A stretch of 64,000 nucleotides of DNA from a virus. The notes beneath the pieces are model-generated. The model searched no databases and was not told where the DNA came from. It saw only the letters and a program-made list of their open reading frames with translations. The translations under genes and the position numbers were made by a program. The DNA lies in the IMG/VR virus record IMGVR_UViG_3300036770_005287, positions 21,033 through 85,032 of that record; one strand, written 5' to 3'. Shown here one piece after another: positions 1 to 64,000 of the stretch (position 1 is the first letter of the stretch; each line of letters begins with the position of its first letter).

Positions 1-410
1 GAAAAATCCGTTTCAACCGGCAAACCTGGCAGGCACTGTGACAGGATAAAAGCCGGCGTTTTGTTCACAAAAAAACGCGGCTTTGTGGCTGGTTGCTTGA
101 GCTTGTGACAGGCCTCGCTAAAGGCGTCTACCGTAATGGCCTCGCCGTCTATTTTCGGCAGGCCAGCAATAAAGCGCTCTTTAAAATTCACCGGCTTTTC
201 TGATAAGACATCACTAAATTCGGCCTCAATAAGTGAACCACCTTTGAGGCCAAAATCATCACGGATCACAGAACGTACATCACGTAGCTGCAGAGTGATC
301 AGCGGCCCGGACGTGTCGGCACACTCAATGTAGTTGCTGCTGATAATGGCATCCTGCGTCACCAGGTTGCCATTGATAAAAAGCCGCTGCAGCCAGACGC
401 GATCAGCCAT
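1..410 (-). CDS. Partial structural protein, possible tail/baseplate component
   Basis: The reading frame starts at an ATG at 408-410 behind a GAGGTG ribosome site and runs off the left edge of the window, giving at least 136 residues beginning MADRVWLQRLFI. It overlaps the stop of the next gene upstream by 8 bp, so it is co-translated with the structural operon. I recognise no motif. The start (a short beta-rich segment, then repeated charged turns) and its place downstream of tail-type genes suggest a virion protein, possibly of the tail hub or baseplate. That function is inference from context only. Confidence 0.6.
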   Translation of the reverse strand, partial: MADRVWLQRLFINGNLVTQDAIISSNYIECADTSGPLITLQLRDVRSVIRDDFGLKGGSLIEAEFSDVLSEKPVNFKERFIAGLPKIDGEAITVDAFSEACHKLKQPATKPRFFVNKTPAFILSQCLPGLPVETDF

Positions 411-1152
411 TAATCACCTCAGTACCAAACGTCGTTGTGGCGATAGTTTCAATAATCTCTTCGGCCATGAGGAAATCGACATCGACCGTGACAGAGACTG
501 ACAGCATGCGCAGCCGGTCCTGCATAAATGACGCTGATTCATTGGCTGCCGTGGTCATGGGTCCATCGGAAAAGCGGCCGGCCGTGGCTATAGGGCAGCC
601 CATCAGTTCGGTTTTGACCATAAGGGATTTGTCGGCGCGCTTATCGCGCAAATACATCAAAAATAAAGCCGCCAGCGGCGCTATATCCGCATCGTGAAAG
701 CCGACTATATTCACCACATAGGTAAAGCTGGCAAGGCTTGACATGACGCGGGCAGCGGCCTTGCCGTCGTTATCTTCAATCACGGCCACTTCAGGTAAAT
801 CCGTGGATGCGTTCATAGACGGATCAGCAAAAGCAATGGACGGATCTCGCGTGACATACACAATGGGCAGCTGTGCCTTACCGGCATCGCTGTGATTCGC
901 TTTTGACAGGTCAATCAGAAAGTTTTTCGGCGTGTCCCATTGGCCCAGCGCTATGGCGTCCTTTGGCGCTTTGGCTTTCCACGCGGCAATCGCAGAGCCT
1001 TGCGCGGCCATGATACGGGAAAGCACCCGGTAGACACGGTTAACTACTGCAGTATCGATGTCAGGGAACGGCATTACAGCCAGGCCCGCGGGACGGCCGA
1101 GATCACCGCGCGTTGCTTCCGTGATTGATATATCAAACCGGTCAAAATTCAT
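403..1152 (-). CDS. Hypothetical structural-operon protein, 249 aa
   Basis: The start chosen is the ATG at 1150-1152, which overlaps the stop of the upstream gene as ATGA and has an AGGAG site seven bases upstream; the open frame extends further back, but that part lies inside the upstream gene. The product (MNFDRFDISIT...) has no signal peptide or membrane segment and a mixed alpha/beta composition. It lies in a strictly colinear, overlapping minus-strand series with the repeat-containing tail protein upstream and a truncated gene downstream. A tail or baseplate role is plausible by position; no family is recognised. Confidence 0.6.
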   Translation of the reverse strand: MNFDRFDISITEATRGDLGRPAGLAVMPFPDIDTAVVNRVYRVLSRIMAAQGSAIAAWKAKAPKDAIALGQWDTPKNFLIDLSKANHSDAGKAQLPIVYVTRDPSIAFADPSMNASTDLPEVAVIEDNDGKAAARVMSSLASFTYVVNIVGFHDADIAPLAALFLMYLRDKRADKSLMVKTELMGCPIATAGRFSDGPMTTAANESASFMQDRLRMLSVSVTVDVDFLMAEEIIETIATTTFGTEVING

Positions 1153-3281
1153 GCGTTTACTCCTGTAAAATCGCGCAGCGGGATCAGGTAATAGACAGCG
1201 CCGGCCGTTGTGGTACCAAGGCTGGTTGAATGGTGCACGTACCACCAGCTGCGCCGGGTGTTCCCGTCGCCTAAGTCATCTTCGAATTCGAGCGCGCTAC
1301 CGGTCGGCACGTCGGTATCAACGCAAACCGTCAGATAGTCCTCATGCTCATTAATTAGGTTCTCGCCGGCCATATCCATATCAAATGGCATGCTTTCGCG
1401 CGGCCGCTCCAAGATGTAGCAAACCACCGGATCCGCGTATTCAGTCACTCGCTGATTCACGTCAGGCTGACTGAAAAGCGCATCATCCCGCCACTGATCC
1501 GGTTCAGGCGTCACCGGCGCCGCATCACGCACTACATAAAGCAAACCGGTAAAGCTGTCCGGACTTTGCCGCACAAACTCCTGCTGGTCCTGCTTGGTTT
1601 GATTGTTCCAGACGTAGTGGCCGCTATGGCGCAGCTTTTTAATCGCCTGGTTTGCCTTCCCGCCAGCCATGAAATCGGCATTGAGCTGCAGGATTGAGCC
1701 GCCGACATAATTAAACTGCTGGTTGAATTGGCCGTTGACGATGAAGTCACAGGCAATAGGCAATAGTGAGCCTGCAACAATATGCTGGCCGTAATGAAGT
1801 TCACCGCCGGCAATCGTTTCGACAGATATGGTTATCTCGGCACCGCCGACATAGCGCTCCCGCTGCATGACAACGCCGCCCGCCATGAAATCAGGCGACA
1901 ACACATCGATGCTGCCCCCGGTATAGCGCTCTTTTTGGCTCACTGTACCGTCAGCAATGAAATCTGGCGCAACTGTCAGCATGGATCCACTGGTGTACGA
2001 CTGCCCGGTGGACACAATGCCGCCAGCAGTGAAGTCAACAGCAATAACACTGATCACGCCGCCGGTATAGCGCTCTTTCTGAGAAACCGCGCCACCGCTG
2101 GTAAAGTCTACAGATAATGATTCAATAGCGCCCTGGTTATACCGCTCCCGCTGCATCACAGTGCCGCCAGCAGTAAAATCAGCAGCCACGGAAAGCACTG
2201 ATCCGCCCACATACGACTCACCTGATGATGAGATACCGCCAGCAATAAAATCAGCTGAGATTGTGGTTATGGCGCCCTGGGTGAAATACTGGCGCTGCAT
2301 AACGGTACCGCCGGCCATGAAATCCACCGAAACAGACTCGATTGCGCCCTGGGTGAAATACTGGCGCTGCATAACGGTACCGTCGGCCATAAAGTCGGAC
2401 GAAACCGACTCGATTGCGCCCTGGGTGAAATGCTGGCGCTGCATAACGGTACCGCCGGCCATGAAATCCACCGAAACAGACTCGATAGCGCCTTGGCTGT
2501 ATTGCTGGCGCTGCATGACTGCGCCACCAGCCATAAAATCAGGCGACAGCTGCTTAATCGTGCCTTGCGTATAGCGCTCCCGCTGCATCACAGCACCGCC
2601 AGTCATAAAATCGACTGGCAGTGTCAGGATGGTACCTGCAGTGTGGCGCTCAGGCTGCACAGTATCGTAATCAAGCCACCAGCTATTAGTCGGTGTGCCG
2701 GTATGGCCTGTTATCGTCAATAGCTCTGAGCTGTTTGATGATCCCCAGTTCACGCCGGATCCGGTGGCAGTCCCGTCGTTCCACTCTCCGATATAACTAG
2801 CGGATGCCAGTGTTCCTGCGCTTACCCGGTAAATTGTGATTGGGTTATATCGGGTAGTTGACCGCCCCAGGGCGTTTAACAGAGATGACCCCTGATTAAT
2901 TGATCCGGTCCAAGACCCCATTGGGGCATTGTTGTAATAAAGCCGGACCTGCGCAGTAGTGCCTGAGCCGGTATCGTCATACTCAAAACGGATTTTGTCG
3001 CGTCTATCCAGCGCGCCAGTATTTGCCGGCCCTAATACCCTTACGGTCGAGCCAATAACAACCCTGGGCTCAAAGCTGGCAGTCAGGGATAAGCCTTGCG
3101 CTGCAGTTGACGTATGCCCGGCAATATAGCCGATGCCGTTATCTGACATTGCGTGTAGAGCAAACTCAATCTCAATGAACGATGTCCCGCCAACCGCTGC
3201 GCCGGCGTTTGGAACAAAACTGGGCAGCGCTATATATGCGGATAGCCCCTGATTTAAGGTACTGAGCGCAAACTTAGCCAT
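1149..3281 (-). CDS. Large repeat-containing tail/adhesin protein with lectin-like N-terminus
   Basis: 710 residues in three parts. Residues 1-205 look like a beta-sandwich (LamG/concanavalin-like) domain: alternating hydrophobic strands with EFEYDD-like turns and a WNDGTATGSG segment. Residues 211-546 are 14 consecutive copies of a 24-residue unit with the pattern aromatic-x-GG/QG-x-I...DF-A-GG. Residues 547-710 are non-repetitive and charged, with a RPRESMPFDMDMAGE region, and may attach to neighbouring virion proteins. Start and stop overlap the neighbours (TAATG with the upstream gene, ATGA with the downstream one). A fibre, spike or decoration protein fits best. The repeated stretch would vary by unequal recombination. 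The exact virion position is unknown. Confidence 0.65.
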   Translation of the reverse strand: MAKFALSTLNQGLSAYIALPSFVPNAGAAVGGTSFIEIEFALHAMSDNGIGYIAGHTSTAAQGLSLTASFEPRVVIGSTVRVLGPANTGALDRRDKIRFEYDDTGSGTTAQVRLYYNNAPMGSWTGSINQGSSLLNALGRSTTRYNPITIYRVSAGTLASASYIGEWNDGTATGSGVNWGSSNSSELLTITGHTGTPTNSWWLDYDTVQPERHTAGTILTLPVDFMTGGAVMQRERYTQGTIKQLSPDFMAGGAVMQRQQYSQGAIESVSVDFMAGGTVMQRQHFTQGAIESVSSDFMADGTVMQRQYFTQGAIESVSVDFMAGGTVMQRQYFTQGAITTISADFIAGGISSSGESYVGGSVLSVAADFTAGGTVMQRERYNQGAIESLSVDFTSGGAVSQKERYTGGVISVIAVDFTAGGIVSTGQSYTSGSMLTVAPDFIADGTVSQKERYTGGSIDVLSPDFMAGGVVMQRERYVGGAEITISVETIAGGELHYGQHIVAGSLLPIACDFIVNGQFNQQFNYVGGSILQLNADFMAGGKANQAIKKLRHSGHYVWNNQTKQDQQEFVRQSPDSFTGLLYVVRDAAPVTPEPDQWRDDALFSQPDVNQRVTEYADPVVCYILERPRESMPFDMDMAGENLINEHEDYLTVCVDTDVPTGSALEFEDDLGDGNTRRSWWYVHHSTSLGTTTAGAVYYLIPLRDFTGVNA
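1644..2651 (-). repeat. 14 tandem copies of a 72-bp coding repeat
   Basis: Inside the 710-residue tail protein, a 24-codon unit repeats without interruption from residue 211 to 546. Conserved positions are an aromatic residue then QG/GG near the start, DF near the middle and AGG before a VMQR-type end. Copies 3-6 are nearly identical at DNA level, and the outer copies are more diverged, as expected for recent duplication in the centre of the array. It is in frame throughout. Confidence 0.9.
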
Positions 3282-4012
3282 TAGACCGCCTCAAAATTTC
3301 CGGCCACCGCATAAAACTCACCGCGGCAGCGGTATTCCCGGTATTGCAGCCCGCGAATATTCAAATCGCACTTGTAAAGCCCGGCTTCATGCACAAAGAA
3401 CCGTTTATCAAGCTGCCATTGCGTCCAATTGACACCATCCGCACTTTCGCGAACTTCAACTAAGACGCCTGAGCGCTCAGGCAGAGATACCTGCAGGTTT
3501 AGCAAAATGGCTGTCCTGCCATTGCCAGCGGCTTTCACAAAGTCACCCACGTTAACGCGGGCCGGTTCGCGCACTTCCACAACATCGCGCAGCGTGAGAT
3601 CAGGCCATACAGCAAATTCACGCGTTGCCAGCTTCAAAAATTTATTGCGCCAGGCTTCTGTGATAATGCCAACGGCAACCGCTGCATCAAGCGCCTGCTC
3701 ATGCTCAGGCAATCCCAGGTGAATAACGAAGCGATCACTATTGAGATACGACGGCTCAAATCCAGCTCTTAACTTTTGCAAAATCGCCTGCTGAGCCGCC
3801 AGCGGCAACGGCGAATCTTTTGGCACGAAGGTATCAAGCTGGTCGCGCAAGCCATCGCCCAAAATCTCGGTGATCTCAGGCACAACATCAGGCAATAACC
3901 GGTCAACCATCTTCACTTTTTGCGCCTTTAACAGCTCAAAGCAGCCATTTGAAGAAATACCGGCGTATTGCGGCTTTGCCAACTCATCGATAAGCGCTTG
4001 TGTGACGGCCAT
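3281..4012 (-). CDS. Hypothetical virion protein, 243 aa
   Basis: Starts MAVTQALIDELAKPQYAGIS and ends with a beta-rich, aromatic C-terminal half (VLVEVRESADGVNWTQW, YREYRCRGEFYAVAG) that reads like a beta-sandwich domain. The stop overlaps the start of the repeat protein (TAATG). The N-terminal half is helical. Its position between a small tail-accessory protein and the large repeat protein suggests a tail or fibre-attachment role, but no family is recognised. Confidence 0.6.
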   Translation of the reverse strand: MAVTQALIDELAKPQYAGISSNGCFELLKAQKVKMVDRLLPDVVPEITEILGDGLRDQLDTFVPKDSPLPLAAQQAILQKLRAGFEPSYLNSDRFVIHLGLPEHEQALDAAVAVGIITEAWRNKFLKLATREFAVWPDLTLRDVVEVREPARVNVGDFVKAAGNGRTAILLNLQVSLPERSGVLVEVRESADGVNWTQWQLDKRFFVHEAGLYKCDLNIRGLQYREYRCRGEFYAVAGNFEAV

Positions 4013-4058
4013 TACAAATCTCCAACGGTTAGAAAAGGGAAAAGGGCGTTATGCGCCC

Positions 4059-4400
4059 TTATGGAATCTGTAAGCCTGTGGTGGCAGCTGGACAGGTGTA
4101 AGTCGCGTCGTCTACAACAATTGTTGGCTGCAGTGACAGTGTGCTATAGCCCAAAAATGCCGCGTTATTCCAAAAGCCGATCGCTTTGGGCGCATGGCCT
4201 GGTCCCAGGTTAAACACTGCATCAGCGCTTAAAAGACGCTTACGCGCGGCCGCAGCAGCTAACGTCATCGGCAGGCGGCCATAATCGTGACCGGTCAATT
4301 CACTGGCACCGCCAGCAGGTGCCACAACGCTGTGTAGTGATACGTGTGTGACGGTCAGTGCATTTAACATCTGATGCACGGTTGAATCTTCAAGAGCCAT
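4059..4400 (-). CDS. Small tail fibre-associated protein, SLHT-type
   Basis: 113 residues with the arrangement of a common small phage tail protein family: an early THVSLHS segment, a GGASELTGHDYGR stretch, and a late beta-rich part containing GFWNNAAFLGY. Members of that family are 100-140 residues and sit in tail modules, near fibre genes. It has no signal peptide. The match is by pattern, not by search. A 46-bp gap separates it from the next gene, with a degenerate element at about 4021-4037 that resembles the dispersed AACGTT motif but carries an insertion. Confidence 0.55.
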   Translation of the reverse strand: MALEDSTVHQMLNALTVTHVSLHSVVAPAGGASELTGHDYGRLPMTLAAAAARKRLLSADAVFNLGPGHAPKAIGFWNNAAFLGYSTLSLQPTIVVDDATYTCPAATTGLQIP

Positions 4401-4414
4401 AGGTACCTCTGTAG

Positions 4415-5629
4415 TTATTGAATAATTGAATTGAACTGCTCAGCGGTCATCCCGACCTTGTTGGCCACCATGGCGCGGATCTCGCTATCGCTTTTCCCGG
4501 CGGCCGTGTGGATATCCTTGAAAACTTGATAAAGCTGCTTCGCCAGATCGCGGTTAAGCTGCGTAGCAACGTCGTACTTTTGTTGTGTTTGGGCTTTTGA
4601 GGCTTCAGCTGCTGCTGCCCGCTCTTCAGCGGCCTGCAGCTTTTTGCGGGCCTTGGTGGCTTGCTGGCGGGCTTTTTCAATGGCAGCCTTTGATGTCGCC
4701 AGTTTTTTCGATAGCGCTTCTTGCCGGCGCTGGTACCGGGCGAATTCAGCGATAGCCCTGGTCTGGTCAATGGGCGTTTTTGCCACCTTGTCCATTTTTT
4801 TGACGGCTTTGTCGTCCACGATGATTTTGCGACTGTCACCGAACCCAACCTTGTTGGCCTGGCGTTCCATGGCAGTGACAAAGAGTTTCTGAAACGCGGC
4901 TGTAGCGCTCTTATTGAGGACGTGCAGGACGTGTTTGCACGCCACGCCGGTCATTTGAGGATTTCGGATTTTCGCCGGGGAAAACTCTTTCGGCGGCGCC
5001 AGGCAATAGTTGCCGACAGTAGCCAGATACCGGTACCAGTACTGATGCCGGCCACAATCACAGGCAATTGAGATCCGGCCGTTTAAGGCCGCCTTGGCCG
5101 CCTTGGCATAGCCCTTATCCGGATGCGCATTCATCAGCGCATCGTCCCATTCTTCGAATCGCAGCTTTACCTGGTGCGCCTCGTACCCGTGCGCATCAGA
5201 TGCTTTGACGCGATATGTCACGACATTGCTTTGAATGGCGACAATGGCCGCCTGCCGGATCCCGGTACCGTCTGACACCTGGTTGTTTGCACGCTTGATA
5301 TCGATTTCGCGGCTGCCCGCAATGATTTGCGCCAGCGTGATCCCGGCCGTTTTCGAATCAAACTGCTTTTGAAATTGGCGCCGGCGCTTTTCGAGCGCCA
5401 ACAGATCAGCCCTGGTAAATGGCGTGCCGTCTTCTTTTTGACCGAGTTTGGCAAGATCTGCAGGGGATTTGCGGCGCAGCATGCCGGGCGTGATAGTGCG
5501 ATATGCTGATTTTCGCCGGTTGTTCTGGTCCTTGCGGATTTGCTCGAAGAGCTTCACAAAATCGCGCTGTGAAAGCCCCTCGACCTTATACCGGCCGTTG
5601 TCTAACTTCTCAAAGGCGGATGCCATCAC
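4415..5629 (-). CDS. SWIM zinc-finger structural protein with C-terminal coiled coil
   Basis: 404 residues. The middle (about 190-245) has the SWIM pattern CxC...CxH: CDC followed by an aromatic HQYWYRYLATVGNYC stretch and GVACKHVLHVLN. The last 130 residues are a lysine/alanine/glutamate coiled coil (SKKLATSKAAIEKARQQ onward). SWIM fingers bind zinc and usually nucleic acid or protein. In large phages such proteins occur among structural or scaffold genes. The start overlaps the upstream gene by 20 bp. The role may be DNA-contacting in the virion or in assembly; this is inference. Confidence 0.65.
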   Translation of the reverse strand: MMASAFEKLDNGRYKVEGLSQRDFVKLFEQIRKDQNNRRKSAYRTITPGMLRRKSPADLAKLGQKEDGTPFTRADLLALEKRRRQFQKQFDSKTAGITLAQIIAGSREIDIKRANNQVSDGTGIRQAAIVAIQSNVVTYRVKASDAHGYEAHQVKLRFEEWDDALMNAHPDKGYAKAAKAALNGRISIACDCGRHQYWYRYLATVGNYCLAPPKEFSPAKIRNPQMTGVACKHVLHVLNKSATAAFQKLFVTAMERQANKVGFGDSRKIIVDDKAVKKMDKVAKTPIDQTRAIAEFARYQRRQEALSKKLATSKAAIEKARQQATKARKKLQAAEERAAAAEASKAQTQQKYDVATQLNRDLAKQLYQVFKDIHTAAGKSDSEIRAMVANKVGMTAEQFNSIIQ

Positions 5630-5924
5630 GGACCTCGCGGATCACCTGATGCACCACCGATAACGGAGGCAGGCGCACACTAAAGCCAACGGGCAAACCA
5701 GCTAACGAATCATCGATATCGCAGACCAGCAACAGCAACCAGGCCAGCTCATAGGCACCATAGGCGCGATAAGCAGCCAGGTCTGCGCGCAGCGCCTCAT
5801 CCTGGCGGATTTCGTATTCAATGGCGGCATTCGCTGGATCTGCTAAATACGACAGCAGGCGCCGATACACTTCTGTCCGCCTGATGTCATCAGTGATTTC
5901 AATGGAAGGAACAAGCCGGCTCAT
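5610..5924 (-). CDS. Hypothetical protein, 104 aa, structural operon
   Basis: A small, mostly helical acidic protein with a hydrophobic AYELAWLLLLVCDID stretch that is too short and charged at its end to be a clear membrane span. It overlaps both neighbours (ATGA with the upstream gene). No family is recognised. The compact size and place suggest a tail assembly or baseplate accessory. Confidence 0.55.
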   Translation of the reverse strand: MSRLVPSIEITDDIRRTEVYRRLLSYLADPANAAIEYEIRQDEALRADLAAYRAYGAYELAWLLLLVCDIDDSLAGLPVGFSVRLPPLSVVHQVIREVRDGIRL

Positions 5925-6466
5925 AAGACAAAGCCCCGGCCACGGCCGCCAGCTGATTGCAGTGCGTTAAAATGCGCCCAGTAGCTCTGCTGGAAATTCA
6001 TTTCTAAGGTTTGATGATGGTGCGCGTGATAGCACATCAACAGCAGCGCCTGCTGTTCAGGCCGCCAGTTTTCCCAGTCGATAATATAACTGGTCTTACC
6101 GGCGCCATCCGTTACCGGCGCAACGGTCGTTTCGTTGATATCAACAGGCGTCACGTCTTTGTAGCGAATAAGGCGATTGCCCTGCAGGTATCGGTAAGCC
6201 GCCAGTGCAGCCAACAACCGGGGAGCGCCTGTGCCGGCGTCCACTTCTGATAATGGCGTTTTGAGCACAACAAAGGGATAACTTAGGTTGTGCGTATCGA
6301 TCGCAACGACAAAGCCGCGCGCCCGCAAATCAGCCAGGTCCTTTTCTAAGTCTCGGGTAGTTTTCAGCCGCTCATTTTTGGCAATGAGTAATACGCCGTT
6401 TTTTACAGCGCCTTGCATCAGCGTTATGCCGCCATTAATACACGCAACAGCTAATTTTTTATCCAA
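5921..6466 (-). CDS. First gene of the left structural operon, hypothetical, 181 aa
   Basis: Starts MDKKLAVACINGG; the C-terminal third is rich in histidine and aromatic residues (LLMCYHAHHHQTLEMNFQQSYW). It lies 68 bp downstream of a dispersed TATCCTAACGTT element that itself follows a terminator, so this gene most likely opens a transcription unit running to the left edge of the window. No function is recognised. Confidence 0.6.
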   Translation of the reverse strand: MDKKLAVACINGGITLMQGAVKNGVLLIAKNERLKTTRDLEKDLADLRARGFVVAIDTHNLSYPFVVLKTPLSEVDAGTGAPRLLAALAAYRYLQGNRLIRYKDVTPVDINETTVAPVTDGAGKTSYIIDWENWRPEQQALLLMCYHAHHHQTLEMNFQQSYWAHFNALQSAGGRGRGFVL

Positions 6467-6534
6467 GCGTTCCCCCGACTGGCTACTGAGCCATTATGCC
6501 GGTGGCGCTAATTTTCGGATCCACTTTAAATCTA

Positions 6535-6550
6535 TTTAACGTTAGGATAA
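6535..6550 (-). promoter_or_regulatory. Dispersed regulatory element, copy 1
   Basis: Minus-strand reading is TTATCCTAACGTTAAA followed by TAG. It sits exactly between the terminator of the upstream unit (6551-6583) and the first gene of the structural operon, the position expected of a promoter or operator. Confidence 0.65.
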
Positions 6551-6583
6551 AAAAACCCGCTAAAGCGGTTAGCAATAGCGGGC
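6551..6583 (-). terminator. Rho-independent terminator
   Basis: On the minus strand, CCCGCTA (pairing 6576-6582 with 6556-6562) forms a stem and is followed by seven T residues. It ends the unit that contains the genes at 6692-7235. The 108 bp between it and 6692 hold no gene that I can support. Confidence 0.8.
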
Positions 6584-6691
6584 TCTGTAAAAACTACAGC
6601 AGGTTGTTGCACAGCATCACGGGTAAGAACAACTGTCAGGCAACAGTCGCGCCGGCATTGTACGGCAATCTTTCTGCAGTGCGCAACGTGT

Positions 6692-6892
6692 TTAAGCCGC
6701 ATTATTCCCGTGCTTTGCGTCGAACTCAGCCAGCGATATCGGCACGCGTTTGCTCAGTGCTGACTCTAGCCTGGTGGCTTGTGTCAGACTGATCCCGAGC
6801 TGATTAGCAGCCACAGACAGCGGTGCCCCACTAATTAACACGCTCAGGAACTGCCTTTTTTGTTCCTTTGTCAGCTTTTTATTACTGTTCAA
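6692..6892 (-). CDS. Small hypothetical protein with HTH-like segment
   Basis: About 66 residues from a TTG at 6890-6892; the open frame extends to a TTG at 6964, deep inside the upstream gene, so the start is uncertain. The central GAPLSVAANQLGISLTQATRLE segment has the spacing of a helix-turn-helix. A copy of the dispersed AACGTT element overlaps the proposed start. A small DNA-binding regulator is possible; confidence in function is low. Confidence 0.45.
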   Translation of the reverse strand: MNSNKKLTKEQKRQFLSVLISGAPLSVAANQLGISLTQATRLESALSKRVPISLAEFDAKHGNNAA

Positions 6893-7235
6893 CGTTAGGA
6901 TAAACGCGGGCGGAAAAATAACTGAAAAGTCCGCGGCATGCCCGATCAAAGGCCTCAAAAACAATGTTTTGCTCTGGCTTTTCGGCAGCGCGCTTGAGCA
7001 GTACCAGATAGCGCCGGCCCGGCTTCTTTGCCTCAGTCATATACCGCTTTGTCCGCTGTATACCATAGATGATATTTTTAGCTGTCACCCGGTCGATTTG
7101 CTCATACGGGCAGCCATCTTGTTTAAATAGTTCCAGGATATCTTTGCTTTCGTATCGACGGCCAATTTCCAGCTGCGACACCACCCAGCCAACGCGGCCA
7201 GGCCCTACTCGTTTCATCCGGTTTTTACGTTCCAA
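6882..7235 (-). CDS. Small basic hypothetical protein, 117 aa
   Basis: Begins at a TTG at 7235 behind GAGGGG; an in-frame ATG at 7217 is the alternative. The product is rich in arginine and lysine (MERKNRMKRVGPGRVGW; AKKPGRRYLVLLKR) and has a middle part that could be a winged-helix fold (SKDILELFKQDGCPYEQIDRVTAKNIIYGIQR). DNA or RNA binding is plausible from charge; the family is not recognised. Confidence 0.5.
   Translation of the reverse strand: MERKNRMKRVGPGRVGWVVSQLEIGRRYESKDILELFKQDGCPYEQIDRVTAKNIIYGIQRTKRYMTEAKKPGRRYLVLLKRAAEKPEQNIVFEAFDRACRGLFSYFSARVYPNVEQ
6889..6904 (-). promoter_or_regulatory. Dispersed regulatory element, copy 2
   Basis: Minus-strand TTTATCCTAACGTTGA, continuing ACAG. 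It lies across the last codons of the upstream gene and the start of the gene ending at 6692, so it cannot be separated from coding sequence here, but it keeps the full consensus. Confidence 0.55.
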
Positions 7236-7320
7236 AACCCACCCCTCAGCAGAAAATGCAACACTGTCCCGAGCTGGCAGAGATCCGCCAGCCGGTTAAG
7301 GATATCAGCAATTTTCAGGG

Positions 7321-7611
7321 TCAGTAATGGTATCGGCACTGCACAATTGTTAAGCAGCCGGATTCAACCTGGTATACCAAGCGATCAGCATGTGTGATAC
7401 GCCGGGACCAGAAGCCAGACAAGTCGCCTTTGAGCGGTTCTGGCTTGCCCGTACCTGTGAATGGTGTCCGCAAACACTCTTCAATCAGCCGGTTAATTTT
7501 GTTCAGTATTTCAATGTCAAATTGCTGCCAGTGTAAATAATCATCCCAGGCATCATCGGACCAACAAATACTTGTATTAGCTACCGCCAGCGCGGCCTTT
7601 TTCTTGCTCAT
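7321..7611 (-). CDS. yoeB: YoeB-family toxin (mRNA interferase)
   Basis: The frame extends upstream, but the start consistent with the partner gene is the ATG at 7609-7611, overlapping yefM by 35 bp. The product is 96 residues, with the full YoeB core: ICWSDDAWDDYLHWQ, INRLIEECLRTPFTGTGKPEPLK, LSGFWSRRIT, ADRLVYQV and the terminal CRYHY. The catalytic Glu of KPEPLK, the Arg of WSRRIT and the terminal His-Tyr are present. YoeB binds the ribosome and cuts mRNA at the A site; YefM neutralises it. The module likely stabilises the replicon. Confidence 0.93.
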   Translation of the reverse strand: MSKKKAALAVANTSICWSDDAWDDYLHWQQFDIEILNKINRLIEECLRTPFTGTGKPEPLKGDLSGFWSRRITHADRLVYQVESGCLTIVQCRYHY

Positions 7612-7861
7612 GTTGATAAAGCTCTTTGGTTTTAGCTTTACCAGCCCGGACCTGAGCGATAGAACGGCGCAGTCTTTCCGCATTATGGGCACTGCCCAAC
7701 AGGTGCAGTGTTTCATTAATGCTGTTGTAGTCATCCAGACTAAGGATAACCACTGGATCTGCAGATTGGCGCGTAACCATCAGTGGCGCATGGTCGGCGC
7801 AAACCTCGTCCATCACTGTCTTTAAGCTGGCTCTAGCATCGCTATAAGACATTTGACGCAT
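7577..7861 (-). CDS. yefM: YefM-family antitoxin
   Basis: Start is the ATG at 7859-7861 behind GAGAGGGGAAG, giving MRQMSYSDARASLK like the family start MRTISYSEAR. 94 residues: N-terminal Phd/YefM DNA-binding fold, then the toxin-wrapping C-terminal tail (LLGSAHNAERLRRSIAQVRAGKAK). It precedes and overlaps yoeB, the standard order. Autoregulation by conditional cooperativity is known for the family; the operator here is probably between 7862 and 7922. Confidence 0.93.
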   Translation of the reverse strand: MRQMSYSDARASLKTVMDEVCADHAPLMVTRQSADPVVILSLDDYNSINETLHLLGSAHNAERLRRSIAQVRAGKAKTKELYQHEQEKGRAGGS

Positions 7862-7922
7862 TTTCAACTTCCCCTCTCTCTTATGCGACTCATTGTACAA
7901 TATCTTGCACAATGCTGGTAGC

Positions 7923-8537
7923 TTAAAATTTAATCCCGTCGATTAATTTATCAACATCACTGAGGAACGTGCGCAGATAGTGATCCGTTGACGATAACGA
8001 CGCCTGGCCTAAGCTATCACGGACCTGGTGAATGGCGGCGCCATTTTTAACCATGGCAAGGGCAAAGGATTTGCGGAAACTGTGCGTACTGAGCTGGTAA
8101 TCAAGGCGCAGATCACAAGCGGCTTTTTTCAGCAGCAAATTCACCATCTGGCAGGTGTAAGGCTGACCAGGGCGAACATTGGATTCGAAAACCAGCTTTT
8201 TGCCGGCGTTGATATGGGCCGCGTCTTCAATGACCGCCCGGCACTGCTCATTTAAGTGCACAGTGAGTTTTGCCACTGCGCGGGCCGCGGCGTGCGACTT
8301 CCCTGCAGCCTGGCTTTTTGAATAAATTTTCTGCTGAATTATGATGACCGAGCTTCTAATCACGCCATTGACGATCACGTCTTCAAACTTGATTTGACTG
8401 GCGTCACTGTAGCGCAGTCCGGTCAGCGCCATGAATTCGAGCATGAGCGCGATAATCGGATTTGCCTGGTCAACGTGTTGGATGATTTTACGAAGTTGCC
8501 GGCCATCGCGTGCCGGGTATGCCTGCTTTGCTGCCAT
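7923..8537 (-). CDS. Compact tyrosine recombinase (catalytic domain only)
   Basis: Start is the ATG at 8535-8537 with AAGGGGG directly upstream; 204 residues. The catalytic signatures are present: TGLRYSD (first Arg), a basic strand residue, HSFRKSFA (His-x-x-Arg) and TDHYLRTF (nucleophilic Tyr). The usual N-terminal core-binding domain is missing, so it resembles the FimB/FimE size class more than Cre or lambda Int. In a phage-plasmid it could resolve multimers, invert a segment or integrate. A 32-bp inverted repeat lies 144 bp upstream of its start. It is beside yefM-yoeB, forming a probable stability locus. Confidence 0.85.
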   Translation of the reverse strand: MAAKQAYPARDGRQLRKIIQHVDQANPIIALMLEFMALTGLRYSDASQIKFEDVIVNGVIRSSVIIIQQKIYSKSQAAGKSHAAARAVAKLTVHLNEQCRAVIEDAAHINAGKKLVFESNVRPGQPYTCQMVNLLLKKAACDLRLDYQLSTHSFRKSFALAMVKNGAAIHQVRDSLGQASLSSTDHYLRTFLSDVDKLIDGIKF

Positions 8538-8680
8538 AAAGCCCCCTTTTGGCAAAATACTGATTTTTCGCTGCCATTCATGCCGGTTTGCCCCTCAACA
8601 AAACAGCTTGCAGCAATTGATTGTAACACGTTGATTTAGTTACATATTATGCACCGTCACAGGCTTTTTAAATAGCCTTT

Positions 8681-8712
8681 TCATTTTCAAGAATGCGTAT
8701 TCTTGAAAATGA
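8681..8712. repeat. Perfect 14-bp inverted repeat, candidate recombination site
   Basis: Arms TCATTTTCAAGAAT (8681-8694) and ATTCTTGAAAATGA (8699-8712) flank GCGT. No T-run follows on either strand, so it is not a simple terminator. Size and symmetry resemble sites for tyrosine recombinases, with about 12-bp arms around an 8-bp centre, and the recombinase gene is next to it. An operator for the recombinase or the gene at 8922 is the alternative. The rest of 8538-8921 holds no coding sequence that I can support. Confidence 0.6.
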
Positions 8713-8921
8713 TACTGCGTTTTGGTGAAAAGTGCAGGGGAGTAGCCCATATTTTTATTCAGAATTCACGTAGCAACGTGCTGAAAAATACATCTATCGG
8801 TTAAATCTGTCGTGACATCAGAATTTTCTTCACGGGGATAAACACATTTTTGGAAACCCCAGAAAAATCATGTTCATAAATAAGGTAACATTGCTTTCAT
8901 AATCGCGAAGGGGCTTTTCGG

Positions 8922-9359
8922 ATGAATCCATATAACAGAGTGCTGCATCCAACAAACGGCACTGATATTTTCGGTGAAATGCCGGGTATCGATAAGAGCG
9001 GCATATTACTACCTCCTGGCCTAATCCATCTGGTTGAAGGTGAACACTACGGCCCTAACAGTGGTTTCGGTGTTGTGCACATTGTTGCCGAGCACGATCG
9101 GCAGATAGCCAGGAAGAACAAAGCGCTTGCGCAAATGAGCTCTCACGACAGGGTGCGTCATTACGTGGCGCAAATCCTCATCCGCAAAGCACAGATTTTC
9201 GTTGAACACGAAAAACCAAAGCGGCCTGTGGTGATCCACACAGCAAAAGGCGGCGTGATTCTGGAACTTAGAAGAAATGACGGGATCAGCTGGTATTCAG
9301 TGGTATCTGCGTACAACCGACAGAACCAACGCGGGGAATTGATGGCAAATTTGCTTTAG
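8922..9359 (+). CDS. Hypothetical protein, possible PBECR-type nuclease
   Basis: 145 residues, start ATG with AAGGGG eleven bases upstream. The second half has the order seen in phage Barnase-EndoU-ColicinE5-RelE-like (PBECR) domains: GFGVVHIVAEHD, then YVAQILIR, a beta strand IFVEHEKPKRPVVIH, GGVILEL and a final WYSVVSAYNR. That assignment is a pattern impression, not proven. It stands alone between two non-coding stretches and is closed by a terminator, so it looks like an independently expressed accessory gene. Confidence 0.55.
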   Translation: MNPYNRVLHPTNGTDIFGEMPGIDKSGILLPPGLIHLVEGEHYGPNSGFGVVHIVAEHDRQIARKNKALAQMSSHDRVRHYVAQILIRKAQIFVEHEKPKRPVVIHTAKGGVILELRRNDGISWYSVVSAYNRQNQRGELMANLL

Positions 9360-9363
9360 ACAA

Positions 9364-9392
9364 CAAAAAACGCGCTCAAGGCGCGTTCTTTG
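9364..9392 (+). terminator. Rho-independent terminator after the 8922 gene
   Basis: AACGCGC and GCGCGTT pair around a TCAAG loop; A-rich before and TTCTTTG after, so it could work in both directions. Confidence 0.7.
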
Positions 9393-9707
9393 TGTAGGCG
9401 GTAGGCGCAGCGATTTCTTAGCTCTAAGGGTTCGACCTCCAAAACTAAACAATACCCTCCGTGGGGAATTACATATTTAGTCTTGCCACTACCAGCAGCT
9501 ACTCCGGATAAGCTGCCTGCCCATATGCGTACAAGGTACTGACCGGAACCCTTGCCGCAAACGCTCGTTTTACAGAGCCTACATGCAAATAATAGCCAGA
9601 TACTACTGTAAAGTAAATAGCAGATGCTAAATCAGCACATTAAGCACGAGTTATAGAACAATAATCGCTAATAGTTTCAGATCCGGCACTATCACCTAGT
9701 TTACTAC
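9393..9707. other. Non-coding stretch between accessory genes
   Basis: About 315 bp between a terminator and the end of a membrane protein gene. I see no coding frame with a ribosome site and no complete tRNA cloverleaf. It contains a GGTTCGACC string that resembles a T-loop, but no acceptor stem partner. Confidence 0.5.
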
Positions 9708-10391
9708 TCAAAAGTGCAAACTATTCTTTTTGTGGTCCAATCTGGCTTTTAGATAGTGAGCATCGAGCATCATTGACCAAACACCCAACAACATCAAGCA
9801 AGTGAATGCCGCACTTGTATACTTATGAATACTGTAGAAGAAGGGGGGATGCGACTGGCTAAACCACTCAGGGATTATCCAGTACGTCACCAACTCAGCA
9901 ACCAGGCAAAGAATAAAAATCGCTGACATCACCAGAATCATGCAAATTGCAACAACTTGCGGGATCCACTTCCTCTGGAACTCAACAGAAAACATCTGTT
10001 GTAGCTTTGGATTGCAGTGATAGGTAAATAGGATAAAACTAAGCAGGCAATTAAATAAGAAGTAAAACCCGAAGTACGCAACCTGCAGACTAATTTCCCG
10101 ACCATACAGCAAGTAGCTAACCGGTAATCGAACTGCATATGCCAACAGAATAATAACTAGCGCTGGTAATATCTCACGGCGAGATCGGTTCGCTGCTATC
10201 ACATAGCCCGCTATTCCAATCATATACATGGATTCCATGTATACGGTTGATGGAAAAACCCACCAGATGGCAAAGGAAAGAATAAAAGCTGTTATGTGGC
10301 CAAACAAAACTAAGTTTGAGCGTGTAAATACAACTAATCGTTCTATTCCCCAATTCATCTGGCGGGACATCCTTATCGCAACTTTAAACAA
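9708..10391 (-). CDS. Polytopic membrane protein, unknown
   Basis: Up to 227 residues with about six hydrophobic spans (LVLFGHITAFILSFAIWWVF, YMIGIAGYVIAA, ALVIILLAYAV, YFGFYFLFNCLLSFILF, VVAICMILVMSAIFILCL and FTCLMLLGVWSMML). The outermost start is a TTG at 10391; an ATG at 10358 with AAGGA upstream is also possible. It is third in an operon with an XRE regulator and a small proline-tryptophan repeat protein, two bases after the latter. The set looks like a lysogenic-conversion cargo. No transport family is recognised. Confidence 0.65.
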   Translation of the reverse strand: MFKVAIRMSRQMNWGIERLVVFTRSNLVLFGHITAFILSFAIWWVFPSTVYMESMYMIGIAGYVIAANRSRREILPALVIILLAYAVRLPVSYLLYGREISLQVAYFGFYFLFNCLLSFILFTYHCNPKLQQMFSVEFQRKWIPQVVAICMILVMSAIFILCLVAELVTYWIIPEWFSQSHPPFFYSIHKYTSAAFTCLMLLGVWSMMLDAHYLKARLDHKKNSLHF

Positions 10392-10393
10392 AT

Positions 10394-10678
10394 TTATGAT
10401 TTTGACGGAGGCGTTGGCGGCCAGCCTGGCGGAACATCATCGGCCAAAGCTGTCGCTTCTGGGTCCGTTGGCGGCCACCCTGGCGGTACGTCGTCAGTTT
10501 GCGTTTCACCAGACTCAATTGATTGCAGCGCCTTTGCTTTGTCAGAGATAGTCACTGTGTCAATTGCTGTTGAACTTAGCGCAGCAGGCTGCTGCTTTGC
10601 CAGTTCGGTGTTTTTTTCAGTTGCTGCAGGCTGGTTTACTGCAGCAGTTGCATACGTGGCAGAGCCTTTAATCTCCAT
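10394..10678 (-). CDS. Small protein with duplicated DDVPPGWPP C-terminal motif
   Basis: 94 residues from the ATG at 10676-10678, behind GAGGAAG and overlapping the XRE gene by 11 bp. The N-terminal part is Ala/Gln-rich with a DTVTISDKAKAL segment, similar to small putative surface or motility-associated proteins. The C-terminal third contains DDVPPGWPP twice, separated by TDPEATALA. The sequence is low in hydrophobics and probably disordered. A ligand for the downstream membrane protein, or a precursor peptide, can be imagined, but neither is shown. Confidence 0.65.
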   Translation of the reverse strand: MEIKGSATYATAAVNQPAATEKNTELAKQQPAALSSTAIDTVTISDKAKALQSIESGETQTDDVPPGWPPTDPEATALADDVPPGWPPTPPSKS

Positions 10679-10934
10679 CGCGCTTTCTTCCTCGGTTTTC
10701 TCGATAATGTTTTTCAAACTCTCGGGGGACAAGTAAGCGCCACATTAATCCCCAGCTGGGCCTCGTTGCCTTTACCCATTCTTTAACAATTGTTAAAGAT
10801 GGCTCCGCTTCACCGTTTTCCAGCCGGTAAACATATGACCTGTGAATGCCAATTTTGAGCGCCAATTCCTCGACATTTAAATTGGCCTTTTTCCTCATCG
10901 CCCTAAGAATTTCGCCAGTGCTTTCTACTGCCAT
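10668..10934 (-). CDS. XRE-family helix-turn-helix regulator
   Basis: 88 residues: GEILRAMRKKANLNVEELALKIGIHRSYVYRLENGEAEPSLTIV is a full XRE/Cro HTH. It opens a three-gene minus-strand operon and faces the plus-strand gene at 11281 across a 346-bp region containing nested inverted repeats (10974-11042), the likely operator. It may be the local repressor of the cargo operon. Confidence 0.85.
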   Translation of the reverse strand: MAVESTGEILRAMRKKANLNVEELALKIGIHRSYVYRLENGEAEPSLTIVKEWVKATRPSWGLMWRLLVPREFEKHYRENRGRKRDGD

Positions 10935-10973
10935 GACAACTACACCCGCCCGGATCTGTATATTTTTTTAATT

Positions 10974-11042
10974 CGCTCAAAAAATGTCCTGATATCAAAG
11001 TTTCGTAGGAAAAATATCAGAAAAAAACGCATAATTTGAGCG
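10974..11042. promoter_or_regulatory. Nested inverted repeats upstream of the XRE gene
   Basis: Outer arms CGCTCAAA (10974-10981) and TTTGAGCG (11035-11042); inner arms CTGATAT (10989-10995) and ATATCAG (11014-11020). A small hairpin, GTCGC...GCGAC, follows at 11047-11062. The placement, 40 bp before the XRE start, suggests autoregulatory operator sites. The rest of 10935-11280 holds the dispersed element at 11136 and an AT-rich dyad, ATTAATA-GCG-TTATTAAT, near 11224, but no gene. Confidence 0.5.
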
Positions 11043-11135
11043 TTTTGTCGCCTAAATGCGACGTGAAAAATAATACAGTTGTCGCAGTGATCTGGACAGG
11101 CATTTTTAACGATTTTTGCATTAACCAGCTATGTA

Positions 11136-11149
11136 TATCCTAACGTTAA
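11136..11149 (+). promoter_or_regulatory. Dispersed regulatory element, copy 3
   Basis: TATCCTAACGTTAA, oriented toward the plus-strand gene at 11281, in the intergenic region shared with the divergent XRE operon. Confidence 0.6.
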
Positions 11150-11280
11150 TGACATCAAAATGAATGCCTGACATGAATAACAGATTTTTACACCCGTAAA
11201 TTTGATAAATATTTTCATCTTGATTAATAGCGTTATTAATCATTAATAATGTCTGTGCTATAGTTGTTGCGAGGATTGCA

Positions 11281-11670
11281 GTGAACGAGTTCAAAAACAC
11301 CCAACAGGAATTATCTACAGTTTTAGGCGCCGAAGTTATTACCGGAGCATTAAGAGACAACCTAATAGGGTACTCTACGGATAGTGCGCTTCAGATGATA
11401 GAAGGGTTGAGACACCAAAGCCTGGAGGAAAACAACCTTCTTTTTGGTGCTTGCCACGTTTTGTTGGATTTGTTACCAGCTAAGTTGAGGGACTTAGACG
11501 GCATTGAACTTGCCATTGCAGACCTTATCGCTACACACACTGACTGTCTGAGGCAGCGTGTGTTATTGCTGCAATCAGAGCAGAACAACCTAGGGGGCGC
11601 ATCTGCTGATGTATCAAAGTTACAACGACATCAAACTTGCGAAGCAATCATGCGAACAGCTTGCTCTTGA
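11281..11670 (+). CDS. Hypothetical helical protein, 129 aa
   Basis: Starts at GTG 11281 with GAGG nine bases upstream. Helical throughout (EVITGALRDNLIGY; LPAKLRDLDGIELAIADLIATHT). It overlaps the next gene by 62 bp in another frame, suggesting coupled translation. It is in the forward path of a dispersed AACGTT element. No family is recognised. Confidence 0.55.
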   Translation: MNEFKNTQQELSTVLGAEVITGALRDNLIGYSTDSALQMIEGLRHQSLEENNLLFGACHVLLDLLPAKLRDLDGIELAIADLIATHTDCLRQRVLLLQSEQNNLGGASADVSKLQRHQTCEAIMRTACS

Positions 11671-12430
11671 GCTGCACGCTCGATTTTCAGACCATGTAAC
11701 ATATCGTGAAAAACTACCGGACGGCAGCTATCGCCGTCCTGTGATAGTCCTACGCAACCAAGCAGAGTTAGATGATGTCATAAAGGTTCGGGATGAAATC
11801 ACCCGGATCCGTGACCAGGTGCTCGAATCGACGGGCAGCTCTGTCCGCTTTACTGAGCCACGTATCGTTGAAAACGTTCTGCTGTATAAAGTGTGGGTCA
11901 ACACTGAGCGCAGCAGCAGTTATAACCAGACTTCACGGCTTGAGATTATCCATAACATTAAACAGCGATTAGAGCGGGCCAACCGCAACGCAGATAATGA
12001 CATTGCTCAAATGACAGCCTTGCTACTGCGTAAAGAACTGAAGTTTTTCGAAGGTGAAACAGAAGAGTACTACCGCGCACGGACAATTGGCTTGCCATCT
12101 TCTGATGCAGAGTGCCACCTGGCGAACCATGGCCGCGAGAAGATCAAAATATCTGAAGCCGGCTTATTTATCGTTGGTCCAAATTTTGACATACCCCGCG
12201 GCGACTTTCCTGAAGGACGAAAGCCACGCAAACCACGAGCAAGCGTCTATGACGGCCTTGAACAAATTCAGTACTCAGGTGCAGTCAGTAGCGTGCTGTA
12301 TCGGGAAAGCGAAGTAATTGCAGCCAAGCGCCGGGCCGGCTTTGATGACGAGAAGCAGGAGCAGATTAAGAACATGAAAAAATCTGTGTCTCGCCGCAGT
12401 CCTGGCGCGCCGCCAGAACACCCGATCTGA
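11609..12430 (+). CDS. Hypothetical protein, 273 aa
   Basis: ATG at 11609 with AGGGGG eleven bases upstream. The middle is a helical, Arg-rich stretch (SRLEIIHNIKQRLERANRNADNDIAQMTALLLRKELKFF); the C-terminus is basic and Pro-rich (KKSVSRRSPGAPPEHPI). It ends 10 bp from the stop of the SspA-like gene on the other strand, so the two units converge with no clear terminator between them. A nucleic acid-binding role is possible from charge only. Confidence 0.55.
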   Translation: MYQSYNDIKLAKQSCEQLALELHARFSDHVTYREKLPDGSYRRPVIVLRNQAELDDVIKVRDEITRIRDQVLESTGSSVRFTEPRIVENVLLYKVWVNTERSSSYNQTSRLEIIHNIKQRLERANRNADNDIAQMTALLLRKELKFFEGETEEYYRARTIGLPSSDAECHLANHGREKIKISEAGLFIVGPNFDIPRGDFPEGRKPRKPRASVYDGLEQIQYSGAVSSVLYRESEVIAAKRRAGFDDEKQEQIKNMKKSVSRRSPGAPPEHPI

Positions 12431-12440
12431 TATGACGGGC

Positions 12441-13028
12441 CTATAGCACGGCCCGCATTCTGGTTAATTCCAATAGCCGCCCCAGGTAATGCTGCAGCGG
12501 CTTTAAGTCTTTTGGCAAGCCAAAGCGCTGCACCGCCTGATAGATCAGCACACCGTAAAAGAAATCCATAGCCGACATTTCCGCACCCAACAAGAACCGT
12601 CCCGCATTGCAGGCCGGTGCCAATTCACGCAGCGCAGCAAATAGGTCTGTCCGCGCCCTTATTGCGTTTCTACCTTCACCGCAGGCGCATTGATAGGCCG
12701 GCAAGAAAAACTGCTGAAAGCGCAGCAGCGTGAGGCGTATGAGGGCACGCTGAGCAATGTCATGCGGCAGCAGCAGCGGTTCGGGATAGCGCTCAGCTAG
12801 GTAATCAACAATCACCATGGCATCATACAGCGTACAATGGTGCTGCACCGCCAGCACTGGCAGTATGCCGGCCGGATTGATGGATCTGAGCGATTCTGGC
12901 ACGTCCTGGACCGATACTTTCCGGATATGTAAGCCAAGCTCAGCTATCATCCAGCGAATTGCCTGGCTGTTGATGCTGTTATCGTCGTAGAGCGTAATAG
13001 CCCGGTCAATTTCGTTGTTTTTGAGCAT
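12441..13028 (-). CDS. SspA-like (stringent starvation protein A) GST-fold protein
   Basis: 195 residues with the SspA/GST layout: thioredoxin-like N-terminus (ITLYDDNSINSQAIRWMIAELG), the INPAGILPVLAV cis-proline turn, CTLYDAMVIVDYLAERYPEPLLLP, then an all-helical C-terminal half ending LLELTRMRAVL. Spacing matches SspA, whose exposed PHP surface patch after the ERF motif is here ERYPEP. Host SspA binds RNA polymerase and is needed with Lpa for P1 late transcription, so a phage copy beside the terminase could make late transcription host-independent or redirect it. Start ATG at 13028 has GAGGG upstream; it lies 2 bp after the terminase stop. A plain GST relative is the alternative. Confidence 0.75.
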   Translation of the reverse strand: MLKNNEIDRAITLYDDNSINSQAIRWMIAELGLHIRKVSVQDVPESLRSINPAGILPVLAVQHHCTLYDAMVIVDYLAERYPEPLLLPHDIAQRALIRLTLLRFQQFFLPAYQCACGEGRNAIRARTDLFAALRELAPACNAGRFLLGAEMSAMDFFYGVLIYQAVQRFGLPKDLKPLQHYLGRLLELTRMRAVL

Positions 13029-13030
13029 AG

Positions 13031-14572
13031 TTAACCCTCATAGAATTCTTCTAAATCATCCACTTCGCCATCCAGATCAGCGGCTGAGCTCATTACGTTG
13101 TGCGGTATGTAGTTAATGATTTGCGTAAACATGTAGGTATCAGAACGGTCAGGTGAAGCGATTTGCAGCTTGTTGCGCATCACCTCTTTTTTCATCATCA
13201 CCCAAAGTCCAGACTCATCCATGCCTATCGGCAGTTTTGATAACTGGTCGATTGTTTTCGGGTCCGCATCGATAGCCATGCGACCGGATAGGATGGCTTC
13301 TTTGCCGTAGATATGCGCCTTGGCCCGCAGGTTTTTAAATCGCTTTTTCTCAGCCGGCGTAACCGGTGGAAAGCCCCAGCGAATGCGCACCAGGTTGATA
13401 TTGAGGCCCATATCGCGCAACAGCTCAATCTCTTCGAGCAAGTGCAGGTAAACCGTATAGCCCACGCCATCACCGTCTACCGCTATGGTGATATTCGGAT
13501 AGAGCTCAGTGCAGCATTCCGCCACAATGCGGCGTACAAACTTGAGCGGATCCACGTCGGCGGACATTTCCAGCAGTTTGTGATTCACCACAACACGCTG
13601 AGGACCTTGCGAACCCGACATGCGGCCGATATTGAGCACTGAGCGGTCGCGGCCAGCCCCGATATCGACCGTTGCATACCATCCCCAATCTTCGCCCAGC
13701 TTTTTCGCCACTTCCTGGCGCGCCACTTTCGACGCAGCAGCTTGCACAGCGTCACGGCCCAATAGGAAATCGGACATATTGGACGGGAACCGGCCCAGTA
13801 CTTTGATCTGAAATTCAGGACTATCGAGGCCGCCATATTCCAGCAGCTTATCGAGGATAAATTGCCGGGTAACGTGGCGGGACAGGGCAGAGCTCAGCGT
13901 TATTGAATTCCAGGTTCCACTGGTTGATTTTGTACGGCTTAAATCGTGGTGCGTGCGATAGAAGTAGCCACCAACACGGGTAGGCTGTGACAGCAGCAGA
14001 ACCCGGTTATCAACCGATGTCTGCGCCCCCATGATGACACCAAAAGCCCGATCGTTAACGCCCGATGCTTCATCGACAATCGTTAACATGTGATCGGCGT
14101 GCTCACCGGCGAGTGACTCTTCGTTGTTGAGCCTAAAGCCCTTGGGCGTGACGTACCAAACACCTTTCTGAGTGCGCTCAAAGAACGTCGTTTCTGTCAG
14201 AACAAAGTATTCAGCAAGCCAGGGCAGGCGCTTTTGCAGCGCAGCAAAGTGGATCTTCAGGTTTTTCCAAACCGCATCCATAACCTGCTTAATTTTGTTC
14301 GCAATGATGACTACCCGCGCGCCTGGGTAGAGAATCATATAAAGCAGAATAATAGCGGCAGTAATAAACGATTTACCGGTACCATGGCCGGAGCTGACGG
14401 ATGTTCGGCTGCCAACTTCGGACACGCTATCGAGCAGCATGCGCTGCTGTGCATCTGTTTCAATGCCAAACAGCACCGCCATTGCGCCATCCCAATCCTG
14501 GTCAAAAGTCTCAATCAGCCACGGATAGCGGCGGTCACTTGTCAGACTGGTTATGCGCTTGGCCGGTATCAT
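13031..14572 (-). CDS. Terminase large subunit (PacB-like)
   Basis: 513 residues. The ATPase half has Walker A SGHGTGKS (about 60-68), a hydrophobic LTIVDEAS Walker B (about 162-170) and the SQPTR coupling motif. The C-terminal nuclease has the acidic positions ATVDIGAGRDRS, IAVDGDGVG and SPDRSDTYMF. It powers DNA into the procapsid and makes the packaging cuts. Its start overlaps the small-subunit stop as ATGA, as in P1 pacA-pacB, and the length is close to PacB. Confidence 0.92.
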   Translation of the reverse strand: MIPAKRITSLTSDRRYPWLIETFDQDWDGAMAVLFGIETDAQQRMLLDSVSEVGSRTSVSSGHGTGKSFITAAIILLYMILYPGARVVIIANKIKQVMDAVWKNLKIHFAALQKRLPWLAEYFVLTETTFFERTQKGVWYVTPKGFRLNNEESLAGEHADHMLTIVDEASGVNDRAFGVIMGAQTSVDNRVLLLSQPTRVGGYFYRTHHDLSRTKSTSGTWNSITLSSALSRHVTRQFILDKLLEYGGLDSPEFQIKVLGRFPSNMSDFLLGRDAVQAAASKVARQEVAKKLGEDWGWYATVDIGAGRDRSVLNIGRMSGSQGPQRVVVNHKLLEMSADVDPLKFVRRIVAECCTELYPNITIAVDGDGVGYTVYLHLLEEIELLRDMGLNINLVRIRWGFPPVTPAEKKRFKNLRAKAHIYGKEAILSGRMAIDADPKTIDQLSKLPIGMDESGLWVMMKKEVMRNKLQIASPDRSDTYMFTQIINYIPHNVMSSAADLDGEVDDLEEFYEG

Positions 14573-15729
14573 TCGAAATCAGCCGGATCTATATCGACAT
14601 CGCCCATGATGTCAGTGTCATCATCCATGAGGCTAATATCGTCATCCGTGACACTCTCCGTAACCCGGACATCACCCACTTGCCCGGTGGCCGCCAGCGT
14701 ATTATCAAGCCAAGCCTGGCGCTCAGATAGCTCATCCACGCTGGCATTTTTACGCTCAATGGCTCTGCGCCTTGCTTCTTCAATCGCTTCATTCGTCAGG
14801 CCGCCATCTTCAGGCGGTGGTGGCGTTGCTTCCTTAATTTCTTTATCAGACTCTGCCTGCAGGAATCTTGGCGGCTCAATCCCGTTTTCAGCAAACAGCT
14901 TGCAAGTGTCAGTGGCACTTAACTCTTCCAGAGCGCGGCGCTGCAAAATCGCAGCCGTCATTTCAACAATTTCACCGCGGCTTAAATGCGCCATATCCCG
15001 GCGCATCTTCTCCATGCTGATCGCTTTCTCTTCAACCTGCACGGCCAACTGCACCAGGCGGGTTAATGGCTCAATGCCGGAATATTCAACTTCCTCCATG
15101 GCCTCAAGCAATGTCATTGGCTCATTGATTTCCCCGTCTGGCGTCCACACCGGACGAGTCATCTTTTTGCCTTCACTGTAGAGCTGATTGATAGCATTTG
15201 CTTTCGCCTGGCGAATGCGGGCCATACCGAGTAACCGGCTCTTTGCCAGCTGACCTAAATCCGCCAGGCTGAAATCAGCCGGGTCGCATTCCAGATCTAA
15301 ATCAGTCATCAGCCGGCTATAGGCGCCATGTTTTACCGATGCTGTATTGCCTTGTGTGAATGTCCTGGTGCCATCCTCACGCAATACAACATTCGGATGA
15401 GATTGGCCGGCGGCTGTTTTGACAGTGACATTGATCCGTGGCACGCGCGTCGATCCCGCCCGCCCTTTACCCGCTTTGGGCTTTTGCGCAGCGGTGCGCG
15501 GTTCATCGTTTTTTTTCGACGGTTCGGACTTAGCTGGTCCGACCTTTTTCGGTTCTTTTGCTGGCTTTGTTTCGGGCTGATTGCCAGCACTTTTAAAGGC
15601 GGCAAACTCCCGGCGAAAACTGTTTGGATTGAGCTTGTGCTTTTCACAATAAGCATTGCGCGCTGCCGCGGACTGATCCGCCTGCTTTGAGAATGCAACA
15701 CAATGTTTATGCCAGTGCGACTTTGACAA
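14569..15729 (-). CDS. Terminase small subunit (PacA-like)
   Basis: 386 residues, near P1 PacA in length and directly before the large subunit. The start is a TTG at 15727-15729, with AGGA of the adjacent regulatory element nine bases upstream. An N-terminal helical segment (SKQADQSAAARNAYCEKHKLNPNSFRREF) looks like a DNA-binding HTH. A long Lys/Pro linker follows (about 55-95), then a helical oligomerisation region, and a very acidic C-terminus (DDDISLMDDDTDIMGDVDIDP) that probably contacts the large subunit. Recognition of the TGATCA cluster beginning 51 bp upstream of the start is inferred from P1. Confidence 0.82.
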   Translation of the reverse strand: MSKSHWHKHCVAFSKQADQSAAARNAYCEKHKLNPNSFRREFAAFKSAGNQPETKPAKEPKKVGPAKSEPSKKNDEPRTAAQKPKAGKGRAGSTRVPRINVTVKTAAGQSHPNVVLREDGTRTFTQGNTASVKHGAYSRLMTDLDLECDPADFSLADLGQLAKSRLLGMARIRQAKANAINQLYSEGKKMTRPVWTPDGEINEPMTLLEAMEEVEYSGIEPLTRLVQLAVQVEEKAISMEKMRRDMAHLSRGEIVEMTAAILQRRALEELSATDTCKLFAENGIEPPRFLQAESDKEIKEATPPPPEDGGLTNEAIEEARRRAIERKNASVDELSERQAWLDNTLAATGQVGDVRVTESVTDDDISLMDDDTDIMGDVDIDPADFE

Positions 15730-15736
15730 ACTTTAT

Positions 15737-15750
15737 TATCCTAACGTTGA
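15737..15750 (+). promoter_or_regulatory. Dispersed regulatory element, copy 4
   Basis: TATCCTAACGTTGA followed by GTAGG on the plus strand. Read toward pacA it gives AACGTTAGGATAATAAAG then the TTG start, so its AGGA can act as the pacA ribosome site. It is the only copy that points away from a downstream gene. Confidence 0.65.
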
Positions 15751-15779
15751 GTAGGCTTTATTTTTTGTCGAATGATAAC

Positions 15780-15956
15780 TGATCACTGCAAACTGATCAC
15801 TGATCAGCTGTGACAAAGTGAAAATATGTGATCAAACTGATCACGCGCCGCGAATAACGCAGCGCGCAATACATTGTTTTATATGAGATAAATCAGGAAT
15901 GATGTTCAGAATCCTGATCAGCTTTGTTTGCATTGAAATGCGCACAAATTTGATCA
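15780..15956. other. pac: Candidate pac site: seven TGATCA hexamers
   Basis: TGATCA occurs at 15780, 15794, 15801, 15829, 15838, 15915 and 15951: five in 64 bp, an AT-containing 71-bp gap, then two. P1 pac has seven TGATC(A/G) hexamers in two groups around an IHF site, cut only when Dam-methylated. Here the cluster starts 51 bp upstream of pacA and the last two lie in the 3' end of the preceding gene. All contain GATC. Confidence 0.7.
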
Positions 15957-16210
15957 GAATCAGCACCTTCTAAGAGCATTGTTTGCAGCTTTTCGAGTGT
16001 AATTTTTTGGCAAACGCCAGTATCGGTTAACACCAAGCGCACGTATTCAGCCGGTGTGTATTGGTGCCGTTCAGCCAGTATTCTGAGCAATAGCCGCTCA
16101 GTCTTTGACATTGGGATGCGCACGTCCTGAATGTCAAACTGCCGGCGCTTCTCCCGGAAACGACGAACCCGCACGCGGGCCGCCTGGCGTTTCTTATCAG
16201 CGGTATTCAT
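15893..16210 (-). CDS. Small Arg-rich DNA-binding candidate, 105 aa
   Basis: The start chosen is the ATG at 16210, with GAGGAA upstream, overlapping the VRR-NUC gene by 14 bp. The N-terminus is strongly basic (KKRQAARVRVRRFREKRR), followed by DIQDVRIPMSKTERLLLRILAERHQYTPAEYVRLVL, which has the strand-helix-helix order of a ribbon-helix-helix protein. It sits immediately before the pac region and its last codons contain two TGATCA hexamers. A regulator of the packaging unit is plausible. Confidence 0.55.
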   Translation of the reverse strand: MNTADKKRQAARVRVRRFREKRRQFDIQDVRIPMSKTERLLLRILAERHQYTPAEYVRLVLTDTGVCQKITLEKLQTMLLEGADSDQICAHFNANKADQDSEHHS

Positions 16211-16784
16211 GCGGCAATTCCTCATCACCTGTTAGATTTGCATAGTCCAGAAATGCCCGCTTCACCGCATCCAGGCCATACGCAAACACCGCACAGTAGC
16301 CATCTGCACGCAGCTGTATCGCCTTCTTCTCCTGCTCATCAGATGGTTTTCCCTTTTCGGTTTTAAGCTCACAGCGAAAGCCGTGGTATTTCCCCCTGGC
16401 TAAATCCATACAGGTATCGAGCACGCCCTTTTTCTGGCCCTCCGCCTGCATCTTCCAGGCGGTTAACGGTCCACGCTTGCCGCTGTTAGGTACCGCGTGC
16501 GTGCGCTCATACAAATCCGGGTAGTTGTTTTCCAGCCACCAGAACAATTCCACTTGAATGTAATGCTCTTCGTTTCCCTTAATGAGCTCAGGCCGCTCCC
16601 TGAGCTGTTTTAACGCTTTACCGTGCGCCGATAGCTTGTCTTTATCCGTCGGGATGGTAGCGGGCTTTGCAGGACCTTTATTTTCTGACTTTGGCCGACT
16701 GGCCGATCTGGCACTGACGCGCAAATTCCTATTTTTCTGCATCAGCCGCTCGAAATCTTCAGGCGATAGTTTAATGCCACTCAT
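16197..16784 (-). CDS. VRR-NUC domain nuclease
   Basis: 195 residues. Residues 70-180 show the VRR-NUC fold: EEHYIQVELFWWLENNYP, a THAVPNSGKR turn, KKGVLDTCMDLARG with the catalytic Asp, CELKTEKGKPSDEQEKK with the Glu-x-Lys pair, and AVFAYGLDAVKRAFLDY. Such stand-alone PD-(D/E)XK nucleases in phages act on branched DNA (Holliday junctions) or in packaging. A basic N-terminal tail of 60 residues precedes the domain. It is in the packaging operon, so clearing branches before packaging is a fitting guess. Confidence 0.85.
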   Translation of the reverse strand: MSGIKLSPEDFERLMQKNRNLRVSARSASRPKSENKGPAKPATIPTDKDKLSAHGKALKQLRERPELIKGNEEHYIQVELFWWLENNYPDLYERTHAVPNSGKRGPLTAWKMQAEGQKKGVLDTCMDLARGKYHGFRCELKTEKGKPSDEQEKKAIQLRADGYCAVFAYGLDAVKRAFLDYANLTGDEELPHEYR

Positions 16785-18013
16785 TAGCGCTTCTTCCGGC
16801 CTTTGGCTACGGCCTTTTTCCGGGCTTCGCGCGCTTCGACATCAGCCTTAAACTTCCTCACCCAATGCGTGACGACCTGATAATGTTTCACCAGCTCATC
16901 ACCAAGCGGCGTTTCTTTTAAGTGATTGCCTATCTGGCGCAAATCCATCACCGCATCCGGATGCGCGTGTGCAATGACTGAATCTTTTTGCGCCAGCCGC
17001 TCACCTTCTCGCACGCCGGCAACAAACTCATCCACGGGCAACTCTTTGATGCGGGCTAACAGCTCTGCCTGCTGCTCTGCTGATAACGGCAATCCATCAC
17101 CTGAGCGGACCATTAACTGGCCGTTGTGCTCAAACACAACTTGGCCGCGACCGTCATAATCCAGCCCCAGGTAAGTGCAGTAAGGAGTGTCTTTGAACTC
17201 AGAGCCAAGCCAATCCCGGTTAGTGCTGAGCAAATAGAAATCAATGGTCCCTGCAATGGCATATATCGGTTGACGCTGCAGCAGCTCATTGACGCGCGTC
17301 ACGAATGTTATTTTCCGGCGCAGCTCTTCACATTGAACGTGCTTTTCTGCCAGCAGCTTGTTGGACTTTTCAACATGATTTGCCAGGGATTCGAGCGTTG
17401 GCCGGCTGGTTTCCACAACGCTGGTCATCTTGCGCAGCAACTCGTCGCGCTCATGCGCCTCCGCAATCAGTGCTGATGATTCGGCCTGCAGGCGTGAAAT
17501 TGTCACCCGCAACTCAGCAACCAGTTCAGCACTGGCAGCCTTATTGCTCATGCGCTCGTTTGTTTGTGTTAGCTCAGTCTGAAGCGCGACAACCTTGCGT
17601 TTTTGCAGTAAATGGCCGTCTTTTTCCTTGTTTAGCTCAGATTTTGTGGCTGCCAACTCTTGCCGGGTTTCGTTCAGTAAAGTTTCTAAATCGGCCGCCT
17701 TGCTGCGCCAATTGTCGGCGTTTTGAAGTGCGCTATCGAGCTGGTTTTCAACCGTACTCAGTTTGTTCTGAATGCCGATCTGGATCTTCTTTAACTGTGT
17801 CACTTCCTGCTTGCTGGCGGTCGATTGCTGCAACAGCGTGTCATACTTCAGCTCGGCCGCAGCCAAAAGCGCATTAGTGTTATCTACCAGTTCCTGATTT
17901 TCCGCTTCCAATTCGGCAATGCGCGCTTCCTGGCTTAGTAACCGCTCTGCATTGTCACTCAATACCGCTTTTTGCACCGCAATCAGTTGTGCTTGTTCGT
18001 TGCTGCCCGACAT
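16784..18013 (-). CDS. Long coiled-coil protein, 409 aa
   Basis: The start taken is the ATG at 18013, with GAGGG five bases upstream; the open frame extends to 18085 inside the upstream gene. Residues 10-250 are continuous heptads (AELEAENQELVDNTNALLAAAELKYD onward) and then a globular C-terminal part (LQRQPIYAIAGTIDFYLLSTNRDW, TPYCTYLGLDYDGRGQVVFE), ending in a Lys/Arg-rich tail. It might tether proteins to DNA. No family is recognised. Confidence 0.65.
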   Translation of the reverse strand: MSGSNEQAQLIAVQKAVLSDNAERLLSQEARIAELEAENQELVDNTNALLAAAELKYDTLLQQSTASKQEVTQLKKIQIGIQNKLSTVENQLDSALQNADNWRSKAADLETLLNETRQELAATKSELNKEKDGHLLQKRKVVALQTELTQTNERMSNKAASAELVAELRVTISRLQAESSALIAEAHERDELLRKMTSVVETSRPTLESLANHVEKSNKLLAEKHVQCEELRRKITFVTRVNELLQRQPIYAIAGTIDFYLLSTNRDWLGSEFKDTPYCTYLGLDYDGRGQVVFEHNGQLMVRSGDGLPLSAEQQAELLARIKELPVDEFVAGVREGERLAQKDSVIAHAHPDAVMDLRQIGNHLKETPLGDELVKHYQVVTHWVRKFKADVEAREARKKAVAKGRKKR

Positions 18014-18020
18014 AAAACCC

Positions 18021-18377
18021 TCAATCATTTTTATTAATGCGCGAACCGGCATAAAACCGGTCCACCGCTTTGCGTTCCAGCACATCGTTTGGCGTGATAG
18101 CGACCAGATACTGATGTTTGAGTTTTTTGTACTCTTTTTCAGCTGCAGCTAGGCGCTGGGATTGCGCCTTAATCACACCGATCGCATGCATGAGTTCAAC
18201 GCCGGTACCATGGCAATCCATACAATCGAGCGGCCCGAGCAACCCGGACACCTTGCCTGTACCCTTGCACACCTGACAAAGCGGCATCGACTTGACCGCG
18301 GGCTCATCCGATATCACTTCAATCGTGACAATAACGGGCGTTGCCGCGGTGCCTTTGCGGGGGACTATCTTGCTCAC
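18021..18377 (-). CDS. DnaJ-type CxxCxGxG zinc protein, 118 aa
   Basis: Starts at GTG 18377, with AGGA (from the adjacent element) nine bases upstream. It contains CQVCKGTGKV and CMDCHGTGV, two CxxCxGxG half-sites that form one zinc centre in DnaJ-like proteins, and then a helical tail. Without a J-domain it is a stand-alone zinc module. It opens the minus-strand packaging operon. RNA or protein binding is possible. Confidence 0.65.
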   Translation of the reverse strand: MSKIVPRKGTAATPVIVTIEVISDEPAVKSMPLCQVCKGTGKVSGLLGPLDCMDCHGTGVELMHAIGVIKAQSQRLAAAEKEYKKLKHQYLVAITPNDVLERKAVDRFYAGSRINKND

Positions 18378-18384
18378 CCTGATT

Positions 18385-18398
18385 TATCCTAACGTTGA
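18385..18398 (+). promoter_or_regulatory. Dispersed regulatory element, copy 5
   Basis: TATCCTAACGTTGA continuing ACAGG, between divergent genes starting at 18377 (minus) and 18534 (plus). Its reverse strand supplies the AGGA before the minus-strand start. Confidence 0.65.
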
Positions 18399-18533
18399 AC
18401 AGGCTTTAATTATGACAAAGTGTTACGGGTAACGCAAAGAGATTTAACTTAATCCGGTTGCGAGTTGCGCAACTTGCACCAATTTGATATATTGAAACCG
18501 TCCAGTGAGGACTCGGATAAACAGGAGGTGGTA

Positions 18534-18809
18534 TTGCAGGTAGTGTTAAAGCCTGGCACTGAAGAATCGACACGACGCGCATTGCGTGAAATGTCACAGT
18601 CAGCGGCGCAGAAAGTGACTGAAGTAATGCAGATTTTAAGCAAGTCTGTTTCACTTCAGGAGGCCAAAAAGGCCCTTTTGGGCGATATGGCCATAGATGG
18701 TGAGTCATTCAGCATTTTGATTAAAGAAAATTTCCAGTTTGTAGTTGCGGGAATTCTCGGGCAGGAACAAGACGATTTGCTGATAGTTGAGGTTAAGGCC
18801 TACAACTAG
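18534..18809 (+). CDS. Small hypothetical protein, 91 aa
   Basis: A strong AGGAGG at 18523-18528 sets the start at the TTG at 18534; the frame is open further back to 18465. The product begins MQVVLKPGTEES and has a helical centre (ALREMSQSAAQKVTEVMQILSKSVSLQEAKKALL) and a beta-rich end. It precedes a HigA-like gene on the same strand, 56 bp apart, but does not look like a HigB toxin. Confidence 0.6.
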   Translation: MQVVLKPGTEESTRRALREMSQSAAQKVTEVMQILSKSVSLQEAKKALLGDMAIDGESFSILIKENFQFVVAGILGQEQDDLLIVEVKAYN

Positions 18810-18865
18810 CCTCGGGCGGCGCGCTGGGACACCGGCGCCAACCCTTAATCATTAGGAATTACATT

Positions 18866-19168
18866 ATGAACACATCATTCGTGACACTTGAACAGCTGCG
18901 CAGCGAAGGCTTAATTGGGGCGCCGCTTGGCGTCGGCTATCATATCGATCAGTTTATTCGCCGCTTGGGCCTGACCAAAGAAGAGGCCGCAAAACGTATT
19001 GGCGTATCAAAATCAACCATCACCCGCGTTGTGAATGGCGATTCACAGTTATCAGTAGAGCTGAGCGCAAAGCTGAAGCAACACTTAGACGCCCCCGTCG
19101 AGCTATTTTTCAGAATCGACGCAGAGGCCAAGGCCTACCAGGTAGATCAAATGCTGAAAACGACATGA
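18866..19168 (+). CDS. HigA/XRE-family HTH protein
   Basis: 100 residues: GVGYHIDQFIRRLGLTKEEAAKRIGVSKSTITRVVNGDSQLSVELSAKLKQHLDAPVELFFRID has the HigA (XRE) layout, with the HTH at about 37-60. Start ATG follows TTAGGAATTACATT. HigA proteins normally pair with a HigB toxin; none is adjacent here, so it may be a free regulator or an antitoxin with an unrecognised partner at 18534. Confidence 0.8.
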   Translation: MNTSFVTLEQLRSEGLIGAPLGVGYHIDQFIRRLGLTKEEAAKRIGVSKSTITRVVNGDSQLSVELSAKLKQHLDAPVELFFRIDAEAKAYQVDQMLKTT

Positions 19169-19171
19169 AAA

Positions 19172-19196
19172 AGCCCGGCGATTGCCGGGCTTTTCT
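19172..19196. terminator. Bidirectional terminator between converging genes
   Basis: AGCCCGGC and GCCGGGCT pair around GATT; T-runs follow on both strands. It closes the HigA-like gene and the minus-strand gene at 19201. Confidence 0.85.
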
Positions 19197-19200
19197 TTGA

Positions 19201-19569
19201 TTAGACAACCAGTATATCCGGGTTATCGCCATCACCTTTTAGTAAAATTGGCTCTGACTTCACCGGATTCAATTCTTGACCAATATCCAACGAAACATCA
19301 CAAGTAATTAGATCGCCACTCTTCATATCCATCCCTGCATAGTTGAAAGGTAAGTACATTAAAGGATTGCCGGAACTTACATCTATCACACCAATGTTGG
19401 CGTTCAGACTTATGATTGCTCTGTCAAGCAACTCTAAAACAAAGCCATTTTCCTTTGTTGTAAGCGTTGCACTCGCCTTTACGCCGGAGCCGAGATCCAG
19501 ATATACAGGCAATTTGTCATATTCCGGCAAGCTAAAAAGTTTCTTCATTGCTTCAGTTGCCACTGGCAT
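19201..19569 (-). CDS. Hypothetical beta-rich protein, 122 aa
   Basis: Starts MPVATEAMKKLFSLPEYD. Alternating strands (VYLDLGSGVKASATLTT, GFVLELLDRAIISL, SGDLITCDVSLDIG) suggest a small beta-barrel or sandwich. It is the last gene of the 19201-22258 minus-strand run of small genes. No family is recognised. Confidence 0.55.
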   Translation of the reverse strand: MPVATEAMKKLFSLPEYDKLPVYLDLGSGVKASATLTTKENGFVLELLDRAIISLNANIGVIDVSSGNPLMYLPFNYAGMDMKSGDLITCDVSLDIGQELNPVKSEPILLKGDGDNPDILVV

Positions 19570-19592
19570 AGCAGCCCCTCCCTATATTGCTT

Positions 19593-19877
19593 TTAATCCG
19601 CACCAACCAGCTGGCAAGAATGTTTTATTTCAATACCCGGCATATTGGCCCGCAATCCATCTGCAAAGTCATCACAAGCCTTTTTGGTGGCAAATGCCAA
19701 CCGGGCAGTGTCCGCATCAATAGCAACGCCGGTTCCCATCTTCACTGCAGCATAGACAACGCTCAGGATCCATCGTTCTGACGTTGGCGGCTCAGGCCAG
19801 TTGCCTGGATTGTCGCCACGGGCAAAAGCCGCCAGCGGGAATAACGTTAATAGCAGTAAGCGTTTAGTTGTCTTCAT
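19593..19877 (-). CDS. Small exported protein with signal peptide, 94 aa
   Basis: The ATG at 19875-19877 is chosen because it begins a classical signal peptide, MKTTKRLLLLTLFPLAAFARG, with AFA before the expected cleavage; it overlaps the previous gene by 14 bp. The mature part has two cysteines (KKACDDF, KHSCQLV) that could form a disulfide in the periplasm. Envelope modification or superinfection exclusion is possible, unproven. Confidence 0.65.
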   Translation of the reverse strand: MKTTKRLLLLTLFPLAAFARGDNPGNWPEPPTSERWILSVVYAAVKMGTGVAIDADTARLAFATKKACDDFADGLRANMPGIEIKHSCQLVGAD

Positions 19878-20229
19878 CTGCCCTGCTTTCGGCTGCGAAA
19901 TATTGCTTTTGCTCAACATTAGTAATGCCCCAGCAACCAATCTGAACATGCTTGTCCGCCCATGCCTTAATCAACTCCAAAAGCTCGGATTCACCTTCTT
20001 CGCTGACGTGAAGGTTTCCATTGGCAAGATCACCAACTTCTTCTGACAAGCCCTCATCAAGATTTTCCAGCACATAGGTAACGACGATATCACTAAGCAA
20101 AGCTGATGCTTTAATGTCTTTTCGCTCTCCCTGGTAATAGATATCACCGTCTGAAAGCCCAAGGGCGCCCACGTCCTCAGCGTTAAACAATTCACCATCT
20201 GTGCTGTAGTACAAGTCTTTATCTGCCAT
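19864..20229 (-). CDS. Acidic hypothetical protein, 121 aa
   Basis: A strongly acidic product (MADKDLYYSTDGELFNAEDVGALGLSDGD; LENLDEGLSEEVGDL). Small acidic phage proteins are often inhibitors or DNA mimics, but composition alone does not show this. It overlaps the exported protein gene. Confidence 0.55.
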   Translation of the reverse strand: MADKDLYYSTDGELFNAEDVGALGLSDGDIYYQGERKDIKASALLSDIVVTYVLENLDEGLSEEVGDLANGNLHVSEEGESELLELIKAWADKHVQIGCWGITNVEQKQYFAAESRADEDN

Positions 20230-20240
20230 GACGATTCCTT

Positions 20241-20465
20241 TTAAAACTTTTCATGCTGCTGAACACCTCTTTTAAGGCCTAATGAATCACGCACCGCATT
20301 CAACTCTGCGCAACAGTGCCTGGCAACCTGCCCGGTAACGCTGTCATTTTCCAACACTGTTTTCTCAATGCTGTTTAAAGCCGCTTCAACATCGGCCAAA
20401 TCTGAAATTGAGTAGGTGACAGACTTAGCTGTAGGATTAATACGCATCTTAGAATGTTTCTCCAT
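20241..20465 (-). CDS. Hypothetical protein, 74 aa
   Basis: A helical small protein (SISDLADVEAALNSIEKTVLEND). Two in-frame ATGs (20465 and 20447) are possible; the second has GGAG twelve bases upstream. No function is recognised. Confidence 0.45.
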   Translation of the reverse strand: MEKHSKMRINPTAKSVTYSISDLADVEAALNSIEKTVLENDSVTGQVARHCCAELNAVRDSLGLKRGVQQHEKF

Positions 20466-20480
20466 AACTCTTTGCTATTT

Positions 20481-20900
20481 TCAATGTTTGTCATTTCCTT
20501 TGATTGCTGTGAACCGCTCATACGTGATCCGCTGCCAGCTCTCTGACGCATCGACATCATTGCTACAGCAGTGAACCCCCTGCAGGCCAAACGCGGCTGC
20601 ATCCCATGGCATTTGTGTAGTGCCCTGGCAGGCTGAACACTGAAAGTAAACAAAGTTGCTAGGCGGGCATTCGCCATTGTGTGCATCACCACAAATCAGG
20701 CAATGCGGCAACCAGGTAAAGTCCGGGTACTTCCCGCGCAGCTGCCAGCCAATGCCTGCAGGCTCAATCGGGATAGGTGGCATCACTGATACACACTTTT
20801 CGCAATAGGTTCGATATCCGCCAGCATTGTTCTCTGTGATTTCAACAGAACAACCAGGGCAGCGAACCACATACGGAAACTTGAATAAATTTTCAGACAT
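20481..20900 (-). CDS. Multi-zinc-ribbon protein, 139 aa
   Basis: Three cysteine pairs form zinc knuckles: RCPGC with YCEKC, CLIC with the later C of GEC, and CSAC with a CC at position 119-120. The N-terminus MSENLFKFPYVV suggests a small beta ribbon. Zinc ribbons of this type bind nucleic acid or act in protein contacts. It is part of the overlapping small-gene run. Confidence 0.6.
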   Translation of the reverse strand: MSENLFKFPYVVRCPGCSVEITENNAGGYRTYCEKCVSVMPPIPIEPAGIGWQLRGKYPDFTWLPHCLICGDAHNGECPPSNFVYFQCSACQGTTQMPWDAAAFGLQGVHCCSNDVDASESWQRITYERFTAIKGNDKH

Positions 20901-20902
20901 TA

Positions 20903-21280
20903 CTATGCCTCCCGGCCTTTTCTTAGCCCTTGCCTAAAGCGCATTCGCTCAATGATTTGCACAAGCTCATCCCGCGCCAACTCCGCATCAAATTGCGCAT
21001 CCATGAGTTTATTCAGGTCCTTGCGCATAATTGTCAGTAGCGCCTTTTCTTTCTCCACCAGCTCATCAAGGCGGGCTACATTCTCTTTTGTGTATTTGCC
21101 AAGCGCTGTCTGAACTATCTGCTTTGCCTCCTGGCGCAGCGCTATCAGGTCAGATCCAACACTCATCCTGGCGTCACACTCGGCTTTTGCTTTTTGGGCG
21201 CGCCTGGTAAATGCCGGCAATTCTTTTTCCAGAATGCTGAGCACCAAATCATCGCCTCTCAACGGCTCTTTACTGCGCAT
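20903..21280 (-). CDS. Helical hypothetical protein, 125 aa
   Basis: Start ATG 21280 has AAGGGG upstream and overlaps the upstream gene by 22 bp. Charged heptads (ENVARLDELVEKEKALLTIMRKDLNKLMDAQFDAELARDELVQIIERMR) suggest a coiled coil. No family is recognised. Confidence 0.55.
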   Translation of the reverse strand: MRSKEPLRGDDLVLSILEKELPAFTRRAQKAKAECDARMSVGSDLIALRQEAKQIVQTALGKYTKENVARLDELVEKEKALLTIMRKDLNKLMDAQFDAELARDELVQIIERMRFRQGLRKGREA

Positions 21281-21474
21281 GATGCGGCCCCTTTGACACT
21301 CAGCCAGCCAATAAAAGCCGCCAGCGATATCACTATCAGCAACCAAAAAGCACCTACGACAACGCCTTCAACAGCATCCCGCCAGCGCCGGCCCTGCGAA
21401 TCAAACACAAAGCCGGCAATCAGTAGCGCGATAACTCCATAGGACCAGCAAAGCCAGGTAAACAAGTCGATCAC
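21259..21474 (-). CDS. Small membrane protein, 71 aa
   Basis: Two hydrophobic spans, FTWLCWSYGVIALLIAGFVF and AVEGVVVGAFWLLIVISLAAF, are joined by a basic DSQGRRWRD loop. The size and two-span hairpin are compatible with a holin or a superinfection-exclusion protein, but no lysis gene is adjacent. Confidence 0.6.
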   Translation of the reverse strand: MIDLFTWLCWSYGVIALLIAGFVFDSQGRRWRDAVEGVVVGAFWLLIVISLAAFIGWLSVKGAASCAVKSR

Positions 21475-21770
21475 TGCTTATCATCCTTTCGCCACCAGCC
21501 GCCAGTGACACAAAACCATACCCCTGCAACGATGATGCACATCAGTCGATACGGCGTAGTTATCCAATGCCACACGGTATGCAAAGCTGGCCCCAGCCGT
21601 GAAGGGCGATACCGCAAAGCACGCTCCCGGCTCAACGCTGCCAACGCATCTTTTTCACGGGCAACACTTTCCGCCAGCTCATCACAGGTCAGCGCGTGCA
21701 ACTCTGCGAGTGTCTGATACTGGCGTAGTAAACCGGCATAATCAGCCGCGGGTTCAAAATTCTTTCGCAT
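21471..21770 (-). CDS. Small protein with C-terminal membrane anchor, 99 aa
   Basis: An N-terminal helical cytoplasmic part (GLLRQYQTLAELHALTCDELAES) is followed by a single span, LMCIIVAGVWFCVTGGWW. It overlaps the 71-residue membrane protein by ATGA, so the two may form a complex. Confidence 0.6.
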   Translation of the reverse strand: MRKNFEPAADYAGLLRQYQTLAELHALTCDELAESVAREKDALAALSRERALRYRPSRLGPALHTVWHWITTPYRLMCIIVAGVWFCVTGGWWRKDDKQ

Positions 21771-21970
21771 TATCCAGCTCCTAGCGCCAGTTCAGATGTT
21801 TCAGGCAGTACTTTGACGACCTTGTATTTGCTCTTGCCAATTTCCTTCTGAGCGTGCTCACCTTCGATAATGCGACACCCAAACGGGGCTGAGCGGGCAA
21901 TCAGCTTTTCGCCTTTTACCATGCCATCCCAGTCAGCCAACATGACAATCCGAACTCTTGTACTGCGCAT
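21770..21970 (-). CDS. Hypothetical protein, 66 aa
   Basis: The ATG at 21970 is preferred over an upstream in-frame ATG at 22000 because the latter lies in the terminator stem. The product is MRSTRVRIVMLADWDGM with basic and beta-rich segments. It overlaps the next gene by one base. Confidence 0.5.
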   Translation of the reverse strand: MRSTRVRIVMLADWDGMVKGEKLIARSAPFGCRIIEGEHAQKEIGKSKYKVVKVLPETSELALGAG

Positions 21971-21984
21971 AAATAAATCCCAAC

Positions 21985-22006
21985 AAAAAAGGCCCATCAA
22001 AGGGCC
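21985..22006 (-). terminator. Rho-independent terminator, minus strand
   Basis: GGCCC (22002-22006 complement) pairs with 21991-21995 around TTTGAT and is followed by T6. It ends the 22022 gene and separates it from the run below. Confidence 0.75.
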
Positions 22007-22021
22007 ACGTATGCCTAACCG

Positions 22022-22258
22022 TTAGAGCTTGATAACCCGATAGCCCCGCTCACTGCCATGCCAGTGGATCCGACGCATTTTGCTCACAACTGGCGCCTGA
22101 CCGCGCAGCGGTTCGTTTGCGTCAACAGCTGGCGCGCAATTACTGCAGCTGGCCTTTAACTGTCTCAGCGCCTCACTGAAGCCAGCGCCGGTTGTTCTGA
22201 ATGTGAATGATTTGCCCGCTTTGATAGCATCCGCTATCATGCCAACTGTATTGCTCAT
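22022..22258 (-). CDS. Hypothetical protein, 78 aa
   Basis: Starts MSNTVGMIADAIKAGKSFTFRTTG; contains a CSNC pair and ends RIHWHGSERGYRVIKL. No family is recognised. It is followed directly by a terminator. Confidence 0.5.
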   Translation of the reverse strand: MSNTVGMIADAIKAGKSFTFRTTGAGFSEALRQLKASCSNCAPAVDANEPLRGQAPVVSKMRRIHWHGSERGYRVIKL

Positions 22259-22302
22259 GTAAGCTCCTAAGTCTGCCCGACTTGTTTATTGTGACGATAC
22301 GC

Positions 22303-22333
22303 GCCCTACGGCAGTTACCAGCTGCTGTAGGGC
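22303..22333. repeat. Stable hairpin between two small genes
   Basis: GCCCTACGGCAG and CTGCTGTAGGGC form a 12-bp stem with one G-U pair. There is no T-run, so it may stabilise or process mRNA rather than end it. Confidence 0.55.
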
Positions 22334-22341
22334 AACACCTT

Positions 22342-22608
22342 TCAAATGCCGTTATCCGGCAATCTCTTGCGCTCCACGCTGTTTAAGCTACTCATTAATC
22401 GACTGAAATACGCTTTTCTGTATTCATCTAATTCGCCAGAATCACGCAGCTCATTGAACCGATTTACACTGTAAATCCCTTTAGATTCAATTAGTTCCTT
22501 GGTGAATTGCTCAACGTTTGGCTTAAAGGCCTGAAACCCTGCTTTCATCCAATCAGCGATAGCCAACACGACTTGTTTTTGCTCTTCACTCAGCGGTTGC
22601 TGTGCCAT
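22342..22608 (-). CDS. Hypothetical helical protein, 88 aa
   Basis: Starts at ATG 22608 with AGGA six bases upstream, supplied by the dispersed element. Fully helical (EEQKQVVLAIADWMKAGFQAF). One copy of the 17-bp palindrome falls inside its coding sequence. It is divergent to parA. Confidence 0.55.
   Translation of the reverse strand: MAQQPLSEEQKQVVLAIADWMKAGFQAFKPNVEQFTKELIESKGIYSVNRFNELRDSGELDEYRKAYFSRLMSSLNSVERKRLPDNGI
22461..22477. promoter_or_regulatory. 17-bp palindrome, copy 1 (inside a gene)
   Basis: GATTTACACTGTAAATC, a perfect dyad within the 22342-22608 coding sequence. The flanks are not symmetric here, unlike copies 2 and 4. Confidence 0.5.
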
Positions 22609-22612
22609 TGTT

Positions 22613-22626
22613 TATCCTAACGTTAA
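22613..22626 (+). promoter_or_regulatory. Dispersed regulatory element, copy 6
   Basis: TATCCTAACGTTAA between the divergent 22608 gene and parA, oriented toward parA. The rest of 22627-22764 is AT-rich and likely contains the parA promoter (a TATAGA near 22740). Confidence 0.65.
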
Positions 22627-22764
22627 TAACGCTTAATAATGGAATGTTTTTAAATTAGTTACTTTCGACGTGCAATGCAAGGAATATTTCAATACTTTTT
22701 GGTGCTTTCTCCTGTTTTTTATGGAATGATGCTAATTGTATAGAGGCAGACAACGGGAACTACC

Positions 22765-23949
22765 ATGAAAAATCCGATTAATACCCTTCAAACACTGCGC
22801 GATATCGGCGCACGCATCAAAGGCGTTGTGTCCTGGAATCGTGAATCGACGTTATTAGACGCCGCCAGCCCCACCGGCAAGTTTATGCGGCACTACAACC
22901 AGGCTGAAGCCATCCGGGCAACAGGCTGCCATGAAAAGAATATCGGGGAATACTGCGCAAAGCTCGATATTGATCCGCGGGATGGTCAGCGCTGGCGGAT
23001 AAACCTGGCAGACGTGCAACGGATCCGCCAGCTGGTGAATGGCAAAAACTTTAAGCGCGCAGCGGACCAGGAATTGGCTGTTATCACAGTCAGTAGCCTC
23101 AAAGGCGGAGCCAGCAAAACAGTTTCATCTGTCACCCTGGCAACAGGCCTTGCTACTGAATGCCTGGCAAACTACCGGATAGGCGTGATTGACTTAGATC
23201 CGCAATCCACAGCAACAGCCATTTTAAACCCGCTGGCGGATGAGACTTATATTTCAGTGGGCGACCTGATGATGGACGCCGTTGAGCTCGATGCCGGTGA
23301 AACCTTCGAGGATGCATGCCGGCACGCATTTGTAGAAACCAATGTGCCGAATCTGCGCTTGCTGCCGGCCAAAGACAGCGACCGCGAATATGAGCTACTG
23401 GCAGAAGAGCGCAAGATGAAGGGCCATTATGTAGCGTATAAGGACCTGCAGCGCATCATTGACGCCGTTGCTGATGACTTTGACATCATCATTATTGATA
23501 CGTCACCACAATTCAGCACAGCAACGCTATCTGCGCACTACGTTGCCAACAGTCTGATCATTCCGTTAAAGCCTACAGAGAACGACCGGGACGCAACACA
23601 CAAGTACCTGCAGTACCTGGCACAGATGTATGAGCTGTTAGCAGGCCTTGGCCATCCCGGCTATGACAGCGTGCGTATTCTGCTGAGCTGTATCAGAAGC
23701 AACAGCGCCACTATCCGAGCCATTGCCAATGAGATCCGGGGCGTTTTGGGCTCACACTGCTTTACCACTGAAATTCCAGAGTCTGAGGCCGTACTAACAT
23801 GCGCAAAACAGTACTGTACGGTCTTTGATTTAAGCCCGCACGAATACACCCCATTTGGCAGCCGGCGCACGCTCACCGACGCACAGGAACGATTTGGTGA
23901 ACTGGTGAAAGAAGTCGAAGCCACGTTGCAGAAAAAATGGGGGCTCTGA
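22765..23949 (+). CDS. parA: ParA partition ATPase (P1 type, with N-terminal HTH)
   Basis: 394 residues. The first 105 are an added DNA-binding region (YNQAEAIRATGCHEKNIGEYC and DVQRIRQLVNGK), as in type Ia plasmid ParA that represses its own operon. The ATPase follows: deviant Walker A KGGASKTVSS, DLDPQSTATA (A'), IIIIDTSPQF (Walker B). It forms a nucleoid gradient that moves ParB-bound plasmid copies. It starts the parA-zinc protein-parB operon; its stop overlaps the next start as TGATG. Confidence 0.95.
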   Translation: MKNPINTLQTLRDIGARIKGVVSWNRESTLLDAASPTGKFMRHYNQAEAIRATGCHEKNIGEYCAKLDIDPRDGQRWRINLADVQRIRQLVNGKNFKRAADQELAVITVSSLKGGASKTVSSVTLATGLATECLANYRIGVIDLDPQSTATAILNPLADETYISVGDLMMDAVELDAGETFEDACRHAFVETNVPNLRLLPAKDSDREYELLAEERKMKGHYVAYKDLQRIIDAVADDFDIIIIDTSPQFSTATLSAHYVANSLIIPLKPTENDRDATHKYLQYLAQMYELLAGLGHPGYDSVRILLSCIRSNSATIRAIANEIRGVLGSHCFTTEIPESEAVLTCAKQYCTVFDLSPHEYTPFGSRRTLTDAQERFGELVKEVEATLQKKWGL

Positions 23950-24563
23950 TGGATAAGTTCTATTTGCGCGACACAAGGACCAACCTTGGCAGCAATGCCA
24001 TGTTTTGGGCCATCAAAGGCAGCTATACGTCTGATGTGCTCAATGCTGAAGTGTTCGACCGGGAAAGAGCGCTGCGCCAACACGAAAGCCGCAGCACCGA
24101 TTTGCCGGTGCCGGTGGAAAGCATTACGCCGCACCTGCGCACCCGGTTTGATATGCAGTCTTTACCCGATGAGGCAACAAGTGAAGGTCTTTGCGTCCTG
24201 ATTGATATGGGCCGCTTTGACGGCAACGACTGCTGTTTTATGAAAGCGGACGGCACTTTCACCTATGACTTTGACCTGGCGCTGCGCACCCCATACGCCA
24301 ATGCTAAAGCGCTCACCGCCAACTATGAGAACCAGCGGATACGCATCTATCACGTTGATAGCCTTTTGAACTGGCTGCGCAAATCCGTTGCTTACAAACA
24401 CTGTGACGCGGCTGAAATGGCAAAAGCTGGCAACTACCAGCTGAAACAGCCGGAAAAGGTGAAAATGCGCCGTGAAACGTTCAATTGCGTGCAATGCGGC
24501 AAATTCATCAGCGAATCAGAATTCTACCAGGGCTGCAAAAAATGCGGCGCATCGAATTACTAA
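23949..24563 (+). CDS. Zinc-ribbon protein between parA and parB
   Basis: 204 residues from the ATG at 23949, overlapping the parA stop. The C-terminus is a four-cysteine ribbon, FNCVQCGKF and GCKKCGASNY. The body has beta-rich stretches (EGLCVLIDMGRFDGNDCCF; IRIYHVDSLLNWLRK). A third gene inside a par operon is unusual: P1 parA is followed directly by parB. It may be an accessory partition or copy-control factor, or simply an insertion into the operon. Confidence 0.7.
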   Translation: MDKFYLRDTRTNLGSNAMFWAIKGSYTSDVLNAEVFDRERALRQHESRSTDLPVPVESITPHLRTRFDMQSLPDEATSEGLCVLIDMGRFDGNDCCFMKADGTFTYDFDLALRTPYANAKALTANYENQRIRIYHVDSLLNWLRKSVAYKHCDAAEMAKAGNYQLKQPEKVKMRRETFNCVQCGKFISESEFYQGCKKCGASNY

Positions 24564-24572
24564 GGGCAGACT

Positions 24573-25562
24573 ATGAAAGCACCACAAAGAAGTAAGCCGG
24601 TTTTCCGGGGGCTGAGCACAGATCAGCTTGAACACGCACAGCAACAAGCATCATCACTAATGCCATTTATCCGGCTGCCAGTGCGCGGCCTCATGCTGCA
24701 ATTTGAGCTGGTGACGATTGAGCATGCCGACATCGATACAGCTACCGTTGTCGATGATGAGAACTACCGGGATCAGCAACTGCTAAACGCCTACAGCCTG
24801 TCAGACATTCTGCCATCGCTGGCGGATGACGGTCAGCAATTCCCAGGCTTTGGCTATCGCACTGAAAGCGGCGTGATTAAGGTTGTGGACGGCAGCCGGC
24901 GCCGGGCTGGTTGTAAGCTCACCGGCCGGCCATACCTGGTATACGTTGCTAAAGAAGAGATCTCACCGGAGGACGTGCGCCACGTCAGCAAAATTGCCAA
25001 CATCAGCAAGGCGCTATCCCTGTATGAGCGCGGCGCTATGTATCAGGCCATGCTGGCGGACGGTCTTTATCCGGACAACAAAAGCCTGGCTATCGCTGAG
25101 AACGAAAACGAATCGACGGTCAGTCTGGCACTGCAGATCCGACGTTTTATCCCGGCGCAGTGGGTTCAATTCGCCCCGAGCGTCTACGACCTTGGCAGGC
25201 CCGCCTGGCAAACGCTGATTAAATACAGCCAGTCTGACAGCATCAAAACGGCAATCAGCCAATACCTGGCCTGTTTTGAAAGCCCGGACCAGTATTTTGC
25301 TACGCTCAAAAATGATGCAGACACCCCAGCCGCCAGCATGGCTGCCATGAATAAGCAGTTTATGGATAGCCTGGCTGCGCAGATTGTTCACAACAAGCCA
25401 AAAGCTGCCCCGCCAGCCATCCTGGCATCTAAGGGCAAATCTACGGCCGTCGTGCTCAAATCATCCGCCAGCGGCTTTACCGTCAAGATAGACGGCATTG
25501 ACGATAAGACACGGGAAAAGCTCGAATTAGCTATTCAGAGCGTGATCCAGGGCACTAAATAG
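24573..25562 (+). CDS. parB: ParB partition protein (P1-like)
   Basis: 329 residues. It has the nuclease-like N-domain (FPGFGYRTESGVIKVVDGSRRRAGCKLTGRPYLVYV), the HTH segment (NKSLAIAENENESTVSLALQIRRFIP) and a C-terminal dimer domain (GFTVKIDGIDDKTREKLELAIQSVI), as in P1 ParB. It would bind a parS near the operon; I did not find a P1-like parS. It is closed by a terminator. Confidence 0.92.
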   Translation: MKAPQRSKPVFRGLSTDQLEHAQQQASSLMPFIRLPVRGLMLQFELVTIEHADIDTATVVDDENYRDQQLLNAYSLSDILPSLADDGQQFPGFGYRTESGVIKVVDGSRRRAGCKLTGRPYLVYVAKEEISPEDVRHVSKIANISKALSLYERGAMYQAMLADGLYPDNKSLAIAENENESTVSLALQIRRFIPAQWVQFAPSVYDLGRPAWQTLIKYSQSDSIKTAISQYLACFESPDQYFATLKNDADTPAASMAAMNKQFMDSLAAQIVHNKPKAAPPAILASKGKSTAVVLKSSASGFTVKIDGIDDKTREKLELAIQSVIQGTK

Positions 25563-25568
25563 CCCATT

Positions 25569-25600
25569 GGCCGGCCGGCAACGCCGGCTGGCCTTTTGCT
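25569..25600 (+). terminator. Terminator of the par operon
   Basis: An 11-bp GC stem, GGCCGGCCGGC with GCCGGCTGGCC (one G-U), and then TTTTGCTTTT. Confidence 0.85.
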
Positions 25601-25620
25601 TTTCAATCCATCTTAAAAAA

Positions 25621-25634
25621 TACTAACGTTAAAC
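25621..25634 (+). promoter_or_regulatory. Dispersed regulatory element, copy 7 (shortened)
   Basis: TACTAACGTTAAACAGG, lacking the TATC start but keeping core and tail. Its terminal AGGA is the ribosome site of the oligoribonuclease gene, 9 nt before the ATG. It lies right after the par terminator. Confidence 0.6.
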
Positions 25635-25644
25635 AGGAATTATT

Positions 25645-26277
25645 ATGAGCACAGAAATCAGCGCCAGCTTACCGACTGATAAAGCGGCAGGTATGACCCT
25701 CTTATTCATCGACTTAGAGACTGGCGGCCTGTCTGGATTGCTGGATAACGGCCGCATGGGCTGTCAGTACTATCCGATTTTTCAAATAGCACTCATTGTC
25801 ACTGATCAGGAACTGCAAAAGATTGCCCCGCCTATGGTGATCCACGTCCACCAGACTGAGGAAATGATTGCGCGCTGCCACGAATGGGCCATTAATCAGC
25901 ACACAAAAACAGGCCTGCTCAAAGCGTCCCGCGAATCAGGCACTACCCTGGCTGAAGCGGAGGACACGATTATCGAATACCTTAAAGCCTTTGGCATTAA
26001 CGCGTATGACCGGGCATCGAAAATCGGCCCTGTCATGGCCGGCAACAGTATCACTCTGGACCGAATGTTTATCAGCGCGCAAATGCCAAAATTAGACGCA
26101 TACATGCATTACCGGCAAATAGATATCAGCTCAGTTGCTATGCTTGGCCGCGCCATGGGGAAAAACTTGTTAGAAGGCGTTGATAAACGCTATACGCACA
26201 ATGCGCTGGACGATATTGAAGAATGTTTGATTGAAGCCCGGCATTATTGCCGCACGCTGTTTAACGCAGAGATTTGA
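25645..26277 (+). CDS. Oligoribonuclease-like DEDDh 3'-5' exonuclease
   Basis: 210 residues. Exo I is FIDLETGGL, Exo II AGNSITLDRMFI and Exo III HNALDDIEE (DEDDh). Regions around them (IVTDQELQKI, VHQTEEMIARCHEW, YMHYRQIDISSVAML) follow bacterial Orn rather than DnaQ. Orn degrades 2-5 nt RNAs, including pGpG, to monomers. A phage copy could recycle nucleotides or tune priming by nanoRNA or cyclic-di-GMP turnover. An approximately 14-residue insertion after Exo I (LLDNGRMGCQYYP) is unlike host Orn. Confidence 0.85.
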   Translation: MSTEISASLPTDKAAGMTLLFIDLETGGLSGLLDNGRMGCQYYPIFQIALIVTDQELQKIAPPMVIHVHQTEEMIARCHEWAINQHTKTGLLKASRESGTTLAEAEDTIIEYLKAFGINAYDRASKIGPVMAGNSITLDRMFISAQMPKLDAYMHYRQIDISSVAMLGRAMGKNLLEGVDKRYTHNALDDIEECLIEARHYCRTLFNAEI

Positions 26278-26288
26278 ACCAATAAAAA

Positions 26289-26308
26289 AGGCCCGCAAGG
26301 GCCTCTTT
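26289..26308. terminator. Bidirectional terminator
   Basis: AGGCCC and GGGCCT pair around GCAA between converging genes, with A6 before and TCTTT after. Confidence 0.75.
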
Positions 26309-26309
26309 A

Positions 26310-26783
26310 CTATTTGTTATTCATGCTAGGAATGGTTAGTGCCGCTTGTAGAGCGTGTTCTAAGTTGCCAGCAGTCAGCGGACGCCAGGTGAAATCACCA
26401 TCAGTAACAGCCGCCTCATCTGCCTTGCAAGCGCAATCAATCCCGCGCTTATCCTCAGCCACCGGCATCCAGAAATTGCGCGTCAAAATCCGGTGGTTGT
26501 CTTCAAGTGCATCTTGCATACCAAACTGAGCCTGCACAAAGCGCGCCTCATCAGCACTGCAGCGCTTTACGTTGCCCGGCCGGCCTTTCGTCATTGATAT
26601 GTGATACTGCGGCCCTATAGCGGCCTCAGCCACTTCCACAGCACTAATCACCAATATCTTGTACTTCGGGTGATACCAAAACACGTTTGCATACCCGGTC
26701 CCCAGGTTTACGCCGTCTTTGAGCTGCTGCCACGCCGGGCTTATCGGCTTTTTGGGCTGAATGATTGAAATTACTTCTGTCAT
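26310..26783 (-). CDS. Hypothetical protein, 157 aa
   Basis: Last gene of the 26310-33142 unit. It has a beta-rich centre (NVFWYHPKYKILVISAVEVAEAAIGPQYHISMT), SADEARFVQAQFGM and a CAC pair. It resembles small unknown proteins of large phages. It overlaps the upstream gene by ATGA. Confidence 0.55.
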   Translation of the reverse strand: MTEVISIIQPKKPISPAWQQLKDGVNLGTGYANVFWYHPKYKILVISAVEVAEAAIGPQYHISMTKGRPGNVKRCSADEARFVQAQFGMQDALEDNHRILTRNFWMPVAEDKRGIDCACKADEAAVTDGDFTWRPLTAGNLEHALQAALTIPSMNNK

Positions 26784-27190
26784 AGCGGGATATTGTCACT
26801 CAGTATTTGGCCGTAAACACAGCCGTTGATTTTGATTTGCGCCAGGCGCTCATTTGCATCAGCAAACGACTTCGCCCAGAAGTGAAATGACATCTTCCGG
26901 CCTTCGGCATCGATGTAATCCACGCCATACGTGAACCACATAGCCCCATTGTCATCCATAAACACCAGATTCGCGTCAGGTGCGTTTTGCTTCGCTTTAA
27001 AGCCGTCAATGCTCACCACGTTATCAAAATCGCCCTGGCACAATTCAACGGGCGCAGCATTAACGGCGCTGTTATGGTCCGCCAGCGCTGGCCCTTGATC
27101 CATTCGAAGCCGGCGCTCTAACAAGGCAATTCTTTCCTTCAAAGCCCTGTTCTCAGCGGCGTATTGTTCTATTGTTTCTGGCTGCATCAT
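26780..27190 (-). CDS. Hypothetical protein with N-terminal coiled coil, 136 aa
   Basis: The ATG at 27190 overlaps the stop of the 52-residue gene upstream as ATGA. It starts MMQPETIEQYAAENRALKERIALLERRLRM, a short coiled coil, followed by a beta-rich domain (NLVFMDDNGAMWFTYGVDYIDAEGRKMSFHFWA). No family is recognised. Confidence 0.55.
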   Translation of the reverse strand: MMQPETIEQYAAENRALKERIALLERRLRMDQGPALADHNSAVNAAPVELCQGDFDNVVSIDGFKAKQNAPDANLVFMDDNGAMWFTYGVDYIDAEGRKMSFHFWAKSFADANERLAQIKINGCVYGQILSDNIPL

Positions 27191-27345
27191 TCCAAACCAC
27201 CCTGACGCTTGATGGCTTTCATTATCAAAGACGCAGCAGCCCATATTTGCGTCGATACAAAGCCACATATAATGATGGGCGTTGAGGCCAAGTACACTCC
27301 GTAAAATAAGATTACCAATGATGCGTACATATTAAAATTAGCCAT
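27187..27345 (-). CDS. 52-residue membrane protein
   Basis: An ATG at 27343-27345 overlaps the MarR-like stop (TGATG), and the TGA at 27187 overlaps the next ATG. The product has one to two hydrophobic spans (MYASLVILFYGVYLASTPIIIC; QIWAAASLIM) and a basic end, KAIKRQGGLE. The double overlap is strong support for translation despite the small size. Confidence 0.65.
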   Translation of the reverse strand: MANFNMYASLVILFYGVYLASTPIIICGFVSTQIWAAASLIMKAIKRQGGLE

Positions 27346-27806
27346 CACTCCACCCCCTTCCGAACCATGGCGGCATTGTGTTTAATCATCGACTCAGTAA
27401 TTATTTTTACTTTGTGATCTTCGCTGTATATGCACTTGCTCAGCAGCGACTCCAAAGCCTGCGCTTTGACTTCTCGCACACAATCCACAGGTACTGAGCA
27501 GTCAATAGTCTGCTCAGTTTGTGAAAATCCATCCGTTAACAAGCGCAGTTGCTCTATACCTTTATCCGTCACCATCAATACCTGGCGCCGGTAATCTGTT
27601 AAGTCTGGCAATGCACTCACCAATCCCATAGAACTAAGATGTGAAACCATGCGGCCAAGCGTAGATTTTGGCAGATTCTGCTTTGGCACTAAGTCAATCA
27701 GTGAAAGCCCACTATTCTGCTGCACCAGAGAAAGCACGTACCATTCGCGCACTGTCAAATTGCTATCGACCATCAGCGATAGGGCGTTGAGTATTGTTTT
27801 ATTCAT
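27345..27806 (-). CDS. MarR-like winged-helix regulator
   Basis: 153 residues: TVREWYVLSLVQQNSGLSLIDLVPKQNLPKSTLGRMVSHLSSMGLV is a winged helix with the recognition helix KSTLGRMVSHL, and LPDLTDYRRQVLMVTDKGIEQL is the wing and dimer link typical of MarR proteins. It may regulate the dense operon it lies in. Confidence 0.75.
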   Translation of the reverse strand: MNKTILNALSLMVDSNLTVREWYVLSLVQQNSGLSLIDLVPKQNLPKSTLGRMVSHLSSMGLVSALPDLTDYRRQVLMVTDKGIEQLRLLTDGFSQTEQTIDCSVPVDCVREVKAQALESLLSKCIYSEDHKVKIITESMIKHNAAMVRKGVE

Positions 27807-28066
27807 TGTTCTGAGCCTTTTGGACGCCGGCCTTTTTCGTGCCAGAAATGCGCGGACGGATCAATGGTGCCAGCGCAATGCTTACAGACGTATTTGCGCT
27901 TAAAATCGGTTTCTGTGAAGCCCGGCATTAACTCGAATTCGTGGTAGCTGCAGCTATTAAGTTTTCGGTGATTCTCTTTTACCTGCCGCGCTATATCGCC
28001 CATGGCATCTTCGCTAACGCCAATTACTTCAGCTAACTTCTGTAATCCATTTTTCTGTTCAGGCAT
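27803..28066 (-). CDS. Small zinc-binding hypothetical protein, 87 aa
   Basis: The start at ATG 28066 overlaps the upstream stop (TGATG). A YVCKHCAGTIDPSAHFWHEK segment gives CxxC with two histidines, a possible zinc site. The N-terminal half is helical. Confidence 0.55.
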   Translation of the reverse strand: MPEQKNGLQKLAEVIGVSEDAMGDIARQVKENHRKLNSCSYHEFELMPGFTETDFKRKYVCKHCAGTIDPSAHFWHEKGRRPKGSEQ

Positions 28067-28317
28067 CACACAGACCTCAGCCAAATAGCGGCATAAACTG
28101 ACGTTGCAACACGGTTTTTCCTATAAGCACCTGTTTTAATGAATGGCGTCCGGTAAACAGGCACCCCATTTATTGCCAAGACAGTAATTGGACCGCGCCA
28201 GTCAGGTAATTGGATATCACTCAATTGCCTTGCCGGCAGGCCATCGCAAGTCCATTGGGTTTCAGCAGGGATCTTCGGGATTTCCATTCTGGAAAAATTC
28301 AATCGATGCGACATCAT
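28066..28317 (-). CDS. Hypothetical protein, 83 aa
   Basis: Short beta-rich protein (WRGPITVLAINGVPVYRTPF) between the helicase and the zinc protein, overlapping both. No family is recognised. Confidence 0.5.
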   Translation of the reverse strand: MMSHRLNFSRMEIPKIPAETQWTCDGLPARQLSDIQLPDWRGPITVLAINGVPVYRTPFIKTGAYRKNRVATSVYAAIWLRSV

Positions 28318-29978
28318 GCGGCCTTTTGTTTTTTGCTGAGATACTGCGCAGCCAGCGCCTGTATACGGGATTTATCGGAGTGTTTTGCTTCAAACTGGCG
28401 GCCCGGATCCACAATGCCGGATGATTGAAACATCTTGAGGCCTAAAAGCTCGACCATTGGCGGATCACTGCCTTCGTCAGCGTTTAAGTAAATTGCGGTG
28501 ATTTGCTCTTGCTGGCCTTCACGGTCCAGGCGGCCAATGATTTGTTCGTGCACTTTCGGGCTCCAATCCAACTCGCCAAAAATGACGGTCGAACACCGGT
28601 GCTGCAAACCATCAAGGCCAGCACCTGAGCGCAGCGACATAATGAAGATGTTTGTTTCTTTGGCTACAAAGGCGCGCACGGCTTCATTTTTCTGCCTGTC
28701 TGACTCAGAACCGGTAAACATTACCGGCTTTAAATCCCTGAGCTCTTTTAGCCAGATGTCATATACGTCCCGGTGCCACCCCATCAAGAGCACAGGAACG
28801 TCGTTCTCTGCCATGATCCGGACATAGCTGGCGACTGCTTTGGCCTTACTGACGCCGGTTGCATGACGCAGCAACAAATCCAGCTCCCGGCCGGCACGGC
28901 CTCGCTCCATAAATGAGCCCATTTGAGTGCGCATTGCCAGCTGGCGCGCAAGTGCCTCAACATCTTTGAGGGCTTTCTCATCCGGATCCACGTACTCAAT
29001 GATGCTGTTCAGTGGTGGCATTTGCTGACCGACTTCGCGCTTGGTTCTGCGCAGCATAATGTTTTGTTCGCGCAGGTATGAGCCCAGGGCCTCTGGATCA
29101 ATAACTTGCTTATCGTCACGACACCATTCCCGCAAAAACTCATCCCAGCCGCCCAGTACGGTCGGATCCAGCATTTTTAGAATGTTGAATATCTCAGAGC
29201 CATAGTTGTAAATAGGCGTAGCAGACAGGCCAAGCCGGTATTGTGCATACTGGCTGAGAATATTGGCCGCGCAGCCCTTATCACTCTCTGTACCGCGGCG
29301 CAGCTCCTGAATTTCGTCATAAATAACCGTTTTAAAGAAGCCATCCCGGTAGGTATCAACCCATCCGGAAAGCTGGCTGTAGCGAAATAAATAAACATCA
29401 GCCTCCGGCAAGCTGTAGGGCCTTGTACCCTTGATGCAATGCACGCGCAGCGTCGTGAACTGCTCGATTTTCTCTTTCCACTGCGACTGCAGGTGCGTTT
29501 GCACCACAACGGCCGCTGGTATGGTTGCCGGCTCCAATAAAAGCCCTGCAGCGGTATATGTTTTGCCAAGGCCAACATCATCGCCCAGCAGCAACGCCTT
29601 TCTGAGCAATGTCAGCTCAATTGCCTGGGACTGATATGGGCGCACGTTCTGACCATCACGCAGCCCCTGGCGCGTTTTGAATTCGAACCCCGGCCGCAAG
29701 ATATCTTCCATCCGGTTTTGTGTCGCAAAGTACTGCTTTTCGCCTTTGTTAAGCGCGCGGCGATCAGCAACTGACATCGAAAACGGGTACCGGGATTCAA
29801 ACCAGGACAAATCAGCACAGTGATTCTCATCGTTAGGAAAATCAAAAGGCCCGCTTGATGCTTTGTAAATGCGCGGAAACAGCTGCTTTAAGCGGATGGC
29901 CACATGCGGCGGAATATCCGCCAGCCGCCATTTATTATTGATAAGGGACAACTGCCCGTAGGTCCTTTTCATAACCAT
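28314..29978 (-). CDS. SNF2-type DNA helicase/ATPase
   Basis: 554 residues. SF2 motifs in order: Q-like VRPYQSQAIEL, Walker A GDDVGLGKT (about 130), VVVQTHLQSQWKEKI (Ia), VIYDEIQELR (DExx variant, Glu then Ile in place of DEAH), LGLSATPIYN (III), MGWHRDVYDIW and SLRSGAGLDGLQ (V), QIIGRLDREGQ (VI). This is a SNF2/RapA-type translocase of compact size. It overlaps a PD-(D/E)XK gene just upstream, suggesting a nuclease-translocase pair in recombination or antiviral defence. Confidence 0.9.
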   Translation of the reverse strand: MVMKRTYGQLSLINNKWRLADIPPHVAIRLKQLFPRIYKASSGPFDFPNDENHCADLSWFESRYPFSMSVADRRALNKGEKQYFATQNRMEDILRPGFEFKTRQGLRDGQNVRPYQSQAIELTLLRKALLLGDDVGLGKTYTAAGLLLEPATIPAAVVVQTHLQSQWKEKIEQFTTLRVHCIKGTRPYSLPEADVYLFRYSQLSGWVDTYRDGFFKTVIYDEIQELRRGTESDKGCAANILSQYAQYRLGLSATPIYNYGSEIFNILKMLDPTVLGGWDEFLREWCRDDKQVIDPEALGSYLREQNIMLRRTKREVGQQMPPLNSIIEYVDPDEKALKDVEALARQLAMRTQMGSFMERGRAGRELDLLLRHATGVSKAKAVASYVRIMAENDVPVLLMGWHRDVYDIWLKELRDLKPVMFTGSESDRQKNEAVRAFVAKETNIFIMSLRSGAGLDGLQHRCSTVIFGELDWSPKVHEQIIGRLDREGQQEQITAIYLNADEGSDPPMVELLGLKMFQSSGIVDPGRQFEAKHSDKSRIQALAAQYLSKKQKAA

Positions 29979-30586
29979 CCGGCCCCCATCGACGCCACAA
30001 AAGCGGGCTTTTCATTGATTTTTTCAGGCAGGTGCATTGCAGTGGCGGTATACAAGATCAGCGCAGCAATATCGTCATGCTGAGCGTAGCGCTCTAACTG
30101 CCGGTATATCGACTTGCGCTGCGCTTTGATTTTGAGCTCAATCACAACCTGCTGAGCGCTCAGCTTCACCACAAAATCCGGAATGTCTTTATCTGACAGG
30201 CGCTTTTCGCGCTCGAACTCATACCCGGCATCTTCCAGCAAATCCGCCAAATCGGCCTGAGCCGTTTTTTCATCAGATGTCTTCAACCGTTGCCGGCTTA
30301 AAAATCGCAATAGGTCTTGCACGTCATCTGGTTTGACTGCCGGAATATCGGCCAGATTAGTCACTGTCCAGGTGTGTTCTGGCGGTGTATGTTCTTCAGG
30401 CCGGATCTGCACTTCACTTGCCGGCAGCGGGCAGGCTTCAGGAATTCGCCAAAGTTTGACAACGCCAGTGCCGTAATCAACATGATGCGGCACAACAAAG
30501 CCAGTTGCTTTACAGCCAACGATATCGACAAAACCGGTGTATTTGCATAAGTTGGCGCAACCGCCACAGTTAAGCGCAGGTTTCAC
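29969..30586 (-). CDS. PD-(D/E)XK nuclease-like protein with N-terminal Cys cluster
   Basis: GGAGG five bases before a GTG at 30586 favours that start over an ATG at 30598. The N-terminus has CGGCANLCKYTGFVDIVGCK, a probable metal site. The C-terminal half has GYEFEREKRLSDKDIPDFVVK...VVIELKIK: the Asp and Glu-x-Lys of the nuclease fold, followed by a helical RKSIYRQLERYAQ. It is coupled to the SNF2 ATPase. Cleavage activity is predicted, not proven. Confidence 0.75.
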   Translation of the reverse strand: MKPALNCGGCANLCKYTGFVDIVGCKATGFVVPHHVDYGTGVVKLWRIPEACPLPASEVQIRPEEHTPPEHTWTVTNLADIPAVKPDDVQDLLRFLSRQRLKTSDEKTAQADLADLLEDAGYEFEREKRLSDKDIPDFVVKLSAQQVVIELKIKAQRKSIYRQLERYAQHDDIAALILYTATAMHLPEKINEKPAFVASMGAGWL

Positions 30587-30830
30587 AGGCGCCTCCATTT
30601 TTATGGTTAGATAAAAGCCCTAGGCGGCGCATGCATGCCCTGAATTTTTCACTGGCTAGTCGGTTGTGCTCGCGCTCAAACCAATCAACAGCGCGCTGCA
30701 GCTCAGTAATATCCCGCGGCACCGGGTAGGACTTAAAATTGCGGTCAGTAGGTCCACGGCGCAGCAATTCGCCGCGGCGCTCTGGATTTAATTGATAGGT
30801 GGATCCCTTAATCGTCAAAGGCCGGCTCAT
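30570..30830 (-). CDS. Hypothetical protein, 86 aa
   Basis: A basic, helical protein (ITELQRAVDWFEREHNRLASEKFRACMRRLGLL) ending in a CETC pair. It overlaps both neighbours. Confidence 0.55.
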   Translation of the reverse strand: MSRPLTIKGSTYQLNPERRGELLRRGPTDRNFKSYPVPRDITELQRAVDWFEREHNRLASEKFRACMRRLGLLSNHKNGGACETCA

Positions 30831-31309
30831 CGCCCCCCCTGATAGATAATGCCCAAGATGGTACGGGCTTTGTCGTAGTGCCCCAGCAAAATACCGTTAT
30901 CACTATCAGTCTGAACAAAGTGATCAGCCTGCTCAGGTAGCATGCTCGGATCGTCATCCAATATCAGATAGTTCTCGATATCCTGGTGACGTGATAGCCA
31001 TTCTGCGATTTCATGGCCGCGCGTCAGGCCATCAATGCTTTTGGTGCGCCAGTCATGGTGGAATGCGTTTGCGATATCTTTAAAGCCACAGCAGCGGAAT
31101 ATCTGCTTTAGTTCGCGCGGATCATCAGGGCCATGCCGCCAGCTTGAACTGATCACCACGTGGCAATTTGCTTTGATAATGAGATTACGGACCATGTGCA
31201 TTGCGGCCGGCTCAAAAACACTGACGAATCCACATTCATCGACTGCAGTGGAATAACGCGGCGACTGGATCACGCCATCGATATCCAGAAAAATGACAGG
31301 CCGGCTCAT
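30827..31309 (-). CDS. HAD-family phosphatase (RNA-repair type)
   Basis: The start at ATG 31309 overlaps the upstream stop as ATGA. 160 residues: IFLDIDGVIQ (catalytic DxD), VVISSSWR (Ser motif II), and ENYLILDDDPSM (acidic motif). The arrangement, with RGHEIAEWLSRHQ and FVQTDSDNGILL, matches the HAD domain found in Swiss-army-knife RNA repair proteins. The predicted role is removal of phosphate from nucleic acid ends or a nucleotide. Confidence 0.85.
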   Translation of the reverse strand: MSRPVIFLDIDGVIQSPRYSTAVDECGFVSVFEPAAMHMVRNLIIKANCHVVISSSWRHGPDDPRELKQIFRCCGFKDIANAFHHDWRTKSIDGLTRGHEIAEWLSRHQDIENYLILDDDPSMLPEQADHFVQTDSDNGILLGHYDKARTILGIIYQGGR

Positions 31310-31572
31310 TGAGCACCGCCAGCTTTGCTTTGGCCGCAATCCAGACAAAACAGCACCGCAATGCCATCCTCTGTTTGCTGCTCTATAGCATTGGTACAAG
31401 CACAATCCGCCAGCGCTGCCCATGGCAAATATTCCTCAGAAAGCGCAGCTATCGAAGCGGCAGTAACACGCTGCCCAGTCAGCACTGAAAGTTTATGAAT
31501 GCCCGCAATGAAGTGAATCCGTGCGCCATGCTCAGCTACTTTGGCCGCAGATTCATAGCTGTGTTGATTCAT
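31306..31572 (-). CDS. Hypothetical protein, 88 aa
   Basis: The start at ATG 31572 overlaps the upstream stop (ATGA). The C-terminal third has CACTN...FCLDCGQ, a likely zinc ribbon; the N-terminal part is helical. Confidence 0.55.
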   Translation of the reverse strand: MNQHSYESAAKVAEHGARIHFIAGIHKLSVLTGQRVTAASIAALSEEYLPWAALADCACTNAIEQQTEDGIAVLFCLDCGQSKAGGAQ

Positions 31573-31994
31573 GCTGTACCGCCTGGCTGCTGTGCCAACT
31601 GCCGTGCGTATTTCAGGATCGCGGCCGGGTTTCGTATCAACCAACGCGGGCAGGTATTTTTCGGCCATCCATCCTCGCCGCTGTAGTCATCCCAGTCGGT
31701 AAAAGTATCGAAAACATACTCTTTCAACATGGTCCAGCAGCAGGCGTCAGACCATTCCGGTTCGTAATACCCGCTCATTGCTCCATAGCCAATCGTGCCA
31801 GGCAGCTGATTAAAGTATTGCGATACTTCACCACCCCGATAGCGCCAGCGGTATTTGCGATACACTTGCGGCGTCCTTTCTAAATCACCGTCAACAGGCC
31901 CAGAAACTACACGCTCTAAAGTTTGCGTCAAACCAAGCGCGATAACGATAGGCTCTGCCTTTTGTGTGAGTTTTTTCAGAATGCGCGGATTCAC
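31569..31994 (-). CDS. Hypothetical protein, 141 aa
   Basis: Aromatic-rich centre ([44 protein letters not shown]). No family is recognised. It overlaps rdgC by ATGA. Confidence 0.55.
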
Positions 31995-33142
31995 TTCAGC
32001 ACCTCACGATTGCCAAGATGGTTCGGAGTGCTGACAACACCTTTTGCTTCCATCGATTCAATCAGGCGCGCGGCACGGTTGTAGCCAATTCTGAATTGAC
32101 GCTGCACTGCAGACACTGACGCTTTGCGGGATAAAATGACGAAGGCCTCAGCCTCTGCATAAAACGGATCCGCCAGCTCTGACACCTCATCATCAGTACT
32201 GGCCGTATCACTTTCTGGCGCGGACACACTGACTTTTGAAACCGGCTCACCAACCAGGCTGATTAATGAAGCAATCACGTTTCTCATCTGGTCGATACAT
32301 AAGATCCAATCTGCATTTAAGCGCAGCTCTAAATCTTCCCAGCCCATTTCATCATTCGTATTGGCAATGATGTCATGCCACTTAATACCAGTCAGGACAC
32401 CGCAATCTTTAATCTTGAATTCGTACTGCTCAGGCACAGCCAGCACCAGCTCAGTAACTAACTTGTCCTCTAAATGGCTTTGCACTTCCTGAGCGCTCAG
32501 CAGCTGATTATCAAACGTTGCTTTGGCGCCTTCTTCGTCCGGGGCTTTGAGCTTTGCGGCGTGCCCGAGCACATAACCGGCCGGCAAATCTTTTTGAGCA
32601 AGCCACGACTGCATAAAGCTGCTAAGGCTATGAGAATTGCACCACGGCACCAGCGGCAAACTACCGATGGCTTTACGTAACATGGCTAATAGGTCCTCAG
32701 CGCGACTGGCTGAATTGGTATTGACGATCACATAGCCGGCTTTTAAATCGATAGCGGCAACGTACACGGTTGATTTTGAAAACGCGCGCGGCAATAACGT
32801 CTGGATCAGCTCTTCTTTGAGGCCCTGCTTTTCTTTGCGGCCAAGCGGCCGGCCTTTTTCCGCTTCGAGCGCATCAATTTTTGGCTGCAGCTCTTCAGCA
32901 AGGACCTGTGCCGGTAATAGTTTTTCCTGACGTTTGAGCGCCACCAGGTAAATATCATCCGTAACGGCATGGCAGTAGCTTTTAATTTTTGGATGCACCG
33001 GATAGGTAAAACCGAGCTTTAACGCGTCCTGTCCCATGCAAGGCGTAAACTTGTGCGCTGCAAGTAATACCTCTAATCCTGCTGCATCTACCTGCAACGG
33101 CTCTGTCATTTTGTAAATTCGCGCGTGCTTTAACAAAGGCAT
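31991..33142 (-). CDS. rdgC: RdgC-like recombination protein fused to an FtsK gamma domain
   Basis: 383 residues. Residues 1-300 follow RdgC ([97 protein letters not shown]). RdgC forms a dimeric ring on DNA and opposes RecA. Residues about 325-383 are an added winged helix matching the FtsK gamma domain: [42 protein letters not shown], which in FtsK reads KOPS DNA and activates XerD. A linker rich in Ser/Glu joins them. The fusion would give RdgC a sequence-specific anchor. It is the first gene of its unit, behind a 17-bp palindrome. Confidence 0.88.
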
Positions 33143-33155
33143 TTTTAACCCTGCC

Positions 33156-33172
33156 GATTTACACTGTAAATC
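33156..33172. promoter_or_regulatory. 17-bp palindrome, copy 2
   Basis: GATTTACACTGTAAATC, extended to 19 bp as C...G. It lies between a TATAAG box (minus strand) and the ribosome site of rdgC, an ideal operator position. Confidence 0.65.
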
Positions 33173-33199
33173 GCCTTATAATCATATAGTTAACCAAAA

Positions 33200-33220
33200 G
33201 CGCCGACTGTAAATCGGCGC
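33200..33220 (-). terminator. Terminator upstream of the rdgC promoter
   Basis: GCGCCGA and TCGGCGC pair around a 7-base loop and are followed, on the minus strand, by TTTT. It separates the 33227-34819 genes from the rdgC unit. The loop contains a half-copy of the 17-bp palindrome. Confidence 0.6.
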
Positions 33221-33226
33221 ACAAAA

Positions 33227-33412
33227 TCACTCTTCTTCATCACCAATCAAAAGGCCTTCGCGCTTTTGGCGCAGCCGTTCTTGAGCTGCTTCAATGCGGT
33301 CCCGGATTTTTAGCAAGTCACGCGGGCCGGTGGCGTAATGAGATCTCCGCGCCTCGTTGTGCTTTTCTTGGTTGCGTCGGGTAATGACTAAATCTTGTTG
33401 GCTTAAATGCAT
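33227..33412 (-). CDS. Small charged protein, 61 aa
   Basis: MHLSQQDLVITRRNQEKHNEARR, then a helical RIEAAQERLRQKREG tail. It is 5 bp after the upstream gene; no function is recognised. Confidence 0.45.
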   Translation of the reverse strand: MHLSQQDLVITRRNQEKHNEARRSHYATGPRDLLKIRDRIEAAQERLRQKREGLLIGDEEE

Positions 33413-33417
33413 TTTTG

Positions 33418-33744
33418 TTATTCCAAAACAGGGACCGCAGGGGCCGCATCAATCATTGCTTTGTAGTCTTCGGTTAACAGGAGGTCTTCACCTTCTTCAA
33501 AGTCTTGACCAAGTGCCGCTGCTAACTGATCTTGTGTTGGACAATAGGGCACTACCCGGTGAGTTTCTGGCACCAGGACCACAGTCCGCTTGTCCGGAAC
33601 TTTTGCGATGTTTTTGATGGCAGCGTCGGCCATGGCGCCAATGCGCTGCCGAGCATCTGGATCTGATACCGATTTATCCGCTGATAACGTATGGATATCG
33701 ATAAGAGTTGCGAGTAAAGAGTGTTCGCGTTGTGATGTATTCAT
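33418..33744 (-). CDS. Hypothetical protein, 108 aa
   Basis: ATG at 33744 chosen (MNTSQREHSLLATLIDIHTL); the frame is open further upstream without a ribosome site. The C-terminal part is acidic (DFEEGEDLLLTEDYKAMIDAAP). No family is recognised. Confidence 0.5.
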   Translation of the reverse strand: MNTSQREHSLLATLIDIHTLSADKSVSDPDARQRIGAMADAAIKNIAKVPDKRTVVLVPETHRVVPYCPTQDQLAAALGQDFEEGEDLLLTEDYKAMIDAAPAVPVLE

Positions 33745-33804
33745 TAATGTGTCTGCCCTTATAAGTTCGACCGTGTTACCAGCACGGTCAAACAAACACG
33801 CCGG

Positions 33805-34386
33805 TTAAGCCGGCGCACTTACCTGCGACGCTGGCGCCAGAAATAGCCGCCAGTGACGCCAGATTTCATCCAACAGCGGGCTGGGCGTAAAAACCGCCAG
33901 CGCTTCAGCTGCCAATTCAAATTCAGATTGCCGGCAAAAGACTTGCACAAAACGGCTTTGCACAAACCAGGCAACAAACTCAGCCGAGTCGTCAAACTGA
34001 GCAAGCTCATGCTCTCGATGCAAATCATGCATATCGCGCTGAGAAATAGAGCCCGGCAATGGTGCGTAAATGTAAGGGACGCCGGCGCTTTGTGGGCCTT
34101 GTAACACCCGAGCCAGCCGGGCGCGCGTTTCTTCAACTGAGAATTCAAGTGCATTCGGGCCGAGTAACTTACAAAACTGGTCTTTGGAATAGGACCGCAG
34201 AACGCTAAGCGGCGTAGAGTGCCCGGCAGTCACAGGGAATTGGTGAGTCTTTTTCCACAAACCAACCTGAACAATCAAAAGGCCAAGCGTCGATGTTTGC
34301 TCAAGCCGAAACAGGATATTGACCACGCGGTCTTGATGACTGTATTTAATCGTCGGCATTTCAGGCGTTAGTAGGGACGCTGACAT
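33805..34386 (-). CDS. Hypothetical protein, 193 aa
   Basis: Mixed alpha/beta product (VVNILFRLEQTSTLGLLIVQVGLWKK; FVAWFVQSRFVQVFCRQSEFELAAEAL). No motif is recognised. It overlaps the zinc protein upstream by 19 bp. Confidence 0.55.
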   Translation of the reverse strand: MSASLLTPEMPTIKYSHQDRVVNILFRLEQTSTLGLLIVQVGLWKKTHQFPVTAGHSTPLSVLRSYSKDQFCKLLGPNALEFSVEETRARLARVLQGPQSAGVPYIYAPLPGSISQRDMHDLHREHELAQFDDSAEFVAWFVQSRFVQVFCRQSEFELAAEALAVFTPSPLLDEIWRHWRLFLAPASQVSAPA

Positions 34387-34604
34387 AAGGCCCCCGCCTG
34401 ATTCTGTTTATACATGCGCCAGGCGGCCCTATCGGTCCCGGTGATGGCTTTGTAATTTGGATGCTTGATCGCATCCGCCAGCGCCATAAAACCGTCTTTA
34501 CATTGCAGGCAGCTGATGCCGCTACAGCACGGGCACTCAACCAAGCCATTTTGGGCCGTTGATAACAGCATGCCGCGCTTTAGGTGTCTAACATTGCGAT
34601 ACAT
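34368..34604 (-). CDS. Small zinc-motif protein, 78 aa
   Basis: Contains CPCCSGISCLQC, two closely spaced cysteine pairs like a DnaJ-type half site, then a helical KHPNYKAITGTDRAAWRMYK. It overlaps the next start, and its own start shares one base with the upstream stop. Confidence 0.6.
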   Translation of the reverse strand: MYRNVRHLKRGMLLSTAQNGLVECPCCSGISCLQCKDGFMALADAIKHPNYKAITGTDRAAWRMYKQNQAGALCQRPY

Positions 34605-34819
34605 CAGGCAGCCCCCTCTGTACCCGCTGTTAAATCAGCACGAATGAACTGCTCTCTTTTGGCCGGCGTCATAGCCGCAAAACTTTCAACGGCAGCACGA
34701 ACTAACACGCTGTCAGAAGCCGGCATACCAGCGGCATGCGCCTCTTTTTTTGCCTGCGCAATCAAGCCAACTTGCTTTGGTCGCATTGCGTAACTTTTTG
34801 GTTGTGTCTTTTTGCTCAT
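34604..34819 (-). CDS. Small basic protein, 71 aa
   Basis: Begins MSKKTQPKSYAMRPKQVGLIAQAKKEAHAAGMPASDSVLVRAAVESFAA, with the strand-helix-helix order of a ribbon-helix-helix DNA-binding protein. First gene of its unit, opposite the GATC-rich region. It may regulate replication or its own operon. Confidence 0.55.
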   Translation of the reverse strand: MSKKTQPKSYAMRPKQVGLIAQAKKEAHAAGMPASDSVLVRAAVESFAAMTPAKREQFIRADLTAGTEGAA

Positions 34820-34855
34820 ATTCTGCAGCCGGTTATTAATCGTTATTAAGGTTAT

Positions 34856-34869
34856 TATCCTAACGTTGA
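34856..34869 (+). promoter_or_regulatory. Dispersed regulatory element, copy 8
   Basis: TATCCTAACGTTGA continuing ATAGG, between the divergent 34819 gene and the putative origin. It is oriented toward the GATC cluster and the HTH gene. Confidence 0.65.
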
Positions 34870-34920
34870 ATAGGCAATAATTTTAATTAATATTTTTGAC
34901 TGTAAATAAGAACAGTATTG

Positions 34921-35009
34921 GATCAGTAAAAAAGAATGGATCTGCAAAACGAGCGGATCTAAACTGCGATCCGTTTTGAAAATGATCTGTTTAGATCCGC
35001 GTTTGGATC
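34921..35009. other. GATC-rich inverted-repeat region, candidate replication origin
   Basis: Seven GATC sites in 89 bp, at 34921, 34939, 34956, 34968, 34984, 34994 and 35006. A 12-bp perfect inverted repeat, GCGGATCTAAAC (34953-34964) and GTTTAGATCCGC (34989-35000), is embedded. AT-rich DNA (34870-34918) lies to the left, and a replication-type HTH gene follows. Dam-site clustering is typical of P1 oriR and chromosomal origins. No DnaA box is seen here. Confidence 0.55.
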
Positions 35010-35083
35010 GTCTAAGATGGATTGGAAAGATTAACTAACTACAGGTTTTAGATGGGAAAATAATGAAGAGCACAAAATAAAAA

Positions 35084-35107
35084 AGGACTCCGCCAAGAGT
35101 CCTCTTT
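35084..35107 (+). terminator. Plus-strand terminator inside the leader region
   Basis: AGGACTC and GAGTCCT pair around CGCCAA and then TCTTTTA. No gene ends here, so it must stop a short plus-strand transcript coming from the 34856 element side, or attenuate the leader of the HTH gene. Confidence 0.7.
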
Positions 35108-35129
35108 TATGGGTCGAAACGCTGAACAC

Positions 35130-35257
35130 CTGAGCATCAGGGGAAGCAACTATCTCACACCTCAAATCCAAGGTGATGATAGTTCAAAAATGCTCAGCGG
35201 GTCAACTCGCGCTCAAAAAAAAACCAATAAAAAGAGCATTTTTACATGGAAACTATC
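35130..35257 (+). promoter_or_regulatory. Leader RNA with two mutually exclusive pairings over a start codon
   Basis: Segment B (GATAGTT 35178-35184, ATGCTCAG 35190-35197) pairs with segment A (CTGAGCAT 35130-35137, AACTATC 35148-35154), with an inner CACCT/AGGTG helix (35158-35162, 35171-35175). The same two words recur in the same order as segment C, GAGCAT at 35234-35239 and AACTATC at 35251-35257, flanking the ATG at 35246. B can therefore fold with A (start open) or C (start closed). Confidence 0.6.
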
Positions 35258-36097
35258 TTCACAATTCGGCATAGCGCCGCGTTGGTATCTGCTATTGAGC
35301 TTTTGATATCAACAAAAATGATAAAATCAGGGCCTGGCAGGACATTGCAGGCCATTGCGCTTTTCTGGAATCCGCAAGGACAAATCTACCCGAGTCAGCA
35401 AAAACTAGCGCTGATGACCGGCGTTGCACGCCGAACCATCATTACTCACATTCAGGCTTTAACTGACGCCGGGATAATCACGACATCTGCCCGCTTTAAG
35501 AAACACACTGACGGCACTGTTAGCTGCGCCAGTCTGAACTATGCCTTTGTGCAATCGAAGCTGGGAGAGCTGTTTGCCAAAGCCCGGCTTGCACTGAAAA
35601 AAGCCGCGGTTGCAGCAGCCAAGAGCCAGAAAAAAGATCACATAGCCCCCCTGGAAAATGATCACACTATCAGCTCTACCGAGCATGGTCCTTCGGACGT
35701 TAAGATCACTGTCCGCAGCGCACTGCTGGACTGGTTTAAATCTCAAATCTCAAAAGCTCTGCAAAGCGAAAGCAATCACCAGGGCGCTATTGCCAAAAAA
35801 GCAGCCTATAACGCAGCTACAGAACGCAACCGCATTGCAAGAGGGCAAGCATTCAGCCCTGAAGAGCAAAAACGCCGCAAAGCCATTGCAGACGCGGTAA
35901 GGCCTGAGCGTGAAAAAGCCGCCAGCACGGCAGAACGGATTATTGAGCTGTCAAAAGCCCTGCTAACCTGGACGCGCAGTAAAACCGGTTTTGACAAGGC
36001 GCAGCATGCCGAGCTGATGACACTCACGGCAAACGGCGCCTATCTGGATATCGCAACCAAGATTGCAGCTGGCAACTATTCAGCAGCTGCAAATTAG
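35246..36097 (+). CDS. Helix-turn-helix replication-type protein
   Basis: 283 residues. The N-terminal winged helix (QGQIYPSQQKLALMTGVARRTIITHIQALTDAGII) is of the HTH_36 kind found in phage O-like and plasmid replication proteins. The rest is helical and basic (residues 95-270). P1 RepL, the lytic replication protein, is of similar length, but I cannot confirm homology. The gene follows a GATC-rich repeat region and a structured leader that covers its start, both suggesting tight replication control. Confidence 0.7.
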   Translation: METIFTIRHSAALVSAIELLISTKMIKSGPGRTLQAIALFWNPQGQIYPSQQKLALMTGVARRTIITHIQALTDAGIITTSARFKKHTDGTVSCASLNYAFVQSKLGELFAKARLALKKAAVAAAKSQKKDHIAPLENDHTISSTEHGPSDVKITVRSALLDWFKSQISKALQSESNHQGAIAKKAAYNAATERNRIARGQAFSPEEQKRRKAIADAVRPEREKAASTAERIIELSKALLTWTRSKTGFDKAQHAELMTLTANGAYLDIATKIAAGNYSAAAN

Positions 36098-36144
36098 CGC
36101 TGGTTTTATCATGGTGATGGTTGAACAACCAAGGGGGACCAACC

Positions 36145-36600
36145 GTGATAGACAAATTGCTAAAAGCTGGCTTGCCGTACCTGTCTGGTGCGTTATTGCT
36201 GCTCATTGCCGGCCTTGGCTTTGCCTGGTACCACGCCAGTAGCGGTCTGAAACTGGCACAGAGCCAGGCACAGACGCAAGCGGCAGAACTCAAAGGCAAA
36301 TCCGAGCGCATTGGGGCGTTAGAACTTCAGCTGACCAGCGCGCAGGAAACGGCTGCAGAGAACCAGAAGGAACTGTTAGCCCTGCAAAGCAAGCACCGGG
36401 ATTTGTCCGGGCGATTTACTGATCTGGAAAAAGCCAAGGCTGCCGCAGCGGCACACAACGCCCAAACAATTAAAGAAATGATGGAGAAATTTGATAATGA
36501 AAATGACAGCTGCGCTCATCTACCTATGCCTGATCATGTTATTCGGATGCTCAACAACGCCGCCACCAGCGCCAAACGTTCAGTACATCGTCAAAACTGA
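36145..36600 (+). CDS. Inner-membrane spanin (Rz-like)
   Basis: The start is a GTG at 36145 with AAGGGGGA upstream. One N-terminal span (YLSGALLLLIAGLGFAWYHA) is followed by a long periplasmic coiled coil (LKLAQSQAQTQAAELKGKSERIGALELQL onward) and the typical Rz end CAHLPMPDHVIRMLN. It bridges to the lipoprotein partner to fuse inner and outer membranes at lysis. The partner starts within this gene in another frame. Confidence 0.85.
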   Translation: MIDKLLKAGLPYLSGALLLLIAGLGFAWYHASSGLKLAQSQAQTQAAELKGKSERIGALELQLTSAQETAAENQKELLALQSKHRDLSGRFTDLEKAKAAAAAHNAQTIKEMMEKFDNENDSCAHLPMPDHVIRMLNNAATSAKRSVHRQN

Positions 36601-36808
36601 GCGTTACCGGGATCCGGTGCCTGAGCACATGACCGCGCCTTGTGAAGTGCCTGAGCTTGGCGGGCAACAATGGAAATACAGCCCGGCGCTGTCGATGACG
36701 CTTTACACCGCACTGGCAAGCTGCAACAACAGACTGCAGCTGATTGAAGACTGTTACGGCAAAGGTGCAAGCAATGACAGCTGCGCACCGCCAGCACCAA
36801 CAAAATGA
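36497..36808 (+). CDS. Outer-membrane spanin lipoprotein (Rz1-like)
   Basis: ATG at 36497 with GGAG upstream, embedded in the end of the Rz-like gene. MKMTAALIYLCLIMLFGCS is a lipoprotein signal with lipobox LFGC; a proline-rich TPPPAPNV follows. At 103 residues it is longer than many Rz1 proteins and has a C-terminal domain with cysteines. Confidence 0.85.
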   Translation: MKMTAALIYLCLIMLFGCSTTPPPAPNVQYIVKTERYRDPVPEHMTAPCEVPELGGQQWKYSPALSMTLYTALASCNNRLQLIEDCYGKGASNDSCAPPAPTK

Positions 36809-36810
36809 CA

Positions 36811-36834
36811 AAGCCGGGTTAGCCCGGCTTTTTT
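36811..36834. terminator. Bidirectional terminator
   Basis: AAGCCGGG and CCCGGCTT with T6. The minus-strand gene at 36819 ends inside the stem. Confidence 0.85.
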
Positions 36835-37154
36835 ATCTCACACCATGCCACCGGCGTCCCATCGCGCAGCACCATATAACAAACTGGACCACGGTCAGTA
36901 TGCATCAGGCCGCCCAGTAACACCGTATGTTTGCAGTAATTGGTCCAGGGACCTAAAACGCTATTCTCAGGCGAAAAACCACTGATCCCGGTAATTTTCA
37001 CGGGCCTTTCGGTCTGCGCTAAATCTGATTCGTCTATCCAGCCTTCAAATTGAACATTCACCCATTCACGCCCGTAGAGCAACACCGGTACCGACTGGCC
37101 GCACGCCGGATAGCCCGAGCTCACCACATGCGGCGCCAGGTATACGTTAGCCAT
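36819..37154 (-). CDS. Hypothetical protein, 111 aa
   Basis: ATG at 37154 chosen (MANVYLAPHVVSSGYPACGQS); the ribosome site is weak. A beta-rich fold is likely (VPVLLYGREWVNVQFEGW; TVLLGGLMHTDRGPVCYMVLRDGTPVAWCEI). No family is recognised. Confidence 0.55.
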   Translation of the reverse strand: MANVYLAPHVVSSGYPACGQSVPVLLYGREWVNVQFEGWIDESDLAQTERPVKITGISGFSPENSVLGPWTNYCKHTVLLGGLMHTDRGPVCYMVLRDGTPVAWCEIKKPG

Positions 37155-37224
37155 ATTGAATTTGCGCCGAATGCAGGGCAAATGAGCACCTTTTTAAAAA
37201 CGGTTAAATGATTGATTGCATTGC

Positions 37225-37241
37225 GATTTACAGTGTAAATC
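37225..37241. promoter_or_regulatory. 17-bp palindrome, copy 3
   Basis: GATTTACAGTGTAAATC, between the 37299 and 37154 genes, in the upstream region of the latter. Confidence 0.6.
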
Positions 37242-37298
37242 GGTTTGTTCTTTTCTGCTTCAATTTCACGCGCATCCTTGCACGGGAAATTGGAGAAA

Positions 37299-37583
37299 TC
37301 AGTGGGTTTTTAGATATTCAGCTGCCGCGTGTGGAGAACCAAAGGCCGCACTGACGCCTTGAATGCGTTTAAGCTCAAGCTCAAGCCTTGCCGACTCTAT
37401 AGCCTGCTGCTTTTCAGCTAAATAGGCTTCATGCACCGGGTAAAGCGCAACGGCCGAGCTTACAAACACCAAGCTCATCAACAGATAAACAACCACTGAC
37501 GGCCGATTGCCTGCTTTGACGCCCCACGCGGCCATAACAAGCGTCATCAGTGCCAGAAACACCAGCAAGTAAGCGACATTCAT
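37299..37583 (-). CDS. Small membrane protein, 94 aa
   Basis: Two spans (AYLLVFLALMTLVMAAWGV; VVVYLLMSLVFVSSAVALY) and a helical tail, EKQQAIESARLELELKRIQ. It shares one base with the head-processing gene upstream. A membrane role in head assembly or lysis is possible. Confidence 0.6.
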   Translation of the reverse strand: MNVAYLLVFLALMTLVMAAWGVKAGNRPSVVVYLLMSLVFVSSAVALYPVHEAYLAEKQQAIESARLELELKRIQGVSAAFGSPHAAAEYLKTH

Positions 37584-38509
37584 CAGACACGCCCCAGTTG
37601 ACCAAAGTTGTTATATCGTGGTGCAACATGCTCGACCAATTCATCTGGTTTGCCGGCGTGCTGCGCACCTGACTTAATCACTGGCGCTTTGTGCTCACCT
37701 GGTAACGCGCTTAAATCGGTTTTATGCATACTGCTCAGCAGCTGCACAACGGTTTCGACATCAGCGGCGGTTTTCATATTCAGCATTGCATGGCGCTGAT
37801 CTGCAGTGACGAAAAACGGCAGTTTATCGAGCATAGTTTCCATGTTGCTGCGTACCATCTGCTGCTCTTGCATCATGGCTGATAACAGCATTTCGCTGTA
37901 CGCTTCAGCATCCTGATTATCACCGCGGCTAAAGCTACTCAGCAGCTGCTGTGACGCATCACCAAACACGGTCCCCATGCTTGATAACAGGCTATCTTGT
38001 GCACCAACTGAACTTAACAGCATCTGCTGACGCTGCAGCGGGATAAAATTAGGCTGGCGAACATAGTCAAAGCCTTTAAATGAGCGCGCAATGGCAGGAC
38101 CGGTCCCCGGATTACTGCCGGCCATAGCCCACGAAAATCCGCCATGACCGGCCATGTAAAGCTCATAGCACTTGCGGCCCATTTCCGTCGGCAGGAATTC
38201 TTGTGTGTGTGTGACATTGCCGGCATCGTCAACATCCACCTCAAGCGTGCGTACAACTGGCTCAATCTGCAGCACCACGGCCTTGCCATCGACCTGAACC
38301 ACTTCCATTTCGCCCGGATCAATCTTGCCGCTGAGTTCGCGCGGCCGGTGTCCAAAAAAGCCAATGGCTTCTTTAAGGCGGATCCGCTCTTTTGTTTCAG
38401 ATGAGCGCAACGTTTGCTGCAGCGCAGATAATTGGAAACTTTGCGGCGCTGGATTGTGGCGGCGCCCGTCGTTGAAAATATTAAAGGTTTCTTTGACGAT
38501 CATCGTCAT
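37583..38509 (-). CDS. Head-processing candidate downstream of portal
   Basis: 308 residues, ATG with AGGGGA upstream. The N-terminal half (EAIGFFGHRPRELSGKIDPGEMEVVQVDGKAVVLQIEPVVRTLEVDVDDAGNVTHTQEFLPTEMG, then GGFSWAMAG) has the strand order, an early His and a later Ser expected of a prohead-protease fold. The C-terminal half is helical and Gln-rich, like a scaffold. Location next to the portal fits. The assignment is by pattern and context. Confidence 0.55.
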   Translation of the reverse strand: MTMIVKETFNIFNDGRRHNPAPQSFQLSALQQTLRSSETKERIRLKEAIGFFGHRPRELSGKIDPGEMEVVQVDGKAVVLQIEPVVRTLEVDVDDAGNVTHTQEFLPTEMGRKCYELYMAGHGGFSWAMAGSNPGTGPAIARSFKGFDYVRQPNFIPLQRQQMLLSSVGAQDSLLSSMGTVFGDASQQLLSSFSRGDNQDAEAYSEMLLSAMMQEQQMVRSNMETMLDKLPFFVTADQRHAMLNMKTAADVETVVQLLSSMHKTDLSALPGEHKAPVIKSGAQHAGKPDELVEHVAPRYNNFGQLGRV

Positions 38510-38511
38510 AT

Positions 38512-40224
38512 CTATTCCCCTGATAAAAGTAATTTATGCATAACAGATTGCAGCAATACCTGCTGTTCGCTGCTGTCCATGCCGCTGAGTAAGTGATCGA
38601 TTTTGTCATTGACGCCGGTAAACGATGACATCAGATCGCCGCCACCATCTTCGGCCTGTGCAGCCTCTTGTTTGCCAGCTTCTATCAGCTCTTTTGCAAT
38701 CGTTTTTACTGTGTCCGGATCTGTGTTCAGGACCGGCGTCAGCAGTAATTCAACGAGCTTGGCTGAGTTTTTAGCAGCGCCGCCAGTGAGGCCATCAATC
38801 AGCTGTGTCACAATCAGACTACGGTTTGCGTTGGTTTCCCGTGAATCGGCTTCAGCCTGCTCAACGGCTGTATTAAGACCGGTAAATGTCACAGTCCAAG
38901 GCCGCTTAGCCCCGTGTGGAAAGACTTTTTTGTGCTTGTGCCACAAGTGCAAGTCAATCAGGCGCTCAATCGCATTGGTGCAGCCCTGGCGGATCCACTC
39001 TGCGCGGCGTGTTGACTGAATGCTGGTCTGGAAAAAACCGCCTTCGCCTAATCCACCACTGAGTAAATCAGCCCAGCCAAGCATGCTGGCATCAAGGCCC
39101 ATCGATGACGCCAGGCGGCGCAGATGGAATAAGATATCTTCGATATCGGCAATATTCGGATCAACGCGCTGCGTATCAATTGCGACCTGCCCTTTTGAGG
39201 CCCCGTTAATCGGGATTAGGCTATTTGTGATGAGCGGGCGCAACTTGCGCAGCCAGTTTTTCCGCTCTTGCGCTTCGACATTGGCTTTTAACTGTGCTGC
39301 CACAAAATTGCCGTATTCGGCCGCCTGAATTGGATCCAGCGTTTCCATAGGTAACATGATCATGCGGTCAATGCGGCTGGCGTTGCGCCGGCTTCCACGC
39401 ATCGAGTCAATAGCGTCGAGCAAATCCCGGTAGGGCTCATACGTCTTAGCCAGGAACGAATGGCCGTAGTTCTGAGTCTCACAAATCGACTGATCTAGCA
39501 AATCATCAAACAGGCTGTATTCAACACCCATGTTTTGCGGCATGACTTCAGGATGCGGCTGATGGAATGGCACTTTGATGGGCACCAGCGTCCAAGGCGG
39601 TGCAAGTTGCACTGCGGCGCCCTTGCTGCGCTCTTTGAGATACATGTTTGTGTAGCCCGCCAGCAGGCCTGATCGCTCATATTCCCGGACATGATGCGGC
39701 AGCGTCCAATAGCTGTGCTCAATGTGAGTAATGCCCTGACCGTCTTTGGCGTATGGCCGCACGTAACTGACGCCATAAGTCACCATCGTTTTCGCCCAGT
39801 CAACAATATCCTTGTTGATCATCGGCATCAGCTCGTCATTGAGCTCTTTGACCAGATCCGCAAATTCTTCCTGATTGGTTGCCAGTGTGATGGCCTGGCG
39901 TGTCTCTGTGTCAGCGCTTAAAGCATTCGACACATGAATAGTTAACGCCTCATCGACCAGTGGATCGTTTGCCATTTCCGCATACTGCGCGTACTTCTCA
40001 GCACGCTCTAATTGCATGCCAGAGATATCCATCATATCCGCATCGCTGTGCGGATCAGCGCTTTGACCGTGACTAATCCCGACTCGGGCGCTCGACAATG
40101 GCGAGTCCTGGACCATTGCCACGCGGTCCCGTTCGTTGTTTTCCATGTAAGCAGGGAATAGCACGCTGGCGAACGATTTCAGCATGCTTGCAACAACGCC
40201 TTTTTCCCCATTCGATTTAGGCAT
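38512..40224 (-). CDS. Portal protein (P1 Pro type)
   Basis: 570 residues, close to P1 Pro. An N-terminal wing (AEKYAQYAEMANDPLVDEALTIHVSNALSAD), a stem and clip region with aromatic-rich strands (YGVSYVRPYAKDG), and the crown helices at the end are recognisable. NIADIEDILFHLRRLASSMGLDASMLGWADLLSGGLGEGGFFQTSIQSTRRAEWIRQG is typical of portal proteins of large phages. It forms the dodecameric DNA entry channel. Its start lies 14 bp from a dispersed element. Confidence 0.88.
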   Translation of the reverse strand: MPKSNGEKGVVASMLKSFASVLFPAYMENNERDRVAMVQDSPLSSARVGISHGQSADPHSDADMMDISGMQLERAEKYAQYAEMANDPLVDEALTIHVSNALSADTETRQAITLATNQEEFADLVKELNDELMPMINKDIVDWAKTMVTYGVSYVRPYAKDGQGITHIEHSYWTLPHHVREYERSGLLAGYTNMYLKERSKGAAVQLAPPWTLVPIKVPFHQPHPEVMPQNMGVEYSLFDDLLDQSICETQNYGHSFLAKTYEPYRDLLDAIDSMRGSRRNASRIDRMIMLPMETLDPIQAAEYGNFVAAQLKANVEAQERKNWLRKLRPLITNSLIPINGASKGQVAIDTQRVDPNIADIEDILFHLRRLASSMGLDASMLGWADLLSGGLGEGGFFQTSIQSTRRAEWIRQGCTNAIERLIDLHLWHKHKKVFPHGAKRPWTVTFTGLNTAVEQAEADSRETNANRSLIVTQLIDGLTGGAAKNSAKLVELLLTPVLNTDPDTVKTIAKELIEAGKQEAAQAEDGGGDLMSSFTGVNDKIDHLLSGMDSSEQQVLLQSVMHKLLLSGE

Positions 40225-40238
40225 TAATTAACCACTAT

Positions 40239-40252
40239 TCAACGTTAGGATA
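40239..40252 (-). promoter_or_regulatory. Dispersed regulatory element, copy 9
   Basis: Minus-strand TATCCTAACGTTGA continuing ATAG, 14 bp from the portal start and facing it; on the plus strand its AGGA precedes an ATG at 40255. Confidence 0.65.
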
Positions 40253-40297
40253 TTATGAGCTGTCAGCATACCGCTGGCGCTAAAAAAAGAGTACAAA

Positions 40298-43200
40298 ATG
40301 AGCCAACTATTCCTTGCGCGGGCGCGCCGGGCGACGGGGATTCGTGGGATCCTGTCCGCCTTTGATGCGTGCCTCCCAAAATCAAATAAGGCTTTTGGCG
40401 TTGAAATGGTCGGCAGCAATGCTGATGAACGACGTAAAGCCAATGCTGCTGCTATCTCTGTCCTCGAATCAAATCCAGATCCAACACTGCTGACTGACCA
40501 AGAAAAGCAAGCACTGCGCGGCTATACCGGTCGGGGCGGCATCGGTGATTCAACCAATGAATACTACACACCAAAAGCGCTGGCTTCCGGCGTGTGGGAC
40601 TTGCTGAAGAGCTTTGGTTTTAGCGGCGGCAACGTCTGCGAACCAAGCTGTGCCACCGGCGTTTTTAACGAAACAAAGCTGGAAAACACCATTATCACCG
40701 GTGCTGAAGTGGATCCAACGTCCAGCCGCATTAACCAGCTGCTGCACCCGGATGACACTATTCACAATATGCCGTTTGAGGCCTTAGCCAAGGTGACGCC
40801 TGACGGCACTTTTGATGCGGTGATCGGCAACGCGCCTTTTGGCGCCCGGATGAATGCATTTGCCAACCAGGATGATGCGTACCGGGACATGAAAACGAAT
40901 GAGCAGTACTTTGTAATGCGCTCAATCGACAAAGTAAAGCCTGGCGGACTGGTTGTGCTTATCGTCAATACAGCAATCGTCAGCACTAAATCACTCAATA
41001 AATTCCGGGCAAAGGTGGCGAGAAAGGCCGAGTTTTTGGGCGCGCACCGCATCCCATCGGGCACCTTTGGCGCATCAGGCAGTGATTCTGTGGTGACTGA
41101 CGTTGTTGTATTCAGAAAGCACCCTGAAGACCTGGCAGAGCGCATTGAAAGCCTGCGGGACAGCGTATTGAAAGACGCCAACGTGCTGTGGGACACCTTT
41201 ATCAGCGGTAACTGGTTTAAAGAAGACGGCCGCAAGTTTGTGCACGGTGAAGTCTTAGAAGGCGCCGGCCAATGGGGCAGTGACTTAGTTGTGATTCCAG
41301 GCTTGCCAAAAGCTGAAGCCGGGCAGCGCTTAACAGCTGAGCAGCGTATCGAGAAACTGAACAAAATTGACGGCCATAACGCTGCCATCGCTAAAAAGCT
41401 CAGCATGAAATTCGACAGCCGCATTGATTGGGATTTGCTCGAATCAGCAGAGCCAGTGACACCGACGTATACAGACGGCGATCGCCGGATGATTAACGGC
41501 CGCTGGTATGAAATGGAACTGGGCCAATGGTTGCCGGTACCCGTTGCAGAAAGCTCAGGCACGCTGGACGCTGAGAAATACGGCTTTAGCTCTATCACCG
41601 ACCTGACCGACGCTATGAGCGATATCCGCGGCGCTATCCGCTTGCCGATGAATCAGCTCAACAACATCTACAGCAACATGCGCGACAAGCTACCGCTCGA
41701 AGTGCAGGCGGCTTTCCAGCTGGCAAATCAGGTAGGGCCTGAGCATCGGGAGCGCCTGGTAAAAGGCGCACTGATTGGTTCACTGCTGCAGGCATTCAAT
41801 GAACGCCGCGACCGCGACTATGACGATTCGACAGAAGTCACTGAGCTGCAGCAAATGTGTCGCCACATGTTCGACACCCTGGGGGATAGCAACAACGTGC
41901 GCGGCCTCAAGGGCCTCACCGGTGACAGCGCCGCCAGCTATAAGTTTTTTGCCGCTGCAATGGATGAGAACGGCCAATTCCGCAACCTGTTATCGGGCGA
42001 AGTGGAAAAGACCAAGATCTACATTCACGACCACGAAAACGCCGAGCATGTGATTGAAATGCTGACCGCCAACCTTGACGGCGGGATCACGCTCGACCAA
42101 TTCCGGGACCGGTACGAGGGCACCTGGACATCGCTTAGTGATGATGAGTTGCTGGACAAGCTGGCAATGCTGGAAAACGTGGCAATTGACCACAATGGCA
42201 ACCTGCAGCTAATGGACCGCGCTTGTTCTGGCGATATCACCAAAAACCGCGCCCGCATCATGCAAGGCCTGGCAAACACAATGCTCAGTGATGCTGTACG
42301 GCAGAATTTAAGCCGCCAGCTCGACACCATTAAGCGCCGGCGCAAGTGGACCAAGGCTGAGCGTATTAACTTTGGTATGCGCGACCCGTATATCCCGCGC
42401 AACCTGGTTTTAGAGTTTTTGCAGTCTGAAGGCTTTGAAGATCTGAAGTATGTCGGCGTAACGCACCAGGAGAACGTGGACACTGGCGCGCTGGATATGG
42501 TCGAAGTTGACGACTACACCGGCCCGGATGGCTTCTATACCGGCTATTACACGCAAGACGGTGCGCAAAAAACCCGTAAAGACGATGACGGCGGCACCCT
42601 GGGGGCGCAGCTGGAAAAATACCTGAACGGTTTACTGGTCCGCTCTTCTGATGCAAAAGAAAACTCTAAATACCGCGACAAGATCCGCGCCTTAGAAACC
42701 CGTTTCCAGGCGTTTATCCGCCAGCACGATAGCGCTGATGAGCTGGTTGAACGCTATAACGACATGTATAACGGCCATATTCCGTTTGAGCACAGTGATG
42801 CACCTATCGCGTTTGAAGGCGTGTCCGGTGAAGTGGTGCACAAAGGCTATCAATGCTCAGGCATTCGCCGGGCGGTCGAAGAGGGCGGCGGGATTTTAGG
42901 CTTTGGTACCGGTCTTGGTAAAACGTTCACAGCCCTTGGCGCTGCCAAGTACGCAACGCAAACAAAGCGCGCGCGTCGTGTCTGTGTCGTGGTACCTAAA
43001 GCGGTCAATGAGAACTGGATCAATGAAACCGTGCTGTTTTACGGCGCTGGCAATTTAAACGATGTCATGTTTGTGGGCTTTGACCTTGTGCGTAACGACG
43101 CCGGGGAACTGACAACCACGCCAATTATCGGCGGTGATGGCAAACAGAAGATTAACCCGACATCAGGCAATCCGATGAGCAATCCAGTGCTGCGCGAAAG

Positions 43201-46200
43201 CAGCCCGGAAGAAATCACACGGAAAATGCACTTAATCCCGCACAGCAACGTCAGCCTGGTGCTGATGACCAAAGAGCAATACGCCCGCATTCCGCTCAAA
43301 GCGCAAACGCTGGATGACAACGCGCAAGAGCACTTAACTGCGCACCAATTAAAAGACCATGTGGCTATGGTGGCGAAGGGCTATAAGCAGCAAGCCAAAA
43401 AAGAAGCGGTCTTAAACAAGTTCAGCGATGCGGGCACTGAGAAAGTGCAGGAATATCCGTACTTCGAAGACATGAACTTTGACATGGTGATAGTCGATGA
43501 GGCCCACAACTACCGCAACAGCCAGGATGCAGGCCAAATCAGCCGCGGCTTAGTCTATGTATCTGCAGGCCAAGAGGCGCAAGTGGCTGCTGATATGCGT
43601 CAAAAGCTGCAGTACGTCAAACGCAAAAACAACGGCCGGGGCGCACTGCTGCTGACCGCTACACCAACGCCCAACAGTCCGCTGGATATCTACAACATGC
43701 TGTCGCATGTGATGACTACAGAAGAGTGGCTGAAACTTGGCATTGCCAACCAGGATGATTTTATCCGGGCATTCGGTGAAGTCTCTGAAGTCATGATCAA
43801 CCGCATCAGCGGCGGCGTTGCCTACGTCGAAGGCCTGACCGGCTTTAAGAATCTGGATGCGTTACGCTCATTGTTCCAGAAGTACGTGAATAAAAAGAAC
43901 GTCGATGACGTGGCAGAAGATGTCAAAGTGCCGAAAGTTGTGGACCAGGTAGCAAAAGTAACCTTGTCAACAGATCAGGCCGATGCGTACAACGTGCTGC
44001 GCCTGCGTGCCCGCATGATCAGTGAGCACGCCAGCGGGGCAGATCCACGCGATAACGCCACCGATGAAGAAATAGCGCTGATTGATGAGCTCGAAGCGCG
44101 GTACCCGGATGATCAGCTGTTCAGCGTCATTCGTGATATGGACCGCGTGTGTACGGATATCGAGCTGTACCAGGGCGCCATGAGTTTTGTGTTCAGCAAG
44201 GACAAAGCCGCCAGCGCGAAAAAACTGATGGCAAGCCTCAAGCCAAGCAAAACAAAGACAATCAGCGACCGTAACGAATCGGGTGATCCGGTGAAGGTGA
44301 AAGTTGAGCTGAAATTAAACCTGCAGGAACGCACCGATAGCCAGGGCAACTACATTGCCAAAATCAATATGGAATTTGAGCAGGACGTACTGGCGGCCCT
44401 GAAGAAGCACGGTTTAAGTCAGCGGGATATCACGCACCCACTGAGCCCGAAATATGCGGCCATGGTTGAGCGGCTGAAAGAAGGCTTAGCGAAGGGCGGC
44501 AAACAGCTGATTTTCAGCGAAGAGAAAAGCCAGCATAAGAAACTGCACCGCATTCTATGCCACCACTTAGGCCTGGAACCGACGCAAATCGGTATTTTAA
44601 ACGGCGATACTGTGGCCGGCGTTGAAAGCGCAGTCAACGATGAGAACGCTAAGGCCGCGCGTAAAGCTGCCAGCGACAATGCTGAAGCGATGGATGAAGA
44701 CACCATTGAACTTGAGGGCATTGAAGCAATTGCCAGCCGTTACAACAGCGGCGAATTCAAAGTGCTCATTCTCAATAAAAAGGGCGAAGTTGGCGTAAAC
44801 CTTCACATAGGCACGTCAGATATTCACCACGCCACACTGCCATGGACGCGTGACAGCTTAACTCAGCGTAATGGCCGGGGCGCCCGTGTCGGCGCACCAC
44901 AAGATGAGGTAACTTCTCACATTTACGTCAATGACGGCAGCTTTGACGTTTTCCGAAAAGAAACCATCGACCGTAAAGGCGCCTGGCAAGATGAGCTTTT
45001 CCACGGTGAAGGCGCGCGCATCGATAACGGTGATGCTGAGCCAGACTTTGATGTCCGGGCTATTTTAGCCAGTAACGTCGAAGAGTACCGGGCGCAGATG
45101 GCAGAGCAGCGCCGCTTGGCTGAAGAAGCGTTGAAAAAGGAAAAGGCCGCTGAGGCTGCTATTTCACTGCACAACTACATCAAAGCCGTGAAATTAATGG
45201 ACCGCAATATCGATGCTGAGCGCGATGCAGAAGCCAAGCAGCAAGAGCACGTCAGCAAATTGACTGCAGATTTTGAGCGGTTAACGGCTGAAGTGGACAA
45301 CGCGCGCACAGCCTGGAAAGCGCTGAGCGAAACCAACGGCGCTGATCCGGCCGCTGTGAGCATGCTTCGAAACCGCTGGCGCCAGGCTAACGGCAAAGCT
45401 GTAGATCAGCAAAAACTGTTGCGTGCTGCTGAAAAGCGTTTAGCTCAGGTGAAATCACTGATCCAGTCAATCACGCGTGCCAAAGGACAGGCCAAGCTGA
45501 TGCGGACCAACGTGGAATCGGCCATCGAGCAAGGTTTACTCAATGTGACGATGAGCGATTTGGACAAGGGCGGCGACCTGGCTGTCACCAATGGCCGCAT
45601 TTTCCGGGTAGGCGAGTACTACAGCGCGACTTATGTCAGCAACTACGGCCGCAACCGCGACAAGGAGCAAATTGTTGTGCGCATCGTTGAGCTGAACCCG
45701 GATCAGACTACTTGTAAGGCTATGGCCGTGTTTGGCTATCGTAAGAATTCAACTTACGACATGCAGCTGAAAATGTTTGGCAACCGGATTGAAGTCAACG
45801 AGGATGAAATCACCCTCCGCCAGCGGCTGGAATCTATCAGCTATTCAGAAATTCAGTCTGTACTGGACCGCAACGAGTTTTACCGGCGTCTGCGCGATGG
45901 ACATGTAAACAAGCACATGGAAGTTTTAACGCGGGAGTCCGACGGCTTCAATATGCGCAGCCTGTACGCGATATCTGACGATGAGATAGACACCATTGTT
46001 TACCCGGACTTTGCTGACACGAAACTGCGTGAAGAAATGATCCAGTATGCGTTAAAGACAATGACAGGGCAGGGCGCCGGTGCAAGCTATGGCCTTGGTC
46101 GCAAGGCGAAATTAGTTTTAGGCGCTGACTGGGAAAACGTGGTTGCCAGCGCTGATCCGAATGCGCCAACAGATGAAGATATTGCAAAATGGCTGTCTGA

Positions 46201-47110
46201 ACGCGTTGCGGACTATGAAGGCCGAACCGGCATTAGCTACCCGGAAGTGCTGCGCAGAAACCAACAGGCGCAAGCCTATTCAGAAACCTTGCTCAAAACC
46301 ATCTATCGCCGGCGCTTTAGTGAAGACATGCCAGGCACAACCGGCCGCCAGAAGTATGATCAGGCCGTCGTTGCGCACGTTGATGCGAAAATCGCAGAGT
46401 TAAAAGAGGCCATGAACGCCTACTTAAAACAAATCGAGGACCGCAACAGCGCTGCAGTGGCAAAAGCCCTGGCAGATGATGCTGATACCATCCGCAACCG
46501 CCTGAAAAACCGGCCTAAGCGTTTACCGCGCAGCTGGTCTGCATATTCTGCGGACGCCTGGGAAGAACTGACCGACGCACTTAAAGGTACGCCGTATGAG
46601 TCTGAGCCGGCTTATCTGGTGGCTGACCTGTTATCAGCAGGCTATACGCCGTACATCAGCCCGAGTGCTGAGAATTGGGCGGTATTGGATGATGACATCG
46701 GGCGGTCAATTATCAATCTGAGTGAGCAGGCCAGCCGCTATAGTGGCAAGCTGGATAACTTCTTAGCTGGGGCGCTTGCTATGGCTGAGACTGTCACGCC
46801 ATCCACGTCCGCCAGCGCCGATCAGTTAGGTGAAATATCCTTTGCCAAGGCATTACTTGAAAAGCACGGTATCAGCTGCCGGCGCAATACCGCGTTTTGC
46901 TCAGGCAAGCCGGCTTATAGCTGGATTGGATTGCATGATCCGAAAGGCTATGGTGCTACACTGCAGAAAACGCTGGCGGGTAAAACCAACCCAAACAAAG
47001 CAAAACTGGGCGCTGTCTGGTGCGGTAAAGATACAAACGGCATGGCCGAACACTGGCTTATTCCGGCTGATATCGATCCGGCTATCGTCATCGAAGTTTT
47101 TGGGCTTTAA
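40298..47110 (+). CDS. darB: DarB-like giant methylase-helicase antirestriction protein
   Basis: 2270 residues, near P1 DarB. An N-terminal adenine methylase part has EPSCATGVF (SAM motif I, about 127) and DAVIGNAPFG (motif IV with NAPF for NPPF). An SF2 helicase follows: GTGLGKT (about 870), IVDEAHNYRN (about 1065), LLTATPTPN, LIFSEEKSQHKK and QRNGRGARVG (about 1522). A coiled coil (1620-1740) and a long C-terminal part follow. In P1, DarB is packed in the head and protects incoming DNA from type I restriction. An ATG at 40406 is a possible alternative start. It is the only large plus-strand gene here. Confidence 0.92.
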   Translation: MSQLFLARARRATGIRGILSAFDACLPKSNKAFGVEMVGSNADERRKANAAAISVLESNPDPTLLTDQEKQALRGYTGRGGIGDSTNEYYTPKALASGVWDLLKSFGFSGGNVCEPSCATGVFNETKLENTIITGAEVDPTSSRINQLLHPDDTIHNMPFEALAKVTPDGTFDAVIGNAPFGARMNAFANQDDAYRDMKTNEQYFVMRSIDKVKPGGLVVLIVNTAIVSTKSLNKFRAKVARKAEFLGAHRIPSGTFGASGSDSVVTDVVVFRKHPEDLAERIESLRDSVLKDANVLWDTFISGNWFKEDGRKFVHGEVLEGAGQWGSDLVVIPGLPKAEAGQRLTAEQRIEKLNKIDGHNAAIAKKLSMKFDSRIDWDLLESAEPVTPTYTDGDRRMINGRWYEMELGQWLPVPVAESSGTLDAEKYGFSSITDLTDAMSDIRGAIRLPMNQLNNIYSNMRDKLPLEVQAAFQLANQVGPEHRERLVKGALIGSLLQAFNERRDRDYDDSTEVTELQQMCRHMFDTLGDSNNVRGLKGLTGDSAASYKFFAAAMDENGQFRNLLSGEVEKTKIYIHDHENAEHVIEMLTANLDGGITLDQFRDRYEGTWTSLSDDELLDKLAMLENVAIDHNGNLQLMDRACSGDITKNRARIMQGLANTMLSDAVRQNLSRQLDTIKRRRKWTKAERINFGMRDPYIPRNLVLEFLQSEGFEDLKYVGVTHQENVDTGALDMVEVDDYTGPDGFYTGYYTQDGAQKTRKDDDGGTLGAQLEKYLNGLLVRSSDAKENSKYRDKIRALETRFQAFIRQHDSADELVERYNDMYNGHIPFEHSDAPIAFEGVSGEVVHKGYQCSGIRRAVEEGGGILGFGTGLGKTFTALGAAKYATQTKRARRVCVVVPKAVNENWINETVLFYGAGNLNDVMFVGFDLVRNDAGELTTTPIIGGDGKQKINPTSGNPMSNPVLRESSPEEITRKMHLIPHSNVSLVLMTKEQYARIPLKAQTLDDNAQEHLTAHQLKDHVAMVAKGYKQQAKKEAVLNKFSDAGTEKVQEYPYFEDMNFDMVIVDEAHNYRNSQDAGQISRGLVYVSAGQEAQVAADMRQKLQYVKRKNNGRGALLLTATPTPNSPLDIYNMLSHVMTTEEWLKLGIANQDDFIRAFGEVSEVMINRISGGVAYVEGLTGFKNLDALRSLFQKYVNKKNVDDVAEDVKVPKVVDQVAKVTLSTDQADAYNVLRLRARMISEHASGADPRDNATDEEIALIDELEARYPDDQLFSVIRDMDRVCTDIELYQGAMSFVFSKDKAASAKKLMASLKPSKTKTISDRNESGDPVKVKVELKLNLQERTDSQGNYIAKINMEFEQDVLAALKKHGLSQRDITHPLSPKYAAMVERLKEGLAKGGKQLIFSEEKSQHKKLHRILCHHLGLEPTQIGILNGDTVAGVESAVNDENAKAARKAASDNAEAMDEDTIELEGIEAIASRYNSGEFKVLILNKKGEVGVNLHIGTSDIHHATLPWTRDSLTQRNGRGARVGAPQDEVTSHIYVNDGSFDVFRKETIDRKGAWQDELFHGEGARIDNGDAEPDFDVRAILASNVEEYRAQMAEQRRLAEEALKKEKAAEAAISLHNYIKAVKLMDRNIDAERDAEAKQQEHVSKLTADFERLTAEVDNARTAWKALSETNGADPAAVSMLRNRWRQANGKAVDQQKLLRAAEKRLAQVKSLIQSITRAKGQAKLMRTNVESAIEQGLLNVTMSDLDKGGDLAVTNGRIFRVGEYYSATYVSNYGRNRDKEQIVVRIVELNPDQTTCKAMAVFGYRKNSTYDMQLKMFGNRIEVNEDEITLRQRLESISYSEIQSVLDRNEFYRRLRDGHVNKHMEVLTRESDGFNMRSLYAISDDEIDTIVYPDFADTKLREEMIQYALKTMTGQGAGASYGLGRKAKLVLGADWENVVASADPNAPTDEDIAKWLSERVADYEGRTGISYPEVLRRNQQAQAYSETLLKTIYRRRFSEDMPGTTGRQKYDQAVVAHVDAKIAELKEAMNAYLKQIEDRNSAAVAKALADDADTIRNRLKNRPKRLPRSWSAYSADAWEELTDALKGTPYESEPAYLVADLLSAGYTPYISPSAENWAVLDDDIGRSIINLSEQASRYSGKLDNFLAGALAMAETVTPSTSASADQLGEISFAKALLEKHGISCRRNTAFCSGKPAYSWIGLHDPKGYGATLQKTLAGKTNPNKAKLGAVWCGKDTNGMAEHWLIPADIDPAIVIEVFGL

Positions 47111-47120
47111 TCTGATGAGC

Positions 47121-47137
47121 GATTTACACTGTAAATC
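47121..47137. promoter_or_regulatory. 17-bp palindrome, copy 4
   Basis: GATTTACACTGTAAATC, extended symmetrically to 21 bp by GC and GC; it lies between darB and the gene at 47163. Confidence 0.65.
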
Positions 47138-47162
47138 GCTTTAATTTCATAGAGATAACTAT

Positions 47163-47621
47163 ATGAGCATAGTGATTTTACCGGATGATGTCGTAAAGCT
47201 GCCAGAAGAGGCACTGAGCCAATTCTTGGAAGATAACCGCGACGGCCTGAGCGATGATGATTTTGTGAAGCGTTACGCTGAAGGCTTGGCGACAAGCCTG
47301 ATTAGCAAGCCAGCAGTTTACCGGACCTTTGGCGCGCACTGGTGGCCGCTCAAGCGTATTCTGCTGGCGCGCGGACTGCTGCCAGCGCAATACGGTGATA
47401 GCTTTGATTCAGAAGCGGACCGGCTTTTCAGTCAATCTACGGATGCGTTAACTGTCTGCGCGGCGCACCTGGCGCAGCAAGACAATGTTTATGGCCGGAT
47501 GGCCGGGGACATGCAGTTTGTGTACGAGCGGACCAATGGCGAAGCGTATGAGTTCATTCTTGAAGATGATGCGCTGGAACAAAATATTTTCGCTGCGAAA
47601 ATAGCGCCAGCTTTATCATAG
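47163..47621 (+). CDS. Hypothetical protein downstream of darB, 152 aa
   Basis: Acidic, helical protein (MSIVILPDDVVKLPEEALSQFLEDNRDGLSDDDFVKRYAEG). Start ATG follows AGAGATAACT. It may be coexpressed with darB or regulated separately through the palindrome upstream. A terminator follows. Confidence 0.6.
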   Translation: MSIVILPDDVVKLPEEALSQFLEDNRDGLSDDDFVKRYAEGLATSLISKPAVYRTFGAHWWPLKRILLARGLLPAQYGDSFDSEADRLFSQSTDALTVCAAHLAQQDNVYGRMAGDMQFVYERTNGEAYEFILEDDALEQNIFAAKIAPALS

Positions 47622-47693
47622 GTGCTCTGGTTGATTGCCCCCAGTTAACCAGGTAGGCATCCCTCAGCCTGTTTTGTGTCCTCAGTAAACAAA

Positions 47694-47717
47694 AGCCCGC
47701 GCAATGCGGGCTTTTTA
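47694..47717. terminator. Bidirectional terminator
   Basis: AGCCCGC and GCGGGCT around GCAAT with T5 on the plus strand; T4 on the other strand. Confidence 0.8.
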
Positions 47718-47767
47718 TTGGGCGTTTTGTAGCTCTAAGTTTCTGGCCTTCAGCTGTGCGCGTTGCT

Positions 47768-48073
47768 TTACCTAATTCTGACGCCCACGGCTAATATGCT
47801 GTTCATCACTTCAATAGAGTCAAGCATCCCATTTCCATGAGCTTTCGGTAGGTCAACGAAAAGGCCGCTGATCCATTCCGCGACCGCCTCGCAATTAAGA
47901 ACTTGAAGGACTTCAGAGCAAGCAGTACATTGCAACTCAAAGACCATAGATATATCAGCAAGGCTTAATTTACCATCACACTTTCCATCAGCTACCTTTG
48001 CTGTAGGGCGCCACACCAGATCTCCACTGTGACATTTATGGCAATGAGTGTGCTTCTGTTTTTCCTGGTCCAT
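47768..48073 (-). CDS. Zinc-binding hypothetical protein, 101 aa
   Basis: An N-terminal HCHKCH and a central CTAC form a likely zinc ribbon; the rest is helical. No family is recognised. Confidence 0.55.
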   Translation of the reverse strand: MDQEKQKHTHCHKCHSGDLVWRPTAKVADGKCDGKLSLADISMVFELQCTACSEVLQVLNCEAVAEWISGLFVDLPKAHGNGMLDSIEVMNSILAVGVRIR

Positions 48074-48085
48074 CTGTCAGGTCTC

Positions 48086-48406
48086 CTATGCCGCTTTTTC
48101 GCGGTCACTGCAAAGTTTGTGTAGCTCTAAAAACTCTTCAAAAGTAAGGCTGTCAATCCAATCGCCGTATTCATCCTCAGTCATGGCATCAAACCGTTCG
48201 CTACCAATGGATTTCAACTTTGCACGCAGGCTAATACGATGCGGATTTTCTTCAGGGTCTTGATCAGAAACCTGCTCAACCACCACTGGTTTGACCGGCT
48301 CTTTGACAAGACCAGGCATATTAATTGTGTTGCGAGAAGGGTTTGCCAGCTCCGACATCAGATACTGTACAAGCTGCAACGCCTCTTCACGACTAAGTTC
48401 AAGCAT
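48086..48406 (-). CDS. Acidic hypothetical protein, 106 aa
   Basis: MLELSREEALQLVQYLMSELANPS, then a charged region, DAMTEDEYGDWIDSLTFEEFLELHKLC. No motif is recognised. Confidence 0.5.
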   Translation of the reverse strand: MLELSREEALQLVQYLMSELANPSRNTINMPGLVKEPVKPVVVEQVSDQDPEENPHRISLRAKLKSIGSERFDAMTEDEYGDWIDSLTFEEFLELHKLCSDREKAA

Positions 48407-48450
48407 CTGACCTGTATCCTCTATCGAAAAATTGACTTAAAGCTGCACGG

Positions 48451-48663
48451 TTACACCGTAAAGCCGGTAAATTTTGCCCGCGACGTATCAAGCATCAGCT
48501 TTTTCATGGCCAACTGTTCTGTTTCGTCCAACTCAGATACATTCGACTCCAAAAGGCCAGCTGCAGCTAAGATATCGGCGGCAAAAACAGGCTGATCAAA
48601 TTCGACCATAAGGCCAGCAGAATAAAAAATACCCTGCTCAAAATCACTTAACTTCTTAGCCAT
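48451..48663 (-). CDS. Hypothetical protein, 70 aa
   Basis: MAKKLSDFEQGIFYSAGLMVEFDQPVFAADILAAAGL; helical, 12 bp after the MazF-like stop, so it may be the third gene of that toxin-antitoxin operon. Confidence 0.5.
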   Translation of the reverse strand: MAKKLSDFEQGIFYSAGLMVEFDQPVFAADILAAAGLLESNVSELDETEQLAMKKLMLDTSRAKFTGFTV

Positions 48664-48675
48664 GTTCGTTTTCCT

Positions 48676-49017
48676 TTATTCCAGAATTGCAGCCACAATG
48701 GCCAGCACTTCGTTGACGATTTCTGCAGGGGCTTTTTCGACTTTCACCGCCTGCCGCGCTGTCAAATCAACAGAGCGAATGCCGTTGGCAAGTACAACAC
48801 CTTGGGTATCGGTGCCTGACCCCATCAGTGTCACAGCAAAGCCCTCAAAACGAGCATAGTTACCACCTTGTGTAATCGGGGCGATCACTGTAAGGCCAAG
48901 CTTGTTAAACTGCTTGGTAGACAGCACCAAACAAGGCCGCATATCGCCCTGAATCTCATTACCGGCAGTCGGGTTTAAACAGGCCCGTACAATGTCGCCA
49001 CGTTCAAATACAGCCAT
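48676..49017 (-). CDS. MazF/ChpB-family toxin (mRNA endonuclease)
   Basis: 113 residues: ERGDIVRACLNPTAGNEIQGDMRPCLVLSTKQFNKLG is the PemK/MazF core (RGDIV, P-x-x-GxE, RPxLVLS), followed by APITQGGNYARFEGFAVTL and LANGIRSVDLTARQA. The Arg and Thr positions for RNA cleavage are kept. It shares one base with the antitoxin gene upstream. Confidence 0.92.
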   Translation of the reverse strand: MAVFERGDIVRACLNPTAGNEIQGDMRPCLVLSTKQFNKLGLTVIAPITQGGNYARFEGFAVTLMGSGTDTQGVVLANGIRSVDLTARQAVKVEKAPAEIVNEVLAIVAAILE

Positions 49018-49271
49018 CAGACTTCAGCTCCAACAGCAGGCGCGGCATCCCAGTCTGCCAGTGCTTGTGGCATTGGCGCAGCCGGATCACACTTTGCCAG
49101 CAAGTCAGCCAGCTTGTATTTCTGGCGCTGGGAGTTTTGAGCAACAACCAATTGGCCATCAATGGCCTTTGCTTCCAACTTGTCGCCTAATTCAAAGCCA
49201 AGCTCTTTGAGCAGCTGAGCTGGTACAACAAGGCCTTTTGAGTTACCAATGCTGCGTAATACAGTTTCCAT
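49017..49271 (-). CDS. MazE/AbrB-family antitoxin
   Basis: 84 residues: METVLRSIGNSKGLVVPAQLLKELGFELGDKLEAKAIDGQLVV is the swapped-hairpin AbrB fold, with a flexible acidic C-terminus for toxin binding. It is preceded by repeated palindromes at 49287-49343 that fit autoregulation. Confidence 0.92.
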   Translation of the reverse strand: METVLRSIGNSKGLVVPAQLLKELGFELGDKLEAKAIDGQLVVAQNSQRQKYKLADLLAKCDPAAPMPQALADWDAAPAVGAEV

Positions 49272-49286
49272 AAAAACCTCACTCGC

Positions 49287-49343
49287 GTTATAACGTAGTT
49301 CTAACTATACGCCTAATTTCAGCAGTGTCAACTTTGTTATAAC
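49287..49343 (-). promoter_or_regulatory. Operator palindromes of the MazEF-like operon
   Basis: GTTATAAC at 49287-49294 and 49336-49343, with TAGTTCTAACTA at 49296-49307 between them. Confidence 0.6.
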
Positions 49344-49348
49344 TATTT

Positions 49349-50062
49349 TCAAATCATAAATCGACGCCGCTTTTTGAACGCTTCCAGTCTCTTAACTTTT
49401 GACTCTTTACGCTGCACAAACCAATCGGCCAGCGGGCTGTACTGGGCAACGTCCATTGCCAGGATAGTACTGACAGTCTCAGCGCTGAATCCGGTCGTTA
49501 TCATAAGGTCAGTGGTACTCATGCCTGCCCTATAACCTTCAATAACCGCCGTTCTGACCAGGCTAAGCCTGTTAACCCCAGTATCAACAAGTCCAGCTTG
49601 CTCTATCAGCCTGTCCAGAAACTTATTCATTGCAGCCGGTGACTGAGCGCTAGCGCCACGGCTCTGCATCGAGAACGGCTTACCCTTGTCGTTTACCAGC
49701 AGCTGGGCAGACGCATCGAGGCCAAGATGATGCTTGCCAGGCTGGCTGTTGATGCCGGATTGCTGCAACCAGTTTAGGTATTGTTCCATCGCATCTTTAA
49801 GCGCCGGATGGCTCATAACTATCGGGCGCTCAAATCCATCGCGTGTGATCTCGTCCGGCAACACAACAAACTCCCGCAGTTCGCCAGTTGGCGAAACAAA
49901 CAGGCCAATCGTGATCAGTGTCAGCTCCGATTCCCGAAGCCCTGCTATACCGGCCAGCAACAACGTCAATTTGTTGCGGTGGCGTAGCGGATCAGTTCTG
50001 CCAAAATTACGGGCAACCAGCTGCTGCCAGAACTCCTCATTGCTTAGAGGTCTGCCTTCCAT
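49349..50062 (-). CDS. Degenerate tyrosine recombinase/integrase-like protein
   Basis: 237 residues. LLLAGIAGLRESELTLITIGLFV matches the first catalytic Arg region. The second box reads LSLVRTAVIEGYRAGMSTTDLMITTGFSAETVSTIL, where the usual His-x-x-Arg has Ser in the His place; a Tyr follows in DVAQYSPLADWF. The layout is that of an integrase catalytic domain, but at least one catalytic residue is missing, so it may be inactive or a DNA-binding derivative. Confidence 0.6.
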   Translation of the reverse strand: MEGRPLSNEEFWQQLVARNFGRTDPLRHRNKLTLLLAGIAGLRESELTLITIGLFVSPTGELREFVVLPDEITRDGFERPIVMSHPALKDAMEQYLNWLQQSGINSQPGKHHLGLDASAQLLVNDKGKPFSMQSRGASAQSPAAMNKFLDRLIEQAGLVDTGVNRLSLVRTAVIEGYRAGMSTTDLMITTGFSAETVSTILAMDVAQYSPLADWFVQRKESKVKRLEAFKKRRRFMI

Positions 50063-50133
50063 TAAAACGCATCCTATAGGTTAAAAATGCGCAATTGTGC
50101 CAACAGTATTTTGTGCTGGCTATCTGCAGGCGT

Positions 50134-50156
50134 TAAAAAGCCGCGACTGGCGCGGC
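50134..50156 (-). terminator. Terminator of the hicAB operon
   Basis: GCCGCG and CGCGGC pair around ACTGG; on the minus strand T5 follows. Confidence 0.75.
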
Positions 50157-50196
50157 TCTCGGGCATGAATGCAGGAAACGTCTGAGGATTTAGATT

Positions 50197-50610
50197 TTAG
50201 GCTTGTGCGCTTTCCATTTCATTCAGTGCCGCCAGCTGCAAAAACCGAGAGCGATTCCCGTATGCCGGGTGCTCTTTCACAAACTGGTCAATTTTTAGTG
50301 TCAGCAGATCTGGCAGAGTGACATTCACTTTACTGGACTTGCCAAGAAATGGCGTTTCGTCAATCTCTACATGCGCCCAACTCCAACCTTTAAATTCCTC
50401 TTTTTTGAACAATTTACTTAAAGGCGTCGGCACGGGCGGCAGCGCCCCTTGCTCAGCTAAATCCGTCAGATGCAAACAAATCGCCTCTTTTACATTTGTC
50501 AGCGCTTCTTCTAAGGTGTCACCTGCCGAATAACAGCCCGGCAGATCCGGCACCGCGATACCATAAGATGTATGATCATCACCTGCCTCAATCGCCACTG
50601 TATATTGCAT
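50197..50610 (-). CDS. hicB: HicB-family antitoxin
   Basis: ATG at 50610 with GGAG eight bases upstream. 137 residues: MQYTVAIEAG...YGIAVPDLPGCYSAGDTLEEALTNVKEAI is the HicB fold, and SSKVNVTLPDLLTLKIDQFVKEHPAYGNRSRFLQLAALNEM is a C-terminal ribbon-helix-helix. It binds HicA and represses the operon. Confidence 0.92.
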   Translation of the reverse strand: MQYTVAIEAGDDHTSYGIAVPDLPGCYSAGDTLEEALTNVKEAICLHLTDLAEQGALPPVPTPLSKLFKKEEFKGWSWAHVEIDETPFLGKSSKVNVTLPDLLTLKIDQFVKEHPAYGNRSRFLQLAALNEMESAQA

Positions 50611-50689
50611 AGTCATTACTCCAATTCTGTCTCAAATCCCTCTAAAGCCGGATGCTATTGCCCGCCAGTAGAGCCAAAGAAGGGCGGGC

Positions 50690-50869
50690 TTACAAGCCCG
50701 CGTCCTTTAGTATTTTCTTTGTTAACCCGACACCTAAATCTTTTTTCGGGTGCGGTACGGTTATCGTTCCTTGCTTGGTCGGGTGTTTGAACTGATGGTG
50801 ACTACCTTTACAACGCACCTCTTTCCATCCATCCGCGATAAGCACGCTTATCAACTCTGAGCTTTTCAA
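50690..50869 (-). CDS. hicA: HicA-family toxin
   Basis: Start at TTG 50869 with AGGAGG four bases upstream, giving the family start MKSSELISVL. 59 residues: a double-stranded RNA-binding-like fold with GSHHQFKHP carrying the catalytic His and TITVPHPKKDLGVGLTKKILKDAGL. The gene precedes hicB, the usual order, with 79 bp between them. Confidence 0.92.
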   Translation of the reverse strand: MKSSELISVLIADGWKEVRCKGSHHQFKHPTKQGTITVPHPKKDLGVGLTKKILKDAGL

Positions 50870-50891
50870 CATTCCTCCTGTCCAACTCATA

Positions 50892-50947
50892 GGGTTATAA
50901 TAACCCCGATTAATTGAAGAGTAAAGAAAAATAACCCCGATAACCCC
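50892..50947 (-). promoter_or_regulatory. hicAB operator repeats
   Basis: GGGTTATAATAACCC (50892-50906) and a direct ATAACCCCGATAACCCC (50931-50947) just upstream of hicA. Confidence 0.6.
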
Positions 50948-51014
50948 ATTTATTTTTATGGTCCCGTTTTTTATGTTCACGGTGTCAAGACATTGCGCAT
51001 TGGCAGCTGATTAG

Positions 51015-51036
51015 TTATCCACAGAAACAGTGGATA
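51015..51036. other. DnaA-box pair
   Basis: TTATCCACA at 51015-51023 is the consensus DnaA box. An inverted GTGGATA at 51030-51036 gives a TATCCAC/GTGGATA dyad. The 50870-51146 gap also holds a palindrome (51098). It could be a secondary origin or regulatory DnaA site. Confidence 0.5.
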
Positions 51037-51097
51037 GAGCGGTGTATAAGAATGCAGTGTAGGCGAGAACTAATTGATAACTTAATGATTTTTATAT

Positions 51098-51114
51098 GAT
51101 TTACAGTGTAAATC
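51098..51114. promoter_or_regulatory. 17-bp palindrome, copy 5
   Basis: GATTTACAGTGTAAATC in the gap between the ddrB stop and hicA. Confidence 0.6.
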
Positions 51115-51146
51115 GGCGGCCATCCTTGGCCTGCGCGTGGCGGGTG

Positions 51147-53384
51147 TTATGCGCTAAAATCTGGCCGGGTAAACGCGCCGTTACTGACGTTTTTGTCTAA
51201 CCAGTACGCGAATACTTCAATAATATTTTCCTCAGTAAAACCGCGTTCATGCGCTGCCATCATGCGCTGCTTGAGTTCTGCCGGTGCGTAGTTCACGTAG
51301 TCCGCTGGCTTGAGTGTCGGAATAGTCTCAGCTGGCGGCGCTTCCACTTCTGGCAGACCACCAGCCTGGTACGCAACAGCCGATGTTTTAGCGCCAGCAA
51401 AAGCCCAGGATTTAAACTGATCCAGTGGCATCGCCGTGATTGCGCCGAGGCCTTTCCAGCCTTTGTCATAATTTGCAAAGTACGCTGCTTTCGCCTCCGC
51501 TGCTGATGCAAAGCCAAGCATAACTTTGTGCTCATCAAAGGTTCGGGTTGCCGGGTTTATCTGGTCAATGATAAAGACTTGTTCAGGCTCTAAAACATCA
51601 CCTAAAAAGACATCGACCGGATCCCCGTCTGCGCCAGTCGTGCTTTTGATATCGCCGTAATGGTGCTGCATCGTATTGGACCAGGTATTGCCGTTCTCAT
51701 CCGTACCTGAGCGCGTGCTGCCGGCTGGATTTTCGATGGCAATATCTATCCCGGCAAATACCAGCTGACCTTTTTTGTAGTTGCCGGCTTCTTTCTGCGC
51801 CTGCGTCGGTTCTGGCAAGTCATTTTGCTCTGACGTGGCGGCTTTGTTGGCAGCATCATCGATAGCCGCTTGTTCAGCCGTCACCGGGGCCGGTGCTGGC
51901 TCTTCCTGGCGTGCGGGCTCGTCCTGAGTCTGTATATCAAGTGCGCTGGTATCAAAGGTGGACACGTCGGCGCCAAACTCAGCGATCAGGTCCTCATTGA
52001 CGCGGGCAAGGATATCAACCAGCGTTAAATCGCCGCCACCAAACAAGTCATCGACAGCACTGCCTTTGCGGGCCAATTCAGCATTAATGTTTTCAGCCAG
52101 GCGCTTAAAGGCAAACGACATTCGCTTGCTGCTGCGGTTATTGGCTGCCACAAAGGCCGCCAGCGCTTCAGCTGCAGGGTCATTGTCACCAAACAGGCTG
52201 CTTTGGCTTAGCAGGTCCTTCACGCTTTGATTATTTGCTTTGGCCTGACGTATCAGCTCAGTTGCAGAGACAAGCGCCTGCAGCGCTTCCTGTGCGATAT
52301 TAGGGCGATCACCATCCGGCGCTGATTTATAGCGCTCAGCACCATCCGACAGCCCATCAACAACGCCGTGGTGAACTTCTGCAGATAACGCCTGCATTTC
52401 AACAAAATCAGCAGCAGCGTAGTTCATCGCTGAAAGGATATTCCTGATCTCCGGATCAGTTTCTTCTGCCACCAGGGCAACTAAGCGTTCAGACCGATAG
52501 GCTTTGGCAAAAATGGCATTTTGCAGACGGTCAACCAGCTGGCGGGTAGGGCGTCCATCACCGGTATAAAGGCCCGCTGCGCCCGCGTCACCAATTTGTT
52601 TGATAAAGGCATCAACAAAGGCCTTATTGTCCGGCCCTGTGAGGGTGCCAGAATCAGCCGGCCTGAACATTGCCATCATCTGTCCGCTGATTTGCTCAGC
52701 GTCTACCCATGCGGTTTCTGCTGCGCTCATAGACTGCAGATCTGACGCGTTGCTATCGCGGGCAAACTGCGCCCGGTCAACGTCGGTTAACCGCATCCGG
52801 ACCAGCACTGGGCGTCTAAACTTCGCCACATAATCGGGCTTAAAGCCGTACTGCTCTGCATGCTCAACCAGGAAATTGCGGTAGTTATCGCCTTTGCCGT
52901 CGGTATAGGCTTTGATGATACTGATTGTCCGACCGTTGCCAGACTCGACCACAAAATCACGGCCAATAATCGGGGCACCGTGCGAAGTCAGGCCGCTATC
53001 GGTTAACCGGGCAGGCTGCAGGTCATTGGATATTTTGGCAATCTGCAGGACTGACGCCTGGCGCGTTCTATCACGCGGCTGCAGTTCTTCCGGGTAATCC
53101 GGATTGACGCGACCGTCAGCAAAGTTACTGACAATCAGGCGCTTGGCTTCAACAATCTTAAAGACCGCTCGAATTTGCCCGCCTTTTGGCGAGGTTAAAA
53201 ACGATAGACGGCCCTCAATGTCTGGCTGCTCAGCCCCGGCGTCATCGCCTTTGAGCTGCTTTAAAAGCTCAGACCAGCGCTTTTGTAGCGCCAGGCGCTG
53301 GCGGATATCTTTCACGTCCGCCAGCTGCTTTTTAATGCCCAGTGCTTCACGCTGCAGCGTTAGCTTTTCCTTTGCAGTTAGCAT
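51147..53384 (-). CDS. ddrB: DdrB-like polyvalent protein (ParB-like plus InPase-like domains)
   Basis: 745 residues. An N-terminal helical segment is followed by the DdrB-ParB-like domain (about 80-230: RLIVSNFADGRVNPDYPEELQPRDR, ESGNGRTISIIKAY, RPVLVRM). A helical middle and an acidic Pro-rich linker (480-520) lead to a C-terminal inorganic-pyrophosphatase-like domain (GIDIAIENPAGSTRSG, MQHHYGDIKSTTGADGDPVDVFLGD, DEHKVMLGFASAAEA). Such proteins enter the cell with phage or conjugating DNA and counter host defences. It shares one base with the DarA-like gene. Confidence 0.88.
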   Translation of the reverse strand: MLTAKEKLTLQREALGIKKQLADVKDIRQRLALQKRWSELLKQLKGDDAGAEQPDIEGRLSFLTSPKGGQIRAVFKIVEAKRLIVSNFADGRVNPDYPEELQPRDRTRQASVLQIAKISNDLQPARLTDSGLTSHGAPIIGRDFVVESGNGRTISIIKAYTDGKGDNYRNFLVEHAEQYGFKPDYVAKFRRPVLVRMRLTDVDRAQFARDSNASDLQSMSAAETAWVDAEQISGQMMAMFRPADSGTLTGPDNKAFVDAFIKQIGDAGAAGLYTGDGRPTRQLVDRLQNAIFAKAYRSERLVALVAEETDPEIRNILSAMNYAAADFVEMQALSAEVHHGVVDGLSDGAERYKSAPDGDRPNIAQEALQALVSATELIRQAKANNQSVKDLLSQSSLFGDNDPAAEALAAFVAANNRSSKRMSFAFKRLAENINAELARKGSAVDDLFGGGDLTLVDILARVNEDLIAEFGADVSTFDTSALDIQTQDEPARQEEPAPAPVTAEQAAIDDAANKAATSEQNDLPEPTQAQKEAGNYKKGQLVFAGIDIAIENPAGSTRSGTDENGNTWSNTMQHHYGDIKSTTGADGDPVDVFLGDVLEPEQVFIIDQINPATRTFDEHKVMLGFASAAEAKAAYFANYDKGWKGLGAITAMPLDQFKSWAFAGAKTSAVAYQAGGLPEVEAPPAETIPTLKPADYVNYAPAELKQRMMAAHERGFTEENIIEVFAYWLDKNVSNGAFTRPDFSA

Positions 53385-56300
53385 TATTGCGCCTCCAACA
53401 ACTCTGTAATGCGGTTGCTGGCTTGCTCAATCAGTTCGGCATGCTGCTCTTCGCCGGCTGAGTCCAGGACGGCCAAGGCCTGATCCAGTGCATCAATCAA
53501 TTCGTCAGCGCTTTGCGCATTGGTCAGTGCTGATTGCAGTGCAGTGATTTCTGACTGCACTTCTGGCGCTGAGCTTTGTTCTACAGCCGGCGCTGCTGAA
53601 TATTTCTCAATAGTGGTATTGAGCAACTTAAAGGCCTCTTTTTTGCCGAACGTTTGCACGCTTTCACGGTATTTATCTTTCGTATTTTCGATGGTGTTAC
53701 CAGACACGGCAGCAGCTTGTTTTAACAACGCCTCAACTTCTGGCTCAAACTCATCAACGCGGATCCAGAAGCCATTCATTTCTTCACCGCTACCAAACGA
53801 ATGACGTTTTTTGCCAGGCTCAATTCGCGCATTCGGGAATCCAGGCTTCACAAATTCATCACCGACCGCTTTATAGCCATACTCTTCTAATCGGCGGTGC
53901 GGGTTGTAGCCTTCCCCGAAAAATTCTTCAATGGCTGCCTGGTCCTTGTTTCGCTCTTGCTTCAGACGTATTTCAAGCTCGTCAGAAATGTCATCTTCTT
54001 CCTTTAACGCTGTTGCACTGGTAGGTAGTCCGAGCTTGTTTGTTTCATTAAAGACTTTAAGCAATTCGTTTTGACGCGCCTTTAACTCATCAGTGCTCAC
54101 TGCTTTAAAGTCTGTAATGGGAGTGCCGTAATCGACAGTTTGATCGGCTGGCGCAGCATCAGAATCTTGCCCGGCTGATTTACCGGCTTTGACCATTTCA
54201 TCCCAGCTCTTAAATCCCAGTGAATAGGCGATATCCGCTTTTGCGTTGCGCGTGATTTTGCGTTGCCAGGCGCGGTTTGTTGGCGACCAGTTTGCACCAC
54301 TTGAAATACGTTGCACCGCTGCATATTCCGGATCATCTGCAGTAGCCCGACGTTTGAGGTTCGGGAAATACACGCGGATGCGGTCATCACCATAATCGAC
54401 TTCGACGTTTACCGGGGCGCCGTTAAAGGTCAGGTCTAAATCAAGATCACCTTCTGCCGCGGCTTCTTCGCGCTGCTGTAGCTCTTCCAGGCGGGCGCGG
54501 CGTGACTTGAGGCGCGCATTTAAGTTGGTCAGTTCAAATCCTTCATGCGGGATCAAATTGCCTAAGTAATTCGGGCGCAGCGTATCGATGAAGGTACTCG
54601 GGTAGCCAATCGCCACCAGCTCAGCTGTTGCTTTCTCTTTAGCTGTCACCGGGTCTTTTTCTTTGGCTTTTTGGTACTTGCGGAAAATCGCATTCGCCTG
54701 CTTCATGCGCTCTTGCTGCTTTTCCATTGCATCGATATCGCGCTGTACTTCCAGGAGCTCAGGCGAAATACCTGCAGTTGGATCAGCTGCTGCCGGCTCT
54801 GGCGTGGCCGGGTTCTGTGCTTCGGCATTTAAAAGCTGAGTAAACCGGTCCTCAATCGCTTCTACGCGCGGAATATTTGACGTGCCATCAGGATTTGTGG
54901 CCTTGTCGTAGGTATCAACGATGTAAGAAAACTTCTCATCCTGAGCATCCCAGGCTTTCGCCTGTTCCAGCGTCAGCGTGTCTAAGAATTCGCTGAATTT
55001 CTGCCGCGGATCTTCAGGCTCTGCGCCTGGCTGCGTCGGAATAAAGCCCTCAATACCTGGCGCATATTCGCCGCGAAATACACTGACCAGGGCGCTTGTG
55101 CCATAAATGCGCACGTAATCGTTTAGAGCTTCATCGGAGATCCGGCCAACCTTCGCACGGTCTTTAAGAAAATCTACCCAATCGCTTTCCAGCATTTGCG
55201 CTTTGCCTTTGTAAAGCGCTTCATCAGCCAGGTACTCGGCTGCGTATTGACTGGTTTCAATTTGCTGGCGGATCCAGGCGTCACGCGTCATTTCATACGC
55301 TGGCTTTGTTTCTACTGCAGGCGCTACCGGCGCTATGCCCATTGGGTTTTCAGCAAAATCCCATAAGCCAACGGTATAGTGGTCAGTACTCTGAACTTTG
55401 CTGTAATAGGTCAGACCGTCTTTTTTCATGTAAATATTTTCATCGCCAATACTGACAATCTCAGCAGTGCCAAGGGCCGCTAAGTCTTTTTCAGTGGCTT
55501 CAATTTCAATCGGCTTTGTTTCTGAGCCATCACGATAGGCGCTTGGTTGCGGCAAACCTGAATTGGCCGATTGCGCAGCACGATACGCGGCGACTTCACG
55601 CGCTTTAAACTCTTCCGCCAGGTCATAATCAATACTGACCGTTTCATAGAAACGGCGCTCGAAATAATCAACCATTGAATCAGACCGGTCCCGGTTGAAC
55701 TCATTGGCTTCGTCTTTGAGCTGCGTCATCAGATTGCGCATTTGCGTACTGTATGAATCCGGTAAGTACTGCGTTTGCCCGCCAACAAACTCTTCAATTT
55801 GTTCCTGGCTAAATACCTTAAAGTCAGCCGGTAGCCGCACAATTTCTAAGCTCACTTCATTGCGTGAGGCGCTTGTTACTGCAACGCGCAATTCTGCCGG
55901 GTATTTGCCAGCTTTGCGGCCTTCAGTAATGGCAACACGAATCAGCTTGTTAATTTCTGCCAGCTTTAAATCCCGTGTGCTCTGATGTTTCTCGCCTGTG
56001 AAATTGCCGTCGTATTTTGGATTAATCCGCTCGACCGGGGCGTCATCATTTGCCGCTACGGCTGGTTGCTGTACGACTGGTGCCGCGGGCAAGGCTTTCT
56101 CTAAGTCCGCGTTGACGGCGTTTTGATTGGCAATACGGGCGCGCAGTGCGTCCAGGGAACTGCGCAGTGCGTCAATTTCAGCCTGCTTTGCATCCGTTTG
56201 GCCGCTGATGTCGCCGGTTGCGGCAATGGTGGCATCCAGCTGTGACTGCAGGGTTTCAATGTCTTTCAGCTGATCTGCTTTGACGCGCAAGCTGGCTCGA

Positions 56301-56908
56301 AAACGGTTGCTGTTGCGCTCAACAATGCGGGTAATGGCAAGGGCTGTTTGCTTTAAGCTGATATCCCGGCCGTTATGCGGTGCAACGATATCGGTAATAT
56401 CGCGCTTATTGAGCAAAAAGCGGAATGCGATCAGCGTGTCATCCGGGCCAATGACTGCCGGATCATCATCAGGCGCGTGAAAGATGATAAAGACGCTCTG
56501 ACCATCGCTAAACGGAATTTCAGCCGTCATAGTTGCAATCAGGCCGCTTTTGCGCGGCTTGCTCAGGATGGCGCCGCCAAGGACCGCAAACTGTGAATCT
56601 ACTTCCATTCCTTCGGTCACGCCGGCAGTCAGGCCTTTGGTCGGATCTGTATTCTGGTTGAGTGTTTTGACCAGGGCTTTCATGGTATTCGCCAGGCGCA
56701 TGCGGCGCGTCGTAATGGCGGATAACAGCATGCTATCGCCTTTAACCAGCGCATGGCCGTTTAACGTTTCATCGATATCCGCCAGCGTTGTTGGTTCTGA
56801 TAAGAGATCAGCACCAAGGCCAGATAACAGGGCTTCGAAATCGCTTTCTGTGGGCGACTTCAAAGTGTGGTCCATACGATCAACAATTTTAATCTGCTTC
56901 AGATTCAT
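53384..56908 (-). CDS. darA: DarA-like giant antirestriction/polyvalent protein
   Basis: 1174 residues. The N-terminal 200 match the DarA N-terminal domain (SQFAVLGGAILSKPRKSGLIATMTAEIPFSDGQSVFIIFHAPDDDP, RFLLNKRDITDIVAP). A coiled coil (225-275) follows, and then a large-polyvalent-protein domain (DLKLAEINKLIRVAITEGRKAGKYPAELRVAVTSAS). Further on is WSPTNRAWQRKITRNA, the DNA-mimic/antirestriction C-terminal signature. In P1, DarA is an internal head protein needed for DarB incorporation and for protection from type I restriction. Confidence 0.8.
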   Translation of the reverse strand: MNLKQIKIVDRMDHTLKSPTESDFEALLSGLGADLLSEPTTLADIDETLNGHALVKGDSMLLSAITTRRMRLANTMKALVKTLNQNTDPTKGLTAGVTEGMEVDSQFAVLGGAILSKPRKSGLIATMTAEIPFSDGQSVFIIFHAPDDDPAVIGPDDTLIAFRFLLNKRDITDIVAPHNGRDISLKQTALAITRIVERNSNRFRASLRVKADQLKDIETLQSQLDATIAATGDISGQTDAKQAEIDALRSSLDALRARIANQNAVNADLEKALPAAPVVQQPAVAANDDAPVERINPKYDGNFTGEKHQSTRDLKLAEINKLIRVAITEGRKAGKYPAELRVAVTSASRNEVSLEIVRLPADFKVFSQEQIEEFVGGQTQYLPDSYSTQMRNLMTQLKDEANEFNRDRSDSMVDYFERRFYETVSIDYDLAEEFKAREVAAYRAAQSANSGLPQPSAYRDGSETKPIEIEATEKDLAALGTAEIVSIGDENIYMKKDGLTYYSKVQSTDHYTVGLWDFAENPMGIAPVAPAVETKPAYEMTRDAWIRQQIETSQYAAEYLADEALYKGKAQMLESDWVDFLKDRAKVGRISDEALNDYVRIYGTSALVSVFRGEYAPGIEGFIPTQPGAEPEDPRQKFSEFLDTLTLEQAKAWDAQDEKFSYIVDTYDKATNPDGTSNIPRVEAIEDRFTQLLNAEAQNPATPEPAAADPTAGISPELLEVQRDIDAMEKQQERMKQANAIFRKYQKAKEKDPVTAKEKATAELVAIGYPSTFIDTLRPNYLGNLIPHEGFELTNLNARLKSRRARLEELQQREEAAAEGDLDLDLTFNGAPVNVEVDYGDDRIRVYFPNLKRRATADDPEYAAVQRISSGANWSPTNRAWQRKITRNAKADIAYSLGFKSWDEMVKAGKSAGQDSDAAPADQTVDYGTPITDFKAVSTDELKARQNELLKVFNETNKLGLPTSATALKEEDDISDELEIRLKQERNKDQAAIEEFFGEGYNPHRRLEEYGYKAVGDEFVKPGFPNARIEPGKKRHSFGSGEEMNGFWIRVDEFEPEVEALLKQAAAVSGNTIENTKDKYRESVQTFGKKEAFKLLNTTIEKYSAAPAVEQSSAPEVQSEITALQSALTNAQSADELIDALDQALAVLDSAGEEQHAELIEQASNRITELLEAQ

Positions 56909-57522
56909 GCTGCAGCGCCTTTGAGTTGTGACTTTAATTCTTTACTGCGGTCAATCGACGCCTGCAGCTGATGTTTTAGCTGACTTTCTTCTGAGGCCAG
57001 CTGTTGATAAAGCTCGTTGCGGCTGGTGAGTTCAGCGCGCACTGATGCCTGCTGAGCTTCTGCTTCAGCAACTGCTGTTTTGAGCTCATCAATCCGTTGC
57101 TGATTTGTTTTGCCGGCCGGTTTGACTGCTGAGTCAACTTTGATTGCCTTGAGCTTTCGCGCCAGGCTTTTATCAAATTCGTCCTGGCCTTTTTTCAGAT
57201 AGTCCGCCAGCTCTTTTGCAATCGACTGCAGCGAGTCAGCGTTTTTGATAGGGAGCGCTTTACCATTGACTGCAACGGCTACTAAATCGCCGGTTTCACG
57301 AATGCGGATAGTGATCCGCTGACCGTTCTCAAAGTAGAAATCAGCCTTTTTAAACTTCGTGTCATCCTTGGCAATCAGCCGGTTTGATGCAGTGATAGAC
57401 GCCACCGGGGCGCCATTGCCGGCGAGTAGCTTTGCAAAGGCCGCAAGGCCCGCTTCGCTAAAGTTGTCGCCGTCAAAGGTGGCGTAGACCTTTTTGTTTT
57501 TGCTGTAATCAATGTTGCTCAT
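56905..57522 (-). CDS. DarA-operon coiled-coil protein, 205 aa
   Basis: ATG at 57522 with AGGA eight bases upstream. An N-terminal globular part (KKVYATFDGDNFSEAGLAAFAKLL, ADFYFENGQRITIRIRETGDLVAVAVNGK) precedes a C-terminal coiled coil (QRIDELKTAVAEAEAQQASVRAEL). It is the first gene before darA and probably acts with it in head packaging of the antirestriction proteins. Confidence 0.65.
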   Translation of the reverse strand: MSNIDYSKNKKVYATFDGDNFSEAGLAAFAKLLAGNGAPVASITASNRLIAKDDTKFKKADFYFENGQRITIRIRETGDLVAVAVNGKALPIKNADSLQSIAKELADYLKKGQDEFDKSLARKLKAIKVDSAVKPAGKTNQQRIDELKTAVAEAEAQQASVRAELTSRNELYQQLASEESQLKHQLQASIDRSKELKSQLKGAAA

Positions 57523-58000
57523 TGTGCGCATCCTGGTGATCTGTTGGCAGGGCGATCATGACTTCTGTTCTCATGTGACTTGCCAGGGGGAATATCTTGT
57601 AAAGCGGATTAATGCGACACCCCAAGGACTCGACGCGCACGTCAGCCACCCAGGCGCCGGTTGCCAGCAAATCGGCCCGGATCAGCAAGTATTCTTGGTT
57701 GTGTCCGCGCATTGAAAAATCGAGCGTGCGACTTTTGCCACTGACGACCGTTGTCGGACAATTCAAATCGCGGATGGTGTAAGTGACGCGGGAAAATATG
57801 AGCGGGGGATAGGCGCGAAAGGCGATATGTAAACGATAAAACAGCTCTTTTGCTTGTGGGCGCTTTGGACTTGCTTGCGTCACAAAGCCTGCGCCTGATA
57901 AATCTGTAAGCTCAACGCGACCACGACGCACTAAAAATCTGTCTGCCATCAGCAGCGCAACAATGATTAACGTCCAGCCGATGATTGACCAATCACCCAT
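57509..58000 (-). CDS. Membrane-anchored hypothetical protein, 163 aa
   Basis: ATG at 58000: a single N-terminal span (MGDWSIIGWTLIIVALLMADRFLV) and then a soluble beta-rich part (LFYRLHIAFRAYPPLIFSRVTYTIRD). It overlaps the holin gene upstream. It may be a lysis or envelope-associated partner. Confidence 0.6.
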   Translation of the reverse strand: MGDWSIIGWTLIIVALLMADRFLVRRGRVELTDLSGAGFVTQASPKRPQAKELFYRLHIAFRAYPPLIFSRVTYTIRDLNCPTTVVSGKSRTLDFSMRGHNQEYLLIRADLLATGAWVADVRVESLGCRINPLYKIFPLASHMRTEVMIALPTDHQDAHNEQH

Positions 58001-58346
58001 TTTCTTTATCCCCGTCAGGTTTAATACGATTCGTGACATACCGGTCTATCCAGCGTTTGAACATTGCCAGCGTGTCACCGCCATTGTTACTGAGCACCAA
58101 GATCACGACGCTAGTCAGTGCCTGGGGCCAGCCTTGCCAGACGCCCAAGTACATCACGCAAAGCCCAACGACTAAGGCCAGCACAATTTCCGTCAGAGCG
58201 TTTATCCAGCTTCTTGCAAATCGGCCTTCCCGTGCGCCGTGGAGGTATGAACCAAGGCCACCGAGCAGGGACAGCACGCTTGCAGTAACGATTACTTCTC
58301 CTGTTAACAACACTCTGCACCTGCTGATCTGTAAGGTCCTTAGCAT
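57993..58346 (-). CDS. LydA-like holin candidate
   Basis: Up to 117 residues. Three hydrophobic stretches (SVLSLLGGLGSYLH, LTEIVLALVVGLCVMYLGVW, ALTSVVILVLSNNGGDTLAMF) and the GARE/GR charged turns follow the LydA/holin superfamily III pattern. The ATG at 58346 has no ribosome site; AGGAG lies five bases before an in-frame ATC at 58292, a rare start. P1 LydA is the holin. Confidence 0.65.
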   Translation of the reverse strand: MLRTLQISRCRVLLTGEVIVTASVLSLLGGLGSYLHGAREGRFARSWINALTEIVLALVVGLCVMYLGVWQGWPQALTSVVILVLSNNGGDTLAMFKRWIDRYVTNRIKPDGDKENG

Positions 58347-58374
58347 AGTAAAACACGCGCTAAATAACGCCTAA

Positions 58375-58392
58375 TCAACGTTATGATAATTC
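58375..58392 (-). promoter_or_regulatory. Dispersed regulatory element, copy 10
   Basis: Minus-strand TATCATAACGTTGA continuing TTAGG; one mismatch in the left half. It lies upstream of the holin-DarA operon. Confidence 0.6.
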
Positions 58393-58941
58393 AGGGTAAA
58401 ACATTTGCCCGGCTCGAATGCTTACACAGTGCACTTCAGGGCAGTTGTCATAGATGCGGGTAGGCGTTATGCGACTCATCAGGCTTTGCCGGTAAATGCC
58501 AGCAGCATGCGCCAGTAGTTCGCTGCAAAACCAAGCCGCCGGATCGTTCCAGTCTTGAATGCGCAGGGCCATCGATATCAGATTGAGCGGGGGGATGCTG
58601 CAGACTGCCTGCAACGGAATGGAATAAAGCGCCCGCTTGTCATAAGGCTTGCCAATTTCACTGATGGCGCGCGTATAGGCCGCTTCCGGCGTATCAATGA
58701 CAGCCAGCATGCACACGTCATAGTCTAAATAGCGCGCAACAAAGTCCGCCATCGGTGTAACGACAACACCGACGCCACCCAGGGCCTCAATCACCTTTTC
58801 GCCGTCATAGACTTGGCCGTTCCATTCCAGGCGGCCGTAATGAATGATCCCGCAATGGGACCAGCTGGACCAGGTGAGCAGGCGGATCCCGAGGCTGATG
58901 GGATGATAGCCTTTGGCAAAAATGACAGGTATGGCGTTCAA
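58381..58941 (-). CDS. Permuted papain-like (NlpC/P60 superfamily) enzyme
   Basis: Start TTG 58941 with GGAGG five bases upstream; the frame is open to a TTG at 58992. 186 residues: WSSWSHCGIIHYGRLEWNG has the His motif first, and WFCSELLAHAAGI has the nucleophilic Cys later, the circularly permuted order of the YiiX/YaeF papain-like amidases. It may cleave peptidoglycan peptides or lipid amides. Location beside the holin candidate makes an endolysin role attractive, but there is no signal sequence. Confidence 0.75.
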   Translation of the reverse strand: MNAIPVIFAKGYHPISLGIRLLTWSSWSHCGIIHYGRLEWNGQVYDGEKVIEALGGVGVVVTPMADFVARYLDYDVCMLAVIDTPEAAYTRAISEIGKPYDKRALYSIPLQAVCSIPPLNLISMALRIQDWNDPAAWFCSELLAHAAGIYRQSLMSRITPTRIYDNCPEVHCVSIRAGQMFYPELS

Positions 58942-58997
58942 AGTGTCCTCCGCCACTCGATTGTACCGACAGCGCTTATTTTTAAGCGTCAAACCTG

Positions 58998-59020
58998 TTA
59001 TTCATGTCTAGGATGAATAA
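58998..59020. promoter_or_regulatory. Inverted repeat between divergent genes
   Basis: TTATTCAT and ATGAATAA flank GTCTAGG; between the papain-like gene and the plus-strand gene at 59085. Confidence 0.5.
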
Positions 59021-59084
59021 TGCTGTTTTTGTTCCTGATTTATGTCATCATGTCGTTAATCATTTGTGGCATGGATAAGGAAAT

Positions 59085-59375
59085 ATGCGGATATCAGCAA
59101 CACAGAAAAACACCTTGATAGCCCTGTATGCATTGGAGCAGCACGGCAGGATAAGACCAATCCCGTCAGTGGATTTGCTCAAAATGGTCAACCGGGGCCG
59201 CGAGGCCGCCGGCGAACTGCCTGCTTATGCCACAAACTTCAGAGCAGGCTGCCACACGATGGTAGAAAATAAGCTGATTGATAAATACAGGTCACAATCC
59301 CTGCAGCTGGCGTTTAAGTTGACAGACACCGGGCGGCCACTGGCTGAGCGCTATTTCAACGAGGCGAAATCATAA
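59085..59375 (+). CDS. Small winged-helix-like protein, 96 aa
   Basis: ATG with AAGGAAAT upstream. MRISATQKNTLIALYALEQHGRIRPIPSVDLLKMVN and FRAGCHTMVENKLIDKYRSQSLQLAFKLTDTGRPLAERY read as a winged helix like those of PadR/MarR-related phage regulators. Its operator may be the inverted repeat at 58998. Confidence 0.6.
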   Translation: MRISATQKNTLIALYALEQHGRIRPIPSVDLLKMVNRGREAAGELPAYATNFRAGCHTMVENKLIDKYRSQSLQLAFKLTDTGRPLAERYFNEAKS

Positions 59376-59399
59376 AAAAAGGCCGCGCTATGGCGGCCT
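59373..59399 (-). terminator. Terminator of the tail-fibre operon
   Basis: AGGCCGC and GCGGCCT pair around GCGCTAT region; T7 on the minus strand. It ends the operon of 59420-64000. Confidence 0.8.
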
Positions 59400-59419
59400 A
59401 ACCCCTTTTCAGGTGCTTA

Positions 59420-59770
59420 TTATCCAACTTCATCGGGCTCAATGCTCTGCGCGCAGTGATTGCGCTGGCGGATCACCAGGTAAAACAGCCCATCAATGAC
59501 TTTTTCAGCAAACTGATACCCTTCCCGGCCGCGCCTGGCGTGATAGCCGACACGGCCGGAAATCGTATGGTCAGGATTGCCACGAAAAACAGTGTTGACG
59601 TACTGATCAGACGATACCCAGAGGTCAAAGGCATAGCCGCGCAAACCTTTAAACGGCTGAGCCAACAGCGTCACAAAAAGACGCCACCAGCCCGTAACAG
59701 TCAGCAGTGTATCTGCCAACCAGTAAAGCGCGACCGCCAGCAATACGATTGCAGCGTTCACTTTCTTCAT
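59420..59770 (-). CDS. Membrane-anchored structural-module protein, 116 aa
   Basis: An N-terminal span (AAIVLLAVALYWLADTLLTV) is followed by a NPDHTISGRVGYHARRG segment and HCAQSIEPDE, a pattern seen in small conserved proteins of phage tail modules. Function is unknown. Confidence 0.6.
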   Translation of the reverse strand: MKKVNAAIVLLAVALYWLADTLLTVTGWWRLFVTLLAQPFKGLRGYAFDLWVSSDQYVNTVFRGNPDHTISGRVGYHARRGREGYQFAEKVIDGLFYLVIRQRNHCAQSIEPDEVG

Positions 59771-60237
59771 GCCAGAGCCTTATAAACAACAATGTCCACC
59801 GGCTCAAAGTTCAACCGGAATGGATGATTGTTTTCAATGAGGCTCTTGTTAATGTGATCAGGCGATAATAGGTAGTTGCCGCTTTCGAGCTCAAGCGCCA
59901 GCTCAATCCAGACACCTGTCGGATCACCTGGCACTTGTGCCGGCACGTTAAATATTGACGCCATAAAGTAAATCGGTTTACCGGCTTTGCCGTTCACGAC
60001 TTCAGGCACTGGGCAGGGCAGCTGCGAATCCGGGAATGGGATCACAAGCTCTGCTTGGCCTGGCGGCTGAATGACGTTCTGTAGCCGACCTTTAATCACC
60101 ATGCGGCTACGCTCAGGCACAAAATGCAATCTGCCAGCCTGTTGAGCGCCAGTAATAACACGCTCAACCAGGTTAATCATTGGCGCCAGCTCTACTTGTG
60201 ACGCTACCGGGAAATCAGTTTGGATCACTGTGCTCAT
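59767..60237 (-). CDS. Hypothetical tail-module protein, 156 aa
   Basis: The start at ATG 60237 overlaps the fibre gene stop as ATGA. Beta-rich (RMVIKGRLQNVIQPPGQAELVIPF; PIYFMASIFNVPAQVPGDPTGVWIELALELE). It could be a fibre chaperone or attached subunit. Confidence 0.55.
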   Translation of the reverse strand: MSTVIQTDFPVASQVELAPMINLVERVITGAQQAGRLHFVPERSRMVIKGRLQNVIQPPGQAELVIPFPDSQLPCPVPEVVNGKAGKPIYFMASIFNVPAQVPGDPTGVWIELALELESGNYLLSPDHINKSLIENNHPFRLNFEPVDIVVYKALA

Positions 60238-61415
60238 TAAGAAATCCTCACATAAGCAATGAGTTGTCGCCAAGCCTCAAGTGCGTAAGAGTCATGTGTC
60301 ACTTGGACTGGATAGCCCGCAAAAGGCGATAAATTAGCCTTAAAGAAATAAATAGTCCCAGTGCCATTACCATCAGATGCGATGAGTGAACCGTTCCTCA
60401 GTTTTTTGACAAATCTGAGCGACATATTCACACTTGGTCTTGGGTATAAATACGAAACACTGGAAAGGTCTTTCGTTCTCACCACCGCAGTGGAATTAAC
60501 CCAATAAAAATAGCCGTTATGTTTTGTCCATTTTGCTTGGCTCCCGCCAAAACTAGGCCCCATATTTAAAGTAAGCGTCGCCCAAGACAATCCATCTGAT
60601 GATGAAAGTGCTACGCCGCCGCCACCAACATAAAATTTTGATGTATCAGCATCATAGTATACGCCGTTGATAGCGGAAATCGCCCCTGTAATAGCTCTCT
60701 GAGTCCACGTCGAACCATCTGCTGGTGCTGTGACACACACACCTTGAGCGCCTACTGCGACCCATGTGTTATTACCAAAATCTACCGAGTAAAATTGCTG
60801 CCCGGACAACGCTGACGGTATCGCTCTTGATGTCCACGTTATCCCATCAGGGGATGTGAAAATAATTCCCATCCCCGTCGCAACAAACATCGAGCCATTC
60901 CACTTCACGTCATAAAAAGGGTTCGTGGTTTGCCCGGTAGCGCGCTGAGTGTAGGTAATGCCGTCAGTTGTTGTGGCAATTAAACCCCCAGTGCCCACCA
61001 AGACAAATTTACCGGCACCATAATCTACGGCGTTAAAACAGTGGCCATTCATGCCACTAACTGCAGACTGCTGTTCTGTCCAACTAGCACCGTTATCATT
61101 TGAGCGCAAAACACGAGGATTGACACCGCTGATTAAGTTCTCTGTCATCAGAATCGTGTTGCCGTTCGACTGCGCATCTGTAATGGTGTCGTTATACTGA
61201 GTGTTGAAAAATGATTGACGAGTCCAATCAGAACCCACGCTTTCAGCCCAAATCGCCGCATCGAATTTCGCAGGATCTGTTTCCACGTGCCCTGTACGTA
61301 AAAATCGCTGGCCTTTTGATACAAAATCGACCGGGAAAGCGTTTGGAAAAAAGTGAGTGCCGCCAATTGGCACGCCGCCACCACCGCCACTGCCTGTTAA
61401 ATTTGCTTCACTCAT
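60237..61415 (-). CDS. Tail fibre protein with beta-propeller (BNR-like) repeats
   Basis: 392 residues. Repeated (S/T)-x-DG-x-(S/T)-W motifs (SNDNGASWTEQ, TTDGITYTQR, SPDGITWTSR, SADGSTWTQR-like, SSDGLSWATL), each followed by a YD/FN-G-x-(F/W)-V-V strand, give about six blades of a sialidase/BNR-type propeller. An early glycine tract, GSGGGGGVP, links to the next part. It is likely a receptor-binding or sugar-binding fibre domain. Confidence 0.75.
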   Translation of the reverse strand: MSEANLTGSGGGGGVPIGGTHFFPNAFPVDFVSKGQRFLRTGHVETDPAKFDAAIWAESVGSDWTRQSFFNTQYNDTITDAQSNGNTILMTENLISGVNPRVLRSNDNGASWTEQQSAVSGMNGHCFNAVDYGAGKFVLVGTGGLIATTTDGITYTQRATGQTTNPFYDVKWNGSMFVATGMGIIFTSPDGITWTSRAIPSALSGQQFYSVDFGNNTWVAVGAQGVCVTAPADGSTWTQRAITGAISAINGVYYDADTSKFYVGGGGVALSSSDGLSWATLTLNMGPSFGGSQAKWTKHNGYFYWVNSTAVVRTKDLSSVSYLYPRPSVNMSLRFVKKLRNGSLIASDGNGTGTIYFFKANLSPFAGYPVQVTHDSYALEAWRQLIAYVRIS

Positions 61416-62287
61416 AATTGTTTCCAGACTCCGCTTTTACGCCGAAAGAAAAACCAAACGCCGACCGCTGCCAGGTTGGCTGTGTCGTGGTCGCCTTCAG
61501 TTGTTTTGATAAGTTCGCCGGCAGGCGCCAGCAAACGGCATTTGTTAGAACTCGACAGCACCAACTCCCGATCTACCATCACCTGCAGCACTGAGCCCTC
61601 AGGCGCTGCCGGCAGCTGTAGGTCCTTAAATCCATCAAAAATCAGCATGCCGCTTTCAGGTGCGGCAGTGACATCAGTACTGCTTTGTGAGATCGGGTTC
61701 TTTTTGGCTTGCTCCTCCAGCTGCGCGGTTGTGGCATAGCTGCCGGCAGGCTGATACCGTGCGTCCGCTTGCGCAAATGTAGGGCTATTGAGCAGACCGC
61801 CGAGCTGGCGCGTTGCGGTACTGATATGGGCCGGCAGCATGTTGCCGGTTGCAGGCAAATTGACCGTGCAAATGATGACGTGGTGCGCCAGAACGTTTGC
61901 CACCGGAATGACTTTAATGGCCGCGGCATCGACTGCGGCGTTTTTGTCGATTTGCTTGGTCAAAAGACCGTGCTGTGAAATCGCTTCAATGACTACTGCC
62001 ACGTTTTGACTGCGCGGAATAACGACATCGACAGGCTTTTGACCGATGACTGTGATCACCTGGCCGTCGCGCTCAATTGCTGCTGAGTTTGGATTAGTCG
62101 GACAGATGCGCAGCGTTGTTGCCGCGGTAATGCTGAAATCAAAGCCCCGGTAAATACCCGCCGGCACAATACCGAAGAACTTCCTGTTAAAGCTAACACT
62201 GCCCATTTCCTCAAGATATTGAGTGTCCGCCAGCAGTGGGTAATTCGCTAATTCCGCTGGCGTTGGCGGATTCGTTACTGTTGTCAT
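61412..62287 (-). CDS. Tail-fibre-associated structural protein, 291 aa
   Basis: Starts MTTVTNPPTPAELANYPLLADTQYLEEMGSVSFNRKFFGIVPAGIYRGFDF, a beginning seen in fibre/collar proteins. The centre has QADARYQPAGSYATTAQLEEQ, a typical phage fibre linker, and the end (GVWFFFRRKSGVWKQL) is beta-rich. It overlaps both neighbours by ATGA. Confidence 0.7.
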   Translation of the reverse strand: MTTVTNPPTPAELANYPLLADTQYLEEMGSVSFNRKFFGIVPAGIYRGFDFSITAATTLRICPTNPNSAAIERDGQVITVIGQKPVDVVIPRSQNVAVVIEAISQHGLLTKQIDKNAAVDAAAIKVIPVANVLAHHVIICTVNLPATGNMLPAHISTATRQLGGLLNSPTFAQADARYQPAGSYATTAQLEEQAKKNPISQSSTDVTAAPESGMLIFDGFKDLQLPAAPEGSVLQVMVDRELVLSSSNKCRLLAPAGELIKTTEGDHDTANLAAVGVWFFFRRKSGVWKQL

Positions 62288-62712
62288 AGTACTGGCCGTC
62301 CAAAATCTAAGATGAATTCAACGGAAACACCGGTCGTTGACGTGACTGGCGTTGGCAGTGTTACTAACAATGCGATGACTCCGCCTGCTCTATCCAAGAC
62401 GTAGCATGCCGACCAGGTTTGTGAGACTCCAGCAGGCAATGCATGTTTGGGAATGCTGGCTTGCACCAGCACCTGGTCGGTGGCTTCGTCGTATGTGTAG
62501 CTGGCATTAGACAAATAAAACTGACCCGTGATAGAGGGTACATCGTTAGGTAGAGTGGCTAAAACAGACGGTTGGCCATCAACTATTTCTGTATAGCCAT
62601 TCCCCCAAGCCATTTGTCCAAACCCAAAAAACGGAGTAGGAGCGATGGCTGACTTGGCCCGTTGCTCAAAAAAACGATCAAGCAAATGGCCTTTTTGTAT
62701 AATTTGAGGCAC
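62284..62712 (-). CDS. Tail-fibre module protein, 142 aa
   Basis: MPQIIQKGHLLDRFFEQRAKSAIAPTPFFGFGQMAWGNGY followed by strands ending VSVEFILDFGRPVL. This resembles the fibre-attachment proteins found before tail fibres in myophages. It is first after a dispersed element. Confidence 0.6.
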   Translation of the reverse strand: MPQIIQKGHLLDRFFEQRAKSAIAPTPFFGFGQMAWGNGYTEIVDGQPSVLATLPNDVPSITGQFYLSNASYTYDEATDQVLVQASIPKHALPAGVSQTWSACYVLDRAGGVIALLVTLPTPVTSTTGVSVEFILDFGRPVL

Positions 62713-62749
62713 GTCAAGTCCTTAATTAATTGGTGAAAATAAAAACTGT

Positions 62750-62766
62750 TTAACGTTAGTATAATT
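62750..62766 (-). promoter_or_regulatory. Dispersed regulatory element, copy 11
   Basis: Minus-strand TATACTAACGTTAAACAG; one mismatch in the left half. It lies in the only gap of the fibre operon, facing 62712. Confidence 0.6.
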
Positions 62767-62789
62767 AAAGCGTTTTTTAGACACGCCGA

Positions 62790-63044
62790 CTAATACGTAG
62801 GCCCATTTACTGCACCGACCGCCGCTGCCAGTAGAGATTCAAACTGCTCTTTGCTATCAAACTTGTACCTGAACACGTCAGGATCAGGAACTCCGGCAAA
62901 ACCGTGTGCAGGACTACTAGGCGTCACAAGAAATTGTTCAGCGCCGACAATCCTTTGCAAACTATCTACGTGCCACCCATCGCGTGCGACCGGGTTTTCT
63001 TGATCTGTTCTATCGTAAATTAAACCAATTTCCACAAAATCCAT
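62790..63044 (-). CDS. Hypothetical protein, 84 aa, fibre region
   Basis: ATG with GGGGG upstream. MDFVEIGLIYDRTDQENPVARDGWHVDSLQ. No family is recognised; a fibre assembly chaperone is possible because it follows a large fibre gene. Confidence 0.5.
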   Translation of the reverse strand: MDFVEIGLIYDRTDQENPVARDGWHVDSLQRIVGAEQFLVTPSSPAHGFAGVPDPDVFRYKFDSKEQFESLLAAAVGAVNGPTY

Positions 63045-63063
63045 AACGCCCCCGTGATGATGT

Positions 63064-64000
63064 TCATTTTGTTAGCACCTGTAATTCTTCCGCCGTTAGT
63101 GAGCGAGGCCAGTAGATTAGATATTCTACTTGTCCATTTAGCATTTCGATTCCTGAAGCACCTGCTGAGCCAATGTAAATCTGCGTCATATTTGCTGGTG
63201 CGCTGCCAGATGTATCGTTTAGCACCGCTTTACCGTCTTCATAGCCGACAAAGGAGTTTTCTTTCCAACTAAAGCCGAACACGTTGCGCAATCCACTGGT
63301 TTTTTGCCCGGATGATGCGTTTGCTACAGCAATGCCATTTGTCACCGCCGCGAACTGCGTACCGTTTGTTGACTCGTTACGCCGAACAAGAATACGGTTG
63401 TTTTCAGTGCCATCGCTGAGCCTGAATGCGGACTGATTCTGGCCGGAGACAGGGCCGATACCGCGACAAGCACAAACTATAGAGCCTTCGCTGCTTGCTG
63501 GAATTGTTAGTACTGCAATATCTTTGCTGGCTGTCACCGCAGTTGTTGTGGTTGGAACGTAATCACCCGGCTCTGTACCCACCCGCAGCTGTGGAGTTTC
63601 GTGGATCACTGTGCCAGTTGCATCGCTAAAACATCCTAAACCCACACGCACATTGTAAGATCCGCCTGCGCTTGTTGTGAATGTAATGGAGTAAACCCCA
63701 CTTGATGTGATATCGCTACCATTAAGAGATAATGCACCTGTCGGTGTGTCTGAAGTAGTTACGGCAATAACCTTATCGGTGACAGATGTTCCCGCTGCGA
63801 AGTACGCGCTGAGCGTGTAAGTTGTTGCAGCAGCTAACGTGACTGCTTGAGAATAGTATTCTCTTTGCGCAATTCCGCTTTGCGTAGTGCGAACTGCCCC
63901 CGCGAACCGTGGGCTTGCTGCTGTAGTGGTAACACCGGTTGTTGCGCCCATATTCCAGCCGGTTGGCGGCGTTTCGCCGTTTGCGCCGGAGTATACAGTA
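63064..64000 (-). CDS. Partial tail fibre protein with C-terminal LamG-like domain
   Basis: The frame runs in from beyond the right edge (it is open through 64000), so the N-terminus is missing. At least 312 residues: repeated beta-sandwich strands (YTLSAYFAAGTSVTDKVIAV; GGSYNVRVGLGCFSDATG) and then a LamG/concanavalin module ending in GQVEYLIYWPRSLTAEELQVLT, a common end of phage fibres and surface-binding proteins. It is probably a receptor- or glycan-binding fibre. Confidence 0.8.
   Translation of the reverse strand, partial: TVYSGANGETPPTGWNMGATTGVTTTAASPRFAGAVRTTQSGIAQREYYSQAVTLAAATTYTLSAYFAAGTSVTDKVIAVTTSDTPTGALSLNGSDITSSGVYSITFTTSAGGSYNVRVGLGCFSDATGTVIHETPQLRVGTEPGDYVPTTTTAVTASKDIAVLTIPASSEGSIVCACRGIGPVSGQNQSAFRLSDGTENNRILVRRNESTNGTQFAAVTNGIAVANASSGQKTSGLRNVFGFSWKENSFVGYEDGKAVLNDTSGSAPANMTQIYIGSAGASGIEMLNGQVEYLIYWPRSLTAEELQVLTK

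Follow-up and report, generated by a model that had tools for sequence, protein, structure and literature searches.

Our results show that the leader of a replication gene (rep, 35246-36097 on the + strand) in this viral genome is a truly structured element; it most likely serves a phage-plasmid replicon as its antisense-RNA control region. The window, meaning the whole stretch of 64,000 nucleotides that was analysed, covers positions 21033-85032 of a record of 85,032 bases. On balance we lean towards reading the region as the copy-control region of a P1-like phage-plasmid replicon in which an antisense RNA refolds the rep leader. In the proposed mechanism, a constitutive antisense RNA of about 92 nt would be transcribed from the minus strand across the rep mRNA leader. 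When this RNA is absent, the leader would fold during transcription into a structure that leaves the ribosome site free (state A), and Rep would be made. The level of the antisense RNA would track genome copy number and, once bound to the first of two repeated segments (copy 1), the RNA would release a central segment (the centre), which would then pair with the second repeat (copy 2) across the Shine-Dalgarno sequence and the start codon and turn Rep translation off. Three parts of this mechanism are inferred: synthesis of the antisense RNA, refolding of the leader in response to it, and Rep as the limiting factor in replication.

The features on which this reading is built were computed or read directly from sequence: the repeats, the alternative folds of the leader, an origin-like neighbourhood, and sites resembling promoters and terminators that have counterparts in relatives. 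The words GAGCAT and AACTATC occur twice in the same order, at 35132-35137 and 35148-35154 (copy 1, 35132-35154, + strand) and again at 35234-35239 and 35251-35257, where they flank the ATG at 35246, and between the two copies lie the complementary words GATAGTT (35178-35184) and ATGCTC (35190-35195), all exactly as the first-pass annotation had described. The spaced pair GAGCAT..AACTATC is found on the + strand of the 64 kb at these two sites only, and the minus strand holds one match. The complementary words belong to the centre, GTGA.GATAGTTC.AAAAATGCTC (35172-35195, +), a partner for either copy, whereas copy 2 in full reads GAGCATTTTT..ATG..GAAACTATC..CAC (35234-35262, +) and includes both a Shine-Dalgarno-like GAG and the start codon. 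Pairing of the centre (35170-35200) with the start region at copy 2 reached -23.5 kcal/mol, where shuffles averaged -9.8, and pairing of the copy 1 region with the centre reached -25.0, where they averaged -14.0; none of 1000 shuffles attained either value. When the whole leader was shuffled by dinucleotides, pairing as good was obtained in 0 of 2000 cases for the centre and start and in 2 of 2000 for copy 1 and the centre, and the leader strand folded 4.6 standard deviations below its shuffles (4.9 for the complement). The repeats and their pairing are real and lie beyond chance.

Folding the leader from 35104 gave state A, in which hairpin I (AACTATC-TCA-CACCT / AGGTG-AT-GATAGTT, 35148-35184, +) is enclosed by a closing stem of CGCTGA (35120-35125) and TCAGCG (35194-35199) on the + strand, with copy 2 outside. 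State A was the minimum free energy (MFE) structure of the nascent leader until base 35245, and once 35260 was reached a hybrid fold of hairpin I and the Shine-Dalgarno helix took over. Masking the antisense-covered stretch (to 35169) switched the MFE of the leader from state A to a third structure, state B, in which the centre pairs with GAGCATTTTT..GAAACTATC..CAC and the ATG sits in an internal loop; mean pairing of the ribosome site, already about half paired in the free leader, rose from 0.54 to 0.80. Two competing folds had been proposed from the sequence, and two or more nearly isoenergetic ones were indeed found, but the proposal that the centre pairs with only one copy as a unit did not hold, as the hybrid splits the words between the copies (GATAGTT on copy 1, AAAAATGCTC on copy 2) with a stability equal to that of either pure state. 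States A, hybrid and B differ by 0 to about 4 kcal/mol, and their order and the sign of the differences vary with the transcript ends, so that the direction of the switch rests on the order of folding; a kinetic trap freed by antisense binding is plausible under this folding model, though the near-equal energies do not prove it.

A sigma-70-like promoter on the minus strand, TTGACC-18-TATCAT (35176-35205, 10/12 matches), predicts transcription from near 35169, and an intrinsic terminator with a 15-bp stem followed by TTTTTTA lies at 35077-35110 on the same strand. Together they delimit the predicted antisense RNA of about 92 nt (35078-35169, minus strand), whose start and expression we infer from these two sites. 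It would be complementary to copy 1 and to the 5' arm of hairpin I, and its 5' end coincides with the border between the copy 1 hairpin arm and the centre, with all of copy 1 covered and the centre left free. The terminator near 35084 had been taken in the first-pass annotation as a sign of a short RNA. Its stem is weaker in the + direction and stronger on the minus strand, and it is therefore likelier to be the end of the antisense RNA than an isolator on the sense strand. The rep mRNA itself may start near 35025, from a weak candidate promoter TTTAGA-17-TAAGAT (34990-35018, +, 8/12 matches), and the relative L012 has a weak TATGAT site at a similar position (-288).

Relatives were located only beside the portal genes of other P1-like elements, and direct searches of phages, plasmids, viral contigs and genome contigs with the Rep protein and the leader DNA returned nothing. 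The Rep homologs are 51% identical in L012, the nearest relative, and 41% in L017, with remote ones in L014 and in Aeromonas phage-plasmids (profile match at 95.6% probability over the N-terminal 90 residues for the Aeromonas group). Exactly one antisense promoter with at least 9/12 matches lies near the start in each of the window, L012 (TTGACC-17-TAATAT) and L017 (TTGACG-17-TACAAT), its -35 element beginning 41, 36 and 48 nt before the start codon, respectively. Promoter-like matches in the region occur at the background frequency of the scanner, about 2 per 2.4 kb, and at this background three position-matched antisense promoters are unlikely by chance, although they represent few independent lineages. 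L014 and the more remote Aeromonas members gave no sigma-70-like antisense promoter. An antisense-strand intrinsic terminator was present within 450 nt upstream of rep in all 7 family members, which do not count as seven independent events since several share ancestry, against 13 of 161 other upstream regions of the same contigs; sense-strand matches were found in 3 of the 7. The GGACTC/GAGTCC stem of the terminator is also present in L012 and L017. Transcription of an antisense RNA from the minus strand is, in our judgement, quite probable, and the chance that this RNA acts by refolding the ribosome site is slightly less than even.

Conservation between the window and L012 divides the leader into two parts. 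When its pairs were matched from the loop outwards, hairpin I had both partners replaced in 8 of its 12 pairs, with 4 unchanged and none broken, and a GCTG/CAGC pairing in the L012 fold is the counterpart of the state A closing stem. The block CAGCGGGTCAACTC, which contains the antisense -35 element, is unchanged between the two, and of 59 matches to the conserved block GCAGCGGGTCAACTC in viral contigs only those in L012 and L150 have rep downstream. Copy 2, in contrast to hairpin I, is conserved in neither L012 nor L017; pairing of the centre with the start was at chance level in L012 (-6.8 kcal/mol, with 788 of 1000 shuffles as good) and in L017 (-8.0), and masking the antisense stretch of L012 left the fold of its start region unaltered. 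Of the covariation expected in relatives, the paired changes are thus seen for the hairpin of copy 1 and the centre but not for the helix of the centre and the start, and the claim that one fold frees the start while the other buries it stands on folding of the window but not in L012. For the predicted start-burying switch, the sequence of the window itself gives good support and the relatives give none; the arm that buries the start may be peculiar to this genome, or the relatives may arrive at the same outcome by other means.

This same contrast, a conserved antisense module beside a centre:start helix that is not conserved, favours the idea that the antisense RNA is real and acts by another route, either by pairing in trans with copy 2 or through a duplex that leads to cleavage or decay of the rep mRNA, with the refolding in cis minor or accidental. 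Like the centre, the antisense RNA would carry GATAGTT and ATGCTC, and pairing of its nt 1-60 with the start region was computed at -24.5 kcal/mol, no weaker than the cis helix. However, the antisense RNA pairs perfectly along 92 nt with copy 1, and this duplex would dominate; the corresponding duplex of antisense RNA and start is weak in L012 (-11.0). We regard this other route as somewhat unlikely.

It is unlikely, in our view, that the hairpin of the centre and copy 2 simply keeps Rep low with no antisense RNA involved, while the terminator shields the rep unit from upstream transcription. The hybrid fold is the MFE at several transcript lengths and the terminator stem works in both directions, as such a static arrangement would have it, but it would account neither for copy 1 nor for the position-matched antisense promoters of three genomes nor for the antisense-strand bias of the terminators. 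A feature acting at the DNA level, in which the repeats would be bound by protein at an origin, as iterons or for autoregulation by Rep, and would pair as RNA only incidentally, is decidedly improbable. It could draw on the GATC cluster and AT-rich stretch nearby, on the four tandem repeats in the rep leader of L017 and on the similar distances between the words in copies 1 and 2 (10 and 11 nt); the words of the centre, however, are only 5 nt apart (gap CAAAA), which fits bulges in RNA and not one protein site, and the L012 hairpin was kept with a changed sequence, unlike a conserved protein site. Attenuation of the pT181 type, in which antisense binding would let the stem of the centre and copy 2 end transcription at UUUUU (35239-35243), is highly improbable, for although the 3' arm GAGCAUUUUU ends in five U, the U run lies within the stem, which has a loop of 38 nt and a G+C core of 5 bp, and no + strand terminator-like site occurs between 35104 and 35246.

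The preferred antisense model places a replication gene behind the leader, and the replication-type gene proposed earlier was borne out: rep encodes a 283-residue winged-helix protein of the O-like/RepL-like initiator kind, as judged from Pfam, PHROG and homologs, with matches to Pfam HTH_36 (2.2e-7) and to PHROG 391, 270 and 1032 (O-like, replication initiation). The structure model of Rep is weak (pLDDT 69.8, pTM 0.38); its fold search against PDB and BFVD yielded nothing under E 0.001, and the PDB ranking was headed by generic winged helices, where the DnaD N-domain scored E 0.08. The Rep_3 initiator (PF01051) is absent from the records of this genome, L012 and L014, and present in those of L017 and of the Aeromonas elements L008 and L004. 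Judged from a non-exhaustive scan of the other genes, rep may be the sole initiator of the genome or a second, RepL-like initiator.

The record is classed as linear, but its first and last 127 bases are identical, and with this terminal direct repeat the genome is probably circular and complete at 84,905 bp. The genome carries ParA, a gene in the ParB position and two integrase-like genes, and its portal protein is 39% identical to that of P1; by its gene content it is a distant P1-like phage-plasmid. Other genes of the window deserve mention in their own right. An RdgC-like protein (31991-33142, minus strand; Pfam 1e-74) is fused to an FtsK gamma domain (2.5e-24), an unusual pairing; in FtsK, this domain reads chromosome-orientation sequences. 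A glutathione-S-transferase-fold protein adjoining the terminase (12441-13028, minus strand) could be an SspA-like factor, and late transcription of P1 needs the SspA of the host. By eye, 48676-49271 and 50197-50616 (both minus strand) appear to hold a putative MazF/AbrB-type toxin-antitoxin pair and a HicB-like antitoxin.

Directly upstream of the leader lie the densest cluster of GATC sites and the lowest-GC stretch of the genome. The cluster (34919-35010) has 7 sites, at 34921-35009, and is the densest 130-nt GATC window, for which the Poisson expectation is about 4e-4 for the genome, and its arrangement resembles the Dam/SeqA type of origin. The AT-rich stretch at 34834-34913, a probable origin unwinding element, is the 80-nt window with the lowest GC content (21%) in the whole 85-kb genome. 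Origins regulated by Dam, among them oriC and P1 oriR, typically combine a GATC cluster with adjacent AT-rich DNA. L012 has its densest cluster in the same place (6 GATC at -342 to -272 from rep) and an AT-rich counterpart at -452, and in L008 and L159 the densest GATC cluster is likewise upstream of the rep-like gene. DnaA boxes occur in the window at the frequency expected by chance. From its sequence, the region upstream of the leader is probably origin-like, and this, like the lack of a Rep_3 initiator in the record, counts in favour of the copy-control reading.

By analogy, the closest working model for the leader is RNAI of pSK41, here in an unrelated replicon. In staphylococcal RepA_N plasmids, this antisense RNA of about 83 nt targets the leader of rep some 100 nt before the start, and the proposal is that its binding brings about a stem sequestering the ribosome site and does not end transcription (PMC5703833). 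The predicted antisense RNA described here is of about 92 nt, ends 76 nt upstream of the ATG and would likewise act on a start-burying stem, which folding predicts in the window but not in L012 or L017. The differences are that the initiator is a winged-helix O-like protein (Pfam HTH_36 and Crp/HTH_24 only) and not RepA_N, and that the host element is a P1-like phage-plasmid. pT181 and pIP501 use transcription attenuation with a pre-emptor (PMC5703833). There is a likeness in that a pre-emptor, here copy 1, competes with a start-proximal arm for a common partner and is removed by the antisense RNA, but the outcome here would be translational, the start-proximal stem having no terminator.

The REx-C module of Pseudomonas plasmids is portable and sits before unrelated initiators (RepA-PFP, RepJ), in the order antisense terminator (SaL1), stem-loops, antisense promoter inside the last stem-loop and rep (PMC5304414). 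The order of parts is identical in the window and L012, although the initiator is of another type. Homology to the SaL1-SaL3 block was rejected, with a local alignment score of 17 against a shuffle mean of 18, and Rfam gave no credible match at gathering or permissive thresholds.

With D6 RepL, Rep shares a match to the O-like initiators of PHROG 391, and D6 repL follows portal and pro, two genes past which rep is also found, in a matching part of the genome. The profile-profile match of Rep with RepL is weak (hhalign 28% probability over 58 columns), and rep, in contrast to P1 and D6, is in the opposite orientation to portal. P1 repL is driven, together with kilA, by the C1-repressed promoter P53 (PMC9948254), whereas here an antisense leader is predicted, and no kilA-like gene was seen next to rep. 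In each of these comparisons either the initiator type or the sequence fails, so the leader would work like known systems but is filed with none of them. No paper on antisense control of replication in P1-like phage-plasmids was found in the literature searched, subscription literature excepted.

P1 has separate plasmid and lytic replicons, controlled by iterons and by the C1 repressor. It is a doubtful speculation that a P1-like lineage swapped the iteron-controlled Rep_3 replicon for an O-like initiator at a GATC-rich origin, under an antisense-RNA translational switch. If true, one replicon would serve both plasmid maintenance, with the antisense RNA high, and lytic amplification, with the antisense RNA outrun, and the RNA would itself be an element of the lysis/lysogeny decision. 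If relatives of P1 do have an O-like replicon under antisense control, this would represent a third strategy for a phage-plasmid. Antisense RNAs of plasmids are known for rapid change of incompatibility specificity, and the divergence of the hairpin sequence between relatives fits such change. At about 180 bp, the region is a small target for testing countertranscript control of copy number and incompatibility in phage-plasmids.

The related elements also showed features of their own. Upstream of rep in L017 (about 11537-11680, minus strand), four tandem copies of a CATAAAACTTAACTTAGATAGAAACAGAC-like element lie within a predicted 317-nt antisense RNA, which places iteron-like repeats inside a countertranscript. 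The Aeromonas phage-plasmids L008 (16420-16520) and L004 (22455-22560, minus strand) share a short conserved reading frame (TWLHHRATV.SLTDHDPPLKCL) that reaches or overlaps the start codon of the rep-like gene and could encode a translationally coupled leader peptide. In L004, the A. salmonicida AS3 plasmid record, an unannotated winged-helix gene (21820-22455, minus strand) occupies the place of the helix-turn-helix gene of A. hydrophila. Finally, the related Moritella phage-plasmid pMR24a (L002) carries a diversity-generating retroelement, with avd and a reverse transcriptase, in its tail region (3494-5115).
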